From Candidatus Moranbacteria bacterium GW2011_GWC2_37_8 (lineage in GTDB: Bacteria; Patescibacteriota; Minisyncoccia; Moranbacterales; GWC2-37-73), in contig LBTS01000007.1 of NCBI GenBank assembly GCA_000992165.1, forward strand, positions 1 to 33,544: 33,544 nt of DNA, written 5' to 3'. The translations under genes were made by a program, and so were the position numbers. Positions 1-33,544 of this stretch are shown here, one piece after another. Within the stretch, counting starts at the first letter, position 1. Each line of letters opens with the position of its first letter. Below the pieces are notes generated by a model. It saw only the letters and a program-made list of their open reading frames with translations. It had not been told where the DNA came from and ran no database searches.

Positions 1-1
1 T

Positions 2-469
2 ATGGCACGAAGAAAACGAGTATATAAAAAACAATGGAAAGCTGATTCCAGATATGGAAACATTTTGGTTGGACGCTTTATTGGAAACGTTATGCAAGAT
101 GGAAAACGCAGCGTTGCTGAAAGAGTGATTTATGATTCATTTGATGTGATTCATGAGCGAACCAAGAAAGGTGGACTCAATGTTTTCGAACAAGCAATCA
201 AGAATGTTTCACCACTTTTGGAACTTAAGTCAAAAAGAGTTGGTGGAGCAAACTACCAGGTTCCGATCCAAGTTAGTGGAGAAAGAAGACAAACATTGGC
301 AATCCGTTGGATACTTATAGCAACTAGAGCTAAGAAAGGTAAACGTATGGCTGAGAAATTGGCTGACGAACTAATCGATGCTTCAAATAAAATTGGCGCT
401 GCCATGAAGAAACGAGATGATACCCACAGAATGGCTGAGGCAAACAAGGCGTTTGCACACTTTGCATAG
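2..469 (+). CDS. rpsG: 30S ribosomal protein S7
   Basis: Full-length S7 similarity incl. VKSxRVGG.YQVP and HRMAEANKAFAH. Confidence 0.97.
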   Translation: MARRKRVYKKQWKADSRYGNILVGRFIGNVMQDGKRSVAERVIYDSFDVIHERTKKGGLNVFEQAIKNVSPLLELKSKRVGGANYQVPIQVSGERRQTLAIRWILIATRAKKGKRMAEKLADELIDASNKIGAAMKKRDDTHRMAEANKAFAHFA

Positions 470-477
470 ATTTTTTG

Positions 478-517
478 GATAGAAACTTCTACCTATGGGA
501 AGTTTCTATCTTTGTTT
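478..517 (+). terminator. Intrinsic-terminator-like hairpin after rpsG
   Basis: Perfect 11-bp stem GATAGAAACTT/AAGTTTCTATC (478-488/500-510) followed by TTTGTTT. Confidence 0.7.
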
Positions 518-539
518 ATAAATTAAAAAAATTAACATT

Positions 540-655
540 AAAATTTTGAATTTTGAATTTGAATTTTGAATGAATTTTGAATTCTTTAATGCACTAATGC
601 ATTGGAACATTGGAATTTGATTAGAAATTAGAAATTAGAAATTAGAAATTTGATC
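540..655. repeat. Short-period tandem arrays between rpsG and fusA (family F)
   Basis: Repeated TTTTGAA(T) words, AATGCACTAATGCATT centre, then (GAAATTA)n heptamers. Confidence 0.8.
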
Positions 656-659
656 GCTT

Positions 660-2700
660 ATGGCTGGAGAACAAGACATTTCATTGCTACGTAATATCGG
701 AATCATTGCACACATCGACGGTGGAAAAACTACAACCACTGAGCGTATTTTGTTTTATACTGGAATCACTCATAAAATTGGAGAAGTTCATGAGGGAGCT
801 GCAACCATGGACTGGATGGAACAAGAGCAAGAACGTGGAATCACGATTACTTCTGCTGCAACTAAATGTTCTTGGAAAGGTCACCCGATCAACATCATTG
901 ACACACCAGGTCACGTTGACTTCACAGTTGAAGTTGAACGTTCTCTTCGCGTGCTGGATGGAGCTGTTGTAATTTTCGACGGTAAAGAAGGTGTTGAACC
1001 ACAATCCGAAACTGTTTGGCGCCAAGCTGACAAATATCACGTTCCTCGAATTTGTTTCGTAAATAAAATTGATAAGGAAGGTGCTGATTTTGATTTCGTT
1101 TTGAATTCAATTTGGAATCGTTTGACTCCAAATGCTCTTGCTCTTCAAATTCCAATCGGAGAAAGAAATGAATTTTCTGGTGTGGTTGATTTGATGAAAA
1201 TGAAAGCATATTCTTTTGATGGAGCAATGGGAGAAATCGTGGTTGAATCAGAAATCCCTGCAGAGCTTTTGGAGAAGGCTCAAACTTGGAGAGAAAAAAT
1301 GATTGAAAAGATTTCTGAATCTGATGACGCTCTTACTGAAAAATATTTGAACGGAGAAGAAATTTCAGTTGATGAACTTAAGGCTGCGCTTCGCAGTGGA
1401 GTATTGGCTGCAAAATTAGTTCCTGTTTTCACTGGAACTGCTCTTCGAAATAAAGGAGTTCAATTAGTATTGGACGCTGTTGTTGATTATCTTCCATCTC
1501 CTCTTGATGTTCCTCCAGTTATTGGAACAAACCCAAAAAATGGTGAAGAAATTACTCGCGCAGCTTCGGACAGCGAGCCTTTCTCAGCTTTGGCTTTCAA
1601 AGTTGCAACTGATCCTTTTGTTGGACAACTTACTTTCTTCCGCGTTTATTCTGGAACATTGAAAGCTGGTTCATATGTGATTAACGCTACTAATGGTCAG
1701 AAAGAAAGAATCGGACGAATTCTTCAAATGCATGCAAATCATCGTGAAGAAATTGATGAGATTAGAGCTGGAGGAATCGGAGCTTTGGTTGGTATGAAAA
1801 ACACAACCACTGGAGACACACTTTGCGATGAGCAAAAGCAAATCCAACTCGAAAACATTGTTTTCCCGGAACCTGTTATCGATATCGCAGTTGAACCGAA
1901 GACTAAAGCTGACCAAGAAAAAATGGGACTTGCTCTTCGCAAACTTGCTGGCGAGGATCCTACACTTCGTCTTAGAACTGATGAAGAATCTGGACAAACT
2001 ATCATCTCAGGAATGGGTGAACTTCACCTCGACATTATCGTTGATCGTATGAAACGAGAATTCGGAGTTGAAGCAAACATTGGTCAACCTCAAGTAGCAT
2101 ATAGAGAAACAATCAAAACTGAAGCGCAAGCTGAAGGAAAATATGTTAAACAATCTGGAGGTCGCGGACAATACGGACATTGTTGGCTCAAGGTTCGTCC
2201 TCAGGAAGAAAAAGGAAAAGGATATGAATTCTTCGATGAAATCAAAGGTGGTGTTATTCCACAAGAATACATCAAACCGATTAATCAAGGAGCTAAGGAA
2301 GCTTTGGAAAACGGTGTACTTGCTGGCTATCCTATGGTTGATGTGATGGTTACTTTGTACGATGGTTCTTTCCATGAAGTTGACTCCAATGAAGCTGCTT
2401 TCAAAATCGCTGGTTCAATGGCTGTTCAAGAAGCATGTTGTTGTGACTCCTGAACAATTCATGGGAGATGTTGTTGGAGACATCAACTCACGTCGTGGAA
2501 TGATCAAAGAAATTAATGACCGCGGAGAAGGAAACGCTCGCGTGAAAGAAATTGAAGCAGAAGTTCCTCTTGCATCTATGTTTGGATATGTGACTCAGCT
2601 TCGTTCAATGACTCAAGGACGAGCAAGCAGCGTCATGGAATTTGCTTCTTACAATGAAGTTCCAAAGAATGTTGCTGATGAGATTATTGCCAAGAAATAG
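660..2700 (+). pseudogene. fusA: Elongation factor G, frameshifted with an apparent ~44-nt deletion (true lesion or assembly error)
   Basis: EF-G in frame 660..2453 up to GSMAVQEA, then a frame change to [20 protein letters not shown] (ORF 2362..2700). The conserved ~16 residues normally between these blocks (E. coli [16 protein letters not shown]) are absent. Confidence 0.9.
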
Positions 2701-2863
2701 CTAATGCATGAATCATGAATTAGGAATTATGAATCATGATTTAACATCGAAGCTTTGAACGAAAATAGGCTGTTTTTTTGCTAAAAAGAAAATTTGGGCG
2801 TAAACTGGATATGCACTTAGATAAGTATTCAGGTGGGTATTTAAATGGGTATCTAGATTAAAA

Positions 2864-4639
2864 ATGATTAAAGAAGAAAAAAATAAAACTGACTTGATTG
2901 AGTATTCTAATTTGGCGCTCATTAAAGATATTGGAAAATTTTTGAAACCCTATAAAGGGCGTTTTCTTGTTGCGTTAATATTTAGAGTCCTTAGTGATGT
3001 AGCAGGACTTTATTTGGCTTATGGATTTGCATTGATTGTAACTTTTTTCAGCAAGTATCATCCAGGAGAATCATTGAGGTATTTTTGGGTTACACTGCTG
3101 ATTTTAACTGCTGCATTTGCAGCAAGATATATATTTAGATATATATCAAAATATGTCGGCTATCGGGTTTCTGAGAAAGTCGCTCTCGATTCACAGATTA
3201 TCATGATTGAGCATTTGACTTCGTTGGATATCGCTTGGCATGAAAAAGAAAATGCTGGCAATAAGCTGAAAAGAATACAAAAAGGATCCGATGGACTGAA
3301 TAAGATTCTACACATGTTGATAAGCACTTTTATGTGGGTCGCAGTCAATTTTATTGGCATGATTTATATTTTAAGTAGATTTGATAAGAAGGTTGGTGTG
3401 ATGTTGATCATATTCTTGATAAGTTATTTTGTTATTTCTTTTTATCTTTTAAAAAAGGCTGTCGCTGTTTCTCAAGAAGTTGATATCATGGAAGAAGGGG
3501 TTTTGGGTCTGATGTTTCAAACAATTAACAATATACGGAGCGTGAAAGTTCTGGCGATGTCAGACAATATTTTGAAAATTATTAATGTTAAAATTGTTAA
3601 TCTTTTCTCTAATGTTCAGCGACGAATTTTTCGTTTTATGTCACGAGCAGTGATGCTGAATATATGGTCTGTTTTATTCAGAATTTTTATCATGATTCTT
3701 ATAGCAAATGGGATTTTCAATGGAAATTACGAAGTTGGCGTTCTCGTTCTTTTTTACGGATATTTTAATACATTGGTTGATTCAGTGGAAGAATTATCTG
3801 AAGCAACGCAAGAATTTACTGTTTGCAAATATGGCGTTGCTCGTATGCAGAGAACGTTGGAAGAGCCTATTGTGATTGATAGCGAAAAAAATAAGCATTC
3901 ATTGCCAGTTGATTGGAAAAAAATCATAGTTAAAAATTTGTCTTTTGCTTATGGAAAAAATAAAGTATTGAAAAATATTTCGTTCGAAATAAATCGTGGA
4001 GAGCGCGTGGGAATAGTTGGTCTTTCCGGAGCAGGGAAATCAACCTTAATGAAGCTGCTGCTAAAAGAAAACGAAAGTTATAAAGGCGAAATTCTTTTTG
4101 ATGAACTTCCTCTCAGAAAAATTAAAACCAAATCATTTCTTAATCATGTGGGAGTGGTTTTGCAAGACACTGAGGTTTTTAATTTTACATTGAGAGAAAA
4201 TATTACAATTGCCAGTTCAAAAAAACGCAGTGAGCAAGAATTGATGAAGGCACTCGATATTGCGCATGTGACAGACTTTGCCAAAGAACTTCCTCAGGGC
4301 ATAGATACTTTTATTGGAGAAAAAGGTATCAAACTTTCAGGAGGTGAACGTCAGCGACTTGGCATTGCTAGGGCTGTTTATAAGCAACCTGAAATTTTAT
4401 TTCTTGATGAGGCAACTTCACATTTGGATTTGGAATCAGAAGAAAAAATTAAAGATTCATTGCATAAGTTTCTGAAAAAAGTTACAGCTGTCGTTATTGC
4501 TCATCGCCTCACCACTATTCGAGAGATGGATAAAATTTTAGTGATTGAAAAAGGCGAGATTATTGAATCAGGAAGTTTCGATGAATTATATAATGCAAAG
4601 GGCAGACTTTATGAACTATGGGAAAAGCAGAAGTTTTAG
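2864..4639 (+). CDS. ABC transporter, fused permease/ATPase
   Basis: N-terminal TM helices; Walker A GLSGAGKST, signature LSGGERQRLGIARA, Walker B ILFLDEATSHLD. Confidence 0.93.
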   Translation: MIKEEKNKTDLIEYSNLALIKDIGKFLKPYKGRFLVALIFRVLSDVAGLYLAYGFALIVTFFSKYHPGESLRYFWVTLLILTAAFAARYIFRYISKYVGYRVSEKVALDSQIIMIEHLTSLDIAWHEKENAGNKLKRIQKGSDGLNKILHMLISTFMWVAVNFIGMIYILSRFDKKVGVMLIIFLISYFVISFYLLKKAVAVSQEVDIMEEGVLGLMFQTINNIRSVKVLAMSDNILKIINVKIVNLFSNVQRRIFRFMSRAVMLNIWSVLFRIFIMILIANGIFNGNYEVGVLVLFYGYFNTLVDSVEELSEATQEFTVCKYGVARMQRTLEEPIVIDSEKNKHSLPVDWKKIIVKNLSFAYGKNKVLKNISFEINRGERVGIVGLSGAGKSTLMKLLLKENESYKGEILFDELPLRKIKTKSFLNHVGVVLQDTEVFNFTLRENITIASSKKRSEQELMKALDIAHVTDFAKELPQGIDTFIGEKGIKLSGGERQRLGIARAVYKQPEILFLDEATSHLDLESEEKIKDSLHKFLKKVTAVVIAHRLTTIREMDKILVIEKGEIIESGSFDELYNAKGRLYELWEKQKF

Positions 4640-4676
4640 AAATATTAGGTGAGGATTTAACTATAAACATAAAATT

Positions 4677-5120
4677 ATGAACGTAGAAGAATTTCGAAAA
4701 AATATTAAAATTGACTCTAGGATAATTGCAGATAACCGCGAATTCGCTGTTGAAGAAATCATTAAGTTTCGCTTGGACGACGGTAGTTTCTATATGAAAT
4801 GTTTTTTATCTGACGGTTTTGTTTTGGCTGATGATTTGGGTAGTAATTCTTTCGTCTTGGTGAGGGAGGTTGATAATAATATCCAGCAACCTTTTCCTGA
4901 AACTTTGGAATATGACGGCAAACAATTCAATTTTTTGTTTGATGCTCATGCCGTGGCCGAAGAAGTTCAAGGCAGAGAGATTTTTAAAAAGGGAGAAGGT
5001 GAAAAATATTGGGATTATGAAAGCGAAGACGGCTCATATCTAAGTCTTGGTATTAATGATGGATCAGATGAAAGACAAGATTTCTATGGAAAGATGATTA
5101 AAGATGTTGAGATTTTATAA
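4677..5120 (+). CDS. DUF4178-like protein
   Basis: 147 aa; pattern ...YWDYESEDGSYLSLGI... resembles DUF4178. Confidence 0.5.
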   Translation: MNVEEFRKNIKIDSRIIADNREFAVEEIIKFRLDDGSFYMKCFLSDGFVLADDLGSNSFVLVREVDNNIQQPFPETLEYDGKQFNFLFDAHAVAEEVQGREIFKKGEGEKYWDYESEDGSYLSLGINDGSDERQDFYGKMIKDVEIL

Positions 5121-5221
5121 AAAATTAAAGGAAGAGAGTTTGACTTATAAAAAATGAAAACAGATCAACAGAAATTTTCGCTGGATTTGTTGCAATTTTG
5201 CCAATGGCGCTGAGAAGAAAT

Positions 5222-5267
5222 ATTATAGTTGCACAAAAAAATTATAGTGGTATAATATCACTATAAT
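5222..5267 (+). promoter_or_regulatory. Promoter with overlapping operator upstream of the RhuM-Fic gene
   Basis: TTGCAC (5229-5234)-N16-TATAAT (5251-5256) with extended TGG. Half-site ATTATAGT at 5222, again at 5241, inverted (ACTATAAT) at 5260; 19-nt steps; 9-bp perfect inverted repeat around the -10. Confidence 0.7.
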
Positions 5268-5283
5268 TCATGCATATAAAAAT

Positions 5284-6255
5284 ATGAAACAAAAAAACGT
5301 TGAGATTTATCAAGCAAAAAATGGAGCTATTGAACTCTCTGTTGATGCAAAAAAAGAAACGATCTGGGCTAATCTTAATCAAATCGCTAGTCTTTTTGGT
5401 GTGCAAAAAGCAGCTATCTCAAAGCATTTTAAAAATATTTTTGAATCGGGAGAGCTTATTGAAAAAGCAACTGTTTCCAAAATGGAAACAGTTGGAATTG
5501 AAGGTAAAAGACAGATAAAGCGTTCAATTGAGATATATAACTTGGACGCTATCATAGCTGTGGGTTATCGTGTGAATTCAAAACAAGCAACACAGTTCCG
5601 TATTTGGGCAACTAGAATACTCAAAGACTATATTTCTCAAGGTTATATCATAAACCCATCTAGGATTGAACAAAACTACGAAAAATTTCTTGTTGCAGTT
5701 GAGGAGACAAAGAAATTGCTTCCCGCTAGTGATCGCATCACGGCGCAAGATGCAATGGAGCTCGTAAAAATGTTTGCAGGAACATGGTTTTCTTTGGATG
5801 CATATGACAAAGAAGCGCTTCCAATCAAAGGTGCTACGAAAAAGAAAGTTGTCTTAGCTGGAAAGGAATTGGAAGATTCAATTGGACAGCTCAAAAAAGA
5901 ACTTATTCGAAAAAGTGAAGCGACTGAAATTTTTGCTGTCGAGCGCAAGGGTAGCAGCTTGACTGGGATCGTGGGAAATGTTCTGCAGGCGTTTGGTGGA
6001 AAAGACTTGTATCCAACAATTGAAGAAAAAGCTGTGCACCTGTTATATTTTATTGTGAAAAATCATCCCTTTATCGATGGCAACAAAAGGAGCGGCGCTT
6101 TCGCTTTTGTTTGGTTTTTGCAAAAGGCTAATTTTGACTTTAGAAAAAAAATCACCCCAGAAGCCCTAACCGCTCTCACGCTGCTTATTGCTGAAAGTAA
6201 TCCGAAAGATAGGGAAAGGGTTATTGGTCTTGTTTTGTTATTGCTGAAGAAATAA
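5284..6255 (+). CDS. RhuM-family N-terminal domain fused to Fic/Doc domain
   Basis: N-terminal RhuM-like (IWANLNQIASLFGVQKAAISKHFKNIFESGEL...YNLDAIIAVGYRVNS..ATQFRIWATRILKDYI); C-terminal Fic motif HPFIDGNKRSGAF. Confidence 0.85.
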   Translation: MKQKNVEIYQAKNGAIELSVDAKKETIWANLNQIASLFGVQKAAISKHFKNIFESGELIEKATVSKMETVGIEGKRQIKRSIEIYNLDAIIAVGYRVNSKQATQFRIWATRILKDYISQGYIINPSRIEQNYEKFLVAVEETKKLLPASDRITAQDAMELVKMFAGTWFSLDAYDKEALPIKGATKKKVVLAGKELEDSIGQLKKELIRKSEATEIFAVERKGSSLTGIVGNVLQAFGGKDLYPTIEEKAVHLLYFIVKNHPFIDGNKRSGAFAFVWFLQKANFDFRKKITPEALTALTLLIAESNPKDRERVIGLVLLLLKK

Positions 6256-6352
6256 TTAACGGTTTGAGACAAGGATCTCTACAAAGGGAATTAAAGGGTT
6301 TAGGAATTGAGTATCGGAGAAAATTAAATTATTTAAATTAAATTATTAAATT

Positions 6353-7093
6353 ATGATATTAAAAAATAAGGTTGCTATAATTACCGGGTCAAGTAGGGGA
6401 ATAGGAAAAGAAATTGCCTTGCTTTTTGCTAAAGAAGGAGCGAAGGTTGTTGTTAATTATAATACCTCAAAACAGGAGGCATATAATTTAGTTGAAGAAA
6501 TAAAGAAAAATGGTTCTGATGCAATTGCAATAAAATGCGATGTTTCAAAGGAGAATGAAGTTGAAAATATGCTCAATGAAGCTGTTACAGCTTTTGGGCA
6601 AATTAATATTCTTGTTAATAACGCGGGTATTGTTTTTGATACTCCACTTCTAGAGAGAACAACTGAACAATTTAGGGATACATTGGATACTAACTTAGTC
6701 GGTAATTTTATTTGTAGTAAATATGCTTCCAAACAAATGCTTAAAAATGGAGGTGGAAAAATAGTAAATATATCATCAACGAATGCCATCAATTGTTACA
6801 GCCCTGATGCGGCTGATTATGATGCGTCAAAGGCGGGAATTATAACTTTAACGAAAGATTTCGCTAAAGAACTCGCACCAACAATACAAGTAAATGCAAT
6901 TGCGCCAGGATGGGTAAATACTGACATGAATAAGGATCTACCAGTTGAGTTCATTGAAAAAGAGAAACAAGAAATATATTTAAAAAGATTTGCTGAGCCA
7001 GAAGAAATTGCGAAAGCCGTTTTATTTCTTGCAAGTGAAAATGCGAATTACATTACTGGCAGTGTTTTGGTTGTAGATGGTGGGCATAATTAA
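6353..7093 (+). CDS. SDR family oxidoreductase, FabG-like
   Basis: GSSRGIG cofactor motif, NNAG, YDASK catalytic motif, C-terminal YITGSVLVVDGG. Confidence 0.88.
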   Translation: MILKNKVAIITGSSRGIGKEIALLFAKEGAKVVVNYNTSKQEAYNLVEEIKKNGSDAIAIKCDVSKENEVENMLNEAVTAFGQINILVNNAGIVFDTPLLERTTEQFRDTLDTNLVGNFICSKYASKQMLKNGGGKIVNISSTNAINCYSPDAADYDASKAGIITLTKDFAKELAPTIQVNAIAPGWVNTDMNKDLPVEFIEKEKQEIYLKRFAEPEEIAKAVLFLASENANYITGSVLVVDGGHN

Positions 7094-7201
7094 TTTCAAT
7101 AGTTATGACTAAATTTATCTTACATGGAGGAAATTCTGATAGAAAAAACCTATTAACCAAGAAAAGTAGAATTAAATATTGATTAAATATAAATTAAAAA
7201 C

Positions 7202-7744
7202 ATGATAAAAATAACTTACTTTGTGCATGGGACAACAGTTGATAATGAAAATAATGTATCATCTGGCTGGTTTGATGCCGAGCTTTCCGAAAAAGGAATT
7301 CAACAGGCGATTAAGTTAAGGGAGTTGATTGAAGATAAGTATTTTGATGTTGTCTTTTGCTCTGATTTGCAGCGCGCAATAAAATCTGCGCAATTGACTT
7401 ACGGCGACACGGTTAAAATTATCCAAGACGAGAGGCTTCGAGAATGTAATTATGGTGAATATAATACCAAGTCCTCGGAGATTGTGGAGCCCATGCAAGA
7501 AGAAAATATTACTAAGAGTTTTCCAGGCGGTGAAAGTTATGAAGATGTGAAAGCGAGAATAGGTGAATTTCTTGAATATTTGAAAGCTAACTTTGATAAT
7601 AAATCAGTTGCTATTGTTGCACATAAAGCGCCACAGCTAGCGCTTGATGTTTTGCTTTGTGGGAAATCGTGGGAGCAAGCTTTTACTGATGATTGGCGAA
7701 AAAGAAAAGCGTGGCAGCCAGGTTGGGAATACATAATCAAATAA
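7202..7744 (+). CDS. Divergent histidine phosphatase superfamily protein
   Basis: FVHGTT in place of xRHGxT, GWFDAELSEKGIQQA, S.LQRAIKSAQ, PGGESYEDVKAR, second His in AIVAHKAP. Confidence 0.75.
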   Translation: MIKITYFVHGTTVDNENNVSSGWFDAELSEKGIQQAIKLRELIEDKYFDVVFCSDLQRAIKSAQLTYGDTVKIIQDERLRECNYGEYNTKSSEIVEPMQEENITKSFPGGESYEDVKARIGEFLEYLKANFDNKSVAIVAHKAPQLALDVLLCGKSWEQAFTDDWRKRKAWQPGWEYIIK

Positions 7745-7760
7745 ACTTAAATATTATATG

Positions 7761-7782
7761 AACAGTCTTTGTGGCTGTTTTT
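7761..7782 (+). terminator. Weak intrinsic-terminator-like hairpin
   Basis: AACAGTC/GGCTGTT stem followed by TTT. Confidence 0.4.
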
Positions 7783-7834
7783 GAATTCCTTGAAAGCTAA
7801 AAAGCTACTCTAAAGTTATCCACACCTATTGATA

Positions 7835-7864
7835 TTGACAGTGATATGGTAGTACTGATATAAT
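7835..7864 (+). promoter_or_regulatory. Sigma-70-like promoter with extended -10
   Basis: TTGACA (7835-7840)-N18-TATAAT (7859-7864), preceded by TGA (extended -10). Confidence 0.65.
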
Positions 7865-7895
7865 AACACTAGAGCAGTGGCCAAGCTTTAGAATA

Positions 7896-7923
7896 GTAAC
7901 TAGTAATCAGTAACTAGTAATTA
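7896..7923. repeat. Heptamer array (GTAAYYN)4, family D
   Basis: GTAACTA GTAATCA GTAACTA GTAATTA. Confidence 0.9.
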
Positions 7924-8015
7924 AAAAACTAGAAACTGAAAAGTAATGAAATCGATAAATATAATTAATCTCAGGCAGATTGCCAAAGGGGTCAGTTTGA
8001 TGAGGTTCAAAACAA

Positions 8016-8270
8016 ATGTACAATCAAAATCAAAACAACCAAAGCCAACAATTCAATCAAGACAAAGTTTTTTCCAAGATGTTGAAAGCTGGTAGCAAGA
8101 ACTATTTTTTTGATGTGAAAAAGGCTAGTAATGGGAGCAACTATTTGACCATCACGGATTCATATAAGAACAAAGAAGGACAGAGTGTGACGAATAGAAC
8201 GATGATTTTCAAAGATCATATCCAGGGATTTATTGAGACTCTTGCGGAAGCCAGCATACATTTGCAATGA
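8016..8270 (+). CDS. DUF3276 / PUR-like small protein
   Basis: 84 aa: Q/N-rich N-terminus then KVFSKMLKAGSKNYFFDVKKASNGSNYLTITDSYKN, resembling the PUR-alpha-like DUF3276 fold. Confidence 0.55.
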   Translation: MYNQNQNNQSQQFNQDKVFSKMLKAGSKNYFFDVKKASNGSNYLTITDSYKNKEGQSVTNRTMIFKDHIQGFIETLAEASIHLQ

Positions 8271-8308
8271 TTTGACGTAACTAAATTATAGGAATAATAT
8301 TTACACAT

Positions 8309-8614
8309 ATGAAAAATGAAACAAAAACATTTGAAGAAAAAGCATTCACTGCAACCGAAGTTGGCTCAATGATTGAGAGATTCGATGATAAGTTGAATCT
8401 GGTGTTGGAAACGATGGATATTAAATTTGAAAACGTCAATGAAAGGTTTGATAGGGTTGAAAATAGGTTAGATGTGGTTGAAACTAAAATTGATAGGCTT
8501 CAGGATGACATAATTGAAGTGAAATTTGAACTCAAGCGCAAAGTTCCTCAAGATGATTTTGAGAAACTAGAAAAACGCGTGGTCAAGCTCGAAAAACTTT
8601 CTTTGTCTCACTAA
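8309..8614 (+). CDS. Coiled-coil hypothetical protein
   Basis: 101 aa, heptad-like VNERFDRVENRLDVVETKIDRLQDDIIEVK. Confidence 0.7.
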   Translation: MKNETKTFEEKAFTATEVGSMIERFDDKLNLVLETMDIKFENVNERFDRVENRLDVVETKIDRLQDDIIEVKFELKRKVPQDDFEKLEKRVVKLEKLSLSH

Positions 8615-8640
8615 TACTAGTTGTCACACAATACTTTCTT

Positions 8641-8677
8641 AAAACTACCGACTTTTTATAATGTCGGTAGTTTTTTT
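8641..8677 (+). terminator. Intrinsic terminator
   Basis: AAAACTACCGAC/GTCGGTAGTTTT stem (8641-8652/8663-8674) plus T tract. Confidence 0.88.
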
Positions 8678-8690
8678 GTATCAATTTTTG

Positions 8691-8699
8691 TGGTATAAT
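8691..8699 (+). promoter_or_regulatory. Extended -10 promoter candidate
   Basis: TGGTATAAT directly downstream of the terminator U-tract. Confidence 0.45.
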
Positions 8700-8705
8700 A
8701 CTTTA

Positions 8706-8754
8706 GTAATCAGTAATCAGTGACTAGTAATCAGTGACTAGCAACTGGTAAATT
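8706..8754. repeat. Heptamer array (GTAAYYN)7, family D
   Basis: GTAATCA GTAATCA GTGACTA GTAATCA GTGACTA GCAACTG GTAAATT. Confidence 0.92.
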
Positions 8755-8774
8755 GAATAATTAATATAAAAATA

Positions 8775-9581
8775 ATGATTAACAAAAAAATCGCTAGTGA
8801 AGTCGCAGTTGGAACTGTTCTTATTCTTGCAATCGCAATCGGTGGAATTTTTTGGGCGCAAAATGAGAAAGACGCTGTAATAAATAATCAACAAATAGTA
8901 ATCAACGATGAGATTCAAAAACCAGCTGAGAAAAAAGAAGTTGCTTGCACAATGGAAGTCAAGCTCTGCGATGACGGCTCATTTGTCAGCCGAACCGGAC
9001 CGAACTGTGAATTCGCAGAGTGCTCGATAATTAATGCATACAGAAATGACAAATTTGGTTTCGAGTTTCGATATCCATCGGATTTTAAAATCACAGTTGA
9101 TGATTATACTGATTCAGAACTTTTGAAAAACAAGGATAAGGTTCTTGTGTATGTTGATGAAGCCAACGCAAAAGATGGTGATATATTTCTGGATTTAAGA
9201 ATGGATAAATTCCAACCACTCGAAGACAATTCAAAATTGAAAGTCATGACTGGCTATTGGTACCAACTACGAGTTACTAAGACTTCAATTGCTGAGATTG
9301 ATAAATATATCAGTGTATGGGAGCGTAAATTTAAGCAAAATGGAGGTGGTGTAGTTGATTCCCGGAGTCTTCTTGGGGTTCAGGACGTGGTCATAGGTGG
9401 CATTAATGCTAAGAAACTTTCATTTGATGGTAGTAATTTAGTTGTATCATCAATTATATTTATAAGAGATGGTTATGCTTATGATTTAGATTTGAATACA
9501 TTCGATTTGGATGACATTGAAATTGTAAAGTCAACGGCATTGTTCAATGAAACAGTTTCAACCTTTAGATTTGTGAAATAG
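8775..9581 (+). CDS. Membrane-anchored extracytoplasmic protein with a short Cys-rich motif
   Basis: N-terminal TM (VAVGTVLILAIAIGGIFWA) then CTMEVKLCDDGSFVSRTGPNCEFAEC. Confidence 0.65.
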   Translation: MINKKIASEVAVGTVLILAIAIGGIFWAQNEKDAVINNQQIVINDEIQKPAEKKEVACTMEVKLCDDGSFVSRTGPNCEFAECSIINAYRNDKFGFEFRYPSDFKITVDDYTDSELLKNKDKVLVYVDEANAKDGDIFLDLRMDKFQPLEDNSKLKVMTGYWYQLRVTKTSIAEIDKYISVWERKFKQNGGGVVDSRSLLGVQDVVIGGINAKKLSFDGSNLVVSSIIFIRDGYAYDLDLNTFDLDDIEIVKSTALFNETVSTFRFVK

Positions 9582-9653
9582 CCTTATCTGAGCCAAGAAA
9601 CTGCATTTCTAAGAAGCTAAGAAGCTAATGCCTAAAAAGCTCGCTATTAAGCC

Positions 9654-9681
9654 TTGACAAATATTCTTACTCGTGTAGAAT
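9654..9681 (+). promoter_or_regulatory. Sigma-70-like promoter upstream of tuf
   Basis: TTGACA (9654-9659)-N16-TAGAAT (9676-9681). Confidence 0.7.
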
Positions 9682-9824
9682 AATCAAGTATCTGATTTCC
9701 AAAAAAGGAATTTTTGAATTTGCTTTTCGAGGTAAATTCATGTAAAATATTTTAATAAGTCATCTTTAAACAATCGCACTCCTGGGTGAAAATAATCCAG
9801 GCGGAAAGCGAAAAAACAACCAAT

Positions 9825-10979
9825 ATGGCAGTAGCAAAGTTTGAACGAACTAAACCACATGTAAACGTTGGAACAATCGGACACGTTGACCACGGCAAGA
9901 CAACTTTGACCGCGGCTATTCTTCATGGTCAATCAAAGAAAGGATTTGCAAAGGAAAGAGGAGTTGGTGAAATCGACAACGCTCCAGAAGAAAGAGAACG
10001 TGGAATCACTATTGCTACTTCACATTGCGAATACGAATCTGATACTCGTCACTACGCTCATGTTGATTGTCCAGGTCATGCTGACTACATCAAGAACATG
10101 ATTACTGCTACTGATGGTCCTATGCCTCAGACACGTGAACACATCTTGCTTGCAAAACAAATTGGTGTTCCTGCAATCGTAGTTTTCATCAATAAGGTTG
10201 ATATGGTTGATGATGAAGAACTTATCGAGCTTGTAGAAGCTGAAGTTCGTGAACTTCTTTCAAAATATGAATTCGATGGAGACAATGCTGCTGTGATTCG
10301 TGGATCAGCTACTCAAGCTTTGGCTGCTGCTTCTGCTGACGACGCTGCTTTGAAACCAATCTATGATTTGATGACTGCTCTTGACGAAAAAATTCCTGAA
10401 CCTGTTCGTGAAACAGAAAAACCTTTCCTTATGCCAATCGAAGATATCTTCTCAATTGAAGGTCGCGGAACAGTGGTAACAGGAAGAATCGAAGGAGGAA
10501 CAATCAACATCAATGAAGAAGTTGAAATCGTTGGTCTTCGTCCAACAGCTAAAACTGTTGTTACTGGAATCGAAATGTTCAACAAGTCACTTGATAAAGG
10601 ACAAGCTGGAGACAACGCTGGACTTTTGATTCGCGGAATTAAGAAAGAAGATGTTGAACGCGGACAAGTTTTGGCTAAACCAGGTTCAATCACTCCTCAC
10701 ACTGAATTCGAAGGTGAAATCTATATTCTAACAAAAGAAGAAGGCGGACGTCACACTCCATTCTTCAAAGGATACAAACCACAATTCTACATCCGAACAA
10801 CTGATGTAACTGGAGAAGTTATTCTTCCAGAAGGAACTGAAATGGTTATGCCTGGAGACACTATCAACCTTGTGATCAAATTGATTGCACCAGTCGCTAT
10901 GGCTGAAGGAATGCGCTTCGCAATCCGTGAAGGTGGAAAGACTGTAGGTGCTGGAGTTGCAACAAAGATCATCAAGTAA
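9825..10979 (+). CDS. tuf: Elongation factor Tu with apparent 13-aa in-frame deletion in the G domain
   Basis: [29 protein letters not shown]; reads [13 protein letters not shown] where EF-Tu normally has [26 protein letters not shown]. Start set at [16 protein letters not shown]. Confidence 0.93.
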
Positions 10980-11002
10980 TTGATTTCTTTCGAGTAAACC
11001 TA

Positions 11003-11031
11003 GCAGGCATGAGAGCTTTTCTCATGCCTGC
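11003..11031. promoter_or_regulatory. Perfect 12-bp hairpin in tuf-rpsJ intergenic region, no U-tract
   Basis: GCAGGCATGAGA-GCTTT-TCTCATGCCTGC. Confidence 0.75.
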
Positions 11032-11123
11032 GAATGTTCACTAGAAATGTGTACAAACTAGTAAATTTGTTCTCGCTTCTGAAGCGAAAACTGATGTTAA
11101 TATCATTTATCATATAGACTAAG

Positions 11124-11462
11124 ATGGCAGCGAAAAAAACAGACATCGAACAATCATCATCCACCAGAATCAGAATCAAGATTAAGGCGTATGACAACAA
11201 AGTTATCGATCAGTCAGCACGTAAAATTGTGGAAACTGCTGAAAGAAGCGGATCAAGAATTACCGGTCCAGTTCCTCTTCCAACAGAAATTCACAAAGTT
11301 ACTGTTAACAAGTCAACTTTTGTCTACAAGGATGCACGAGATCAGTACGAGATGAGAATTCACAAACGTCTTATTGATATTTGGGATCCAACTGCAAAAA
11401 CTATTGAAAATTTGACCAGTCTTGACCTCCCAGCTGGAGTAGACTTGGAGATAAAGATGTAG
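11124..11462 (+). CDS. rpsJ: 30S ribosomal protein S10
   Basis: [35 protein letters not shown]. Confidence 0.96.
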
Positions 11463-11529
11463 GCTTGCATTATTTTAGAAAGTAGTATAGAATTGAAAAG
11501 TTGAAAAAACAGAAAAATGACTAGTTAAA

Positions 11530-11601
11530 GTCCTTCGGGATACTCAATTAGCTAATCCAAGTCAAACTTGGACTATGCTGGCTGAGAGCCAGCTTTTTTT
11601 T
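11530..11601 (+). terminator. Tandem hairpins ending in an intrinsic terminator before rplC (candidate leader/attenuator)
   Basis: CCAAGT-CAA-ACTTGG (11557-11571) then GCTGGCT-GAG-AGCCAGC-T8 (11577-11601); an upstream weak hairpin at AGTCCTTCGGGATACT. Confidence 0.8.
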
Positions 11602-11644
11602 GTACACAATTGAGAATTACCCGTTAAATTTAGTGTTTATTCAT

Positions 11645-12205
11645 ATGAAATACATCCTCGGAAAAAAATTAGGAATGACAACCCTGTATGATAAGGAGAA
11701 AGGAGCATTGAACGTGACTCTGATTGAATGTCATCCAAATACTGTTTCTGTTGTGCGCACAGTTGAAAAAGATGGATATGACGCAGTTCAACTTGAAATC
11801 GCTAAGACAAAGAAAGTTACTCACCGCAAAGAATTCCGTTTGGAAGAAGCTGCAACTGTAGCTACTGGAGATCAGATTTCTATCGATACTTTCCAGATTG
11901 ATGACGAAGTTAACGTGAGTGGTATTGCAAAGGCTAAGGGATTCCAAGGAGTTGTGAAACGACATGGTTTCAAAGGTTCTCCTGCTACTCATGGACACAA
12001 GCATGATCTTCGTGCTCCAGGTTCCATTGGTGCTCAGCAACCACAACATGTTATCAAGGGAAAAAGAATGGCTGGACGCATGGGAGGAAAACGCTCAACA
12101 ATGAAAAATGTGAAAGTTGTATATATTGATACCGAAAAGAATGTGCTTGCAGTTCTAGGAGCTGTGCCAGGAGTAGTCGGTAGAATCGTTGAAATTAGAG
12201 GATAA
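11645..12205 (+). CDS. rplC: 50S ribosomal protein L3
   Basis: LGKKLGMTTLYD, GFQGVVKRHGFKG..ATHGHKHDLRAPGSIG, GKRMAGRMGG. Confidence 0.96.
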   Translation: MKYILGKKLGMTTLYDKEKGALNVTLIECHPNTVSVVRTVEKDGYDAVQLEIAKTKKVTHRKEFRLEEAATVATGDQISIDTFQIDDEVNVSGIAKAKGFQGVVKRHGFKGSPATHGHKHDLRAPGSIGAQQPQHVIKGKRMAGRMGGKRSTMKNVKVVYIDTEKNVLAVLGAVPGVVGRIVEIRG

Positions 12206-12251
12206 TTTGGATTAGAAAATTAGGTTTTAGAAATTAGAATTGAACAATATT

Positions 12252-12878
12252 ATGGCTACAATTGCTATCCACAATCAAGAAGGAAAGAAAATAGAGGATT
12301 TGAACATTTCAGATGCTGTCTTTGGAGTGCCTGCTAATAATGAACTTCTTCATCAAGTGTTCATGGTCATGGCTGGCAATCAAAGAAATCCGATTGCTCA
12401 TACAAAAGATAAAAGTGAAGTTGCTGGATCAGGAAAGAAACCTTTCAAACAAAAGGGAACTGGATCTGCTAGACAAGGGCAAAAGAGAAATCCTGTAATG
12501 AAAGGTGGAGGTGTAGCATTTGGACCAACAAACGAAAGAAATTTCAAGAGAGATTTAAATAAGAAAATGAAGCAAAAAGCTGTTAGAATTGCGCTTAGTG
12601 AAAAACTTCGCTCAGGAACTTTGATTGCTATTGATTCATTGGAACTGAAAGAAGCCAAGACTAAGGCATTCGTTCAAGTTTTGAAGAAATTGGAAATTGC
12701 TGGAAAGGTTTTAGTTGCGTTTTCAGGGGAGGAATTGGCAACAACAATAGTTAGCCGTAATATCCCAAAAACATTGAATGTTGAAACGAAAGATTTGAAT
12801 GTAATGGACTTGCTTAATAACAAGTACTTACTACTAAGTAAAAAATCTATTGCGTTTTTGGAAGAAAAATTTCAATAA
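12252..12878 (+). CDS. rplD: 50S ribosomal protein L4
   Basis: KPFKQKGTGSARQGQKRNPVMKGGGVAFGP; ATG chosen within ORF 12240. Confidence 0.94.
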   Translation: MATIAIHNQEGKKIEDLNISDAVFGVPANNELLHQVFMVMAGNQRNPIAHTKDKSEVAGSGKKPFKQKGTGSARQGQKRNPVMKGGGVAFGPTNERNFKRDLNKKMKQKAVRIALSEKLRSGTLIAIDSLELKEAKTKAFVQVLKKLEIAGKVLVAFSGEELATTIVSRNIPKTLNVETKDLNVMDLLNNKYLLLSKKSIAFLEEKFQ

Positions 12879-12976
12879 ACACGAATCGACACGAATAGCA
12901 GCACGAATAACCTCAAATGAATACAAATAATTAGTGTCAATTAGGAATTTATTAGTGTAATTAGTGATTTATATAC
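12879..12976. repeat. Convergent short-repeat element, family C
   Basis: Left arm CACGAAT words, right arm TTAGTGT/ATTAGTGA words ending just before the rplW start. Confidence 0.75.
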
Positions 12977-12978
12977 AT

Positions 12979-13386
12979 ATGGCAGTAATAGAAGAGAAAA
13001 AAGAAGAAGTTTCAGAAGTTGTAGCTAAAGCTGCGCCCAAAAAGGCTAGTAAAAAAGCGGTTACAAAGAAGGAAACTGCAATAGAAGCTTGCGAGCATGC
13101 TGACATTGCTTACAAGGTTTTGGTAGAGCCTTGGGTGACTGAAAAAACTCATGCTGCTATGGCTGATAATAAATACACTTTCAAAGTTACTAAAGCTGCA
13201 ACAAAGATGCAGGTTAAAAGAGCTATTGAAGGGATGTACAAAGTGAAAGTTGAAAAAGTGACTGTTGTGAATGTATTGGCAAAGAAGCGTGCTTATGGAC
13301 GCCATGAAGGAAAGATTGCAGGATTCAAAAAAGCAACATTGACATTGAAAAAAGGAGATAAGATCGAGTTTTTCCAAGGAGCATAA
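12979..13386 (+). CDS. rplW: 50S ribosomal protein L23 with N-terminal extension
   Basis: PWVTEKTHAAMADNKYTFKV...VKRAIEGMYKVKVEKVTVVN. Confidence 0.93.
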   Translation: MAVIEEKKEEVSEVVAKAAPKKASKKAVTKKETAIEACEHADIAYKVLVEPWVTEKTHAAMADNKYTFKVTKAATKMQVKRAIEGMYKVKVEKVTVVNVLAKKRAYGRHEGKIAGFKKATLTLKKGDKIEFFQGA

Positions 13387-13482
13387 AAATAACTAATAAC
13401 AAATAACTAATAACTAACAACAGGCGATTGATAAATTCAAAAACGAAAGTTATAAGTTATAAGTTGTAAGTGATAAGTAAAT
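13387..13482. repeat. Convergent heptamer element, family A
   Basis: Left (TAACTAA)n; right GTTATAA GTTATAA GTTGTAA GTGATAA GTAAATT; partial reverse complements. Confidence 0.85.
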
Positions 13483-13485
13483 TCT

Positions 13486-14316
13486 ATGGCAATTAAAGTA
13501 TACAAAAAGAATACAGCTGGACGTCGAAACATGTCGATTGTTAAGCCGGATAACCTGACTGATAAAAAGCCAGAGAAATCCCTATTAGCACCGATGACCC
13601 AAAAAGGTGGACGTTCACACGGAAAGATTTCAACTCGTCACCAAGGCGGTGGACACAAGAGACGATATCGATTGGTTGATTTCAAACAACAGAAATTTGA
13701 TATCCCAGGAAAAATCATTGCTATTGAAAAAGATCCAAACCGAAGCGCTTTAATTGCTTTGATTTCATATATTGACGGGGACAAGAAATACATTTTGGCT
13801 ACTGAAGGAATGAAGGCTGATATGCAAATTATGTCAGGTGAGAATGCTCCGATCAAGAAAGGAAACCGAACAGTACTTCGAAATATTCCATCAGGAACTA
13901 TAGTTTCAAATATCGAACTTATTTCAGGAAAGGGTGGACAAATCACTCGCTCAGCCGGAAGCGGAGCAACGCTTATGGCTATCGACGGTAAAATGGCTCA
14001 ACTTAAGATGTCATCTGGTGAAATCAGATTGGTAAGCAAAGAATGCTACGCATCTATCGGACGAGTAAGTAATTTCGAACATAGTGCTGAAACTCTTGGA
14101 AAGGCTGGAAGAAATCGTTGGAAAGGAAAGAGACCGGAAGTTCGCGGTTCAGCTATGAACCCTGTAGATCATCCACATGGAGGAGGAGAAGGACGTCAAG
14201 GAATCGGTCTGAAACATCCTAAGACTCCATGGGGTAAACCTGCTCTTGGAAAGAAGACTCGAAAGAAGAATAGATATAGCGATAAATTTATTGTAAAACG
14301 AAGGATTAAGAAATAG
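13486..14316 (+). CDS. rplB: 50S ribosomal protein L2
   Basis: GRSHGKISTRHQGGGHKRRYR..., MNPVDHPHGGGEGR. Confidence 0.97.
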   Translation: MAIKVYKKNTAGRRNMSIVKPDNLTDKKPEKSLLAPMTQKGGRSHGKISTRHQGGGHKRRYRLVDFKQQKFDIPGKIIAIEKDPNRSALIALISYIDGDKKYILATEGMKADMQIMSGENAPIKKGNRTVLRNIPSGTIVSNIELISGKGGQITRSAGSGATLMAIDGKMAQLKMSSGEIRLVSKECYASIGRVSNFEHSAETLGKAGRNRWKGKRPEVRGSAMNPVDHPHGGGEGRQGIGLKHPKTPWGKPALGKKTRKKNRYSDKFIVKRRIKK

Positions 14317-14371
14317 TTAAAATGATTAATTGGTTTCGATCAATTAACCAATCAACTACTCAATTAAAATT

Positions 14372-14716
14372 ATGTCACGAAGTTTAAAAAAAGGACCATA
14401 CGTAGACCCGAGAGTAATGAAGAAAGTTTTGAATGCTAAACCTACAGATGGAACAATCAAAACTTGGTCACGTGCTTGCACGATTGCTCCTGAGATGATT
14501 GGTTTCACATTTGGAGTTCATAATGGTCGCCAACACACAGCTGTATATGTAACTGAAGAAATGGTTGGACACAGACTTGGAGAATTTGCACCTACACGTA
14601 AATTCAACCGTCATGGAGGTAAGATGCAGAAAGAAATTGAACAAGCAGCTAAGCAGAAACAACAAGACGCAGCCAAAGCCGCAAAAAGTGACGGCGCAGG
14701 AGCAAAGAAGAAATAA
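14372..14716 (+). CDS. rpsS: 30S ribosomal protein S19
   Basis: [41 protein letters not shown]. Confidence 0.97.
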
Positions 14717-14812
14717 TAATAGTAGTCCATAAAGTCCTAAAGTCTATAAAGTTAAAAGCTAAAAGCATTGACTTGAAAGACTTGAAAGACTTGAAAGACT
14801 TTTGACTAATAC
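14717..14812. repeat. Convergent short-repeat element, family B
   Basis: Left AGTCCATAAAGTCC..., GCATT centre, right (GACTTGAAA)n GACTTTTGACTAA into rplV start. Confidence 0.85.
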
Positions 14813-14814
14813 AT

Positions 14815-15387
14815 ATGAAAGTAATAGCATCACTCAAAAATTTAAGAACATCTCCTCGTAAAGTACGTCTTGTTACCAACAGTATTGTTGGAATGAACGC
14901 AAGCGCAGCTTTGGTGCAATTACAACATGTTGTAAAAAAGACTAGCGAGCCAATGGAGAAATTGCTCAACAGCGCTTTGGCTAATGCTGAAAACAACTTT
15001 GGTCTTGATAAAGACAATATGTATGTTAGCAGTGTATTAGTAGGTGAAGGTGCAAAATTGAAAAGATGGCTTCCTAGAGCTCAAGGACGAGCAACACTTT
15101 TGCTGAAAAGAACTTCACACATCAAATTGGAACTGGAAGAAAGAATCGAAGGAAAGAATAAGAAAACCAAGCAGCAATTAGATAAGGAGAAGGCAGATAG
15201 AGAAGCAGCTAGAACTAAAGCAATGAAAGAGGCTGTAGCTGAAGCATCAAAAGAAGAAGCTGAAAATGAAGATAAGGTTGCTGAAAAGGCTCCTGCTGCA
15301 AAGACTACTAAAAAAAGAGAAACTGCAGCAAAAACAGGACAGGACAATGGTTTCTTGAAGAAGGTTTTTCAAAGGAAATCAGCATAG
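14815..15387 (+). CDS. rplV: 50S ribosomal protein L22 with charged C-terminal extension
   Basis: RTSPRKVRLV, PRAQGRATLLLKRTSHI; then Lys/Glu/Ala-rich tail ending NGFLKKVFQRKSA. Confidence 0.94.
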   Translation: MKVIASLKNLRTSPRKVRLVTNSIVGMNASAALVQLQHVVKKTSEPMEKLLNSALANAENNFGLDKDNMYVSSVLVGEGAKLKRWLPRAQGRATLLLKRTSHIKLELEERIEGKNKKTKQQLDKEKADREAARTKAMKEAVAEASKEEAENEDKVAEKAPAAKTTKKRETAAKTGQDNGFLKKVFQRKSA

Positions 15388-15470
15388 TTAACTAACAACA
15401 CATAACTAATAACTTATAACAAAAAACGCATTAGTTGTGAGTTATAAGTAATAAGTGATAAGTAAATTTT
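15388..15470. repeat. Convergent heptamer element, family A
   Basis: TAACTAA CAACACA TAACTAA TAACTTA / GTTGTGA GTTATAA GTAATAA GTGATAA. Confidence 0.85.
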
Positions 15471-15471
15471 T

Positions 15472-16122
15472 ATGGGACATAAAGTCAATCCAACAGGGCT
15501 GCGCTTAGGAATCACTACCACATGGAAATCAAGGTGGTTTGCTGGCAAAGATTACACTAAAAAACTCAAAGAAGATGTTCAGGTTCGAGAGTTTGTTATG
15601 AAAAAGTGGAAATCTGCTGCAATCGCTGATGTGGAAATTGAAAGAAGCTCAAATATATTGAAATTGATTATAAAGACATCTCGTCCTGGAGTATTAATCG
15701 GAAGAGGTGGTACTGGAATCGGCGACATGAGTGCTGCAATCAAGAAGCAATTTTTCGCAGGAAAAAAGATAGATCTTAAAATTGAAGCTCAGGAAGTTAG
15801 ACAATTTGAAGAGAATGCTTCATTAGTAGCTCAGAATGTTGCTGAACAACTTGAAAAACGCGTTCCATTCCGAAGAATTTTGAAATCAATGTTGGATCAA
15901 GTTGAAAAGAATAAAAATATTAAGGGAGTTAAGATTGAAGTGTCTGGTCGTTTGGGTGGAGCTGAAATGTCACGAAGAGAGTGGCTTTCAAGAGGAACAG
16001 TTCCTCTTCACACCTTGAGAGCTGATATTGATTTCGCAAAAGCAACCGCATTCACAACTTATGGAGCTATTGGTGTTAAGACCTGGCTATATAAGGGAGA
16101 AGTATTTAATAAAGAAGATTAA
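15472..16122 (+). CDS. rpsC: 30S ribosomal protein S3
   Basis: MGHKVNPTGLRLGI, PGVLIGRGGTGI, GRLGGAEMSRREWLSRGTVPLHTLRADIDF. Confidence 0.97.
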   Translation: MGHKVNPTGLRLGITTTWKSRWFAGKDYTKKLKEDVQVREFVMKKWKSAAIADVEIERSSNILKLIIKTSRPGVLIGRGGTGIGDMSAAIKKQFFAGKKIDLKIEAQEVRQFEENASLVAQNVAEQLEKRVPFRRILKSMLDQVEKNKNIKGVKIEVSGRLGGAEMSRREWLSRGTVPLHTLRADIDFAKATAFTTYGAIGVKTWLYKGEVFNKED

Positions 16123-16234
16123 GAATCGTTTATTGTCTAGCGTAGTGAGTGAAATGAGAGAGTACTTTCATTTCCGAGCGAGCGACGACAACAAGTATTT
16201 ATATTTACATTTTGATTAGTCTACGCATATGTTG

Positions 16235-16639
16235 ATGCCCAAAAAAGTTAAACACAGAAAAATACACCGAGGCGGAGAAATCCGAGGAGTTGCAACTAAA
16301 GGCAATACGGTAAGTTTCGGAAGTTTTGGCCTAAAGGCAACAACTTCAGGACTTATCTCTGCTCGTCAGATTGAAGCTGCTCGTAGAGCAATGACCCGTT
16401 ACGTAAAAAGAGGTGGAAAGATTTGGATTAGAATTTTCCCAGATAAGCCAATGACTAAAAAGGGAGATGAAACTCCCATGGGTAAGGGAAAAGGTAGTGT
16501 TGATCATTTCGTAGCAAAGACCAAGCAAGGAAGAGTTTTGTTTGAGATGGATGGTATAGCGCAGTCAGTTGCGAAAGAAGCTATGCGACTTGCCTCACAC
16601 AAGCTCAATGTAAAAACGAAATTTGTAGTTAAGGAATAA
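16235..16639 (+). CDS. rplP: 50S ribosomal protein L16
   Basis: [39 protein letters not shown]; start at MPKKVKHRK or MLMPKK (16229). Confidence 0.95.
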
Positions 16640-16657
16640 GAATAGCATATCAATTAT

Positions 16658-16852
16658 ATGAAAATTCAGGAAATTAGAGATTTGAATATTGAGCAGTTAA
16701 AGAAACTCATTGATGAGAAAAGAACTCAGGCAGTGAAGCTCAGATTTGATATCGCTGTACGTCAGCTAAAAAATCATAGACAGTATCGAGCAATTAAGAC
16801 TGATATTGCGAGAATACTTACGATTTTGAAGCAGCGAGCAGACCAAGAATAA
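16658..16852 (+). CDS. rpmC: 50S ribosomal protein L29
   Basis: Short helical L29-like protein in its expected place between L16 and S17. Confidence 0.88.
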   Translation: MKIQEIRDLNIEQLKKLIDEKRTQAVKLRFDIAVRQLKNHRQYRAIKTDIARILTILKQRADQE

Positions 16853-16940
16853 AGAACTAATAACTCGCAACTAATAACAGATAACAAGAACAACTAAATA
16901 CAATTTGTTATAAGTAATAAGTTGTTAGTAATAAGTTAAA
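16853..16940. repeat. Convergent heptamer element, family A, near-copy of 18068..18155
   Basis: Shares CTAATAACAGAtAACAAGAACAACTaAAT..TTTGTTATAAGTAATAAGTTGTTAGTaATAAGTTAAA with the element before rplE. Confidence 0.9.
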
Positions 16941-16946
16941 ATATAT

Positions 16947-17189
16947 ATGACGAACACGACTAAAAAATTATCAAAGAAAAAGGGAGTAGTTGTTAGTGAC
17001 GCAATGAATAAGACTATTGTGGTTGCAGTTCAAACACTTAAAACTCATCCTAAATATTTGAAGAAATATCGTTCAACTAAGAATTATAAGGTTCACGATG
17101 AAGAGAACAAATTCAAAAAAGGTGAAACAGTTGAATTCGTTCAGTGCAAACCTCTAAGTAAAGATAAGAGTCACACAGTAATCGCGTAA
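16947..17189 (+). CDS. rpsQ: 30S ribosomal protein S17
   Basis: GVVVSDAMNKTIVVAVQTLKTHPKYLKKYRSTKNYKVHDE. Confidence 0.94.
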   Translation: MTNTTKKLSKKKGVVVSDAMNKTIVVAVQTLKTHPKYLKKYRSTKNYKVHDEENKFKKGETVEFVQCKPLSKDKSHTVIA

Positions 17190-17194
17190 ATAAT

Positions 17195-17285
17195 TGCAGT
17201 CCATAAAGCTGAAAGTCGCAAAGTCTATAAAGCAGAGATGCATTGACTTGAAAGACTTGAAGGACTTGATAGACTTTTGACTAAA
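17195..17285. repeat. Convergent short-repeat element, family B
   Basis: GCAGTCCATAAAG...GATGCATTGACTTGAAAGACTTGAAGGACTTGATAGACTTTTGACTAAAATATATG. Confidence 0.87.
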
Positions 17286-17289
17286 ATAT

Positions 17290-17655
17290 ATGATTCAGGC
17301 AGAAACAAAATTGAAGGCAGCTGATAATTCAGGCGCAAAAGTCATTGAGTGCTTCAAGGTGCTTGGTGGTTCACGCAGACGATATGCTTCTGTTGGAGAT
17401 ATCATTGTTTGCTCTGTGAAATCCGCTGAACCACGAGGTTTGGTAAAAAAAGGAGATAAGGTTCGTGCAGTGGTTGTTCGCACAAAGAAAGCTATTCGCC
17501 GCAAAGATGGTTCATATATCCGATTTGATGAAAATGCAGCTGTTATCGTGAATGAAAAAGAACCAAAGGGAACTCGTATATTTGGACCAATCGCTAGAGA
17601 GCTCCGAGAAAAAGGATTCTCAAAGATTGTTTCACTTGCTCCTGAGGTTTTGTAA
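17290..17655 (+). CDS. rplN: 50S ribosomal protein L14
   Basis: [40 protein letters not shown]. Confidence 0.97.
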
Positions 17656-17755
17656 GCACTAATCTGCACGAATCAATGCCACTAATAACACGAATGAGAT
17701 TCAAATTATTAGTGAAAATTAGTGAATTTAATTAGTGAAAATTAGTGATTTATAA
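17656..17755. repeat. Convergent short-repeat element, family C
   Basis: CACTAAT/CACGAAT left words, (AATTAGTGAA)n right words. Confidence 0.85.
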
Positions 17756-17761
17756 AAATAT

Positions 17762-18067
17762 ATGAGAATTAAAAAAGGCGATCTCGTTAAAAAAATTGCA
17801 GGAAAGGATAAGGGTAAGCAAGGGAAAGTTCTTAGAACTGTTCCTAGCGAGGGAAAAATCGTTGTAGAAAAATTGAATATTGTTAAGAAACATCAGAAAG
17901 CTCGCCGAGAAGGTGAACGTGGACAACGAGTAGAAATCGCAGCTCCATTTGATGCATCGAATGCAATGATTGTTTGTCCAGCATGTGGAGCGGCAACTAG
18001 AGTGTCCTACGCATTCGTGGGAGATAAAAAGGTTCGCGTATGTAAGAAATGTAGTAAGGAACTCTAA
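17762..18067 (+). CDS. rplX: 50S ribosomal protein L24
   Basis: IKKGDLVKKIAGKDKGKQGKVLRTVPSEGKIVVEKLNIVKKHQK; C-terminal CPAC..CKKC. Confidence 0.94.
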   Translation: MRIKKGDLVKKIAGKDKGKQGKVLRTVPSEGKIVVEKLNIVKKHQKARREGERGQRVEIAAPFDASNAMIVCPACGAATRVSYAFVGDKKVRVCKKCSKEL

Positions 18068-18155
18068 AAGGACTAATAACCCATAACTAATAACAGACAA
18101 CAAGAACAACTGAATGCATTTTGTTATAAGTAATAAGTTGTTAGTGATAAGTTAA
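18068..18155. repeat. Convergent heptamer element, family A
   Basis: Near-copy of 16853..16940; loop contains TGCATT. Confidence 0.9.
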
Positions 18156-18159
18156 ATAT

Positions 18160-18708
18160 ATGAAAATAACTCCAGCAAAAGAGAAATATACTAAAGTAGC
18201 GGTAGCTGAAATGCAAAAGAAATTCAGTTACAAAAGCGTTATGGCAGTGCCTCGAATTAAAAAAGTTGTCGTGAACGTGGGAATCGGAAAGATTGTCAAA
18301 GAAAACGACAAAATCGAGGAAATTGTTAGCGCCTTGACTGCTATTACTGGTCAAAAACCAGTTAAGACGAAGGCTAAGAAAGCTATTTCCGGATTCAAGA
18401 TTCGCGAAGGAATGGAAATTGGTGTAAAGGTTACCCTTAGAGGAGCAAGAATGTGGCAGTTTATTGACAGGGTGGTAAGCGCAACTCTTCCACGAACCCG
18501 AGATTTTCAAGGAATCAATAGAAAAGCAGTTGACACTACCGGTAACCTGAATATGGGTTTGAAGGAACATATGATTTTCCCAGAAATTTCACCGGAAAAA
18601 GTACGCCACACATTTGGAATGCAAATCACGGTTTCAACCAATGCGACATCGCAAGCTGAAGGTTTGGAATTATTTAAATTATTAGGATTTCCGCTAAAAA
18701 GCGAATAA
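18160..18708 (+). CDS. rplE: 50S ribosomal protein L5
   Basis: VPRIKKVVVNVGIG, KTKAKKAISGFKIREGMEIGVKVTLRG. Confidence 0.96.
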   Translation: MKITPAKEKYTKVAVAEMQKKFSYKSVMAVPRIKKVVVNVGIGKIVKENDKIEEIVSALTAITGQKPVKTKAKKAISGFKIREGMEIGVKVTLRGARMWQFIDRVVSATLPRTRDFQGINRKAVDTTGNLNMGLKEHMIFPEISPEKVRHTFGMQITVSTNATSQAEGLELFKLLGFPLKSE

Positions 18709-18729
18709 GTAATTGATACAAGAATTTAT

Positions 18730-18915
18730 ATGGCAAAAACATCTACAGAGGCTCGAGCAGAGAAGAAACCCAAGTTTTCAACCAGAATTGTACGCCGTTG
18801 CTGGCGATGTGGTCGTAAGCATGGCTACCTTCGTGCCTACGATATCTGCAGAATCTGCTTCAGAGAATTGGCAAGTAAGGGAGAAATTCCAGGAGTAACA
18901 AAGAGCAGTTGGTAA
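18730..18915 (+). CDS. rpsZ: 30S ribosomal protein S14 type Z
   Basis: [25 protein letters not shown] zinc motif. Confidence 0.95.
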
Positions 18916-18917
18916 AA

Positions 18918-19015
18918 GATATCACGAATCAACTCGAATATATTTCACTAATAAACACGAATAAGCAAGTGAGACATTGGTGCAATTAGTGAGAAATTAG
19001 TGTAAATTAGTGATT
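18918..19015. repeat. Convergent short-repeat element, family C
   Basis: CACGAATCAACTCGAAT..CACTAATAAACACGAAT / AATTAGTGAGAAATTAGTGTAAATTAGTGATTTTAT. Confidence 0.85.
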
Positions 19016-19048
19016 TTATATAATATAATTAGGATAAAGAATTAGAAT

Positions 19049-19453
19049 ATGTTAGATCCAATAGCAGACATGCTTACAAGAATTCGAAATGCGCAGATGG
19101 TAAAACACAAAGAAGTGTCCGTGCCTTTTTCGAAATTGAAACTGTCTATTGCTAAAATTTTAGAGCAACGAAATTTTATCGAGTCAGTTAAAAAGGATGA
19201 AGAAGGAACTTTTCCTGTGCTTAAGATTACTTTGAAATACGAAGTAGTTTCAAATACTGAGAAAAATCCTGCCATCAGAGAAATTAAACGAGTAAGTAGA
19301 CAAGGTCAGCGGATCTATGTGAAAAAGACTGACATCAAGCGAGTGAAAAATGGATATGGTATTTCAATTGTCTCAACTTCGAAAGGAATGATGACTGGTG
19401 ATAAAGCTCAGAAAATGGGACTTGGTGGAGAAATAATTTGTGAAGTTTGGTAA
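19049..19453 (+). CDS. rpsH: 30S ribosomal protein S8
   Basis: DPIADMLTRIRNAQ, GYGISIVSTSKGMMT, GLGGEIICEVW. Confidence 0.96.
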   Translation: MLDPIADMLTRIRNAQMVKHKEVSVPFSKLKLSIAKILEQRNFIESVKKDEEGTFPVLKITLKYEVVSNTEKNPAIREIKRVSRQGQRIYVKKTDIKRVKNGYGISIVSTSKGMMTGDKAQKMGLGGEIICEVW

Positions 19454-19459
19454 AAAAAT

Positions 19460-19548
19460 AATTGCAGTCCATAAAGCTTAAAGTCCATAAAGTCCATAAA
19501 GAATTGGCTTGATTGACTTGAAGGACTTGAAAGACTTTTGACTAAAAT
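19460..19548. repeat. Convergent short-repeat element, family B
   Basis: GCAGTCCATAAAGC...GACTTGAAGGACTTGAAAGACTTTTGACTAAAATATTATG. Confidence 0.87.
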
Positions 19549-19551
19549 ATT

Positions 19552-20088
19552 ATGAGTAGAATCGGAAAAAAACCAGTTGTAATACCTCAAGGAGTTAGCG
19601 TAACTTGCGAGAAGAATCTAGTTACAGTTAAAGGTCCAAAAGGAACACTTACTTTTCAGCATCACATGGATGTTTCATTGAAATTTGGTGAAAATGAATT
19701 TACAGTTGAAAAAGAAAGCAAGGCAAAGAATGTTCCAGCTATCTGGGGGACTACGGCTCGCGTGATTGAAAACATGATCGAAGGAACAGTTAATGGATTC
19801 AAAAAACAATTGGAGCTTAACGGTGTTGGTTTTCGTATGAATATTGCTGGGAAAACAATCACATTAGCACTAGGTTTTTCTCATCCTGTAATTGTTGAAG
19901 TTCCTGCAGAATTAGAAGTTGTGATTGAAGGAAACACTATGACAGTATCTGGAATTGACAAGCATTTAGTTGGTCAATTTTCAGCTAATATTAGAGCATT
20001 AAAACCTGTTGAACCATATAAGGGCAAAGGATTTAAATATGTCGGAGAACATGTTCGCCGAAAAGAAGGTAAGAAATCAAGCAAATAA
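19552..20088 (+). CDS. rplF: 50S ribosomal protein L6
   Basis: MSRIGKKPVVIPQGV, VKGPKGTL, EPYKGKGFKYVGEHVRRKEGKK. Confidence 0.96.
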   Translation: MSRIGKKPVVIPQGVSVTCEKNLVTVKGPKGTLTFQHHMDVSLKFGENEFTVEKESKAKNVPAIWGTTARVIENMIEGTVNGFKKQLELNGVGFRMNIAGKTITLALGFSHPVIVEVPAELEVVIEGNTMTVSGIDKHLVGQFSANIRALKPVEPYKGKGFKYVGEHVRRKEGKKSSK

Positions 20089-20094
20089 ATAATA

Positions 20095-20152
20095 GCAGTC
20101 CATAAAGTCCAATGACTTGAAGACTTGAGGGACTTGAAAGACTTTTGACTAA
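20095..20152. repeat. Short family B element
   Basis: GCAGTCCATAAAGTCCAATGACTTGAAGACTTGAGGGACTTGAAAGACTTTTGACTAAAATATTATG. Confidence 0.85.
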
Positions 20153-20158
20153 AATATT

Positions 20159-20509
20159 ATGAACAAATCAAGTAACAATAGCGGTCGAATCCAGCGTAAG
20201 CGCCGAGTTCGAGCAAAAATTTCAGGATCTGCTGAACGTCCAAGACTTGCTGTGTATAAAAGCCTAAAAAGCATTTATGCTCAAGTGATTGACGATGTAG
20301 CTGGAAAAACTCTAGCTAGCGCAAAGCTAACTGAACTTAAAACTGCTAAGAATACTATTGAAGGAGCTAAAGAGGTTGGAAAGTTGGTTGCAAAGAAATG
20401 CGCAGCACTCAAGATTTCTTCTGTTACTTATGACCGAGCAGGTTACCGATATCATGGAAAAGTAAAAGCTTTAGCAGAAGGTGCTCGCGAAGGTGGACTA
20501 CTATTTTAA
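20159..20509 (+). CDS. rplR: 50S ribosomal protein L18
   Basis: RPRLAVYKSLKSIYAQVIDD, YDRAGYRYHGKVKALAEGAREGGL. Confidence 0.95.
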   Translation: MNKSSNNSGRIQRKRRVRAKISGSAERPRLAVYKSLKSIYAQVIDDVAGKTLASAKLTELKTAKNTIEGAKEVGKLVAKKCAALKISSVTYDRAGYRYHGKVKALAEGAREGGLLF

Positions 20510-20596
20510 AACTAACTAATAACTAATAACCAACAACAAACAACTTAAAAAACTCAAGCATGATGTTATCAGTTATAAGTTATGAGTTATAAGTTA
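20510..20596. repeat. Convergent heptamer element, family A
   Basis: CTAATAACTAATAACCAACAAC / GTTATCAGTTATAAGTTATGAGTTATAAGTTAAA. Confidence 0.85.
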
Positions 20597-20604
20597 AATA
20601 TATT

Positions 20605-21135
20605 ATGAATAAGAGACCAGGCAAAAAAGGAGCACGCAGAGAAAAACCAGAATTCGAACAGAAGCTTTTGGATTTGGCTCGCGTTACTCGTGTAGTAAAA
20701 GGTGGACGAAGATTTCGTTTCCGCGCAACATTAGTAATTGGTGATCGCAAAGGAAAAGTTGGCGTTGGTGTAGCTAAAGGATCAGACGTTTCTGACGCCA
20801 TCCAAAAAGCTTACAATGATGCAAAGAAGTGCATGATAACCGTCAAATTGTCTGGAAACACTATTCCTCATGATATCAGTATGAAACTTGGAAGCGCAAA
20901 GGTACTTTTGAAACCTGCTTCACAAGGACGCGGAGTTATCGCTGGTGGAGCTGTCCGAGCTGTGGTTGATTTGGCTGGAATTCGCGATATCGTTTCAAAA
21001 TCTTTGGGAACTTCAAATAAATTGAATGTTGCCAGAGTTACAATCGAAGCACTGAAAGCACTGAAAGCACCACGCATTAAAGCATTTGCAGAAGCTGGTA
21101 CTGTTGAAGTAAAAGAGGTTGTTATAGAAAAATAA
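20605..21135 (+). CDS. rpsE: 30S ribosomal protein S5
   Basis: RVTRVVKGGRRFRFRATLVIGDRKGKVGVGVAKG. Confidence 0.96.
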   Translation: MNKRPGKKGARREKPEFEQKLLDLARVTRVVKGGRRFRFRATLVIGDRKGKVGVGVAKGSDVSDAIQKAYNDAKKCMITVKLSGNTIPHDISMKLGSAKVLLKPASQGRGVIAGGAVRAVVDLAGIRDIVSKSLGTSNKLNVARVTIEALKALKAPRIKAFAEAGTVEVKEVVIEK

Positions 21136-21236
21136 TTTTTTGTTAATTATAATTAACATTTCTGAAAAATTTACTCGTATACGATTATTATTTGTATATT
21201 TGTATATTTGTAGAAGATTTGTAATTTTGTAGGGTT

Positions 21237-21674
21237 ATGCAAATTCATCAACTTACAGTAAAAAAACGCAAGGATAAAAAAACCGTTGGTCGCGGTGGAA
21301 AGCGTGGAACATATTCCGGAAAAGGAAACAAGGGTCAGAAAGCTCGATCTGGAGCATCTATTGACCCATTGTTTGAAGGAGGACGTTCTTCTCTTGTAGA
21401 ACGTTTGAAAAAGGTTCGAGGATTTAAATCTTTGAATGCTAAGAAAACGGTTGTTAAGCTTGAAGCTTTGGAGAAGACTTTCAAAGATGGAGACATTATC
21501 TCAATGGAAACATTGCTTAGCTCAAAACTTATTGACAAGGCTGATGCAAAAGATGGTGTAAAAATTCTTACAACTGGAGCTATTACAAAAAAACTTACAA
21601 TCTCAGCTGAGATTCTTCTTTCAGGAACTGCAAAAGATGCTATAATCAAAGCAGGAGGAACAATTCTAGAATAG
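21237..21674 (+). CDS. rplO: 50S ribosomal protein L15
   Basis: GRGGKRGTYSGKGNKGQKARSG. Confidence 0.94.
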   Translation: MQIHQLTVKKRKDKKTVGRGGKRGTYSGKGNKGQKARSGASIDPLFEGGRSSLVERLKKVRGFKSLNAKKTVVKLEALEKTFKDGDIISMETLLSSKLIDKADAKDGVKILTTGAITKKLTISAEILLSGTAKDAIIKAGGTILE

Positions 21675-21771
21675 CTTTTTAGGCATTAGCTTATTAGCTT
21701 TTTAGGAAATTAAGTAACTAATGCAATTTTTATAGCTGAGAAGCTGAAAAGCTAAGAAGCTAAGAAGCTGT
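21672..21771. repeat. Convergent short-repeat element, family E, overlapping the rplO stop
   Basis: TAGCTTTTTAGGCATTAGCTTATTAGCTTTTTAGG / AGCTGAGAAGCTGAAAAGCTAAGAAGCTAAGAAGCTG. Confidence 0.88.
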
Positions 21772-21776
21772 TCAAT

Positions 21777-23048
21777 ATGTTGGAGAAACTCACACAAATT
21801 TTCAAAGTTACTGAACTTCGCAACAAAATCCTCTTTATTCTGGGGATTCTTGTTGTTTTTAGGATAGCTGCTAATGTTCCGCTTCCAGGTGTGGATATGG
21901 AACAATTAAGACGATTATTCGAAGGAAATCAATTCCTTGGAATGCTTAACGTTTTCTCTGGCGGAGGGCTTACGAATATTTCAATTGTCATGCTTGGCGT
22001 TGGACCATACATCACTGCATCAATCATTATGCAGCTTTTAACCATGATTGTGCCTCGCGTTGAACAGATATATAAGGAAGAAGGAGAGGCTGGTCGTCAG
22101 AAGTTCAATATGTGGACAAGATGGCTAACCGTGCCGCTTGCTGCACTTCAAACTTTTTCAATGGTAGCATTGCTTCGCTCGCAAGGAGTTTTACAGGTTA
22201 CATCAACTTTTGATATCGCGATGATTGTAGTGATTGCAACAGCTGGAACAGTGTTTCTGATGTGGCTTGGAGAACTTATCACGGAAAAGGGAATTGGTAA
22301 TGGAGTTTCATTGATAATCTTTGCTGGAATAGTAAGCGGACTTCCATCTGGAATTTCTAAATTATTTTTAACTTTCGATTCAACTCAAATTTTCACATAC
22401 ATCGGTTTAATTGCTGTAACTGTTATTACTATTGCAGGCGTTGTAATGGTGACTGAAGGACAGCGCAATATTCCTGTTTCATACGCTAAGCGTATAAGAG
22501 GCGATAAGACATATGGTGGCGCTTCATCCCACTTGCCTTTGCGTGTGAATCAAGCAGGTGTTATTCCAATCATTTTTGCCATGTCAATTATGCTTTTCCC
22601 TGGAATGATTGCAACTTTTTTAATGAAAGCCAGCAATGCGACAATTGCCAATGGAGCGACTTTTGTTAATAATCTTTTTCAAAACCAAGTATTTTATAGC
22701 AGCTTATACTTCATATTGATTGTGCTATTTACTTATTTTTACACGGCTGTTGTTTTTGATCCGGTTAAGATTTCAGAAAATCTTCAAAAACAAGGAGGTT
22801 ATATCCCAGGAATTAGACCCGGTAAGACTACCGCTGATTATTTGTATAAGATTATGAATCGCATTACATTGACTGGTGCACTTTTCCTTGGATTAATAGC
22901 AGTCTTGCCTTTCATTGTGCAAGGTCTATCTGGCATCCAATCTCTCCAAGTTGGTGGTACAAGTATTCTTATTGTTGTTTCTGTAGTCATTGAAACAATC
23001 AAACAAATTGAAAGCCAGCTCGTGATGCGAGACTACGAAGGATTCTAA
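21777..23048 (+). CDS. secY: Preprotein translocase subunit SecY
   Basis: Multi-TM; GLGITEKGIGNGVSLIIF-like block, QGGYIPGIRPGKTTADYL. Confidence 0.97.
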   Translation: MLEKLTQIFKVTELRNKILFILGILVVFRIAANVPLPGVDMEQLRRLFEGNQFLGMLNVFSGGGLTNISIVMLGVGPYITASIIMQLLTMIVPRVEQIYKEEGEAGRQKFNMWTRWLTVPLAALQTFSMVALLRSQGVLQVTSTFDIAMIVVIATAGTVFLMWLGELITEKGIGNGVSLIIFAGIVSGLPSGISKLFLTFDSTQIFTYIGLIAVTVITIAGVVMVTEGQRNIPVSYAKRIRGDKTYGGASSHLPLRVNQAGVIPIIFAMSIMLFPGMIATFLMKASNATIANGATFVNNLFQNQVFYSSLYFILIVLFTYFYTAVVFDPVKISENLQKQGGYIPGIRPGKTTADYLYKIMNRITLTGALFLGLIAVLPFIVQGLSGIQSLQVGGTSILIVVSVVIETIKQIESQLVMRDYEGF

Positions 23049-23175
23049 ATGCCTCGCTTCGCTCGAATTTCTAATTTCTAATTTTTAATTTTGAATAAAA
23101 TCTTAATGTTCAAATGTTTTAAGCATTAAAAAATTCGAATTTGATTCGAAATTAAAAAATTCAGAATTTAAAATT
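23049..23175. repeat. Convergent short-repeat element, family F
   Basis: AATTTCTAATTTCTAATTTTTAATTTTGAA ... GCATT ... AAATTCGAATTTGATTCGAAATTAAAAAATTCAGAATTTAAAATT. Confidence 0.8.
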
Positions 23176-23184
23176 TTTTATACA

Positions 23185-23832
23185 ATGAATATTATTATCT
23201 TTGGTCCACAAGGTAGCGGTAAGGGAACTCAGGCAGATCTTCTGTCTGAAAAATATAACTTGGAGCACATTGAAACGGGACAGATCTTTCGAGAAATTGG
23301 CAGGGAAAATTCTGAGCTTGGAAAGAAAATAAAAGATTTGAATGACAGAAAAGAAATGATTCCTGATGATGTCACTGTTGAAGTTTTGAGAGAAAAATTG
23401 AAAGTAGTGCCTATTGATATGGGTATCATTTTGGACAGTGCTCCGCGCACAGCTGGGCAGGTTGAGCCTATTGAGCAGATGTTGGCAGAATTAAGAAGAC
23501 CGATAGATAAGGCAATATATATATCTTTGCCATATGAAGAATCAATTGCAAGAATCACAAAACGCTATGCTTGCACTGTTTGCTATAGGCATTTCGTGCT
23601 AGGTTTGCATATTCATGAAACAGAAGAGCCTTGTCCAACTTGTGGAGGACCAATTATGCAACGAGCTGATGATACACCTGATGGTGTTACAAAAAGACTT
23701 AAAACTTTTTATGAAATTACTATCCCTGTTGTTGACGAATATCGCGAAAGGGGAATGCTTATTGAAGTTGACGGAAACCAATCAAAGGAAAAAGTATTTG
23801 AAGATATTAATCAAAAATTGTTAAACTGTTAA
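23185..23832 (+). CDS. adk: Adenylate kinase with zinc-type LID
   Basis: GPQGSGKGTQ, CTVC...CPTCGG, RADDTPDGVTKRL; variant NMP motifs (HIETGQIFR, LDSAPRT). Confidence 0.92.
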   Translation: MNIIIFGPQGSGKGTQADLLSEKYNLEHIETGQIFREIGRENSELGKKIKDLNDRKEMIPDDVTVEVLREKLKVVPIDMGIILDSAPRTAGQVEPIEQMLAELRRPIDKAIYISLPYEESIARITKRYACTVCYRHFVLGLHIHETEEPCPTCGGPIMQRADDTPDGVTKRLKTFYEITIPVVDEYRERGMLIEVDGNQSKEKVFEDINQKLLNC

Positions 23833-23878
23833 ATAGTCAAATTGTTAGCAATTTAGCAATATAGCAATTCAGCAATTT
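23833..23878. repeat. Short tandem array of TAGCAAT words
   Basis: TTAGCAATTTAGCAATATAGCAATTCAGCAATTTA. Confidence 0.85.
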
Positions 23879-23881
23879 ATA

Positions 23882-24646
23882 ATGAGTATTCATATTAAAT
23901 CTGAGGCAGAATTAGAAATCATGCGCCGAGCTGGAAAGGCCTTGTCACAGGTTATGCGTGACCTTGAAGTTGCTATACAGCCAGGCGCAAGCACTATGCA
24001 GATCGACAAGCTAGCTGAAGAGCTTGTTTTGGCGCATGGAGCGCTGCCAGCTTTCAAGGGTTATGGAGAAAAAAGAAATCCCTTTCCTGCTACTATTTGT
24101 GCATCTATTAATGACGAAGTTGTTCATGGCATCCCAAGCGAGGATGTTATTTTGAAAGATGGAGATATTTTCAAGATTGATATCGGACTTAAATTGGATG
24201 GATATTTTGCTGATATGGCACGAACCTTTGCAATTGGTGAAATATCACCCGAAGCACAAAAACTTATTGAGGCAACTGAAAAATCTTTTTGGAAAGGCGT
24301 GAAAAATCTCAAAGAGGGGGGCAATCTCAGTGAATTTTCCAAGGCTGCTCAGCAAACAGCCGAAGACGCAGGATTTTCAGTAGTGAAAAATTTAGTGGGA
24401 CATGGCATTGGAAAAAATCTGCATGAAAATCCACAAGTACCAAATTATTTTGAAAAAGGTTATCGAGATATGCTATTGAAAGCGGGTATGACTTTGGCTC
24501 TGGAACCCATGGTTAATCAAGGGACACACGAAACCGTTATTGGACCCGATGGTTGGGTTTATTTGACCGCAGACCGAAAACTTTCCGCGCACTATGAAAA
24601 TACGATTTTGATTACGAAAGACGGCGTAGAGATTTTGACGCAGTAA
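23882..24646 (+). CDS. map: Type I methionine aminopeptidase
   Basis: SINDEVVHGIP, FKIDIGLKLDGYFADMART, GHGIGKNLHENPQVPNY, LEPMVNQG. Confidence 0.96.
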   Translation: MSIHIKSEAELEIMRRAGKALSQVMRDLEVAIQPGASTMQIDKLAEELVLAHGALPAFKGYGEKRNPFPATICASINDEVVHGIPSEDVILKDGDIFKIDIGLKLDGYFADMARTFAIGEISPEAQKLIEATEKSFWKGVKNLKEGGNLSEFSKAAQQTAEDAGFSVVKNLVGHGIGKNLHENPQVPNYFEKGYRDMLLKAGMTLALEPMVNQGTHETVIGPDGWVYLTADRKLSAHYENTILITKDGVEILTQ

Positions 24647-24694
24647 TTTTGCTACCGCAAGGGTTCCACTTTCTTTTTCCGCAAAAACATCCCT

Positions 24695-24721
24695 AACTTT
24701 TCTTTCTAGAAAGGAAAAGTT
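24695..24721. repeat. Short imperfect inverted repeat downstream of map
   Basis: AACTTTTCTTTCTAGAAAGGAAAAGTT. Confidence 0.6.
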
Positions 24722-25025
24722 ACAAAAGAAAGTCCCGACCCGTGCTCGTTGCTGTGGCAAGCGCTACGTTCTTCGCTAAAATTTTTACTGCGCCTCTCGG
24801 GTCGTCTCGCAAAAATTTTTACACTCATTACTTGCGCTTTGCCTACGCACTTCGCAATGGGCGGATTAGAATGCGGAATGCAAACTCAAACGAGAATGAT
24901 TTTTCTTTTTTTTACTGTCAAACAAGTTACTTTGGTATTAAGTTTAAAAAAGTTGCAATTATTTTGACGGCGGGGAAAAGAAAAGGCATTCGCGCGAGTG
25001 CGATAGTAAATTGTATTTTTAAATA

Positions 25026-25070
25026 AAAAAACTCCCCGGTTAGCGACGCAGCGCTAGCCGGGGTTGAGTC
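25026..25070 (-). terminator. Intrinsic terminator of the minus-strand small membrane protein gene
   Basis: On minus strand CCCCGGCTAGCG-CTGCGT-CGCTAACCGGGG-AGTTTTTTT; 12-bp stem with one wobble. Confidence 0.88.
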
Positions 25071-25316
25071 TTAAAACTTTTCTCGAAGCACTTTCTGGTT
25101 TTCTGTTGCTCTTTCTTCCTTAGCCACTTCTTTGTAGCACTTGAAAGAAAATTTGATACCACACATGAATGCAGGTATCATGAGTGTGATAGTGAGACAG
25201 GCAAGGCGGAAGTGATTTACGAAGTCCAGTTGCCCGTTCTCATTTAAGGGAGCGGTGTAGAATGCAGCGAAAAACATTACAGCAGCAACAACTACCAGTA
25301 CCGTGGAACGTTTCAT
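25071..25316 (-). CDS. Small two-TM membrane protein, unknown function
   Basis: 81 aa, only convincing minus-strand gene; AAGGAG Shine-Dalgarno 6 nt before ATG and a strong terminator after the stop. Confidence 0.75.
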   Translation of the reverse strand: MKRSTVLVVVAAVMFFAAFYTAPLNENGQLDFVNHFRLACLTITLMIPAFMCGIKFSFKCYKEVAKEERATENQKVLREKF

Positions 25317-25374
25317 GTGAAACTCCTTAAGTTACTTAGTATTGTACTACATCATATAATAATAGCACAAACTT

Positions 25375-25809
25375 ATGTCAATGTCAATAGATAGTCAAGA
25401 TAACGCTCAAATAAGCCACATTCTGGGGGTAGATTTTGGCAAGTCCAAGATAGGGTTGGCTATTGCCGATGACGAGACCAAAATGGCCTTTGCTTATGAT
25501 ACTCTTAAAAATGACAAGGAATTTTTGAAAAATTTAAAGGAAATTGTTTCTTGTGAAAACGTAAAAACTGTTGTGATTGGAATGACGCGTCATCAAAAGG
25601 ATGACGAGAGTGTTAAAGAGAAATTGAATTTCGCAAAGACGATAGAAAATGAACTCGGAATTGAAATTGTTTTTCATGAGGAAATGTTTACGACTAAAAT
25701 GGCGCAGGCAAATATCAAAATGCGTGGCGGAAGAAATATTGCAGCAAGTGATGATCAAGAAGCAGCTAGAATTATTTTGCAATCATGGCTAGACAGGGCA
25801 GCTTTATAG
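25375..25809 (+). CDS. ruvX: Putative pre-16S rRNA nuclease / Holliday junction resolvase-like YqgF
   Basis: ILGVDFGKSKIGLAIADDE, VVIGMTRHQKDDE, HEEMFTTKMA, SDDQEAARIILQSWLD. Confidence 0.88.
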   Translation: MSMSIDSQDNAQISHILGVDFGKSKIGLAIADDETKMAFAYDTLKNDKEFLKNLKEIVSCENVKTVVIGMTRHQKDDESVKEKLNFAKTIENELGIEIVFHEEMFTTKMAQANIKMRGGRNIAASDDQEAARIILQSWLDRAAL

Positions 25810-25906
25810 GCTTTAGCTTCTTAGCTATTTAGGAAATGCGATATGACTAAAAGCATATTTAGTTACGTATCATAAAAATTTAAGCTAAGAAGCTAAAAAG
25901 CTAATG
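25807..25906. repeat. Convergent short-repeat element, family E, overlapping the ruvX stop
   Basis: TAGGCTTTAGCTTCTTAGCTATTTAGG / TAAGCTAAGAAGCTAAAAAGCTAATGG. Confidence 0.88.
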
Positions 25907-25953
25907 GTCTAATGCCTATGCAATTGCTCCTTGCTTTTCAATTTTTAGCTATA

Positions 25954-25962
25954 TGATATAAT
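25954..25962 (+). promoter_or_regulatory. Extended -10 promoter candidate
   Basis: TGATATAAT upstream of the glycosyltransferase. Confidence 0.5.
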
Positions 25963-26006
25963 AAATATGCAATATAGAAACATAAACAGTTAAATTAGAA
26001 ACGATA

Positions 26007-26771
26007 ATGGAAAATCAACCATACTTATCAGTAGTTGTTCCCGCGTATCGAGAGGCTGATCGCATCGGTAGTAATCTTTTGGAAATGGATAAATTCCTTA
26101 GCAGTAAGGATTTTTCATATGAGATAATTGTTGTGACTGATGGAAGTCCTGACAATACGGCTGAAGTTGTGAGAAATTACATGGGTCAAATAAAGAATTT
26201 ACGCATTATAGAAAATCCTGAGAACCATGGTAAGGGCTATGTTGTTCGCCAAGGACTTCTTGAGACAAAGGGGAAATATGTTGTCTTTTTAGATGCTGAT
26301 GGTTCAACTTCAATTACACACTTGGAGAAATTTCTGCCAGAGTTGGAAAATGGAAATGACGTCATTGTCGGTTCTCGAAAAATCAAGGGAGCTTTTGTTC
26401 AAATTCATCAACCGAGATATCGAGAATTTATGGGAGAGGGTGGAAATTGGTTGATTCGAATCGTGCTAGGGCTTTGGACATTCCCAGATACTCAATGCGG
26501 ATTCAAAATGCTAACTGGAGAGGCTGCGCATGAAATCGCTAAGCGCATGGTAGTAGATCGTTTCGGCTTTGATTTTGAGCTTATTGCATTGGCTTTTGCT
26601 CTTGGGTATAAAGTTGAACAAATGCCTGTCAGGTGGCTAAATGAAGAAGGTTCTTCTGTAACACTCACTGGACCAAACGGATTTATTCAAGTTTTGATTG
26701 ATCTGTTCAAGACCAAGGGACGATTAATGATTGGACAATACGACTTGAAAAAAATAGATAAAAATAACTAG
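26007..26771 (+). CDS. GT2 family glycosyltransferase (dolichyl-phosphate-glucosyltransferase-like)
   Basis: LSVVVPAYREADRIGSNL, VVTDGSPDNT, VFLDADGSTSI, DTQCGFKMLTGEAA. Confidence 0.9.
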   Translation: MENQPYLSVVVPAYREADRIGSNLLEMDKFLSSKDFSYEIIVVTDGSPDNTAEVVRNYMGQIKNLRIIENPENHGKGYVVRQGLLETKGKYVVFLDADGSTSITHLEKFLPELENGNDVIVGSRKIKGAFVQIHQPRYREFMGEGGNWLIRIVLGLWTFPDTQCGFKMLTGEAAHEIAKRMVVDRFGFDFELIALAFALGYKVEQMPVRWLNEEGSSVTLTGPNGFIQVLIDLFKTKGRLMIGQYDLKKIDKNN

Positions 26772-26798
26772 TAATCAGAAACTGGTAACTAGCAAAAG
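26764..26798. repeat. Heptamer array, family D, overlapping glycosyltransferase stop codon
   Basis: ATAACTA GTAATCA GAAACTG GTAACTA GCAAAAG. Confidence 0.88.
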
Positions 26799-26822
26799 GA
26801 AATACATAAACAAAAACAAATT

Positions 26823-27869
26823 GTGAATATTCTCATCAATGGTTCTAATGAAATTGAGCCAAAAAAGAAAATTGACGCCAAAGCTGCTTCAGAGTTAAGG
26901 CAAGACCTTGTTTCTGGAGATTGGGTGGTTATTGCCACTGGACGCGCTAAGCGCCCGGATGAGTTTGGAAATTTTCAAAGATCGCATGACGATAAAGGAA
27001 TAGCAACATGTTTATTCGAGGATCCTGTGGCTAGCGGGCAAGAGCCAGACGTTTTGATTTATGAACGTCCGAATGATGATTGGTCGCTTAGAGTTTTTCC
27101 AAATAAATACCCAGCTTTTTCCAATGGAAAATCGCGCAATGTTGGAGAAGGACCATATACTGCCGTGACAGGACACGGGTTTCATGAGATTGTCGTTACA
27201 CGTGATCATTTCAGGCATTTGGCAGTCATGGATATTATGGAGGTAGCAGAGGTCTTTGATGCGTATCAGGAGCGCTTTCTAGCCTTGATGAATAAGAAGG
27301 ATGTGAATTATATTGCAATTTTCCATAATCATGGGAAAGAAGTGGGGGCCTCAATACCTCATCCACATTCTCAAATCATGGCAATTCCAGTAGTTTCTCC
27401 TTACGTCCAACTTGAGCTAGATGGAGCGTCCAAATTTCACAAAAGTAATCGGCATTGTGTTTTTTGCACTATGGCTGAATATGAAAGCGAGTCTGAAAAA
27501 AGAGTTGTTTTTGAAAATGAAGAATTTATTGCATATTGTCCGTTTGCATCCCGAGCCGCCTTTGAAGTTCATGTTATGCCTAAAAAACATAGTCCCTATT
27601 TTGAAAGGATAACCGATGCCCAAAAAATAAAATTAGCTGAGGTTTTTTCTAAGGCATTAGGGGCTATATATAAAGCATTGAATGATCCGCCATACAATTT
27701 TTATATTCATAGCGCCCCGTGTGATGGAAAAGATTATCCGCATTTTCATTGGCACATTGAAATTTTGCCGCACACTTCAACTTGGGCAGGATTCGAATTG
27801 GATACTGGAATTGAAATTTCCACGATTCAGCCTGAAGTGGCAGCGGAATATTTAAGAAAACAATTTTAA
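26823..27869 (+). CDS. galT: Galactose-1-phosphate uridylyltransferase-like (HIT superfamily)
   Basis: CxFC zinc motif, HNHGKEVGASIPHPHSQIMA; GTG start. Confidence 0.85.
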   Translation: MNILINGSNEIEPKKKIDAKAASELRQDLVSGDWVVIATGRAKRPDEFGNFQRSHDDKGIATCLFEDPVASGQEPDVLIYERPNDDWSLRVFPNKYPAFSNGKSRNVGEGPYTAVTGHGFHEIVVTRDHFRHLAVMDIMEVAEVFDAYQERFLALMNKKDVNYIAIFHNHGKEVGASIPHPHSQIMAIPVVSPYVQLELDGASKFHKSNRHCVFCTMAEYESESEKRVVFENEEFIAYCPFASRAAFEVHVMPKKHSPYFERITDAQKIKLAEVFSKALGAIYKALNDPPYNFYIHSAPCDGKDYPHFHWHIEILPHTSTWAGFELDTGIEISTIQPEVAAEYLRKQF

Positions 27870-27896
27870 ATAACTTTTTATTTACAATATAAATAT

Positions 27897-28115
27897 ATGC
27901 TCGAAAAAATGCACAATTGGATCTACTTTCATTATGGGGTTAGTATTGCTACGAAAACCCTAGCATATCTGATTGCTTTGATTGCTAGCTTGCTATTCCT
28001 GCTGTTTTCTCTTTTGGCAAACGGTAGCTTTAAGAGCTCAGTACCTTCTTCATTGCCTAAAGGTGCGGTTGTTCCGGCTGGACCTGCTGGAGCAGGCATG
28101 CCAATTCCACGATAA
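27897..28115 (+). CDS. Small single-TM protein with Pro/Gly-rich tail
   Basis: 72 aa, TM then PKGAVVPAGPAGAGMPIPR. Confidence 0.55.
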   Translation: MLEKMHNWIYFHYGVSIATKTLAYLIALIASLLFLLFSLLANGSFKSSVPSSLPKGAVVPAGPAGAGMPIPR

Positions 28116-28142
28116 TATTATTACAAAAGTAGCACTTATTTT

Positions 28143-28622
28143 ATGCATGATTTGATTATAAATTTATTTGTTGGCTTCCCTAAGGAGCTGGCTACTTTCT
28201 TGATTGCCTTTATTCCTGTAACGGAATTGAGGGCTTCTATTCCGTTGGCCGTGAAAGTTTATAATCTTACACCTTTTTCAGCCTGGCTATATTCGGTAGC
28301 GGGCACTTTTTTTGTGATGGCAATGATTGTTTTTCTCTTGGATCCTATTGCGAAACTGCTATCAAAATATATTCCAATTTTTGAAAGATTTTTTACTTGG
28401 CTTTTCGAACATACCAGAAAAAGAGCTAATGATAAAATGGAAAAATATGGAGAGTGGGCGATTTTTATTTTAGCTGCAACGCCAATCCCACTTTTAGGCG
28501 GACTAACTGGAGCTTTGGCTGCTTTTGTTTTTGATGTGCCTCTTAAGAAATCACTCCCATTATTGCTGGTTGGAACAATGGTGGCTGGTGGAATTGTGCT
28601 TGGCGTAACTTTATATTTTTAA
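28143..28622 (+). CDS. Small multidrug export-like membrane protein
   Basis: PVTELRASIPLAVKVY, multi-TM. Confidence 0.75.
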   Translation: MHDLIINLFVGFPKELATFLIAFIPVTELRASIPLAVKVYNLTPFSAWLYSVAGTFFVMAMIVFLLDPIAKLLSKYIPIFERFFTWLFEHTRKRANDKMEKYGEWAIFILAATPIPLLGGLTGALAAFVFDVPLKKSLPLLLVGTMVAGGIVLGVTLYF

Positions 28623-28628
28623 AACTAT

Positions 28629-29393
28629 ATGAAATTGATTGTTGGAAATCTGAAAATGAATTTGCTTTCAACTGCTGAACGTGATAGATATTTTGAATCC
28701 TTTAAGAAAGAATTGAAAGATTCAAAAGTTGGCAATGTTCAAATAGTTCTCTGTGTCCCATCAATCCATCTGGAATCTTTTACGAAAAAAATAAAATCTA
28801 AATCAGTTGAAATTGGGTCGCAGAATATTTTCTGGGAAGAAAAAGGTTCTTATACTGGAGAAATTTCAGCACCAATGGTTGCAAGTTTAGGAGCTCAATA
28901 TTCCATAATTGGTCACAGTGAGCGTAGACGTTATTTTGGCGAAACAAGCGCTCAAGCGAACATGAAAATTAAAGTTGCTCTTAAGAATAAACTTACACCA
29001 ATTTATTGTGTAGGAGAAACAAAGGAAGAAAAAGAAAATGGAGACGCGGCACAAGTGATTATTCAACAGATTTCCGAAGCTTTTGCCGGAATATCTTCGA
29101 CTCAAGCGTCAAAGATAGTTATTGCTTATGAGCCTGTTTGGTCTGTTGGTAGTGATATAGTTCCTTCTAGCGATGAAATTTTGGAAATTAAGATTCTACT
29201 CAAAAAGATTTTTGTAGAATTGTATGGTTTGCCAGTTGCTGAAAAAATCAGTGTTTTATATGGCGGAAGTGTTAAATCTGAACTGATAAATCAGGTATGC
29301 ATCGAACCAGGAATGGATGGCGTTTTGGTTGGACGCGAAAGTTTGGTGCCGCGAGATTTTTTCAAAATAGTTAAGATAATAAATAAAAATTAA
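28629..29393 (+). CDS. tpiA: Triosephosphate isomerase
   Basis: GNLKMN, IIGHSERRRYFGET, AYEPVWSVG, YGGSVK. Confidence 0.95.
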   Translation: MKLIVGNLKMNLLSTAERDRYFESFKKELKDSKVGNVQIVLCVPSIHLESFTKKIKSKSVEIGSQNIFWEEKGSYTGEISAPMVASLGAQYSIIGHSERRRYFGETSAQANMKIKVALKNKLTPIYCVGETKEEKENGDAAQVIIQQISEAFAGISSTQASKIVIAYEPVWSVGSDIVPSSDEILEIKILLKKIFVELYGLPVAEKISVLYGGSVKSELINQVCIEPGMDGVLVGRESLVPRDFFKIVKIINKN

Positions 29394-29507
29394 TATCTAC
29401 GAAATACGAAAAATACGAATGTGCTAATGTGAAATAGATTTTGTTTTGTTATGTGCAAATAATAATATCACATTTGTACATTCGTAAAAATTCGTAATTC
29501 GTAGATA
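29394..29507. repeat. Long imperfect inverted repeat filling tpiA-fba gap
   Basis: TATCTACGAAATACGAAAAATACGAATGTGCTAATGTG (29394-29431) against CACATTTGTACATTCGTAAAAATTCGTAATTCGTAGATA (29469-29507). Confidence 0.92.
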
Positions 29508-29514
29508 AATATAT

Positions 29515-30438
29515 ATGATCACTTCAGTAAAAGAAATTTTAACCAAAGCCAAAGAGGGTGGATATGCAGTTGGAGCGTTCAACACTACCAACATGGAAAC
29601 CACTAGAGCTATTATCGAAGCTGCTCAGCAGCTGCGAAGTCCAGTGATAATTCAAATCACTGAAAAGACTATGGAATATGCTGGTGGTCGTCAGATTTTC
29701 AATATTGTGAAAAATATGGCGGAAATGTATGCGCCAGAAATTCCAATTGGAATTCATCTTGATCATGGCAAAAGTTTTGATATTTGCAAAAGGTGCGTAG
29801 AAATCGGATTTAATTCTGTGATGATCGATGGAAGCAGGAAAAACCTAAAAGATAATATTTCTATAACGAAGAACGTGGTGGATTATGCACACTCAGAAGG
29901 TATTGATGTGCAAGGTGAACTTGGAAGTGTTCCGTACATTGGAGAAATGGAAGCAGGCGAGGTTGATTGGGATAATTATATGACGCTGCCAAAAGAAGCT
30001 GCTGAATTTGTGGAAGAAACAGGCATTGATACTTTAGCAGTTGCTATTGGAAACGCTCATGGCTTCGTGAAAGAACGCAGCGTTCCGGACTATGACAGAC
30101 TTGTTAGGATTGTGGATAATGTTTCTGTTCCAATAGTTCTTCATGGTGCGTCAGACTGGGAAAAGGATCGAATCGATGAAGTTGTATCTAGAGGCGTAAG
30201 TTGTTTTAATGTTGATACTGCTACGCGCGTAGCATTTATTAATAGTATAATCAAGACTGTGAAAAGTCAGAACGAAGTTTCATTTGATATCCGTAAGATT
30301 CTAGGAGATGCTCAGGAGGAAGTGAAAAAGACCGTAATGAAAAAGATGGAAGATTTTTGCAGCAGTGGCAAATGCGTTGTGACAAATGATATACAAGTTG
30401 AGGTTGATAGGATTTCCGCTGAAATTGGAGAAGAATAA
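29515..30438 (+). CDS. fba: Class II fructose-bisphosphate aldolase family
   Basis: GAFNTTNMET, IHLDHGKSFD, VQGELGSV, AIGNAHGF, VLHGAS. Confidence 0.9.
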   Translation: MITSVKEILTKAKEGGYAVGAFNTTNMETTRAIIEAAQQLRSPVIIQITEKTMEYAGGRQIFNIVKNMAEMYAPEIPIGIHLDHGKSFDICKRCVEIGFNSVMIDGSRKNLKDNISITKNVVDYAHSEGIDVQGELGSVPYIGEMEAGEVDWDNYMTLPKEAAEFVEETGIDTLAVAIGNAHGFVKERSVPDYDRLVRIVDNVSVPIVLHGASDWEKDRIDEVVSRGVSCFNVDTATRVAFINSIIKTVKSQNEVSFDIRKILGDAQEEVKKTVMKKMEDFCSSGKCVVTNDIQVEVDRISAEIGEE

Positions 30439-30467
30439 ATTATCCGGACTAGTTTGCGAATTATATT

Positions 30468-30533
30468 CGAATTAAATCCTAATTCGCGTGTAAATTGAAT
30501 TTTTGTTCGGATATAATTAGGATAATAAATTCG
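30468..30533. repeat. Inverted repeat upstream of hypC
   Basis: CGAATTAAATCCTAATT (30468-30484) vs AATTAGGATAATAAATTCG (30515-30533), ending 3 nt before hypC ATG and overlapping a TATAAT. Confidence 0.7.
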
Positions 30534-30536
30534 GAT

Positions 30537-30749
30537 ATGTGTCTTACTATTCCAAAAAAAGTTATAGAAATAAAAGAGAATTTTATTGTTGTTGAAGATC
30601 ACAATGGCGATAGACAAGAACTCAAAACCCTGATAAAATCACTCAAAGTGGGTGACTTTGTTTTGGTGCAGCAAAATATTATTTTTGAAAAGCAAGACAA
30701 GGAAATTTCACAGGAGATCTTTGACATGATTAACACTAAGGGGGAATAG
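30537..30749 (+). CDS. hypC: Hydrogenase assembly chaperone HypC/HupF family
   Basis: N-terminal MCLTIPKKV with conserved Cys2; short OB-like protein next to hydrogenase genes. Confidence 0.85.
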   Translation: MCLTIPKKVIEIKENFIVVEDHNGDRQELKTLIKSLKVGDFVLVQQNIIFEKQDKEISQEIFDMINTKGE

Positions 30750-30750
30750 C

Positions 30751-31458
30751 ATGAAAAATATCAAATTCACTAATGATGGCTATGACGCCCTTGCTAGGGT
30801 GGTTTTAAGTTGCTATCCGGTTCATCAGGAGTTGAACATTCAGGCAATGCAGTATTTAAAAAAAGCCGTAACTAGAATAATTGAATTTGACTGCGAGACT
30901 TTAATGGAAAAACTGCCAGCTCTTAAAGTGTCCATTTTGGAATTCGCGAAAGAAAAAAAATATCGCGAAATATCCAAAGACGTAATTGTTGAATTCTTTG
31001 CTGGTGGTATGCATTATGAAAAAATACTTCTCGATTTTGAGGAGTATAAGTTGCACATTGCACCTGGAAGCTTATTTAGTCTCATGACTATGTTTGCGCA
31101 TCTTGCAGTCCCAGTTGAATTGATGGGATATGAGGTTGACGGTTATGTTGGTAGATACAAGAAGGGCCAATTTGATTTTCCAGTACAAGGTTTGGTTGCA
31201 ACGAACAAGGATAAGATGTCTCTCAAGGATATTAGTTTTGAAAATCCTAAAACAGTACTCGTGCATTTTGCCATGATAATAGACATTAACCCGTCGACTG
31301 AAAAATTAGCTCAAATACGGGCCATGCAAGAGTCTGCAGAAATGTTTTTTCGCGGTTGTGTGTTATTGCAATCACGAGGCGGAGCAAATTATAATCGTTT
31401 TCCTTCTGATTGTAGGAAGAAAACTGAAAAAGCATTGGAGAACATCTCATTGCAATAG
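30751..31458 (+). CDS. Unknown 235-aa protein coupled to hypC
   Basis: Starts 1 nt after hypC stop; SD-like AAGGGGG; ends at a strong terminator; no family recognised. Confidence 0.85.
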   Translation: MKNIKFTNDGYDALARVVLSCYPVHQELNIQAMQYLKKAVTRIIEFDCETLMEKLPALKVSILEFAKEKKYREISKDVIVEFFAGGMHYEKILLDFEEYKLHIAPGSLFSLMTMFAHLAVPVELMGYEVDGYVGRYKKGQFDFPVQGLVATNKDKMSLKDISFENPKTVLVHFAMIIDINPSTEKLAQIRAMQESAEMFFRGCVLLQSRGGANYNRFPSDCRKKTEKALENISLQ

Positions 31459-31485
31459 CAGGAATCGAAAGATTCCTGTTTTTTT
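31459..31485 (+). terminator. Intrinsic terminator
   Basis: CAGGAATC-GAAA-GATTCCTG-T7 (GNRA loop). Confidence 0.93.
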
Positions 31486-31499
31486 ATATTTGAAAAATA

Positions 31500-31508
31500 T
31501 GCTATAAT
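31500..31508 (+). promoter_or_regulatory. Extended -10 promoter abutting the hydrogenase small-subunit start
   Basis: TGCTATAAT ending 9 nt before ATG (31518). Confidence 0.6.
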
Positions 31509-31517
31509 TTGTGGTAT

Positions 31518-32396
31518 ATGGAAAATCAAAATATAAAAATAAAAATTCAATCGGTAGATTTGAATTCAACTGCGGAAAAGGCAATCAAAGAAAAGGTTTT
31601 GCAAGCTGAAGAAATAAAAAAACCCAAGATCGCTATTGTATCGCTGACATCCTGTGAGGGATGTCAATTTGCATTACTTGATTTAGGTGAAAAGTTTATT
31701 GGAGCTATGGGTGGAGTTGAAATGGTTGATTTCAGATTATTAGAAGATCTGGAAGATGATGGAGGAAAATTGGATGTAGCTTTTGTAGAGGGAAATCCGA
31801 TGACTGCGGCAAACAAGAAAACACTACTTGAGCTTCGAAAAAGAAGCAAAATCTTGGTTGTACTTGGTAATTGCGCAGCTATGGGAGGAATTCCCGAAAT
31901 TAGGAATTATCACAAAAAAAAGCAGACCGTAAAACATGTTTATAAATACATTCAGGGGATTGAGATCGAGGAGGTTCAAGAGGTGGATAAATTTGTGGAT
32001 GTAGATTTTACGTTGCCAGGCTGCCCTATAACAGGTGAAGAATTTTTGGAATATCTGCCAATGCTTTTGGAGAGTGCAATGACAGGAAAAACATTGCCTG
32101 AGATTGTGGATAAGCCGGTTTGTGTGGAATGTAAACAAAATGGTAACCGTTGTCTTTTGCTCGACAAAAAGCCATGTTTCGGACCTATGATTTTAGGAGG
32201 ATGCAATTCAGTTTGCACGAATTCAGGGATGGGCTGCCAGGGCTGCAGAGGTCTTCGTCCGACTGGAAATGTGAAAGCTATGAAGGCAACACTTAAAACC
32301 ATGATAAGTGACGAAGAATTTGAAAATACAACTGAGATTTATGGACTTAGAGATGATATTGAAGAATGGGAATCAAATTATGACAGTAATCAGTAA
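31518..32396 (+). CDS. NiFe hydrogenase small subunit, group 3-like (HydD / sulfhydrogenase delta type)
   Basis: SCEGCQ, GNCAAMGG, PGCPI, CVECKQNGNRC...CFGP..GGC..VC...GMGCQGCRG Fe-S ligands. Confidence 0.9.
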   Translation: MENQNIKIKIQSVDLNSTAEKAIKEKVLQAEEIKKPKIAIVSLTSCEGCQFALLDLGEKFIGAMGGVEMVDFRLLEDLEDDGGKLDVAFVEGNPMTAANKKTLLELRKRSKILVVLGNCAAMGGIPEIRNYHKKKQTVKHVYKYIQGIEIEEVQEVDKFVDVDFTLPGCPITGEEFLEYLPMLLESAMTGKTLPEIVDKPVCVECKQNGNRCLLLDKKPCFGPMILGGCNSVCTNSGMGCQGCRGLRPTGNVKAMKATLKTMISDEEFENTTEIYGLRDDIEEWESNYDSNQ

Positions 32397-32418
32397 CTCG
32401 TAACTGGTAACTAGTAAA
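32386..32418 (+). repeat. Heptamer array (GTAAYYN)n, family D, left of S23 gene
   Basis: GTAATCA GTAACTC GTAACTG GTAACTA GTAAAAT; encodes the hydrogenase C-terminus/stop and runs into the S23 ATG. Confidence 0.92.
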
Positions 32419-32799
32419 ATGAATGTTTCAATTAAAAATTTTTATGATCTAGATGCTTGGAAGAAGGGTCATACGCTAGTTTTGGAAATTTATAAAATTA
32501 CGTCTGATTTTCCAAGAGAAGAAGCATATGGGATCACGAGCCAGCTAAGAAGAGCATCAAGTTCCATAACTGCCAATATCGCGGAAGGTTTTGCTAGGTA
32601 TCATTTTAAAGACAAGATAAAATTCTATTATAATTCAAGAGGATCAGCTGCAGAAGTTCATAATTTTTTATTATTAGCTAAAGATTTGGGATATATAGAT
32701 TTGGATACATGTGATACTTTGTGCAAAAAAGCCAGCGAAATTGGAAAATTGATAAATGGCTTAATAAGATCAACAGAACAGCAAATTAATAATTACTAA
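32419..32799 (+). CDS. Four-helix-bundle / S23 (23S rRNA intervening-sequence protein) family
   Basis: YDLDAWKKGHTLVLEIYKITSDFPREEAYGITSQLRRASSSITANIAEGFAR. Confidence 0.93.
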   Translation: MNVSIKNFYDLDAWKKGHTLVLEIYKITSDFPREEAYGITSQLRRASSSITANIAEGFARYHFKDKIKFYYNSRGSAAEVHNFLLLAKDLGYIDLDTCDTLCKKASEIGKLINGLIRSTEQQINNY

Positions 32800-32810
32800 T
32801 CTGCTATTGC

Positions 32811-32840
32811 TAGTTACTGATTACTAGTTACAAGTTACTA
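32811..32840 (-). repeat. Heptamer array in inverse orientation, family D, right of S23 gene
   Basis: TAGTTAC TGATTAC TAGTTAC AAGTTAC = reverse complement of GTAAYYN units. Confidence 0.92.
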
Positions 32841-32845
32841 TTTTT

Positions 32846-33544
32846 ATGAACATAAAAATAAATCACATTGCAAAAATAGAAGGTCATACCGGTTTTATGG
32901 CTAGCGTCCTTCAGGGTGATGTTAAAAGTGCTAAATTTGAAGTGCAAGAAGGCGTGCGCTTGATTGAGGGAATCTTGATTGGTCGGCATTATAAAGACAT
33001 GCCAATCATTGCTCAGCGCATTTGCGGAATCTGTCCCGTGGTCCACAATCTGACATCAATCAAGGCAATTGAGAATGCGATGAAGGTTGAAGTCAGTGAA
33101 GAAACAAAAAAGCTTAGGCAAGTGATGGAGCATGCCCAATTTATTCATTCTCATGCGTTGCATCTGTTTTTTCTTTCACTAGCTGATTTCTTGGATATTG
33201 AAAATGATTTGGACCTCATCAAGGAATATCCGGAAGAAACTAAAAAAGCTATCAAGATTCGAGAATTTGGCATGGAAATGATAAAGCTTATCGGAGGGCG
33301 CGTCGTGCATCCAATGAGAAATGAAATTGGAGGATTCAAAAAGGCACCGACATTGGAAGAAATACAAAAGCTTATTTCAATGGGAGAGGAAATTATGCCT
33401 ATCGTTTTGGAATTGGCTGCATTTTTTGCAACTATCAAGACCCCGAATTTTTCTCGTCCTACGGAATATATCAGTATGCATAAAAGCGGCGAATATGCGA
33501 TTTATGATGGAGACATCATGTCCAATAAGGGCTTGAATATAAGC
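32846..33544 (+). CDS. NiFe hydrogenase large subunit, partial (runs off window; absent from ORF track)
   Basis: MNIKINHIAKIEGHTGF...AQRICGICPVVHNLTS (RxCGxCxxxH) and GGRVVHPMRNEIGGF; 233 codons open to window end. Confidence 0.92.
   Translation, partial: MNIKINHIAKIEGHTGFMASVLQGDVKSAKFEVQEGVRLIEGILIGRHYKDMPIIAQRICGICPVVHNLTSIKAIENAMKVEVSEETKKLRQVMEHAQFIHSHALHLFFLSLADFLDIENDLDLIKEYPEETKKAIKIREFGMEMIKLIGGRVVHPMRNEIGGFKKAPTLEEIQKLISMGEEIMPIVLELAAFFATIKTPNFSRPTEYISMHKSGEYAIYDGDIMSNKGLNIS

What the first reader, a model, noticed from the sequence alone, without database searches (positions are those of the whole stretch)
12879..21771. Convergent short-period repeat elements fill most intergenic gaps of the S10/spc ribosomal cluster
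Most 60-130 nt gaps between ribosomal genes carry a left array and a right array of degenerate 7-10 nt units whose arms are roughly reverse-complementary, giving a long imperfect hairpin per gap. Different unit families (A: TAACTAA/GTTATAA; B: AGTCCATAA/GACTTGAAA; C: CACTAAT-CACGAAT/ATTAGTG; E: TTAGCTTC/AAGCTAAG) are reused in non-adjacent gaps. Different sequences sharing one architecture suggests selection on structure and position, or a dedicated amplification mechanism. I know of no named bacterial element (REP/BIME, ERIC, MITE, CRISPR) with this layout.
Basis: partly seen in the sequence, partly recalled or inferred. Interest (0 to 1): 0.9.

Follow-up and report, generated by a model that had tools for sequence, protein, structure and literature searches.

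The report
Swappable hairpin cassettes between ribosomal genes
In a group of tiny uncultured bacteria (Candidatus Moranbacteria), the spacers between ribosomal protein genes are filled with hairpin-forming repeat cassettes that either stay letter-for-letter the same between species or are replaced whole by an unrelated cassette of the same design; hairpin repeats of this kind are known from cyanobacteria, but this all-or-none swapping is unexpected.

Summary
In this Moranbacteria genome, 13 of 18 gaps between rplD and secY hold a two-armed array of 7-12 nt units; families A (5), B (4), C (3) and E (1) recur in non-adjacent gaps. Repeat and stem scores exceed shuffles and coding controls; one gap (L4-L23) does not fold significantly. 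Arrays also occur genome-wide. Related genomes add four findings. (1) The stem spans almost the whole gap, from about 4 nt after the stop codon to 6 nt before the start codon. (2) Orientation follows transcription (677:7 pairs in S10/spc; family D elsewhere 17:1). (3) Between species with 96-97% identical coding DNA, a gap is either unchanged (1/336 and 1/439 substitutions, against 12% and 7% at neighbouring four-fold sites) or replaced from stop codon to start codon by another family. (4) No Shine-Dalgarno signal or terminators were found, and RAYT transposases are missing from some array-rich genomes. Best reading: oriented intercistronic hairpin cassettes, copied between gaps and swapped whole, acting on the mRNA as spacer-folding couplers or stabilisers. 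The function is inferred, not shown. Closest known: cyanobacterial STRR hairpins and Beggiatoaceae TAACTGA repeats. New variant of a known kind.

The parts
12879..12978 (+). L4-L23 gap, family C array element (CACGAAT / ATTAGTG)
   Evidence: not significant by folding (z 0.0)
13387..13485 (+). L23-L2 gap, family A element (TAACTAA / AAGTTAT)
   Evidence: period z 9.1, fold z -3.0
14317..14371 (+). L2-S19 gap, short palindrome conserved in L036, not an array
   Evidence: fold z -1.5
14717..14814 (+). S19-L22 gap, family B element (AGTCCATAA / GACTTGAAA)
   Evidence: period z 13.2, fold z -4.8
15388..15471 (+). L22-S3 gap, family A element
   Evidence: period z 6.0, fold z -2.5
16123..16228 (+). 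S3-L16 gap, other palindromic element (CGCTCGCTCGGAAATG type), not an array; opposite orientation in L032, L036 and L037
16640..16657 (+). L16-L29 gap, empty (18 nt)
16853..16946 (+). L29-S17 gap, family A element, 90% identical to the L24-L5 element
17190..17289 (+). S17-L14 gap, family B element
   Evidence: period z 7.1, fold z -2.0
17656..17761 (+). L14-L24 gap, family C element
   Evidence: fold z -3.8
18068..18159 (+). L24-L5 gap, family A element
   Evidence: fold z -2.5
18709..18729 (+). L5-S14 gap, empty (21 nt), conserved in L033, L034 and L037; filled in L032, L035 and L036
18916..19021 (+). S14-S8 gap, family C element replacing the 5' part of the spacer
19022..19048 (+). conserved rpsH leader (ATAATTAGGATAAAGAATTAGAAT), kept when the upstream part is swapped
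19454..19551 (+). S8-L6 gap, family B element
   Evidence: fold z -4.1
20089..20158 (+). L6-L18 gap, shortened family B element
   Evidence: period z 3.9, fold z -1.6
20510..20604 (+). L18-S5 gap, family A element
   Evidence: period z 9.5, fold z -2.1
21136..21236 (+). S5-L15 gap, partial array (TATTTGTA) plus TTAATTATAATTAA palindrome
   Evidence: period z 6.7, fold z -1.9
21675..21776 (+). L15-SecY gap, family E element (TTAGCTTC / AAGCTAAG)
   Evidence: period z 8.4, fold z -2.6

Best explanation
The gaps hold 'stop-to-start hairpin cassettes'. Each is about 70-110 nt: two arms of 3-5 degenerate 7-12 nt units that pair imperfectly, so that the stem base lies a few nucleotides after the upstream stop codon and before the downstream start codon. 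The lineage carries a repertoire of such families. Cassettes are copied from gap to gap and replace the whole non-functional spacer between stop codon and start codon, keeping one orientation relative to transcription. Once in place they hardly change. These points are shown by the comparisons. Inferred function: the cassette acts on the polycistronic mRNA. In a lineage without Shine-Dalgarno sequences, the hairpin folds the spacer away, brings the terminating ribosome close to an AU-rich start codon (translational coupling or reinitiation) and may protect cistron ends from RNases. Inferred mode of spread: a local conversion-like or template-switch copying process, not a transposase of the RAYT kind.
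For: Architecture: stem base median 4 nt after stop and 6 nt before start, span 87% of the gap, against 67% in the best shuffles. Orientation: 677 same to 7 opposite among non-orthologous S10/spc pairs, 56:31 elsewhere; the bias is about 67% whether the flanking genes lie on the same or on opposite genomic strands, so it follows transcription; family D outside S10 17:1. Copying: 36 of 160 elements have a paralogue of at least 85% identity in another gap of the same genome, 13 of at least 95%, and the identity ends at or near stop codon and ATG. Whole swaps: L041/L042 10 of 15 gaps at 96.7% coding identity; S19-L22 differs completely with no difference in 150 nt on either side. Retained gaps: 1/336 and 1/439 substitutions against 33/281 and 47/671 at local four-fold sites. 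No SD signal: 10% against 10% in the control window. No terminator-like site in the gaps on the coding strand. Replacement, not addition: 26 of 39 filled gaps keep no trace of the spacer seen in relatives. Pairing kept between subfamilies D and K: 6 of 11 pairs changed on both sides.
Against: No RNA or protein data; the mRNA role is inferred. Sense and antisense folding energies do not differ, so RNA-strand selection on stability is not shown. Right arms alone are retained in some short gaps, e.g. L22-S3, so the full hairpin is dispensable. Neighbouring genera (L038, L045) manage with mostly 20-40 nt gaps. One-armed copies of the D word also lie inside genes, which points to a general mutational spread. 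Copying within one operon would by itself give a constant orientation, and exact B motifs are confined to the S10/spc operon in both genomes that have them.
Confidence: 0.5

Rival explanations
1. Selfish non-autonomous repeats (REPIN- or MITE-like) spread by some transposase. They survive in gaps because insertions in genes are purged, and have no host function.
For: Many near-identical copies per genome; rapid gain and loss between sister species; one-armed copies also inside genes; classical palindromic repeats coexist in the same genomes.
Against: Y1/RAYT transposases have no match in the array-rich G013, G015, G011 and G017 (90-96% complete), and the one in the own genome is flanked by a different palindrome. 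Cassettes replace the spacer rather than adding to it and show no obvious target duplication. Retained copies evolve far below the synonymous rate. Orientation is fixed.
Confidence: 0.27
2. The repeat units are single-stranded binding sites for an RNA-binding protein (Csp-, S1- or Csr-like) that controls translation of the next gene; the second arm masks or presents them.
For: Proposed for TAACTGA arrays near start codons in Beggiatoaceae, where B. subtilis CspB is cited as binding heptamer direct repeats (PMC4679880). Right-arm-only relics stay next to the start codon. The conserved rpsH leader resembles a right arm.
Against: At least four unrelated unit families serve in the same position in one operon, so a sequence-specific protein would have to accept very different words. 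No binding protein has been identified.
Confidence: 0.15
3. Intrinsic terminators or attenuators that grade expression along the operon.
For: Hairpins follow stop codons; gaps between convergent genes in the same genome fold strongly, as terminators do.
Against: No terminator-like site in these gaps on the coding strand; stems are AU-rich and mismatched, and are followed by ATG rather than a U tract; a strong terminator in nearly every gap would abolish distal r-protein expression.
Confidence: 0.05
4. AT-rich slippage and chance, or an assembly artefact.
For: AT-rich gaps; degenerate units; short repeats can be mis-resolved in short-read assemblies.
Against: Shuffles and coding controls are clearly exceeded. 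The same families occur in independently assembled genomes from different projects (titles). Retained cassettes are identical across species.
Confidence: 0.03

Closest known systems
STRR (short tandemly repeated repetitive) hairpins of filamentous cyanobacteria, e.g. between hupS and hupL; [quoted passage not shown]
   Same: Arrays of about 7-bp repeats that can form a hairpin between genes; variable between close relatives; transcript stability or translational coupling proposed (PMC2670836).
   Different: Here several unit families (7-12 nt) share one two-arm layout, fill most gaps of the S10/spc operon from stop to start codon, and show all-or-none evolution. The lineage is Patescibacteria.
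TAACTGA intergenic repeats of Beggiatoaceae, Cyanobacteria and Bacteroidetes (MacGregor 2015, PMC4679880)
   Same: Heptamer direct repeats just upstream of start codons, mostly in one orientation, also in r-protein operons, rarely with a ribosome binding site.
   Different: One word, one arm, no hairpin with a complementary second array; family A here is TAACTAA-like but paired with AAGTTAT.
REP/REPIN elements with RAYT transposases (PMC3116915, PMC3733652)
   Same: Short intergenic palindromic repeats in many copies with conserved sequence.
   Different: No GTAG/CGTC-tagged REP core noticed in the arms; arms are tandem arrays; no Y1 transposase match in several array-rich genomes.
MITEs
   Same: Small, dispersed, palindromic.
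   Different: Replacement of the spacer, fixed orientation, arms made of repeats, no obvious target-site duplication. A MITE-like element occurs in the same genomes for comparison.

Membership tests
STRR hairpins | tandem array of degenerate units of about 7 bp in an intergenic region | tested here: met
   (periods 7, 8, 9, 10)
STRR hairpins | array able to form a hairpin between co-transcribed genes | tested here: met
   co-transcription assumed from operon order
STRR hairpins | sequence homology to cyanobacterial STRR units | not tested
   no cyanobacterial genomes were searched
STRR hairpins | effect on transcript stability or translational coupling | not testable with these tools
   needs experiments; only proposed in cyanobacteria as well
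TAACTGA repeats | direct repeats of TAACTGA | tested here: not met
   family A unit is TAACTAA / AAGTTAT
TAACTGA repeats | forward orientation close to a start codon, ribosome binding site rare | tested here: met
REPIN / RAYT | a RAYT (Y1) gene in genomes with the elements | tested here: not met
   no match in G009, G011, G013, G015, G017
REPIN / RAYT | the RAYT gene is flanked by the element | tested here: not met
   L093: flanked by GAGGACGGTCCTC palindromes, not arrays
MITE | insertion that adds to the target and duplicates it | tested here: not met
   spacer lost in 26 of 39 filled gaps; exact stop-to-start swaps; no systematic target-duplication search was made
intrinsic terminator | G+C-rich stem followed by a U tract | tested here: not met
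   no + strand site in the gaps
known RNA family (Rfam 15) | match above gathering score | tested here: not met
   none in the window

The most novel reading that the evidence does not exclude
An undescribed DNA copying process overwrites whole intercistronic spacers with hairpin cassettes from a genomic repertoire, with boundaries at stop and start codon. This makes the spacers evolve in an all-or-none way: frozen when kept, replaced entirely otherwise. The cassettes are a general solution for translating long operons without Shine-Dalgarno signals.
Probability: 0.3. Interest if true: 0.85.

Novelty: new variant of a known kind. Interest (0 to 1): 0.68.

Why it matters
Spacers in an essential operon that change by whole-cassette replacement while retained copies sit about 30-40 times below the local synonymous rate fit neither ordinary drift nor simple transposition. 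If the function holds, it explains how a reduced genome without Shine-Dalgarno sequences initiates the inner genes of its ribosomal operon. If it does not, it is an unusually tidy selfish repeat. Either way it makes the old question of what STRR-type hairpins do testable, with about 180 natural variants in one operon.

Tried and rejected
RAYT/REPIN origin. Intrinsic terminators and Rfam families. Sense-strand RNA stability as the selected property: sense and antisense MFE do not differ. Orientation set by replication strand: rejected because the bias is the same for genes on opposite strands. Import by homologous recombination from a diverged donor: for S19-L22 in L041/L042 the flanks are identical over 150 nt, though exchange with close strains is not excluded. 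Periodic mismatches along the stem: no autocorrelation. Phage transport: the two viral contigs with the D word are simple repeats, and B gives none. Wide spread of family D in the phylum: 0 of 287 genomes, only two of them from the same family. Covariation inside family C: none.
Full report
What the window is. The window is contig C7 of an 826-kb, 48-contig, about 80% complete genome. Its S3 protein is 96-97% identical to Candidatus Moranbacteria / Moraniibacteriota MAGs, so it belongs to the Patescibacteria. Window 12879-21776 is the run of gaps from rplD to secY in a canonical S10/spc cluster, all genes on the + strand.

The observation. Against 60 dinucleotide shuffles per gap, the cluster has a median period z of 4.9 (69% above 3) and a median fold z of -2.3 (62% below -2). 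For 224 coding segments of 100 nt the figures are 3% and 4%. Gaps elsewhere in a 331-kb sample show the same kind of arrays with other words. A stricter stem score (Watson-Crick only) is above the 95th percentile of shuffles in 80% of the window's long gaps and in 56% of 182 long S10/spc gaps of relatives.

Architecture. In gaps above that threshold the stem base is a median 4 nt after the stop codon and 6 nt before the start codon, and spans 87% of the gap. The best-scoring shuffles span 67%. S10/spc gap lengths in this family are broad, with a mode at 90-110 nt and many gaps of 20-60 nt; in other Patescibacteria and outgroups the median is 14 nt. There is no Shine-Dalgarno enrichment: 10% against 10% in a control window for S10/spc genes, 12% against 11% in the own genome. 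Instead there is an A peak at -6 and a T at -1. The gaps contain no intrinsic-terminator-like site on the coding strand and no Rfam match.

Orientation. Among non-orthologous S10/spc element pairs, 677 have the same orientation relative to the genes and 7 the opposite. Three of those seven involve the non-array palindrome of window S3-L16, three involve one copy in L035, and one a family E pair. Outside the cluster the ratio is 56:31. In genome-wide pairs about 67% agree, whether the flanking genes lie on the same or on opposite genomic strands, so orientation follows transcription and not replication. Family D copies between co-directional genes, from several genomes and on both contig strands, give 17:1. 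Pairs are not independent, and copying within one operon would itself preserve orientation, so the S10 figure alone does not prove selection; the D result is stronger.

Whole-cassette replacement. Two sister-species comparisons are decisive. L041 and L042 (coding identity 96.7%, four-fold sites 91%) differ completely in 10 of 15 gaps. The boundary is at the stop codon on one side and at ATG, or at the conserved rpsH leader, on the other. Two of the ten lie beside an alternative gene end (S3, S5). At S19-L22 the gap is 148 nt of one family in L041 and 84 nt of another in L042, with no difference in 150 nt on either side. L032 and L034 (96.3%) show the same for several gaps. Over the sampled stretches of these two genomes, 42 of 72 comparable gaps fell in the 'different' class, 8 were intermediate and 21 the same; some of these involve other repeats or gene-call differences. 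Gaps that are kept hardly change: 1/336 and 1/439 substitutions, against 33/281 and 47/671 at four-fold sites of the flanking genes (Fisher p 4e-11 and 8e-10). Composition does not explain this, since four-fold A/T sites alone differ by 7%. In a more distant pair one cassette is identical over 92 nt while local four-fold identity is 0.54. Where relatives share a conserved short spacer, 26 of 39 filled gaps keep no trace of it; traces, when present, mostly lie on the start-codon side. New cassettes therefore replace the spacer rather than add to it.

Copies. Thirteen elements have a paralogue of at least 95% identity in another gap of the same genome, and the identity ends at or near stop codon and ATG. 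The exact B right-arm motif occurs only in the S10/spc operon in both genomes that have it, the own genome and G015. Family D is spread over several genomes of genera g5 and g8 and was not found in 287 Patescibacteria, only two of which are from this family. One-armed copies of the D word also lie inside predicted genes, so the units can spread as sequence as well as in hairpins.

Structure. Between subfamilies D and K, 6 of 11 stem pairs are changed on both sides and kept, 95.5% of cells pair, and slid controls fall to 14-35%. The D/K change may be a single inherited event. Family C shows no covariation. Sense and antisense folding energies are equal. Pairing of the arms is thus maintained, but a strand-specific RNA requirement is not demonstrated.

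Mechanism. Shown: oriented, two-armed, whole-spacer cassettes; copying between gaps; replacement; freezing of retained copies; no RAYT requirement (no Y1 match in five genomes of genus g5, most of which have filled gaps). Inferred: a role in the mRNA. With no Shine-Dalgarno signals and with the stem base at stop and start codon, the simplest reading is that the hairpin folds the spacer so that a terminating ribosome lies next to the next start codon and the cistron ends are protected. This fits replaceability by any cassette of the same design. The near-absence of point changes in retained copies is harder to fit: it suggests that most positions matter, or that cassettes are refreshed by copying. 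I put the combined reading at 0.5. Selfish repeats without function are the main rival.

What is known. STRR arrays of 7-bp repeats forming hairpins between genes are described in filamentous cyanobacteria, with transcript stability or translational coupling proposed (PMC2670836). [quoted passage not shown] TAACTGA arrays upstream of start codons, including r-protein genes, are described in Beggiatoaceae (PMC4679880). A search of the held library found no report for Patescibacteria. I therefore file this as a new variant of a known kind: same general architecture, with multi-family repertoire, stop-to-start span, operon-wide occupancy and all-or-none evolution as new features.

Caveats. Nearly all genomes are MAGs from short reads, and repeats of about 100 nt can be mis-resolved, though junctions with unique flanks and independent projects argue against a general artefact. 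Gene calls outside S10/spc come from a simple caller of my own. The closest pairs available are about 96-97% identical in S10 coding DNA, so single swap events are not resolved.

Noticed in passing
L164:5492, L167:1228 and 1424, L168:749, L169:1203, L171:1237, L174:1286, L176:1198, L178:1207, L181:1268, L183:1162: One-armed tandem copies of the family D word (TTCCATG-type) inside predicted genes of five Moranbacteria genomes; L181 looks like an insertion in a MiaA-like protein. They suggest that the units also spread within coding DNA.
   Followed up: partly
L093:1261-1980 (G000:C3): A short Y1/RAYT-like transposase gene flanked by GAGGACGGTCCTC palindromes, a REP-like system separate from the arrays.
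   Followed up: partly
window 16123-16228; also L032, L036 and L037 gaps: A second palindrome type (CGCTCGCTCGGAAATGAAA...TTTCATTTC...CGCT) that, unlike the arrays, occurs in both orientations relative to the genes.
   Followed up: partly
L096-L112 and L114-L132 gaps (G004, G011): MITE-like element GGACTTACGCATTTTC...GTTACGC and TGTCATTCCCGC/GCGGGAATGACA palindromes that gain and lose sites between the two sister species.
   Followed up: no
window 19022-19048: Leader of rpsH (ATAATTAGGATAAAGAATTAGAAT) conserved across most genomes of the family while everything upstream is exchanged; it resembles a family C right arm and may be an autoregulatory or initiation site.
   Followed up: partly
own genome sample, G004, G011: Little or no Shine-Dalgarno enrichment upstream of start codons (12% vs 11% own, 9% vs 6% G004); G011 shows some (17% vs 8%). 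Start context has A at -6 and T at -1.
   Followed up: partly
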